Positions 1 through 20,967 of a stretch of DNA of 20,967 nt are shown here, in pieces. The stretch lies in the IMG/VR virus record IMGVR_UViG_3300008012_000244, positions 1-20,967 of that record. One strand, 5' to 3'. The stretch comes from a virus. Both the position numbers and the translations under genes were made by a program. Positions within the stretch are counted from its first letter, which is position 1. Every line of letters begins with the position of its first letter. The notes beneath the pieces are model-generated. The model worked only from the letters and a program-made list of their open reading frames with translations, ran no database searches and was not told the origin of the DNA.

Positions 1-2294
1 GCATTAATACCTGCTTGAACAACTCCACCTGCAGTTCTACTTTCTAATTTTTTAGTAAAAGTATTTTCTTGTGCATACTCTAGTGCATCTAAAAATTCAT
101 CTGCAGCTTCACCATTTTCTCTGGTGATATCTTCCATTCTATCAGCTACATATCTATCGAACTCTGAATACTTATTACCATTAGGTAATGTGAGGGTAGG
201 TTTAGTAGATAAGTTTTTGCCTAAAGCTTCAGTCACAATTTTAGAGTAAGCATAAGCTCTAAAGTTTATTTGTTTAAAGAACTCATCTTCTGCAGCAAGA
301 AATCTTGTGGGTGTCTCTACGACTTTTCCTACCATTGTTGTAGCTTTATCTACTTCGTAATCTAATTTTGTGTTATTCTTATCAAGAATAGTGTCACCCT
401 TTTTTAATGCTTGCCCTGCTCTTATCATGGAGTCTTTATAAAAATGCATTAAGCCTGCTAAAGTCGAGAGGGCTTCTCTACGAACAGTAGGATTCATAGT
501 TATTAAGCCACCTGCATATTGCTCAATAGGTCTTAGAGCCGCCATAATTAAGTTTGATGTCATGTTAATAACATGCGTTTTGGGGTTAGATAAAATGGCG
601 TTAATAAACAGTTTATTGGAATATTTAATTAATTGAGGGGCTGAGAAAAATCGTAGTAATTTTGTTTGGGCCTGAGTGTTCTCAGGATCAATATTCATTA
701 GTTTTTTGCGAAGTATCTTTGCTCCAGAGTTATTCTTAACTACCTTTCCTCTAATAACATCTTCAAGAAAATCATCTGTGACTGTTGGGATATCACCAAT
801 ATTGATTTGACCTGCAGATGTAATTCTTGCACCACTTTTACTGACACCTCTAAAATTATTATAAATTGTAGCTGCTACTTGAATTTGTTTTTCCACAATA
901 TCATCAGCAATATTTGAATTACGAGCATCCAGAGAAGCTTGTTTAATAATACCTTTATAAAGCATTTTCATTGCAATCATGGCAGCATCACCCTTTTCCA
1001 TATCTTTAGCTAGCTTGTAGGTATAATTAATTGCATTGGGTACATCATCCAACATAGCGTCTGCCTCAAGTAACACTTGATCGTGTGATTTAACACCATC
1101 TAAGTTTTTGGTAGACTCAATAGTATCAATCAGAGTCTTTGAAAAAATGATAAGGTCATCATCATTTTCAATTCCCATTCTTCTTAAATTGATAGGAACA
1201 TCTAAAGCTTCACTAATAGGCATCTCACCCATACGTGCTTTATTGATATTGTCTTTTAAAATTTGATTGTAGCTATCTCGGTTAACTTTTTTCTTAACAG
1301 ATTCAACTTCAGCATCTTTAACTTTAACACCTTTAATACTTTTGGGTTTTTCTCCCTCTGGAAATTCTTCGCCTTTATCTTTATTAGTAGTTGTTTCTAC
1401 TTCATCAGTCGTTTTAGTAATACTATCTGAAATTTCTTCACTAGCCTGATTAGCAGCCTTTGTTGCTTCCTCTGGACTTTTCTTAAAAGCATTTCTCGTG
1501 GCTTTAACGCCTCTAGCTAAGGCAAAGATAGTTTCTGTGCCAAATCCAAATGCAACACCTTCCAACATATTTTTAAATTTACCTTCGTAAAAAGTGTCAT
1601 CATCATCTGCAGCTAAATATGAAATATAACTATTTTCTAAACTTGGAAATTTATCGATTAAGAAATCTGTAAATCTTTCCTCATAGGCACTAAAAGCAGC
1701 AAAGTCTGCAATACCACCTTGAACGAAACTGCGACCTATATTTAAACCTTTTTTTCCTACCCAACCTAAGGATTTCAACGCTTTTCCACCAGTAATCCAT
1801 CCGACTGCAAATTGTGTAATATTGCCAGTTATGGACTCAGTCATACTGTCGTAAACTTCGCTTTCTTCTTCTTCAGTACCTGCTTCAGCAATAGCCACTG
1901 GATCAACAGGCTCTTCTTTGCTTTCTCTTAGCTTTTCTAATTCTTGAGCATTTTTATAACCAATAAGTCCATTGTCAGCATCATCACCAAAGACAACATT
2001 ACCTATATTAGTTACATCAGCTACATCATCTGCGATTTGACTAACTGTATTAAAAGTTTCTTTGACACCTTCGACTAAACCCTTAGCAGGGCCTTGAACA
2101 GCATCTAGTAATACTCCATCACCACTTTCAACTGGCTTATCTTTATTTATATTCGCATTATCAATTTCTGTTGGGATGTATTGGTCAGAAGAACCTGCAC
2201 CGTACTTAGCATCAAAGTCTGCTCTGGAGTCAGGATTAGTAACTAATAAATTTATTTCTTCAGGTGTGGGGGTGTTGGTTATATACGATACCAT
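1..2294 (-). CDS. Large internal virion protein, gp16-like (C-terminus beyond window)
   Basis: An open frame of 764 codons starts at ATG 2294 and runs off the window edge. The start shares its A with the stop of the gp15-like gene (TAATG). The protein is large and mixed hydrophilic/hydrophobic. It has an acidic, Thr/Glu/Lys-rich stretch around residues 290 to 330. Near residue 568 is a motif SNPKTHVINMTSN, and near residue 668 AAEDEFFKQINFRAYAY; I recall similar patterns from very large phage ejection or polyvalent proteins. Position as the last gene after gp13, gp14 and gp15 counterparts supports a T7 gp16 role: the inner-core protein ejected into the cell that helps form the DNA-translocating channel. 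Unlike T7 gp16, the N-terminus shows no lytic transglycosylase (SLT) domain: no ESR-type catalytic motif appears where T7 has it. Assignment rests mainly on synteny and size. Confidence 0.72.
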   Translation of the reverse strand, partial: MVSYITNTPTPEEINLLVTNPDSRADFDAKYGAGSSDQYIPTEIDNANINKDKPVESGDGVLLDAVQGPAKGLVEGVKETFNTVSQIADDVADVTNIGNVVFGDDADNGLIGYKNAQELEKLRESKEEPVDPVAIAEAGTEEEESEVYDSMTESITGNITQFAVGWITGGKALKSLGWVGKKGLNIGRSFVQGGIADFAAFSAYEERFTDFLIDKFPSLENSYISYLAADDDDTFYEGKFKNMLEGVAFGFGTETIFALARGVKATRNAFKKSPEEATKAANQASEEISDSITKTTDEVETTTNKDKGEEFPEGEKPKSIKGVKVKDAEVESVKKKVNRDSYNQILKDNINKARMGEMPISEALDVPINLRRMGIENDDDLIIFSKTLIDTIESTKNLDGVKSHDQVLLEADAMLDDVPNAINYTYKLAKDMEKGDAAMIAMKMLYKGIIKQASLDARNSNIADDIVEKQIQVAATIYNNFRGVSKSGARITSAGQINIGDIPTVTDDFLEDVIRGKVVKNNSGAKILRKKLMNIDPENTQAQTKLLRFFSAPQLIKYSNKLFINAILSNPKTHVINMTSNLIMAALRPIEQYAGGLITMNPTVRREALSTLAGLMHFYKDSMIRAGQALKKGDTILDKNNTKLDYEVDKATTMVGKVVETPTRFLAAEDEFFKQINFRAYAYSKIVTEALGKNLSTKPTLTLPNGNKYSEFDRYVADRMEDITRENGEAADEFLDALEYAQENTFTKKLESRTAGGVVQAGIN

Positions 2295-3976
2295 TAATTA
2301 TTACTCTCCGATGTTGGTGTCATGTTTAATTCTGTTTGCTTAGCTGCTTTAGCTTCTAAATACCCTTTATAAAGAACATCTTTTCTTTCACGCATTTCCT
2401 TATTAAATTGCAAAACTTTTCCGTCATCAGATAATTTTTCATCAGCCATAATATTTCTAGCAATGATGTAAGATGACTCTAAGAAAGCTAATTCTGTATT
2501 TTCTCTTAATATTGTTAATTCGGGTGTTTCGATATCTAAATTTGTTGCAGCTAATTCAATATCAAATACACTTCTAAGTTGTTTATATGTAGGGTCTGTA
2601 AATAAGATAGAATTAGATAAATCAAAGTTCTTAACTAATTTTTCAATAAGAGCAGTTCCTTCATCATAAGGAATTTTTCCATCTATCATTCCCTTTTGAA
2701 TATCTTGTTGAAGAAAACTTCTTCTAGGGTTGTTAATTACTTCTAATTCATAATCTCTAATTAACTCAGGATCAGGGATAACATTTTCATTTGTAAGGCT
2801 GTCTATTAAGACATCACGACTAGCAATTAGTTGATTGTAAGTTTCTGCAGGGAGTTGTACTTCATTCTCTAGTTCCCACTGCTTAATCCATTCTTCAGTG
2901 TTTCTGAGAACATTAATGTCATTTCTAAACGCATCGTAATAATTTTCGTTGATTAATCGGGTTATTTTATTTCGAGTCGTAGTCTCTTCCCATTCCTCAA
3001 ACTTACGATTTTGGCGGTTTTTTGTAAGAATATAATCTTCAGTAGATGCTTTTTGTTCAACTGCATAAGCTGTATTTCCTAATCGAGAGCCACTATTTTT
3101 ATCAGTAACAATATTATCTAGGATGTCTAAGTAATCACTGTTTTCAGTTTGCGAAGCATAAGCAACGATTGAGTCTATAATTGTTTTATTAGCATCATCA
3201 AAATCCATACCATCTGCAGTTAAATCATCTAATCGTTGTTGAATTAAAGAAGATGCATATAGGAATCTTTTTTCATAATTTGATAATCCTTCAGCATTGG
3301 GAAAAGTAGATAACTCTGCATCTAATTTATCATTAGATATCTTCAGTGCATCTTGGATTTCATTAGTAGTTTCTTTAAATAATAATTCTTTTTGCATTCT
3401 CTCAATCTCTGCAATCTGTTTTGCACGATGTACTTGATTGAGTTCTGCATAAGTTGCATTTGCATCTGGAATAAATGCTTCAGCTAAAGTAGCAGGATTA
3501 TAACTACCTAACTTTTTTTCTTGATAAAACTCTTGTGATTTAGATTGGAAGAACTTATCAAAGGCCAAAGGATCATCATCACGATAAACATTATTACTAT
3601 TCCACTCATCAAAAATTCTTGCCTTAAATTCACGAGCATCTTGTTTGAGCTGAGATTTAGCTAATTGATTAATGTAGTAAGGTGATGCACCTTGGGGGAT
3701 GACTTTATCTTTTATAAGTTGTTTAAATCCATCTTTATTTTGTTTAATTTTTTCAAAGTCTGCAATGGCCTGAGCTTCATCAGTAATTTTTGTTCTTTCT
3801 TCTTTGACTAAATTATATTTATTTAAAGAGGTACTAAATCCACTAAGTGAATTAATTAAATCTTGTACTGCAGGATTTTGTGGTCTTTCTCTAGCAGGAA
3901 TAAAATTATCTACTACACGAGATGTTACACTAGGTAGTTCAGGGGGAGCGAGTTGAGGTAAGTTAATTTTTGCCAT
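2294..3976 (-). CDS. Internal virion protein, gp15-like
   Basis: This 560-residue protein lies between the gp14-like and gp16-like genes and is joined to both by TAATG one-base overlaps, so the three are probably translated in a coupled way. It is strongly hydrophilic and predicted largely helical, rich in Glu, Asp, Lys, Asn and Gln, with no signal peptide or membrane segment. The first 40 residues are Pro-rich (INLPQLAPPELPS). T7 gp15 is longer (747 residues). In T7 the protein forms the middle layer of the internal core and, after ejection, part of the periplasmic channel for DNA entry. Function here is inferred from gene order, size class and composition; I cannot point to a diagnostic motif. 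The ATG at 3976 is chosen because it overlaps the preceding stop exactly. Confidence 0.8.
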   Translation of the reverse strand: MAKINLPQLAPPELPSVTSRVVDNFIPARERPQNPAVQDLINSLSGFSTSLNKYNLVKEERTKITDEAQAIADFEKIKQNKDGFKQLIKDKVIPQGASPYYINQLAKSQLKQDAREFKARIFDEWNSNNVYRDDDPLAFDKFFQSKSQEFYQEKKLGSYNPATLAEAFIPDANATYAELNQVHRAKQIAEIERMQKELLFKETTNEIQDALKISNDKLDAELSTFPNAEGLSNYEKRFLYASSLIQQRLDDLTADGMDFDDANKTIIDSIVAYASQTENSDYLDILDNIVTDKNSGSRLGNTAYAVEQKASTEDYILTKNRQNRKFEEWEETTTRNKITRLINENYYDAFRNDINVLRNTEEWIKQWELENEVQLPAETYNQLIASRDVLIDSLTNENVIPDPELIRDYELEVINNPRRSFLQQDIQKGMIDGKIPYDEGTALIEKLVKNFDLSNSILFTDPTYKQLRSVFDIELAATNLDIETPELTILRENTELAFLESSYIIARNIMADEKLSDDGKVLQFNKEMRERKDVLYKGYLEAKAAKQTELNMTPTSESNN

Positions 3977-4650
3977 TAAAGTTTGCCGAGTATTTGTTGA
4001 TTTTGTTGAGCAATTTGTTCTTCTAATTGCTTTGATTGTTGTGAGGATTGATAATCTAAATAGTTTTGACCAAATGCAAAAGCAGCAGAGGCAAAGGTTG
4101 TAACGTAATCAACCTTCGGTACGTAGACTTGTCTTGCTTGTTGGTTTAAAGCAATAGACTCAAAATTAGCCCTAGATTGGGCAGTTTCTGCTTCTAAATT
4201 ACTTAGAATAGAATTGTTATAGTTGCCTTCTTGACGAAGATAATCATTCACTAATCTATCTAATGCACCACCACCTATATTTTCAGCAGCAGTTCTGACA
4301 GTAGCTCGAGCTTTACGACCTGCAATAGCATTAGAATAAAGCTTTGCTTGTTCTCTTCTTCTTACTTGTCGTATTCTTAATTTTTCAGACCTATCCGCAT
4401 TCAACCTAGCTAAAAAGGCATTGCGGTTATTTTCCTTAGCAACCCTATTAGCCTCTTGTTGTTGTTTGATTGAATTAATAAGAGAGAAAGCTTGCCCTAA
4501 ACCTTGAAGGGTTAAGCTGCTAAAGAGACCAGTTGATGCTGTTGCAGTAGTAGCTGCCAAAGCTCCTGCTTGGCCTGCTGCTAATGCTGCACCTGCTCCT
4601 GCCGCTCCTGCTGAAGCACCTAATAAAGGTGCAATTAATGGAACGCACAT
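3976..4650 (-). CDS. Internal virion protein, gp14-like
   Basis: The 224-residue protein begins MC, as T7 gp14 does. It has an Ala/Gly-rich hydrophobic N-terminal third (residues 5 to 45) suited to membrane insertion, a basic helical middle (RRREQAKLYSNAIAGRKAR) and a motif ENIGGGALDRLVND around residues 123 to 136. That motif aligns with the GESMLEGSSMDRI segment of T7 gp14. A Gln-rich tail follows, after a short hydrophobic patch (TTFASAAFAFG). T7 gp14 is 196 residues; it is ejected first and forms a pore in the outer membrane. The start at 4650 lies 16 bases inside the gp13-like gene, and the MC start supports it. The stop overlaps the gp15-like start in TAATG. Confidence 0.86.
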   Translation of the reverse strand: MCVPLIAPLLGASAGAAGAGAALAAGQAGALAATTATASTGLFSSLTLQGLGQAFSLINSIKQQQEANRVAKENNRNAFLARLNADRSEKLRIRQVRRREQAKLYSNAIAGRKARATVRTAAENIGGGALDRLVNDYLRQEGNYNNSILSNLEAETAQSRANFESIALNQQARQVYVPKVDYVTTFASAAFAFGQNYLDYQSSQQSKQLEEQIAQQNQQILGKL

Positions 4651-5084
4651 GTTCTTACAAATGTATAAAAAGGTTTATTTTCATATCCTAAGTTTTGTTT
4701 ATTAATAAAAGTGAAGCCACACCATTTTAACCATTTGATATGAACATCATTACGAGCATCACAAACATTATGTAATAGTGGGTATTGTTGATTTAAGTAA
4801 TCTATAAGTTTTTTGTTTTCTCTTAAAAATTTTCTACTGATTTCTGAAAGACGATCCGAAGCTAACATCCAGATAGTTGCGGGTTGATTAATTTCTCCAC
4901 AGATACCAAAGATTGCTATGACACTTTTATCATCAGCAATAGAAATGCAGATATTAGAATTTAAATATCCTATTAATAAAGCCTGCAGACCATCTATGTT
5001 TCCATAAGCTTGACATTCTTGTAAGTCGGCTTTTCTTAAATTCTTTCCTAATTCTTCACAATCTTTTAATGAGGTTATCCTCAT
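4635..5084 (-). CDS. gp13-like virion assembly protein (GNAT-like fold, DUF2833 type)
   Basis: The frame is open up to 5171, but I place the start at ATG 5084 (149 residues, MRITSLKDCEEL). This lies just after the gp12 stop and avoids an 80-base overlap; no clear Shine-Dalgarno supports either choice. The middle and C-terminus follow the T7 gp13 pattern: a TIWMLASDRLSEISRKFL segment, then DARNDVHIKWLKWCGFTF and a closing FYTFVR strand. This layout looks like the acetyltransferase-type fold (N-x-x-H/I-KWL near the end). T7 gp13 is 138 residues and is needed for infectious virions. Gene order gp12, gp13, gp14 matches T7. Enzymatic activity should not be assumed. Confidence 0.78.
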   Translation of the reverse strand: MRITSLKDCEELGKNLRKADLQECQAYGNIDGLQALLIGYLNSNICISIADDKSVIAIFGICGEINQPATIWMLASDRLSEISRKFLRENKKLIDYLNQQYPLLHNVCDARNDVHIKWLKWCGFTFINKQNLGYENKPFYTFVRTCAFH

Positions 5085-5091
5085 ATAAGGT

Positions 5092-7482
5092 TTATGTGTT
5101 TTGTGATGACTGTTGGTTGTAGAAACCTTGCCATTCTGCATTGATGAATGCACTGGGTAAGTATTCGTCATTTGTTAATTTTACGACTAGACCTTCATTT
5201 CTTGATAAAATTGGAAACGTGTAATCTCCATCTTCTAGGTTGATACCATTGACTGTACCTTCACCAACTAATGCACCTGTAAAGGTTTCAATAGATGTAC
5301 TTCTATTTTTAGGAGTTATTTCCACCTTAAAATGGCCAGTATTATCATAGGTTACAGTCCATTTTCTTATTTGAAGTCGACCTTCTTTTATGGCTGTTTG
5401 GCTTTGTGATTGTCCGTATTGGATATACTGCTGTGAGAACTGATACTCGAAAGTATATTTCTCACCAATGAAAAATTTCGTTGCAGTTTGGTCACCTGAT
5501 ACAACAAGAGTATTACTCCCAGTAGAGACAACAGGTATAATTTGACCTGCAATAGTTGAATTAGCATTTACGTTCCTTGTGACTACCTGCATTGTATCAT
5601 CAATGGCATACGGTAGTGTGATTGTAGTTTTATTTGTTGTTGAATTATATGCAGTAGATAATCCTGTACTAGACTCATTAAGCTTCATGTCTAGATGTGT
5701 TAAATAAGTAGAGTCAGTATCTACAACTGCAGGGGCAGTTTGAATTTTTACTAAATGAACTCCATCAGTTCTTTCTATTAAAAGATATAAATCAGTATCT
5801 ATAAAATCTACATTTAATATTTTTGTATCTGTTGAATTACCATATGTCCATTTATGCCAAGCTGATTGTAACCTTTGGTTATTTGCAAGATACCATTGAT
5901 AGACATAAACAGTATTTGGGTCATCATCACTTAATACACAAATAATATTTTCATTAGTAGAAACTGCCATTTTAAAAACATTAGCAGGAATATACTTGGG
6001 TACAGCAGATGTTATATCATCAGCATCATTTTGATCCGAGTCTGGTCTAATGAAAAACTCACGAACACCTGAGAATTGTCCTTTGTTAAATAGAAAGTAA
6101 ATATTTTTACCTGCTGAAATAGGCTTACAATCTTTTGAATTTTCAAAATCTGTAGTTGTTGCTACATCAACATTACTAGCTGTAAGAGTAGTTGAGCCTC
6201 TTAATAAAAATTGTGATTGGTCACTGAATAATAATAAATCTTCGTTAAAGGGAATGGCGTGTCTAAGAATAGAAACTTTTGTATGTGATACTGCAACGTC
6301 AATAGGGTCAGAGTCTAAAATAGTTGTTACTGTCTCAGGATAGAATTTAAAAAACTCACCCGCTCTCGACATAATAACATTTTCATCTGATAGAAAACCT
6401 AATCGGTTACGATGGAAATAAATGTCAGCAATTTTGCTATCAACAAAAGAAGGATTAGGAGAGGATAATTCATCCCCTACTACTCGGCCTCCCCAATTAG
6501 GAACACTATAATCAGTGCCAGAAATGGTATAAGTAGAGCCATTACAAGGCGTAAAACGAAAGTTACCATCAGCTTGTCTTATTAAAACATGAGGCATGGT
6601 AGAAACATCAAGGCTATCTTTTGTGCCTCCTACTACAGTTTCTTCGTACACACCCCCATCTGTAGAACTATCAGTTTTGTATTTCACATAATAATTATCA
6701 AATGCGTTTGCAGGGTCTCCGGTTATCTCAACTTGAAAACCATCAGTGGCTCTTTTAGGTAAGTTACTAAAACTATCTGTTGATCCTTTAATAACCTGAC
6801 TAGCTTGGTTACCATAACCATCTGTTGCAGAAATAGTAAAATCAGTAGCTTTGCTGATATGTATATCACTTCCAAGCTTCGTAACTGTAAAACCTGATAA
6901 AGAATTTATCTGACTAAAAATTTGGTCAATAATATAAGTTGATTGATATTCAGAAGCAGTAGTAGTTGAAGTGTAATTATAATCGGTGCCATCTATATTC
7001 AACGTATATTTAGTTTGGTCTACACCTTGAGTTACAGAATAGATTGCCTCAAAGGGTCTTGCTGCTGTTACAGCACTGTCCATAGCAACTGTTTGTGATG
7101 TGTTAACTAAAAAGGTGAAGTCTGCAATAGTTACAGCACGAAAATTATTTTTAGGATTAGCTATGTTTAAATAGGAAGTGCCACTTGGAGTGTTAACTGT
7201 GTAGCTTGTTCCGTCAATACCATAAACTTCAATGTTATTTTGTGTGATAATAAGAATATATCTTTCGTTAGTGTCACGATTTATAGAATGAATGAATGCA
7301 TTTGAATATGCAGAGTTAGAAACTTTTTTAATAAATTCTGTAGGTGGTCTTTTTTTCAATCCCTCTACTACAGAGCTAAAACCATTAATTTGGCTTTCTC
7401 CTTGTGAGCCTAGTCGTAGTGTTTCTGCTTGTTGCGAAACTCCATTGACTAAATTGGGAATGGAATGATTGATTAAAGGCAT
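5092..7482 (-). CDS. Tail tubular protein B (nozzle), gp12-like
   Basis: The protein has 796 residues, essentially the size of T7 gp12 (794). Its N-terminus carries the family signature: NLVNGVSQQAETLRLGSQGE, then NGFSSVVEGLKKRPPTEFI (residues 9 to 51). T7 gp12 has KGGISQQPDILR followed by NGWSSETEGLQKRPP at the same place. In T7-like phages this protein forms the tapering nozzle of the short tail and anchors the tail fibres. The body is rich in Thr, Ser, Asp and beta-type strands, as expected for a propeller-like structure. The start ATG at 7482 overlaps the stop of the tail tubular A gene (TAATG), so the two tail proteins are probably coupled. No truncation is seen. Confidence 0.97.
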   Translation of the reverse strand: MPLINHSIPNLVNGVSQQAETLRLGSQGESQINGFSSVVEGLKKRPPTEFIKKVSNSAYSNAFIHSINRDTNERYILIITQNNIEVYGIDGTSYTVNTPSGTSYLNIANPKNNFRAVTIADFTFLVNTSQTVAMDSAVTAARPFEAIYSVTQGVDQTKYTLNIDGTDYNYTSTTTASEYQSTYIIDQIFSQINSLSGFTVTKLGSDIHISKATDFTISATDGYGNQASQVIKGSTDSFSNLPKRATDGFQVEITGDPANAFDNYYVKYKTDSSTDGGVYEETVVGGTKDSLDVSTMPHVLIRQADGNFRFTPCNGSTYTISGTDYSVPNWGGRVVGDELSSPNPSFVDSKIADIYFHRNRLGFLSDENVIMSRAGEFFKFYPETVTTILDSDPIDVAVSHTKVSILRHAIPFNEDLLLFSDQSQFLLRGSTTLTASNVDVATTTDFENSKDCKPISAGKNIYFLFNKGQFSGVREFFIRPDSDQNDADDITSAVPKYIPANVFKMAVSTNENIICVLSDDDPNTVYVYQWYLANNQRLQSAWHKWTYGNSTDTKILNVDFIDTDLYLLIERTDGVHLVKIQTAPAVVDTDSTYLTHLDMKLNESSTGLSTAYNSTTNKTTITLPYAIDDTMQVVTRNVNANSTIAGQIIPVVSTGSNTLVVSGDQTATKFFIGEKYTFEYQFSQQYIQYGQSQSQTAIKEGRLQIRKWTVTYDNTGHFKVEITPKNRSTSIETFTGALVGEGTVNGINLEDGDYTFPILSRNEGLVVKLTNDEYLPSAFINAEWQGFYNQQSSQNT

Positions 7483-8081
7483 TAGGAAATTTTATGGCCA
7501 CGACTTATGATATTAAAAGTGTCGTAAGAATTAAAAATATTAGTGTCAGCAGTATCTGCTTCTTCTTGTTTTAATATTGTTAGAGCATTAAATTCATCAA
7601 CTTGGCCAAACTTGTGAAGTGTGGTTGCTCCTAGTGTTCTATCTTGGAATATTCTTGCGGCTCTAATAGTTATGTAGCGTCTACCGTTTTCTGGTAATTC
7701 ATCAAAAGGTAAATAAAGGATCACTTTAGCATCTAAGGCTTCATCAAAAACAAAGGTATTTCCTTGTTTATTAAACAAAAAGCTACCTCTTTTAATAACG
7801 TCATATTTACTTAGTGCGTATTGATTAATGTCTAAATCTACTCGCATAATGTTATCAGCGAGGGGTATCTTGCTGTCAGTATCTAGACTTAATGTATATT
7901 TATAAAAAGAGTTAAAATGCCAACCTGCAGCTTGCACCTCTCTACTAATCTCATTAATAGCATTATTAGCGAGAGTCGCATCTATAGGTAGCGTTCCTGT
8001 TAAACTATTAACGGGTGACTCACCAATTGTGTGAAGTAATGTATTTACAGCTTCGAGCTGTGTTGTTCCTGAAAGTGCCAT
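7482..8081 (-). CDS. Tail tubular protein A (adaptor/gatekeeper), gp11-like
   Basis: This 199-residue protein is close to T7 gp11 in size (196). The N-terminus LEAVNTLLHTIGESPVNSL, followed by INEISREVQAAGWHFN, is the standard gp11 pattern (T7: LSAVNDILASIGEPPV, then INRQIQSRGWTFN). A second match is YITIRAARIFQDRTLG, corresponding to YWIVTKASRQFNNRFFG, with a following QEEADTAD helix. The protein forms the twelve-subunit ring between portal and nozzle. The start at ATG 8081 lies 37 bases inside the small upstream gene and has no strong Shine-Dalgarno. Its stop overlaps the gp12 start. Confidence 0.95.
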   Translation of the reverse strand: MALSGTTQLEAVNTLLHTIGESPVNSLTGTLPIDATLANNAINEISREVQAAGWHFNSFYKYTLSLDTDSKIPLADNIMRVDLDINQYALSKYDVIKRGSFLFNKQGNTFVFDEALDAKVILYLPFDELPENGRRYITIRAARIFQDRTLGATTLHKFGQVDEFNALTILKQEEADTADTNIFNSYDTFNIISRGHKIS

Positions 8082-8260
8082 GGTTTACAAGATATTTGAT
8101 AATGTTTGATATTTAGTTCTTTTAAGAAATCAATCGTTTCTAAAACTTTATAATTACACTGTTCATAAGTATCGTAATATTCTTGAACGATTGAACATTG
8201 TGGAAGATTGCTTTCATCTACCACGCAGATAAAACCAATAAGAATTAAAATTGATTTCAT
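8045..8260 (-). CDS. Small putative exported protein with several cysteines
   Basis: The 71-residue frame begins MKSILILIGFICVVDESNL, which looks like a short signal peptide or N-terminal membrane anchor (hydrophobic residues 3 to 14). It then carries Cys22, Cys36 and Cys58 in a Tyr/Glu-rich body (YYDTYEQCNYKVLETIDFL). It sits directly after the post-capsid terminator and overlaps the tail tubular A start by 37 bases. There is no visible Shine-Dalgarno. It fills the only space between capsid and gp11 genes and its composition looks protein-like, so I think it is real. I do not recognise the family. A periplasmic protein acting on the host envelope is possible but unproven. Confidence 0.55.
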   Translation of the reverse strand: MKSILILIGFICVVDESNLPQCSIVQEYYDTYEQCNYKVLETIDFLKELNIKHYQISCKPWHFQEQHSSKL

Positions 8261-8271
8261 AAAAAAGAGCA

Positions 8272-8291
8272 GAGGGGAATTTAATCCCCTC
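8272..8291 (-). terminator. Factor-independent terminator after the capsid gene (T-phi position)
   Basis: On the minus strand a GAGGGG stem pairs with CCCCTC across a short AT-rich loop; one further A-T pair gives a 7-base-pair stem and 6-base loop. After a TGCTC spacer comes a run of six T (8266 to 8261) ending at the ATG of the next gene. It begins just after the capsid stop. T7 has its single major terminator, T-phi, at this same place. The spacer before the T-run makes it probably leaky, which would lower expression of tail genes relative to capsid. Confidence 0.65.
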
Positions 8292-8303
8292 CACTTTTAG
8301 TTA

Positions 8304-9254
8304 TTAGGCAGTTTGAATTTCAACTGCTGCTTCAGGTCTTAGGATACCATGTCCTAATGCCATTTTAGCAACCATTAAAGTTCCCTGTCTGCGGATGTCA
8401 TACTCTGACTCCATAGCTAAGTCCATTAACTTAACTGTACCAATAGCAGACTTGTGGAATACCACTGCTGCTGTATTTGAGAAGTCACCATTATATGTAT
8501 TGTTCTCTCCAGTAGATGAAGCACCTGACTGGTCTGTAAAGGCAGCAACTGCTGTGTTTGATTTCACAATGTTGACACCTGCTACTTTAAGAACTTGACC
8601 TTCTGCATACACACCATTTGTTCCGCCAAAGTCTCTATTTAAGATTTTGTCGTTTTCTACGATGTTGTAATAAGTTGATGGAGGTACGATACAAAATCTG
8701 TCATCCTCTGGTACATCTTTTTCATCCAGTGTTTGAACTGCATCAAAGATAGATGTAATAAGAGAAGCAGCATTTGTTTTTGCATCTGCATCAGTAATAA
8801 CTGCACCACCATTCTCACCATTAACAGTCGCAGAAGCCTGAGCTGCTAAGATTGCTAATTGTAATACGTGTTGATCCACTGTTCTTGCTAATGCATTACC
8901 CATTTCTGTTGAGTAAATGCTTCGTACATCATAGTGATTTTTAGCTTCATCTATCTGAGCGATAAATGAATCTGATATTAAGAGGTCATCGATTGTGATT
9001 ACTCTTTCATTTTTCTTGATGACTGAGCCTGTAATCTCATTACCTGCAGTGTGATATGCGGCTGTGGTTTTTCCAATCGCAGGAAATTGTGCAGATTTAC
9101 CTTGGCTAATTGTTCTAACCATAGTCATATCAAGCATTTGGTTCCTTCTTTGGAATGCAGCTAACACTTCACCACTGAAAACTTTGAGAAACAGAGCATT
9201 ATCGTCACCACTGTTATCTGCTTTACCTAAAAAGCTGACTGTTGCGTTTGACAT
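8304..9254 (-). CDS. Major capsid protein, gp10A-like
   Basis: The 316-residue protein matches the T7 gp10A layout throughout: DNALFLKVFSGEVLAAF near the start (T7 KLALFLKVFGGEVLTAF), then ISQGKSAQFPAIG, VITIDDLLISD, NHYDVRS, DRFCIVPPSTY, HKSAIGTVKLMDLAME, and KMALGHGILRPEAAVEI at the end. It is the HK97-fold shell protein. T7 gp10A has 345 residues; no frameshifted longer form is apparent, because the stop is followed at once by the terminator stem. The start ATG 9254 has a good Shine-Dalgarno, AAAGGAAA, six bases upstream. It follows a 126-base leader carrying a candidate phage promoter, which fits the most abundant late protein. Confidence 0.98.
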   Translation of the reverse strand: MSNATVSFLGKADNSGDDNALFLKVFSGEVLAAFQRRNQMLDMTMVRTISQGKSAQFPAIGKTTAAYHTAGNEITGSVIKKNERVITIDDLLISDSFIAQIDEAKNHYDVRSIYSTEMGNALARTVDQHVLQLAILAAQASATVNGENGGAVITDADAKTNAASLITSIFDAVQTLDEKDVPEDDRFCIVPPSTYYNIVENDKILNRDFGGTNGVYAEGQVLKVAGVNIVKSNTAVAAFTDQSGASSTGENNTYNGDFSNTAAVVFHKSAIGTVKLMDLAMESEYDIRRQGTLMVAKMALGHGILRPEAAVEIQTA

Positions 9255-9260
9255 AATATT

Positions 9261-9290
9261 TTTCCTTTATGTTTTAGTTGTTGTTGTTGA
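9261..9290 (-). promoter_or_regulatory. Capsid ribosome binding site with CAA-repeat leader
   Basis: Reading the minus strand, four CAA repeats (9290 to 9277) lead into TAAAACAT and then AAAGGAAA (9268 to 9261), six bases before the capsid ATG. The CAA stretch cannot fold and should leave the ribosome site open. This is the clearest leader in the window and suits a highly translated gene. Confidence 0.7.
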
Positions 9291-9321
9291 ACTACACCTA
9301 CTTCAATCACACAGAAGTTGT

Positions 9322-9333
9322 CTCCCGCAGGAG
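9322..9333 (-). other. Small hairpin in the capsid mRNA leader
   Basis: Minus-strand CTCC-TGCG-GGAG can form a four-pair stem with a four-base loop about 70 bases upstream of the capsid ATG. It could protect the 5' end of the mRNA or be a processing site. The stem is short, so confidence is low. Confidence 0.35.
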
Positions 9334-9358
9334 GCTAAAGTTAATCTTTTGGGTGTAC

Positions 9359-9383
9359 ACCTCTCTAATGAGAGACGGTGTTA
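9359..9383 (-). promoter_or_regulatory. Candidate phage RNA polymerase promoter upstream of capsid
   Basis: The minus strand holds ACCGTCTCTCATTAGAGAGG. Aligned by eye to the T7 consensus segment CGACTCACTATAGGGAGA, the stretch CGTCTCTCATTAGAGAGG matches at 12 of 18 positions, including the TA-G start region and the downstream GAG. The TTAGAGAG core recurs upstream of the SSB gene and, among the sites I found, in no coding region. By analogy transcription would start at the G at 9365, giving a leader of about 110 bases. The core is also self-complementary (CTCTC-ATTA-GAGAG, with outer ACAC/GTGT), so read-through RNA could fold here. Overlaps the stop of the 90-residue gene. Confidence 0.55.
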
Positions 9384-9653
9384 TGAGGGAAGTTTAGTTC
9401 CTAGTTTCCAAGAGCGTAATGCCCAGTAAACAGGAGATAAGTTTTTTTGACCCTCTACTTTTTCAAGTGTTGCACCATGTCGTGCCATGAATGATTTTCT
9501 ATTTTTAGGATTGTTCCTTTTAATCTTCATGTTGGGGTCACCGAAAGAAACCTTCTTAATATTATTTGTAGATTTATCCTTAACATAAACCATGTATTTT
9601 TTGTTTTTGTTAGGATTAGATAATATTTTATTTAAAGGTTTCTCGGTAGACAT
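9381..9653 (-). CDS. Small basic protein with FGDPNM motif, unknown function
   Basis: The protein has 90 residues and is strongly basic (many Lys, Arg, Asn). It has an N-terminal Lys/Asn-rich part, a strand pair KKYMVYVKDKSTNNIKKVSF, and the motif FGDPNMKIKRNNPKNRKSF followed by ARHGA. I recall FGDPNM...NP..R..F..RH patterns in small proteins of other marine phages, but cannot name a verified function. It lies two bases after the 42-residue gene and just before the capsid promoter region, inside the morphogenesis cluster. A virion-associated, nucleic-acid-binding or capsid-accessory role is possible. The C-terminus SPVYWALRSWKLG is aromatic. Confidence 0.65.
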   Translation of the reverse strand: MSTEKPLNKILSNPNKNKKYMVYVKDKSTNNIKKVSFGDPNMKIKRNNPKNRKSFMARHGATLEKVEGQKNLSPVYWALRSWKLGTKLPS

Positions 9654-9655
9654 GA

Positions 9656-9784
9656 TTATTTTTTCTTTTTATCTTTCCAGTTATTCTGCATATCTTTGTA
9701 CGCACTTTTAGATACTGTAGAATTTTTCTTACTTCTACTTATTCCTAATTTTTTTCTTCTATTAATATTTGCGACTAATGACAT
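9656..9784 (-). CDS. Very small basic protein, 42 residues
   Basis: Translation gives MSLVANINRRKKLGISRSKK, then NSTVSKSAYKDMQNNWKDKK and two more Lys before TAA. More than a third of residues are Lys or Arg, and the end is a Lys run. The start overlaps the stop of the 13-codon minigene in a TAATG junction. The stop is followed after two bases by the ATG of the 90-residue gene, so it fits perfectly into the chain of coupled genes. The RRKK.G.SRSKK..STVS pattern looks like a conserved phage protein rather than chance, but I cannot assign a function. DNA binding or packaging-related neutralisation is a guess from charge alone. Confidence 0.62.
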   Translation of the reverse strand: MSLVANINRRKKLGISRSKKNSTVSKSAYKDMQNNWKDKKKK

Positions 9785-9825
9785 TATTTCTTTGGCTTTG
9801 GTTTTCTTTTAGTTCCGTATCCCAT
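9784..9825 (-). CDS. 13-codon basic minigene
   Basis: Right after the holin stop (two-base gap) is an ATG preceded by AAAAAAGGAG and a five-base spacer. This is the strongest Shine-Dalgarno in the window. The frame reads MGYGTKRKPKPKK and ends TAA, whose final A is the A of the next ATG (TAATG). The peptide has seven Lys/Arg of 13 residues and two Pro. It may be a functional micropeptide, or a translated leader that loads ribosomes for the following basic genes. The Shine-Dalgarno overlaps the last holin codons. It is too short for ordinary gene finders. Confidence 0.55.
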   Translation of the reverse strand: MGYGTKRKPKPKK

Positions 9826-9827
9826 AG

Positions 9828-10232
9828 CTACTCCTTTTTTAATTTACCTGCTACTTTCTCTGCACTTCGTCCTACTGTGTAGCCACCGACTCCGATAGTT
9901 AATAAAGTCCAAAGAGCATCAGGGAGATCTAAGATTATTCCCCATTCAAAAAATGCATTTGCATAAGGAACGAGTAAGTAGTTGTTAGCTACAATCATAA
10001 CTACAACCATCATTAATAATGGTCTCCAGTTACGAGCTAACCAACTTTCACTTTTAGCTTCTGCTAAAATTATATTGGCAGCAGTAGAGAGTTCTTTCAT
10101 CTCCCCTGCCATAACTTGTTGTTGGATATTAGATTTTATTTTTTCTCGCTCTTCTTTACTATCAATGGCTTTATCTACAGTTTTAAATAAAGCACCAATA
10201 ATAGGAGAAGCGGCACCTAATAATTGAATCAT
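9828..10232 (-). CDS. Holin, three-helix GTA-type
   Basis: The protein has 134 residues with a hydrophobic N-terminal segment (residues 2 to 17), a charged helix (residues 20 to 60, KEEREKIKSNIQQQV), then the motif SESWLARNWRP at 61 to 71. Two membrane segments follow (71 to 90 and 104 to 122) and a basic tail ends in KLKKE. The WLARNWRP motif before the membrane pair is typical of the GTA_holin_3TM family as I know it. A holin opens the inner membrane so that the amidase encoded at 18326 to 18790 can reach peptidoglycan. The start overlaps the scaffold stop (TAATG). In T7 the holin (17.5) is far downstream, so this place between scaffold and capsid is unusual. Confidence 0.76.
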   Translation of the reverse strand: MIQLLGAASPIIGALFKTVDKAIDSKEEREKIKSNIQQQVMAGEMKELSTAANIILAEAKSESWLARNWRPLLMMVVVMIVANNYLLVPYANAFFEWGIILDLPDALWTLLTIGVGGYTVGRSAEKVAGKLKKE

Positions 10233-10963
10233 TACATTACGTTAGAACGCTTAATTTTCTCTTCGACTGATTGTCTATAAGCGGTATCTTTTTGATACTT
10301 AGGATCATTGATTGCCCTTACGACTTCTGCAGTTGAACGATACACATCATTATCAACCTTTGCAGTTTGACCTTGCAGTAAGTCTGGTTGTGTACCAAAT
10401 TGAGCATCATATTGAGCTTTTAAGCCTTTAATTGCAAACGTTGCAGCTTCTAGTGAGCCTTTTTCTACAATTTCATTAAAGTTAGATACTTCTGCTTCAG
10501 ACATATTATTACCTGCCCACTGTACGATTTCAGAATATTTCTGTTCGCCACCTGCAGCTTGTTGAATACTTTTTACATGATTATCTGATATCGCCATTTG
10601 TCCTGCTATATAGCTATCGACTAAATCTTTTGATAATCCCTTTTCAGCTAATTTCGCATAACTCTCTTCACCAATACTTCCTTGAGAAGCAAATTCTTCA
10701 TAAAAAGGGTTTAAGTCTAATCCCGTTGCTTGTTCAATTTGTTCTTGATTAGGGGCTTGCTCTGTTTGCTGTTGTTGATTGCCTGATGAAAATTGTTTTT
10801 CTAATTCACCATAGGCTTTTGCTAAATCTTCTCCTGATTGAAATTTTTCAGGAAGCCAACTTGGTCTCTCTTGTGATTGAGAACTGACAGTTGTACTTTC
10901 AGATGTTGTGGCTGCACCTGCAGTAGGTTCTAAGCCATCTTTAATTGTTACGGTATCTACCAT
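10232..10963 (-). CDS. Capsid scaffolding protein, gp9-like
   Basis: This 243-residue protein, between portal and capsid genes as in T7, has the usual scaffold features. The N-terminus is low-complexity and Ser/Thr/Gln-rich (residues 15 to 75, including a QQQQTEQ tract). It includes RPSWLPEKFQSGEDLAKAY, the common scaffold motif for a well-packed segment after the tail. The middle is acidic and helical, and the C-terminus is basic (EEKIKRS), the end that contacts the capsid protein. T7 gp9 is 307 residues. The start ATG 10963 overlaps the portal stop (TAATG) and has AAGGAG ten bases upstream within the portal gene. Confidence 0.9.
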   Translation of the reverse strand: MVDTVTIKDGLEPTAGAATTSESTTVSSQSQERPSWLPEKFQSGEDLAKAYGELEKQFSSGNQQQQTEQAPNQEQIEQATGLDLNPFYEEFASQGSIGEESYAKLAEKGLSKDLVDSYIAGQMAISDNHVKSIQQAAGGEQKYSEIVQWAGNNMSEAEVSNFNEIVEKGSLEAATFAIKGLKAQYDAQFGTQPDLLQGQTAKVDNDVYRSTAEVVRAINDPKYQKDTAYRQSVEEKIKRSNVM

Positions 10964-12501
10964 TATTGATTTTCTCCTTGAGATTGTGCGACCCCATCCA
11001 CTACTTGTTGGATTTGGTCAGGATTAATATTTTGAGTTGCTTGTAAAAGTTGTTGTTGCTGCATCTGTTGTTGTATTTCTTCCTGAGTCTTAATAAGACC
11101 TTCAGGATCTATACCTTCCGAGGTAGCTAATCTTTTAATAGCATCAGAAACATTGACATACTGTTGTATAACTTCAGGGCCTAATGTTCCTGCTAGTGTT
11201 GTTAAGAATGAAATAAGTTTATTCTTATCGTTACCTCGACCTAATGCTTCTAAGCCTGTAATGATAGAAGGCTTAATTGTGTTTTTAGGAAGTTGAGGTA
11301 GTTTTCCTGCTTTCTCCATCATTCTCATTTTGCGAGTAATGAAGGGAAGTTGAAACTCTTGAGAAAGAATAGAATAAACACCACCTAGGGTATCTTCTAA
11401 TTCTTGAGCCATATAACGAATTTCTTCTGCTGTAACTCTTTCAGCATCTCGTTGTACTGAGGCATTTAATAAGAACGCTAATTGTAAGCGTTGCTCAATT
11501 CTTGCCATGGTGTCATAGGCTATTCTAAAATCGGCAAATTTATTTAGTTGTAGGACAGACACATCGTTAGATGAACCTTCAATAATGGCTCCATTTGGGC
11601 TTTCTGCGAGCTTTCTAGCTCTTGTAGTACCTGAGGGAGATACCATAAATAAAACTTTAGATGCAGCGGCACTGCCTTCAACAATCGCTTTGGTTAAACC
11701 TTCAAGTGATTTTAAGTCTCCAAAATATTCCTCAACAAAACCACGCCCATAATCTTCATTATCTATTCTATTCCAACGAAGAGGTATATAAGGAGATGCA
11801 TCTAACGGGAAAGACCCACGAGACTTAGGAACTTCTAATCCCTTTATCTCTTGATAAATAACAAACTTGTTTTTCTCTTTATATATATGAGTGTATAAAT
11901 CGCAGTTTTTTTCATCTGCAGATAATCTATCACCAATTAATTTTTTAATATCTTCAGGAAGAGTATTATAAGACAAACTTTCTTTAGTAACGATTTCTTT
12001 AACATTACCCATAGGATCACGTTTGCAAGTAAACCTATCTAAACTAAAAACTCGTAAACCATTTTCACTAACATAAAGCAGTACATTACCTGCAACTATT
12101 AAATGCTTAAGGGCCTCAAAGATTGCTACTCTATCTGCATTCAATTCAATGTCAGTCATGATAGCTTTTTCAATTTGTGATAAAGAAGCCTCAATATCTG
12201 TTTTTAAATTTTGGTCACCCTCTAATTCTTTAATAACAAAATCATCTATCTTCATTCTAAAGAAGGGAGAGTTAGGTGGAACTAAAGCTAATAATAATTT
12301 AGAGGCTAAGTTATTTACCCCTCTTGCTCCAATCCCTTGATAGGGAGTTGGATATCGAGTTACATTACTGGCAGACTTGGGAGGTATTAACGTAGGAAGA
12401 GTTAATTCAGAGGAATCCCTTGCCCTCTCTAGAAATACTTCTCGGTCTAACATACATGATTGATATCGCCCTTGAGCTGTACCAATACTTTGGTCATACA
12501 T
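10963..12501 (-). CDS. Portal protein (head-tail connector), gp8-like
   Basis: The protein has 512 residues (T7 gp8: 536). Family signatures are GIGARGVNNLASKLLLALVP (residues 56 to 75), FEALKHLIVAGNVLLYV, DVYTHIY-type DLYTHIYKE, SPYIPLRWNRID followed by YGRGFVEEYFGDLKSLE, and ERVTAEEIRYMAQELEDTLG. The C-terminal 50 residues are Gln-rich (QQQMQQQQLLQATQ), as in many T7-like portals. It forms the dodecameric vertex through which DNA is packaged and ejected. The start at 12501 follows the gp7.3-like stop by six bases, in an A-rich context without a Shine-Dalgarno. The M1 position agrees with the family. Confidence 0.97.
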   Translation of the reverse strand: MYDQSIGTAQGRYQSCMLDREVFLERARDSSELTLPTLIPPKSASNVTRYPTPYQGIGARGVNNLASKLLLALVPPNSPFFRMKIDDFVIKELEGDQNLKTDIEASLSQIEKAIMTDIELNADRVAIFEALKHLIVAGNVLLYVSENGLRVFSLDRFTCKRDPMGNVKEIVTKESLSYNTLPEDIKKLIGDRLSADEKNCDLYTHIYKEKNKFVIYQEIKGLEVPKSRGSFPLDASPYIPLRWNRIDNEDYGRGFVEEYFGDLKSLEGLTKAIVEGSAAASKVLFMVSPSGTTRARKLAESPNGAIIEGSSNDVSVLQLNKFADFRIAYDTMARIEQRLQLAFLLNASVQRDAERVTAEEIRYMAQELEDTLGGVYSILSQEFQLPFITRKMRMMEKAGKLPQLPKNTIKPSIITGLEALGRGNDKNKLISFLTTLAGTLGPEVIQQYVNVSDAIKRLATSEGIDPEGLIKTQEEIQQQMQQQQLLQATQNINPDQIQQVVDGVAQSQGENQ

Positions 12502-12507
12502 TTATTT

Positions 12508-12720
12508 TTATTGCGGCAATTGAACCCCTGACCCCGAACCTTTTAAAAGAGGAATACGTAGTATTTTTCTACCTCTTCTACTGGTTTCCACACTATCACC
12601 ATCGGATCTACTTCTACCTGATGCTTCTGCAGGCGTTGGAGACGCTTGCGTATTCATCTGACGAGGAGGTACACTTGGTGTAGGTGGTTGGGGAGAGCTG
12701 CCGCCTCCGCCAAAACACAT
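12508..12720 (-). CDS. Small virion/tail assembly protein, gp7.3-like
   Basis: The 70-residue protein starts MCFGGGGSS, continues with a Pro-rich disordered stretch (PQPPTPSVPPRQ) and ends in a basic part, RRGRKILRIPLLKGSGSG. T7 gp7.3 (99 residues, a virion protein needed for tail assembly and host adsorption) has a comparable end, SGRKRARAGGKKSLSVARSSGGG, and also lies just upstream of the portal gene. The MCFGGG start with a RAGR..LRI..GSG ending is, to my recollection, common in short proteins at this locus in marine T7-like phages. The start is two bases after the previous stop. The homology call rests on synteny and a weak C-terminal match. Confidence 0.6.
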   Translation of the reverse strand: MCFGGGGSSPQPPTPSVPPRQMNTQASPTPAEASGRSRSDGDSVETSRRGRKILRIPLLKGSGSGVQLPQ

Positions 12721-12721
12721 T

Positions 12722-12949
12722 TTATATTATTGTTTCTTCTTGTTGTTTAAGTTTATCGATTAAGAAATTAATAACGCTTCTCTGTCCTGATTTGTACCAG
12801 ACTTCTTTATCTGACCATTGTAAATCCGCAGATTTATCAGGGAAAAGTGCATCTAAATATTGAACTAAATCACCTGACACATCAGGGAATTTATCCAAAT
12901 TTAGGTTATCTCTTTCTTTAGAGTGGTAGGTATTGGCTTTTTTAATCAT
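12722..12949 (-). CDS. Small conserved-looking protein, unknown function
   Basis: The 75-residue, hydrophilic protein starts at ATG 12949, eight bases inside the DUF6378 gene. It is followed at once by the gp7.3-like gene. Notable residues are PDVSGDLVQYLDALFPDKSA, then a WSDKEVWYKSGQRSVINFL segment around residues 45 to 63 that looks like a conserved amphipathic helix, and a Gln/Glu end. There is no signal peptide or membrane segment. I do not recognise it. Position between replication and structural genes does not settle its role. Confidence 0.58.
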   Translation of the reverse strand: MIKKANTYHSKERDNLNLDKFPDVSGDLVQYLDALFPDKSADLQWSDKEVWYKSGQRSVINFLIDKLKQQEETII

Positions 12950-13208
12950 CTGCCACTATTTCACCTGCAATACTCATGTAACCACAAGCATCCACATAAT
13001 CATCTTTATTAATATTACCTGTTTTTGTTCTAGCAATTTTTAATAAAGCCATCATTACCGCTACATCATGAGCAGTAATTTCTATATTTTTATAAGCCGA
13101 CCAAAGATTAGCAATGTTTACATGGTTTTGTATTTTATGACCATGGGTCATCTCTCTATCTTCACTAACAATGATAGATGCAGTATTTAAAAATTCTGCT
13201 GATTTCAT
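12942..13208 (-). CDS. DUF6378-type small phage protein
   Basis: The start is placed at ATG 13208, which forms an ATGA four-base overlap with the exonuclease stop; a GGGGGT stretch lies upstream. An ATG at 13223 would add five residues. The 88-residue protein has the pattern AEFLNTASIIVSEDREMTHG, then NIANLWSAYKNIEITAHDVA, VMMALLKIARTKTG and DDYVDACGYMSIAGEI. I recognise this arrangement (early D-R-x-x-x-H-G, LWSAY, HDVAVMM.LLKIAR, D.Y.D..GY) as DUF6378, common in phages and of unknown biochemical function. Its helical, nucleotide-pyrophosphohydrolase-like look is only an impression. Confidence 0.75.
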   Translation of the reverse strand: MKSAEFLNTASIIVSEDREMTHGHKIQNHVNIANLWSAYKNIEITAHDVAVMMALLKIARTKTGNINKDDYVDACGYMSIAGEIVADD

Positions 13209-13984
13209 CTTGAATACCCCCATTCAAATAATTTTGGTTGAGCTGTGCCAACATCGTATTCACCATCTCTGAGAATACGAGCTAGTCTAGCTTGTGTTTG
13301 GATTTCTTGATCGCTAAAGTCATGCTTTTTAAATTCACTAACAACAGCATCCCACATTAATTCAAAGTTACCTTTGAGTGGGCTCAAGATTTTTTCTGCA
13401 GTTTTCTCACCTATGGATGGACAGCCTGTATAACCATCAACTCTATCTCCCATTAATGTTTGTTTTAAGAAATTATAATCTGCAGTTGGTTCATCTATCT
13501 CTTCAATTATTTGCATTTGCTTTTCACCAAAGAAATAAATATTAGAAGGAATAGTTCTTAGGTCTTTATCTTTTGTAATAATAGTTTTAGTAAAACCATC
13601 ATCTTGGGTAGCTAAGATACCTAAGACATCATCAGCTTCTAAATTTGGATAGATAACTGTCTCATACTTTTCCTGAAGAAAATCCTTGATCGCTTTATAG
13701 GTCAGAGGTTTTCTAATAGTTTTTCGACTTGCTTTGTATGTATCTGAGATTTCTTTTCTAAAATTTTTCTTATCAGATAAAGCTACAGTTACATGGTCTG
13801 AGAATAATATCTCTTTGTAGTTTTCAATAAAATCATAAGCTCTTTTTAAGCTTTCTTTTTCTGATGCATGGAGAGTCCATAAATCATCATCCCACTTGGT
13901 AGCTTGTTCACAAGCAGCGGCAATGGTATAGGCAACTATATCTCCATCAATTAGTAGTTTTCGTTCTTTTGCTTTTAGTGACAT
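13205..13984 (-). CDS. 5'-3' exonuclease of the FEN superfamily, gp6-like
   Basis: The protein has 259 residues (T7 gp6: 300). FEN-type metal-binding motifs appear in order: LLIDGDIVAYTIA (Asp13, Asp15), the arch region with KASRKTIRKPL, NLEADDVLGILAT (Glu/Asp-Asp), IITKDKDLRTI, and LMGDRVDGYTGCPSIGEKTA, the helix-hairpin-helix DNA clamp with its two Asp. Such enzymes remove RNA primers and, with endonuclease I, degrade host DNA to nucleotides. ATG 13984 has AAAGGAA ten bases upstream and lies 38 bases inside the metallopeptidase-like gene. The C-terminus is shorter than in T7, but all catalytic acids seem present. Confidence 0.93.
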   Translation of the reverse strand: MSLKAKERKLLIDGDIVAYTIAAACEQATKWDDDLWTLHASEKESLKRAYDFIENYKEILFSDHVTVALSDKKNFRKEISDTYKASRKTIRKPLTYKAIKDFLQEKYETVIYPNLEADDVLGILATQDDGFTKTIITKDKDLRTIPSNIYFFGEKQMQIIEEIDEPTADYNFLKQTLMGDRVDGYTGCPSIGEKTAEKILSPLKGNFELMWDAVVSEFKKHDFSDQEIQTQARLARILRDGEYDVGTAQPKLFEWGYSR

Positions 13985-14306
13985 TTAATATTCCTTTTAA
14001 ATATGTTGATAAATCAGTCCTAAATAGGACTTCTGTTATGACGTTGGACATGCAATTTACGATGTCCTCTTCACTGGACTCTTTACTTAAATTATAAAGC
14101 CAGTAGGCAACGTGCATTATCTCGTGGATCAAAAGATTGGCCAGAGATGCACCACCTCTTTCTATGATATCTTCACTGATAAAAATTGTGCGTAAAGATG
14201 GATGGAAGCTACCCTCTTCTCTACATAGTTCATAAGCTAAGTGAGAAGGAACAACTTCTAATTTGATTGTTTCATGTCCGATTTTAAGCGACTTTGGTAA
14301 TTTCAT
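13947..14306 (-). CDS. Small HEXXH protein, putative zinc metallopeptidase
   Basis: The frame is open to 14555, but the upstream part overlaps the neighbouring gene completely. I start at ATG 14306 (119 residues, MKLPKSLKIGHE), a 23-base overlap with the previous stop. The core is LANLLIHEIMHVAYWLYNL, with HEIMH at residues 61 to 65 following a stretch of small residues (RGGASLANLL). This is a classical zincin helix. Upstream is a beta-type region (FHPSLRTIFISED), and downstream an acidic SKESSEEDIVN helix that may supply the third ligand. SprT-like and other small phage zincins have this layout. A role in cleaving host or phage proteins is inference. Confidence 0.66.
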   Translation of the reverse strand: MKLPKSLKIGHETIKLEVVPSHLAYELCREEGSFHPSLRTIFISEDIIERGGASLANLLIHEIMHVAYWLYNLSKESSEEDIVNCMSNVITEVLFRTDLSTYLKGILNVTKSKRTKTTN

Positions 14307-14688
14307 GAATGATTGCTTTAAAAGGAATAAGAACTCCTTTGGTCTGTTTACCATCCCCACACCATTTAAAGTTGTCTTTATATTTTTGTGTGAGTTTCTT
14401 AAGGTCTCGTGTTTTAAAGATAATTGAAAAATATTGTCTTTTTGCTTTTGTAAAACATATGACCCAAAGTTTAGATTTGGTAACTGAGATACCTGTGGGT
14501 TTTCCACTTCTTTCGACTTCAACAAGAATGTTGCCAGTCTTATCCCACCAATCACGTTCCGCTTTGATTTCTACTTTACTAATAGGTAGATTGATTGTTT
14601 CAAAAAACTTCTTTTCATGAAACCTACCGTAGTTTAAATCAGCATCGAACTTATTATCAGAATTGTATTTTAATGAGTGTCTGCCCAT
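14284..14688 (-). CDS. Putative PD-(D/E)XK-like nuclease
   Basis: The 134-residue protein starts at ATG 14688, 19 bases inside the polymerase gene. The centre reads KVEIKAERDWWDKTGNILVE, followed by VERSGKPTGISVTKSKLWVI. This resembles small endonuclease-like proteins of marine phages, in which an early Glu (RFHEKKFFE), a central Asp and an E-x-E/K pair form a restriction-type active site. The rest is basic (KKLTQKYKDNFKWCGDGKQTKG) and could bind DNA. Position directly behind the polymerase and before the exonuclease suggests a DNA-processing job. The expected final Lys of E-x-K is not obvious, so the assignment is tentative; the gene itself looks real. Confidence 0.6.
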   Translation of the reverse strand: MGRHSLKYNSDNKFDADLNYGRFHEKKFFETINLPISKVEIKAERDWWDKTGNILVEVERSGKPTGISVTKSKLWVICFTKAKRQYFSIIFKTRDLKKLTQKYKDNFKWCGDGKQTKGVLIPFKAIIHEITKVA

Positions 14689-16454
14689 GAGGAGCCTATT
14701 TTGTACTCTCCATCAAGCGGACAATTAAGATTATATACATGTTGTACTTCTTTAATGGCTTTTACTGCAGCTCTACCTACATCATCAGCCAATGTTTCTC
14801 TTACTTGTAATTGTATTTCATCATGTACATGGGCAACCATCTGAGCATCTTGAGTCCATTGCTCCCATAAGATACGAGAGTTTAATAGAACTGTGGCCTT
14901 CTTAACGATGATTGCACCACATGATTGTAAGAGAGTATTAAATGAGCTATGGAGGCTTCTAACTTTTAGATGCCTACCATCTATTCCTCGTAAAAATCCT
15001 TGTTGCTTTGCTCGTGCCTCAACATCTTGTTTCAGCATCCCTAAAGCAGGATTTCTACTCAGAAACTTTTTACGTAGATCCTTGCCTTCTTTAGTAGAAC
15101 CATTAACGATTTCACCAAGTTTCCTATCCCCTGCGGAATAAATAAAGGCATATATCAAGGTTTTTGCTTGGTTTCTGGTAGGTAAACCTGCAGCTTCTTG
15201 ATTGCTAGAATGGATATCTCCATTCAGGATTTCATCAACCATCTTGCCTTTATCAAAAGGATGCAAGTAATGAGCGAGACATCGCAGTTCTAAACCTGCA
15301 ACGTCTACACCCACTAACTTGTGTTCAGGAGGACTAATGAACAAACTTCTACATTCCTTGCCATAAGGAACATTAACCGATGGCACCTGAGCAATGTTAG
15401 GACTGCGATGTGTACATCGACCTGTGACTGCTCCATTAGTAATGACACTTCCATGGATACGAGTACCCTTCACTAACTTTAACCAAGCGTTATTACCTTC
15501 TGCTAGTTGTCCTAGCCTCTTGGTAATTAGCTTATATTCAGATAGTGGTTTTGCTTCAGGGTACGAAAGTGATCCTAAGACTGTTTCATCTAATTTAGGT
15601 TTTCCGTTTTCGGTAAATTCTTTTGGTTTCCACTTATATTTTAAAAGAAGAACATCAGTAATATGGTCGTTACTATTAGGATTAAATATAATTGTTTTCT
15701 TTCGATTGATAGGAACTCTTGCTTTATAACCTCGAGACTTGTTATCCCTTTTAGGTATAAAGACTCCATCATCTTTTTCATAGGGTGGAAATATTTTTTG
15801 TAATTCATCATTTAATTCACTTCTCCTTGCTTGTAGTTGTTGAGTTAATTTTTCTGCTGCAGGGATATCAAACATAAATCCTTTTTCTTCTTGCTTCAGA
15901 ATACATTTTTGAAATTCATGTTCTAATCGAAGAGATTCCTCAGAATATTTTTTGCTTATAATTTTTTCGTAGAGTAAGTAGTTTAATTCTACATCTCGCT
16001 CACAATAAATTTGCATTTCTTCTGACCACTCTGACCAATTTGTTGTTTGACCAAAATCACCTTTGTGGAAATCTAATCGATGACCCCAAGACTCAAGGCT
16101 ATGTTTACCTATCATCTTACTTGGGAAAGATTTATCGATACTTATCTTTCGAAAATCTAAATCTTTGATATCTGCCCATATTAATCTGGAGGCTACTATC
16201 GTATCCATGAGATCAGCTTTGGTATCCCAATCGGGATGAACTAATTTGATGGCAGGGATATCAAATTTAATAATGTTATGACCTATTAATAAGTCTGCTT
16301 GGCTTAATATCTTAAGACCTGCTTCAACCTGATGAGGTCGAAAGCTTTGTGTTTCTTTAGTTTCTATGTCTTTAATAACAAGACAATGGATAGTGTCCAT
16401 TGTGTCTAACAATCCATTCGTCTCAATATCAAAGACTAATTTTTGTTTAGTCAT
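14670..16454 (-). CDS. Family A DNA polymerase with 3'-5' exonuclease, gp5-like
   Basis: The protein has 594 residues against 704 in T7 gp5. The exonuclease domain keeps VFDIETNG (Asp9, Glu11), HNIIKFD (Asp65) and YCERD (Asp154). The polymerase domain shows LVGVDVAGLELRCLAHYL (Asp384), NGDIHSSNQ, the finger helix RNQAKTLIYAFIYSAG (Lys431, Tyr435) and HVHDEIQ (Asp545, Glu546). Tyr435 matches T7 Tyr526. Between QARRSELN (208 to 215) and IFNPNSNDH (256 to 264) only about 40 residues remain, where T7 has about 85 and its thioredoxin-binding loop. ATG 16454 has AAGGAGC seven bases upstream, one of the best ribosome sites here. It replicates the phage genome with the primase-helicase. Confidence 0.98.
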   Translation of the reverse strand: MTKQKLVFDIETNGLLDTMDTIHCLVIKDIETKETQSFRPHQVEAGLKILSQADLLIGHNIIKFDIPAIKLVHPDWDTKADLMDTIVASRLIWADIKDLDFRKISIDKSFPSKMIGKHSLESWGHRLDFHKGDFGQTTNWSEWSEEMQIYCERDVELNYLLYEKIISKKYSEESLRLEHEFQKCILKQEEKGFMFDIPAAEKLTQQLQARRSELNDELQKIFPPYEKDDGVFIPKRDNKSRGYKARVPINRKKTIIFNPNSNDHITDVLLLKYKWKPKEFTENGKPKLDETVLGSLSYPEAKPLSEYKLITKRLGQLAEGNNAWLKLVKGTRIHGSVITNGAVTGRCTHRSPNIAQVPSVNVPYGKECRSLFISPPEHKLVGVDVAGLELRCLAHYLHPFDKGKMVDEILNGDIHSSNQEAAGLPTRNQAKTLIYAFIYSAGDRKLGEIVNGSTKEGKDLRKKFLSRNPALGMLKQDVEARAKQQGFLRGIDGRHLKVRSLHSSFNTLLQSCGAIIVKKATVLLNSRILWEQWTQDAQMVAHVHDEIQLQVRETLADDVGRAAVKAIKEVQHVYNLNCPLDGEYKIGSSWADTH

Positions 16455-16469
16455 TAATGCTCCTTAATT

Positions 16470-16748
16470 TTAGTGGGTGATTTCTATTCTGATTTTGTCT
16501 GTATTCGGCATAAAGTATGCCACCTTTTCCATAGCATCCTGTACCACCTGAGCCGACTTGTAATCGTGGCAGTAAATAATAGGAATGACATTGGGAAAGT
16601 TATTGGCTTTGTAGACTGCTCTCATCACAATAATAAAAGTATTGCGAGTAGTCCTTTGATCCTTCTTACTTAGTGTTTTGAAGAATGGGTCATTGAGAAT
16701 GTAGTCCTCTACAAAATCAATAATTTGTTTCTCGGCTTTCCTGTCCAT
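16470..16748 (-). CDS. Small unknown protein between helicase and polymerase
   Basis: The frame is open up to ATG 16796, but I prefer ATG 16748 (92 residues, MDRKAEKQIIDFVEDYIL), which reduces overlap with the helicase end from 80 to 32 bases. No Shine-Dalgarno supports either. The protein is mixed alpha/beta: a helical N-terminus, a basic DQRTTRNTFIIVMRAVYKA segment, a strand VIPIIYCHD and a C-terminal strand IRIEITH. There is no membrane segment and no recognisable motif. It lies where T7 has the variable 4.x genes. The following stop is 15 bases before the polymerase ATG and leaves room for its ribosome site. Confidence 0.58.
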   Translation of the reverse strand: MDRKAEKQIIDFVEDYILNDPFFKTLSKKDQRTTRNTFIIVMRAVYKANNFPNVIPIIYCHDYKSAQVVQDAMEKVAYFMPNTDKIRIEITH

Positions 16749-18348
16749 TGGAGAGTTGCATGTTACCCAATTCGAGAAGTCGACCTGATTTGTCATCGTA
16801 TTGTAATTGACAGGCCACTCCTGTCTTTCCTAAAAATCTGTTTTTAAGAACTCTGATAGTCATCATATTTTTGTTTTCTTCATCTTGTTGATTTCGCTCA
16901 CACCCTAAAACCATATCGCTAAGTTGAGCGATTGCACCACTGCCTCTAAGATGACCAAGAGAAGTTCGGGCTCCATCAACATGGTCTCGGTTTCCTTCTA
17001 GTCTTTTTAAATGGCATACTGTAATAAGTGCGATATTCAATTCTTGAACTAACTTTCTTAAGCTAGTCATTAAGTTATCAATTAACCTTCTTTCATCTCC
17101 ATCGTTGATACCAGATACCAAGATATTGATGTGGTCTAGAAAGACATACTGACAACCCATTTGTTTTAGGTTTCTGATTTTGTTTAAGATAGAACTGATA
17201 TCTGAGCTGCCCCAGTGTTTATCGAAATAAATTCTACCTGCAAACTTATCAAACTTTTCTTTTAATAATTTCTTATCAATAAGTTGACTAACTGCGGGGT
17301 CGTGTAACGGGAGGTTCTCTTCAATAGATAAGATACCTAGAGCGGATCGCTCAGTATTCTCTTCATAAGCTAAGTAACCAACTTTATGACCTAGAGAAAA
17401 GATGTGATGGGCTATTTCACGACAAACGGAGGATTTACCGATACCTGACCCTGCGGTTAGAGTCACTATTTCCGATGGTCTAATACCACTGGTTAGTGAA
17501 TTGAGTTGTTCGTATGGGTACGGAATAGAAGGCTTTTCAAGATAATCAAAAAGAGTATCCCAAGTATCTTCCCATGCGATAATGCCATCTGGTCTATAAA
17601 GCCTAGCATTATAAATACTATTCGTTAGCTGTTGGCTTTTATGATTGACCACCATTTCATTGGCATCTTTTAATTCTAAATCTGCAATTTTAGCTTTACC
17701 TGCAGGAATGATTTTTGCACATTCTACTGCAGCTGCTTTTCCTACTTCGTCATTATCAAAACAAAAGACAACACTTTGAAATTGGTCTATCCAGTTAAGA
17801 TGTTTAGCTACATATTTTGCAGCTGATGAAACACCCATTGGAATAGAAACAACAGCATAGGTATTTTTAAAGCAATGTTGACTGATAGTAAGAGCATCAA
17901 TTTCACCTTCAGTGATGACTAGCATCTTACCACTATTATAATTTTGCTGACCATACATTAAGATGTCCGAAGTATCTCCGATCCATCTAAATTGTTTATC
18001 TTTGGTTCTTAATTTTTGAGCTACTAACTCACCTTGATTATTGTAGTAGATAACTATCTGATAATTATCATTACATTGATATCTAAACTTACTACATGTA
18101 TCAGCAAATATTTTTCTTCTCGGTAAATCTAAATATTCACCTCTGATAAATTCTGTGTTTTTAGGTTTGTTTGTCATCTGTATTGGTTTGATAATATCTG
18201 AGGGTGGTTCGTAGTAACCGCAGTTATGTCCAAAACAATATGCATGTCCATCAGTGTAACGAGCTAAGTTATCCTTGCTGTTACACTGAGGGCACGCTTC
18301 GTGATGAGCGAAAGTTGAATCATTATCAATCTTCAGATTTGTTTTCAC
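16717..18348 (-). CDS. Primase-helicase, gp4-like
   Basis: I start at GTG 18348, which has GGAAGG six bases upstream and a 23-base overlap with the amidase, like neighbouring junctions. ATG 18363 (five residues more) lacks a Shine-Dalgarno. Counting from that ATG with one residue added (549 in total), a zinc ribbon has Cys25, Cys28, Cys44, Cys49. The TOPRIM domain has ITEGEID (Glu153) and FDNDEVG (Asp204, Asp206). The RecA-type helicase has Walker A AGSGIGKSS (Lys311), Glu335, Walker B VFLDHI (Asp411), TVCHLK (His452), LGHLRGSGAIAQLSD and an arginine finger near NRFLGKTG (Arg510). It unwinds the fork and makes primers. The protein ends in ETNY, where T7 gp4 ends DTDF. Confidence 0.97.
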   Translation of the reverse strand: MKTNLKIDNDSTFAHHEACPQCNSKDNLARYTDGHAYCFGHNCGYYEPPSDIIKPIQMTNKPKNTEFIRGEYLDLPRRKIFADTCSKFRYQCNDNYQIVIYYNNQGELVAQKLRTKDKQFRWIGDTSDILMYGQQNYNSGKMLVITEGEIDALTISQHCFKNTYAVVSIPMGVSSAAKYVAKHLNWIDQFQSVVFCFDNDEVGKAAAVECAKIIPAGKAKIADLELKDANEMVVNHKSQQLTNSIYNARLYRPDGIIAWEDTWDTLFDYLEKPSIPYPYEQLNSLTSGIRPSEIVTLTAGSGIGKSSVCREIAHHIFSLGHKVGYLAYEENTERSALGILSIEENLPLHDPAVSQLIDKKLLKEKFDKFAGRIYFDKHWGSSDISSILNKIRNLKQMGCQYVFLDHINILVSGINDGDERRLIDNLMTSLRKLVQELNIALITVCHLKRLEGNRDHVDGARTSLGHLRGSGAIAQLSDMVLGCERNQQDEENKNMMTIRVLKNRFLGKTGVACQLQYDDKSGRLLELGNMQLSNGQESRETNY

Positions 18349-18790
18349 TGTTATCCTTCCCATCAATTAATCCGTTATTGATTAACCATGCTTGAACATC
18401 AAAGGAAGGACAAAACTTGGAAGAGACTTCGTTGTGACCTATGACTTTAGCCATAGGATATTCTCCCATCATGTCTTGTACTAATGTGTATAAGGATACC
18501 CATTGATCTTCAGTGAAATTATCTTCGGCAACCTTGTGATCCTCTTGGGTCACACCACCTACCATACAAATACCAATACTTTCTCTATTCATTGACTTTA
18601 CATGAGCTCCGACTTCTTCTAATTCTCTACCAATTTCAACAGTTCCATCTCTTTTGATGACAAAGTGATAACCGATTTTGAGGAAGCCTCTTGAGCGATG
18701 CCAGTGGTCAATAGTTTTTGCATCGATATCCATTGATGGCTTTGTAGCAGCACAATGAATAACAATAAAATTAGTTTGTTTTCTTGGCAT
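18326..18790 (-). CDS. N-acetylmuramoyl-L-alanine amidase (T7 lysozyme, gp3.5-like)
   Basis: The protein has 154 residues (T7: 151). Zinc ligands are His12 (IVIHCAATKPS), His119 (VIGHNEV) and Cys127 (KFCPSFD), with catalytic Tyr41 (IGYHFVI) and Lys125, all as in T7 lysozyme. It cuts the bond between N-acetylmuramate and L-alanine in peptidoglycan. It needs the holin for access, since there is no signal peptide. The region before the first zinc ligand is five residues shorter than in T7, where the N-terminus is needed to inhibit RNA polymerase, so that second function is uncertain. ATG 18790 has AAAGGAAA a few bases upstream and overlaps the endonuclease stop by 20 bases. Confidence 0.97.
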   Translation of the reverse strand: MPRKQTNFIVIHCAATKPSMDIDAKTIDHWHRSRGFLKIGYHFVIKRDGTVEIGRELEEVGAHVKSMNRESIGICMVGGVTQEDHKVAEDNFTEDQWVSLYTLVQDMMGEYPMAKVIGHNEVSSKFCPSFDVQAWLINNGLIDGKDNSENKSED

Positions 18791-19172
18791 TGTTTTCCTT
18801 TATCCACTCATGTGGAATTTTTTCTTTGGCATATTGAAAGCCAAAACGCTCACACCAAGCGGCATAAGTTGTTTTAGATTTCTTACCAATTCTTTGGTTG
18901 GGGTTGCTAAATACAAAACGGATATCGTATTTGTCACCGAATTGTTTTTTTATGATTTTATGTTTTTTTCTATCGGCAGTTGGAAACTGACCTTTGGTTT
19001 CTACAATTATATTATTAGGTAGAATAAAGTCAGGTGTGTAATATGTTTCTTCTGCAGGTTTTGTATACCTAATCTTTAAAGTCTCATATTCAAATTCCAC
19101 ACCCAACTCTTGTAATTGTCTAGCTACTCGTTCTTCTAAACCAGAACGATATCTAGTAATTGGCGGCAGCAT
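18771..19172 (-). CDS. Endonuclease I (junction-resolving), gp3-like
   Basis: The frame is open to 19298, but ATG 19172 is the likely start (133 residues). It has AGGAAG four bases upstream, overlaps the SSB stop by only 20 bases, and fits the family length (T7: 149). Active-site residues follow T7: RSGLEE (Glu13), YTPDFILPN (Asp48) and IVETKG (Glu58, Lys60). Then come DRKKHKIIKKQ, IRFVFSNP and a PHEWIKE end. The enzyme resolves branched DNA and nicks host DNA; with the exonuclease it supplies nucleotides. The ribosome site lies inside the acidic tail coding region of the SSB. Confidence 0.96.
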   Translation of the reverse strand: MLPPITRYRSGLEERVARQLQELGVEFEYETLKIRYTKPAEETYYTPDFILPNNIIVETKGQFPTADRKKHKIIKKQFGDKYDIRFVFSNPNQRIGKKSKTTYAAWCERFGFQYAKEKIPHEWIKENNAKKTN

Positions 19173-19755
19173 TTTCTTCCTGAGGTTTTTCTTCTGCAGG
19201 TGTTGATACTTCCTCTGCTTGTGCAGACGGACTACTACTTCCATCAAAACCTTCTTCTTCTGAAAATCCATAGGTCTCAGCCGAGCCTCCGCCTTCAACT
19301 AGTTCTAATATTTGCACACCTTTTAATCTTAAGGTGACACCTAATCCTGTGGCTGCCACATTGTAAGGTGCAATCGCAAAAGAAACTTTTGCAGTTGTGC
19401 CACCCCAAATAGCTTTAGCTACTAGAAATGGATTACCTTTGGCATCAAAGATTTTAGGTTTCTGTTCCCATGTTGTACCATCCGCTCTGATACCTCTTGC
19501 CTTACATTTAAAAGTAAATGTGTAAGAGCCATCATCGGATTTTTCGAAGGGCATTTTTGCTCTCTTCTTAACTGTAGGATGCTGAGTTGCATATTGATCC
19601 AAAGATTCTTGGATTATATCTACTAGTTCATTTGCTGCGTCTGCATCTATGACACGCAGTTGAGTCTTGTAAACCCCATCTCTGTCGAATTTAGTATCGG
19701 GAGAATTTAAATGAGGGTAAACAAGTGAACCCCTAGGGGTAACGTTTATTTTCAT
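19153..19755 (-). CDS. ssDNA-binding protein, gp2.5-like
   Basis: The 200-residue protein starts MKINVTPRGSLVYPHLNSPD and contains an OB-fold region (YTFTFKCKARG, KPKIFDAKGNP, AKVSFAIAPYNVAATGLGVT, LRLKGVQILEL). It closes with an acidic, low-complexity tail from about residue 160 (EEEGFDGSSS, EEVSTPAEEKPQEEN) that ends in Asn-Tyr. T7 gp2.5 (232 residues) has the same plan, with an acidic tail ending in Phe that contacts the polymerase and helicase. It coats ssDNA and coordinates the replisome. ATG 19755 has AAAGGAAA about six bases upstream, preceded by a small hairpin and a candidate phage promoter, matching the T7 phi2.5 site. Confidence 0.88.
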   Translation of the reverse strand: MKINVTPRGSLVYPHLNSPDTKFDRDGVYKTQLRVIDADAANELVDIIQESLDQYATQHPTVKKRAKMPFEKSDDGSYTFTFKCKARGIRADGTTWEQKPKIFDAKGNPFLVAKAIWGGTTAKVSFAIAPYNVAATGLGVTLRLKGVQILELVEGGGSAETYGFSEEEGFDGSSSPSAQAEEVSTPAEEKPQEENAAANY

Positions 19756-19769
19756 ATTGTTTTCCTTTC

Positions 19770-19783
19770 ACGCTGAAAAGCGT
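19770..19783 (-). other. Hairpin just upstream of the SSB ribosome site
   Basis: Minus-strand ACGCT-TTTC-AGCGT forms a five-pair stem with a four-base loop. It is followed directly by GAAAGGAAAACAAT and the ATG. In T7, RNase III sites and 5' hairpins sit at similar places and stabilise mRNAs. The stem is short but perfect. Confidence 0.5.
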
Positions 19784-19812
19784 TTATTAATAAAAATGAG
19801 CTAAAAAGTTTA

Positions 19813-19835
19813 ACTCTCTAAGAGTGGTGGGTATC
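19813..19835 (-). promoter_or_regulatory. Candidate phage RNA polymerase promoter upstream of SSB
   Basis: The minus strand reads GATACCCACCACTCTTAGAG and continues AGT. Allowing one inserted base, it aligns by eye with the T7 promoter AATACGACTCACTATAGGGA at about 14 of 22 positions: ATAC, CACT, TAG and GAG agree. The TTAGAGAG core is identical to the candidate upstream of capsid. By analogy transcription begins at the G at 19818, giving a leader of about 63 bases containing the hairpin at 19770 to 19783. T7 has promoter phi2.5 at this place. Confidence 0.52.
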
Positions 19836-19850
19836 TTGCGATATCACAAG
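19835..19850. promoter_or_regulatory. Near-perfect 16-base palindrome beside the promoter
   Basis: CTTGCGATATCACAAG (plus strand) is a palindrome with one mismatched pair out of eight. It touches the upstream edge of the promoter-like sequence. It could be an operator for a phage or host regulator, or just a cruciform-prone site. Confidence 0.4.
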
Positions 19851-19933
19851 TAATAGTATATTTTAGAAATTAATATAGATTCCGAACTTAAGAGTTTAAG
19901 GCTAATGTCATTGTCTTAATTCTGTTTCGTTTG

Positions 19934-19959
19934 GGGTAGCCCTATGGGCTACCCTTTTT
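19934..19959 (+). terminator. Strong stem-loop with T-run facing the plus strand, after RNA polymerase
   Basis: GGGTAGCCC-TAT-GGGCTACCC is a perfect nine-pair stem with a three-base loop, directly followed on the plus strand by TTTTT. As a factor-independent terminator it would stop plus-strand transcription entering the RNA polymerase gene antisense. On the minus strand the stem comes 10 bases after the polymerase stop but is followed by CAAACGAAAC, without a T-run. There it may instead pause phage polymerase or protect the mRNA 3' end. Confidence 0.7.
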
Positions 19960-19969
19960 AGTTTCTCAC

Positions 19970-20967
19970 TTAAGCAAAGAAATACTTGCTGTCTTTAACA
20001 TCGTGAATATTAAGTTTTCCCATCTCAGGAATAGGTGTGAGTTTGGCCTGCAGTTTTGGACTTAAAATGCCATAGATATGGTCTCTAAAAGTTTCCAAAA
20101 CATTCTCTTCAAACATCTCAACAAAGACCTCACGTAAACATTGACCCATTGTTTCAATGTTAGTGGCGTGAGTTCCATAGCTATCATGGATCATTTGAAA
20201 ATCTGTGATGCCTTTAGTTCTACATTTATTGACTGTCAGCATCATAGCTGCAGCATCCAATGAATGCACAAAGTTTGCAGAGATACCTTGAGCTTGCCTT
20301 CTTTTATTTATCTTCTTCTTATCTTCAGTGATAGTTAGTTTAATAATTTTATCACCAAGCTTGGTTTCTATTCTACGATGATTGACTTCTTGATAATGCT
20401 GTTGCACCCAAAACCCAGTGCATACTTTCCAGTTAATTGGAATGTTCATCTTAGCTGCAAGTTTAGAAATATTCTTTAACCACTTCATCGCTTCTTTAGC
20501 TTTGATAACGGTGCTTTCAATATTCGTCCAAATTGCACTCGCAAGATATTCCGAGGCATACATAAGTTTATCACCAAAAGGATTGTGTACTCCTAGATCC
20601 ATTTGTTCTTGCACATACTTTTCTACGTATTGTCGACAAGCTCTCTTGGTTCCACTGTAAGGCACAATCATAACACATCGCTTACAAACTTTACGATTGA
20701 CTCCATAGTCTAGCCAAAGTTTTGCAAGTTGTTTTTTTGTAATAGGATACTTACGGTGAACTAAGTCATCTGATGTTTCTAGTTTTAATTGAGCAGTAGT
20801 TTTGTCACTAACAATCCCATAGATGTCTTGAGGTTTATCACGAGGTGTTAAGTTTGTAGCTTCACCCCCTACTTCATCTCGTAGCATCAAACTAAAGATT
20901 TGCAGTCCATTACAACTACCATCAATCGCTATTGGTAAATGGGTATAATGGTTTTTTCCTTTTTCCA
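19970..20967 (-). CDS. Single-subunit RNA polymerase, gp1-like (N-terminus beyond window)
   Basis: The visible 331 C-terminal residues carry T7 motif A as PIAIDGSCNGLQ (catalytic Asp, T7 Asp537) followed by MLRDEVGGEA; motif B as RKVCKRCVMIVPYSGTK (T7 Arg627, Lys631, Tyr639 equivalents); GISANFVHSLDAAAM; and motif C as MIHDSYGTHA (T7 Asp812). The extreme C-terminus is KYFFA, comparable with the essential FAFA foot of T7. The reading frame continues past the window end; the ATG at 20887 is internal to motif A and not a start. The enzyme would transcribe the middle and late genes from its own promoters, two candidates of which lie at 19813 and 9359. Motif B has Tyr-Ser-Gly where T7 has Tyr-Gly-Ser. 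Confidence 0.98.
   Translation of the reverse strand, partial: EKGKNHYTHLPIAIDGSCNGLQIFSLMLRDEVGGEATNLTPRDKPQDIYGIVSDKTTAQLKLETSDDLVHRKYPITKKQLAKLWLDYGVNRKVCKRCVMIVPYSGTKRACRQYVEKYVQEQMDLGVHNPFGDKLMYASEYLASAIWTNIESTVIKAKEAMKWLKNISKLAAKMNIPINWKVCTGFWVQQHYQEVNHRRIETKLGDKIIKLTITEDKKKINKRRQAQGISANFVHSLDAAAMMLTVNKCRTKGITDFQMIHDSYGTHATNIETMGQCLREVFVEMFEENVLETFRDHIYGILSPKLQAKLTPIPEMGKLNIHDVKDSKYFFA

What the first reader, a model, noticed from the sequence alone, without database searches (positions are those of the whole stretch)
9784..9825. 13-codon minigene with the best ribosome site in the window
MGYGTKRKPKPKK is preceded by AAAAAAGGAG at ideal spacing and joined to the next gene by TAATG. Such a strong site for so short a frame suggests a real micropeptide or a ribosome-loading leader for two small basic genes.
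Basis: seen in the sequence. Interest (0 to 1): 0.66.

Follow-up and report, generated by a model that had tools for sequence, protein, structure and literature searches.

The report
Ultrashort basic peptide gene of phages
A 13-codon gene in an ocean phage is real: natural selection has kept its lysine-rich peptide in related phages, and it appears to belong to a large, unannotated set of 10- to 50-residue basic phage peptides, many carrying a DNA-binding-like motif, whose job is still unknown.

Summary
The minigene exists, on the minus strand (ATG at 9825, stop 9786-9784), between a holin gene and a 42-aa gene in an Autographiviridae pelagiphage-like fragment. Its ribosome site ranks second of 25 genes, and such sites occur at chance frequency in the window, so the sequence alone proves little. 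Comparison does. MGYGTKRKPKPKK is residue-identical in 14 other contigs, with only synonymous changes (6:0), while the next gene differs. In a second phage group, fetched by an upstream gene rather than by the motif, 70 of 80 loci hold a 10-35 aa lysine/arginine-rich ORF in the equivalent slot. Pooled changes are 54 synonymous to 22 nonsynonymous (about 25% synonymous expected; p = 4e-17). When the minigene is missing, the next gene uses the same ribosome site, so it is not merely a loading leader. The slot also holds AT-hook-like peptides (KxGRPPKKK), and in four cases such a head is fused to a protein that elsewhere is the separate, coupled next gene. No Pfam, PHROG or NCBIfam model covers these peptides. 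Most likely it is a late-expressed polycation that binds nucleic acid, made together with its neighbour. Coding is well supported; the function is inferred.

The parts
9784..9825 (-). 13-codon minigene, MGYGTKRKPKPKK-stop
   Evidence: identical peptide in 14 other contigs, synonymous changes only
9831..9836 (-). Shine-Dalgarno AAGGAG inside the last holin codons, 5 nt between GGAG and ATG
   Evidence: local mRNA not folded more stably than shuffles (z +1.3)
9656..9784 (-). 42-aa basic ORF (phrog_25774) starting on the last base of the minigene stop (TAATG), no SD of its own
9381..9653 (-). 90-aa basic ORF (phrog_7595, unknown function), no SD of its own
9828..10232 (-). upstream gene: 3-TM holin (PF11351 GTA_holin_3TM, phrog_3427)
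10232..10963 (-). head assembly/scaffolding protein (context)
   Evidence: phrog_1052
8304..9254 (-). major capsid protein (context); 61.5% identical to Pelagibacter phage HTVC025P

Best explanation
The 13-codon frame is a translated gene selected for its peptide. It is an ultrashort member of a modular group of polycationic phage peptides that start M(G/A)YGxK or MPxGxGTYGxKxGRP. SHOWN by sequence comparison: the reading frame is conserved; the slot between the same flanking genes is filled by interchangeable short, nearly acid-free, lysine/arginine-rich peptides with a Tyr-Gly pair; and the same kind of head occurs fused to proteins that elsewhere are the separate downstream gene. INFERRED: the ribosome loads at the minigene's Shine-Dalgarno site, makes the peptide, and re-initiates at TAATG, so that the peptide and the next small basic protein are produced together. 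INFERRED, weaker: the peptide is a disordered nucleic-acid binder (AT-hook-like relatives in the same slot) that acts late in infection, during genome packaging or in the head, on its own or with its coupled partner.
For: Window clade: 14 contigs, 4 DNA haplotypes, one peptide, 6 synonymous and 0 nonsynonymous steps (p = 4e-4). Motif-blind survey using an upstream 155-aa gene: 70 of 80 loci have a 10-35 aa basic ORF with an SD in the slot plus one 3-codon remnant (MYG), 32 distinct peptides in all; mean net charge +8.9, one acidic residue in total, fewer than one large hydrophobic residue on average, 31 of 32 with YG or GY, 14 with GRP. Pooled 54 synonymous to 22 nonsynonymous against 25% expected, p = 4e-17. 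Next start at -1 or -4 relative to the stop in 61 of 71. Pattern MPxGxGTYGxxK gave 116 phage ORFs, 113 with GRP although GRP was not in the pattern. Fusions of the head to what is elsewhere the next gene: L478 vs L010 (E 3e-12, L010 being in the window's own clade), L504 vs L126 (E 2e-23), L535 and L260 vs L110 (E 3e-9, 1e-8), L188 vs L172 (E 6e-10). The same head motif plus SD in bacterial genomes is followed by unrelated sequence (control).
Against: No expression, mass-spectrometry or binding data. The window's own peptide has no GRP core. A 13-residue peptide is too short for significant homology, so its tie to the GTYG/AT-hook peptides rests on shared slot, composition and the YGxK motif; convergence is possible. 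Pfam AT_hook reached only 13.6 bits (cut-off 17.4) on the best relative. In L013 and L014 the minigene DNA has 0-1 changes although the holin differs at 33 of 134 third positions, so some constraint may also act at the nucleotide level. One locus in the survey has only a 3-codon remnant (MYG) and 9 lack the gene, so it is dispensable in some phages.
Confidence: 0.62

Rival explanations
1. Ribosome-loading leader only: the minigene brings ribosomes to the 42-aa and 90-aa genes by termination-reinitiation, and its peptide is irrelevant.
For: Strong SD on the minigene and none on the next two genes; next start within -8 to +2 nt of the stop in 71 of 71 loci of the second clade; coupling at such distances is established (PMC10666635).
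Against: Residues conserved with synonymous change; the next gene can differ while the minigene stays the same (L008-L010); phages lacking the minigene place the same SD directly on the next gene, so no leader is needed (L016; 9 of 80); in L407 and L408 the MSL gene has an SD-like site of its own yet the minigene is kept.
Confidence: 0.13
2. Lysis accessory: a cationic peptide made beside the holin that acts on the envelope, in the manner of a disruptin.
For: Next to a phrog_3427 holin here and in L260, and next to endolysin genes in L168 and HTVC111P.
Against: The slot peptides have almost no hydrophobic residues and cannot form amphipathic helices; in other lineages the same peptides follow a terminase or sit near head and tail genes; many relatives are AT-hook-like.
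Confidence: 0.08
3. The peptide acts by binding RNA or the ribosome (a translation regulator or an RNA-polymerase/termination factor) rather than DNA or the virion.
For: Arginine/lysine-rich short peptides often bind RNA (general knowledge); ultrashort length.
Against: No stable RNA structure was found around it; the GRP core in relatives points to AT-rich DNA.
Confidence: 0.12
4. Chance open frame in A-rich DNA whose SD exists only because the holin ends in KKE.
For: AGGAG-N4-8-ATG frequency in the window is at chance; the SD overlaps holin codons.
Against: Synonymous bias p = 4e-4 in the window clade and 4e-17 pooled; an equivalent gene in 70 of 80 loci of another clade.
Confidence: 0.02

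Closest known systems
AT-hook motif (Pfam PF02178)
   Same: Slot relatives carry GRP flanked by lysine/arginine (KKRGRPPMKKK, KVGRPPKKKK); both are short and probably disordered.
   Different: The window peptide has no GRP; the best relative scores 13.6 bits against a cut-off of 17.4; known AT-hooks are parts of larger proteins.
Small T7 virion proteins gp6.7 (88 aa) and gp7.3 (99 aa) (PMC11784390)
   Same: Tiny late proteins of podophages; gp7.3 lysines touch the DNA end.
   Different: 6-8 times longer, no sequence relation, other map positions.
Translational leader ORFs and lambda bar-type minigenes (the latter from memory)
   Same: Very short frame with a strong SD.
   Different: Here the amino-acid sequence is conserved over synonymous changes; bar minigenes are 2 codons and act through peptidyl-tRNA.
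phrog_31838, phrog_25774, phrog_7595, phrog_4689/DUF6321 small basic phage proteins
   Same: They are the neighbours of the slot, and one of them (phrog_31838) is also found fused to the YGK/GTYG head.
   Different: Longer proteins (42-99 aa) with their own families; the micropeptides themselves have none.
Adenovirus core peptide mu (from memory)
   Same: Short polycation packed with viral DNA.
   Different: Eukaryotic virus, made by protease cleavage, no sequence relation; analogy of a possible role only.

Membership tests
AT-hook proteins (PF02178) | GRP core flanked by basic residues, in the window peptide | tested here: not met
   MGYGTKRKPKPKK has no GRP; no Pfam hit (a doubled copy was scanned)
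AT-hook proteins (PF02178) | Pfam score above the gathering threshold, in slot relatives | tested here: inconclusive
   Best 13.6 bits vs 17.4, although GRP is present in 113 of 116
Protein-coding micropeptide gene | excess of synonymous over nonsynonymous change, frame conserved | tested here: met
Protein-coding micropeptide gene | translation product detected | not testable with these tools
   no ribosome profiling or mass spectrometry at hand
Termination-reinitiation coupled gene pair | overlap or very short distance between stop and next start, with no SD on the second gene | tested here: met
   TAATG, 42-aa gene SD -1.8 kcal/mol; in the wider set the distance is always short but the SD of the next ORF varies
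Pure translational leader (peptide irrelevant) | peptide sequence free to drift; leader required for the downstream gene | tested here: not met
bar-type toxic minigene | two-codon frame with particular rare codons | tested here: not met
   13 codons; arginine codon switches AGA/CGA/CGC between relatives
Cationic lysis peptide (disruptin-like) | amphipathic cationic peptide, lysis phenotype | tested here: not met
   almost no hydrophobic residues in 32 slot peptides; the lysis phenotype was not testable

The most novel reading that the evidence does not exclude
Aquatic phages share a detachable DNA-binding 'tag' that can be as short as 10 codons. The same YGK/AT-hook-like head is either fused to a small basic protein or supplied as its own minigene in fixed ratio by TAATG coupling, and it is packaged with the genome. 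The 10- and 13-residue forms would then be among the smallest conserved virus-encoded proteins.
Probability: 0.27. Interest if true: 0.85.

Novelty: new variant of a known kind. Interest (0 to 1): 0.62.

Why it matters
If they are DNA-binding virion or packaging factors, a common component of phages of SAR11 and other marine bacteria has been missed. The set of natural variants (free, fused, absent, AT-hook, non-AT-hook) makes the role of a 10-13 residue gene directly testable.

Tried and rejected
1) SD strength as proof of a gene: rejected, at chance frequency in the window. 2) Structured RNA around the start: none. 3) Family membership: Pfam, PHROGs, NCBIfam and PDB searches gave no convincing match for the micropeptide or for the GTYG/YGK heads; only the neighbours have models. 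4) tblastn of short heads against annotated phages is crippled by low-complexity filtering: 4 hits for a 39-aa relative, none for the 37-aa Cys form. 6) Prokaryote genome scan with the same motif: only unrelated frames, used as a control. 7) Literature: no paper found describing these peptides; P-SCSP1u cryo-EM and T7 small-protein papers checked; the disruptin comparison rests on memory, because the paper read did not describe it. 8) Structure prediction not attempted: 13 residues, disordered composition.

Full report
WHERE IT IS. The window is a 20,967-base IMG/VR virus fragment with a T7-like gene order on the minus strand: portal, scaffold, holin, [minigene, 42 aa, 90 aa], major capsid protein, tail tubular proteins. 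The capsid protein is 61.5% identical to Pelagibacter phage HTVC025P and 59.9% to HTVC011P (Autographiviridae), and the holin is PF11351/phrog_3427. The finding's coordinates are right but the gene is on the minus strand.

IS THE OBSERVATION MORE THAN CHANCE? Not from the sequence alone. The ribosome site is the second strongest of 25 genes, but AGGAG-N4-8-ATG occurs as often as in shuffles (3 vs 3.3), and the site is partly built from the holin's last codons. Comparison settles it. Loci fetched by the holin and by the capsid protein both show, right after the holin, the exact peptide MGYGTKRKPKPKK in 14 distinct contigs, namely every close relative with enough sequence. Four DNA haplotypes exist; all six differences are synonymous (GGA/GGT, ACT/ACA, AGA/CGA/CGC, AAA/AAG), p = 4e-4. 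Three or more of these contigs have a different next gene (MPGHYGKHDKNKK..., 43 aa) and one lacks the 90-aa gene. The peptide is the constant, not its neighbours.

A SECOND, INDEPENDENT PHAGE GROUP. A pattern scan for SD plus MGYG(T/K/N)K found other contigs with 10-codon (MGYGKKPKKR) and 18-19-codon (MGYGNKPYKKSKGKKKKK) genes. Because that scan chose the motif, I re-sampled this group with a motif-blind query, the 155-aa gene upstream of the slot. Of 80 loci, 70 carry a 10-35 aa ORF with an SD directly after that gene and one carries only MYG-stop; nine have none. There are 32 distinct peptides: mean net charge +8.9, one acidic residue in total, fewer than one large hydrophobic residue each on average, YG or GY in 31, GRP in 14. 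Pooled over both groups, changes along minimum spanning trees are 54 synonymous and 22 nonsynonymous, against 25% synonymous expected (p = 4e-17). The trees are rough and the steps are not fully independent, but the excess is seen in most length groups separately.

COUPLING AND THE LEADER IDEA. In 61 of 71 loci the next start overlaps the stop by 1 or 4 bases, and in the window the two following genes have no SD. Such geometry is known to give termination-reinitiation and is enriched in gene pairs encoding subunits of one complex (PMC10666635). Coupling is therefore likely, though not shown here. A leader-only role is unlikely: phages without the minigene hang the next gene on the same SD (L016; nine loci), and the peptide is under selection.

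RELATION TO A LARGER GROUP. A scan for SD plus M(G/A)YGxK returned mostly 10-55 aa K/R-rich phage ORFs, whereas a similar scan of bacterial genomes returned frames with unrelated continuations. A scan for MPxGxGTYGxxK returned 116 complete ORFs, mostly 19-60 aa, of which 113 contain GRP shortly after the searched part. In the second phage group GTYG-GRP peptides and MGYGK peptides occupy the same slot. In the window's own holin relatives the slot holds MPMGKGTYGSQKGRPPKKKK... (L015), MAYGKMMSKPKK... (L017) or MPKHYGKSKPKK... (L018). Isolates have such ORFs too: annotated in Ran and HTVC022P, unannotated in Jormungand, HTVC119P, HTVC200P, MedDCM S04-C24 and HTVC111P.

FUSIONS. Four pairs show a YGK or GTYG head fused to a protein that elsewhere is a separate gene just after a minigene: L478 vs L010, where L010 is in the window's own clade (E 3e-12); L504 vs L126 (E 2e-23); L535 and L260 vs L110 (E 3e-9 and 1e-8); L188 vs L172 (E 6e-10). 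This links head and partner functionally, on the usual logic of fused gene pairs. The window's own 42-aa partner was not found fused in the data held.

HOW IT MOST LIKELY WORKS. A polycation with one tyrosine, glycine turns and no hydrophobic side chains points to nucleic-acid binding rather than membranes. The AT-hook-like variants in the same slot point to AT-rich DNA. The position among head, terminase, holin and endolysin genes points to late expression. I therefore propose a late nucleic-acid-binding micropeptide, perhaps packaged, made in step with its neighbour. Coding potential and selection on the peptide are shown; coupling is inferred from geometry; nucleic-acid binding is inferred from composition and slot relatives; packaging is a guess.

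WHAT IT IS NOT. The window peptide is not an AT-hook by the core-motif test. It is not a bar-type minigene, not a leader only, and not disruptin-like by composition. No Pfam, PHROGs or NCBIfam family covers it or the GTYG/YGK heads.

VERDICT. It is a new variant of a known kind (small basic phage proteins), notable for its length, spread and modularity.

Noticed in passing
12508-12720 (-): 70-aa ORF MCFGGGGSSPQPPTPSV... just upstream of the portal gene has no PHROG or NCBIfam match; its position and basic, glycine-rich C-terminus recall T7 gp7.3 (recalled resemblance, not tested).
   Followed up: no
9357-9381 (-): Hairpin ACACCGUCUCUCAUUAGAGAGGUGU at the end of the 90-aa gene, ahead of the capsid gene, without a T-run; possible processing site. 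The surrounding 136 nt fold only mildly better than shuffles (z -1.54).
   Followed up: partly
9381-9653 (-): The 90-aa protein belongs to phrog_7595; another member of that family (L188) weakly matches a stretch inside a 1338-residue 'minor head protein and DNA pilot' profile (E 0.003).
   Followed up: partly
L188 1698-1810, L172 and relatives: Cysteine-rich mini-domain FKPCxGCPTxxACKRxGKC, looking like a small zinc-binding knuckle, directly after the terminase, either fused to MAYGKK or as its own 30-aa gene.
   Followed up: partly
L084 2422-2538, L089 2373-2474, L319 1900-2001, L147 1501-1626, L149 1501-1569, L320 2376-2453: Small basic ORFs, most with an SD, left unannotated in deposited marine phage genomes.
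   Followed up: partly
L008, L009, L010, L022: A 43-aa YGK-type gene (MP(G/S)HYGKHDKNKKLAAMYGDKNKVTRGD...) inserted between the minigene and the MSL gene in close relatives of the window.
   Followed up: yes
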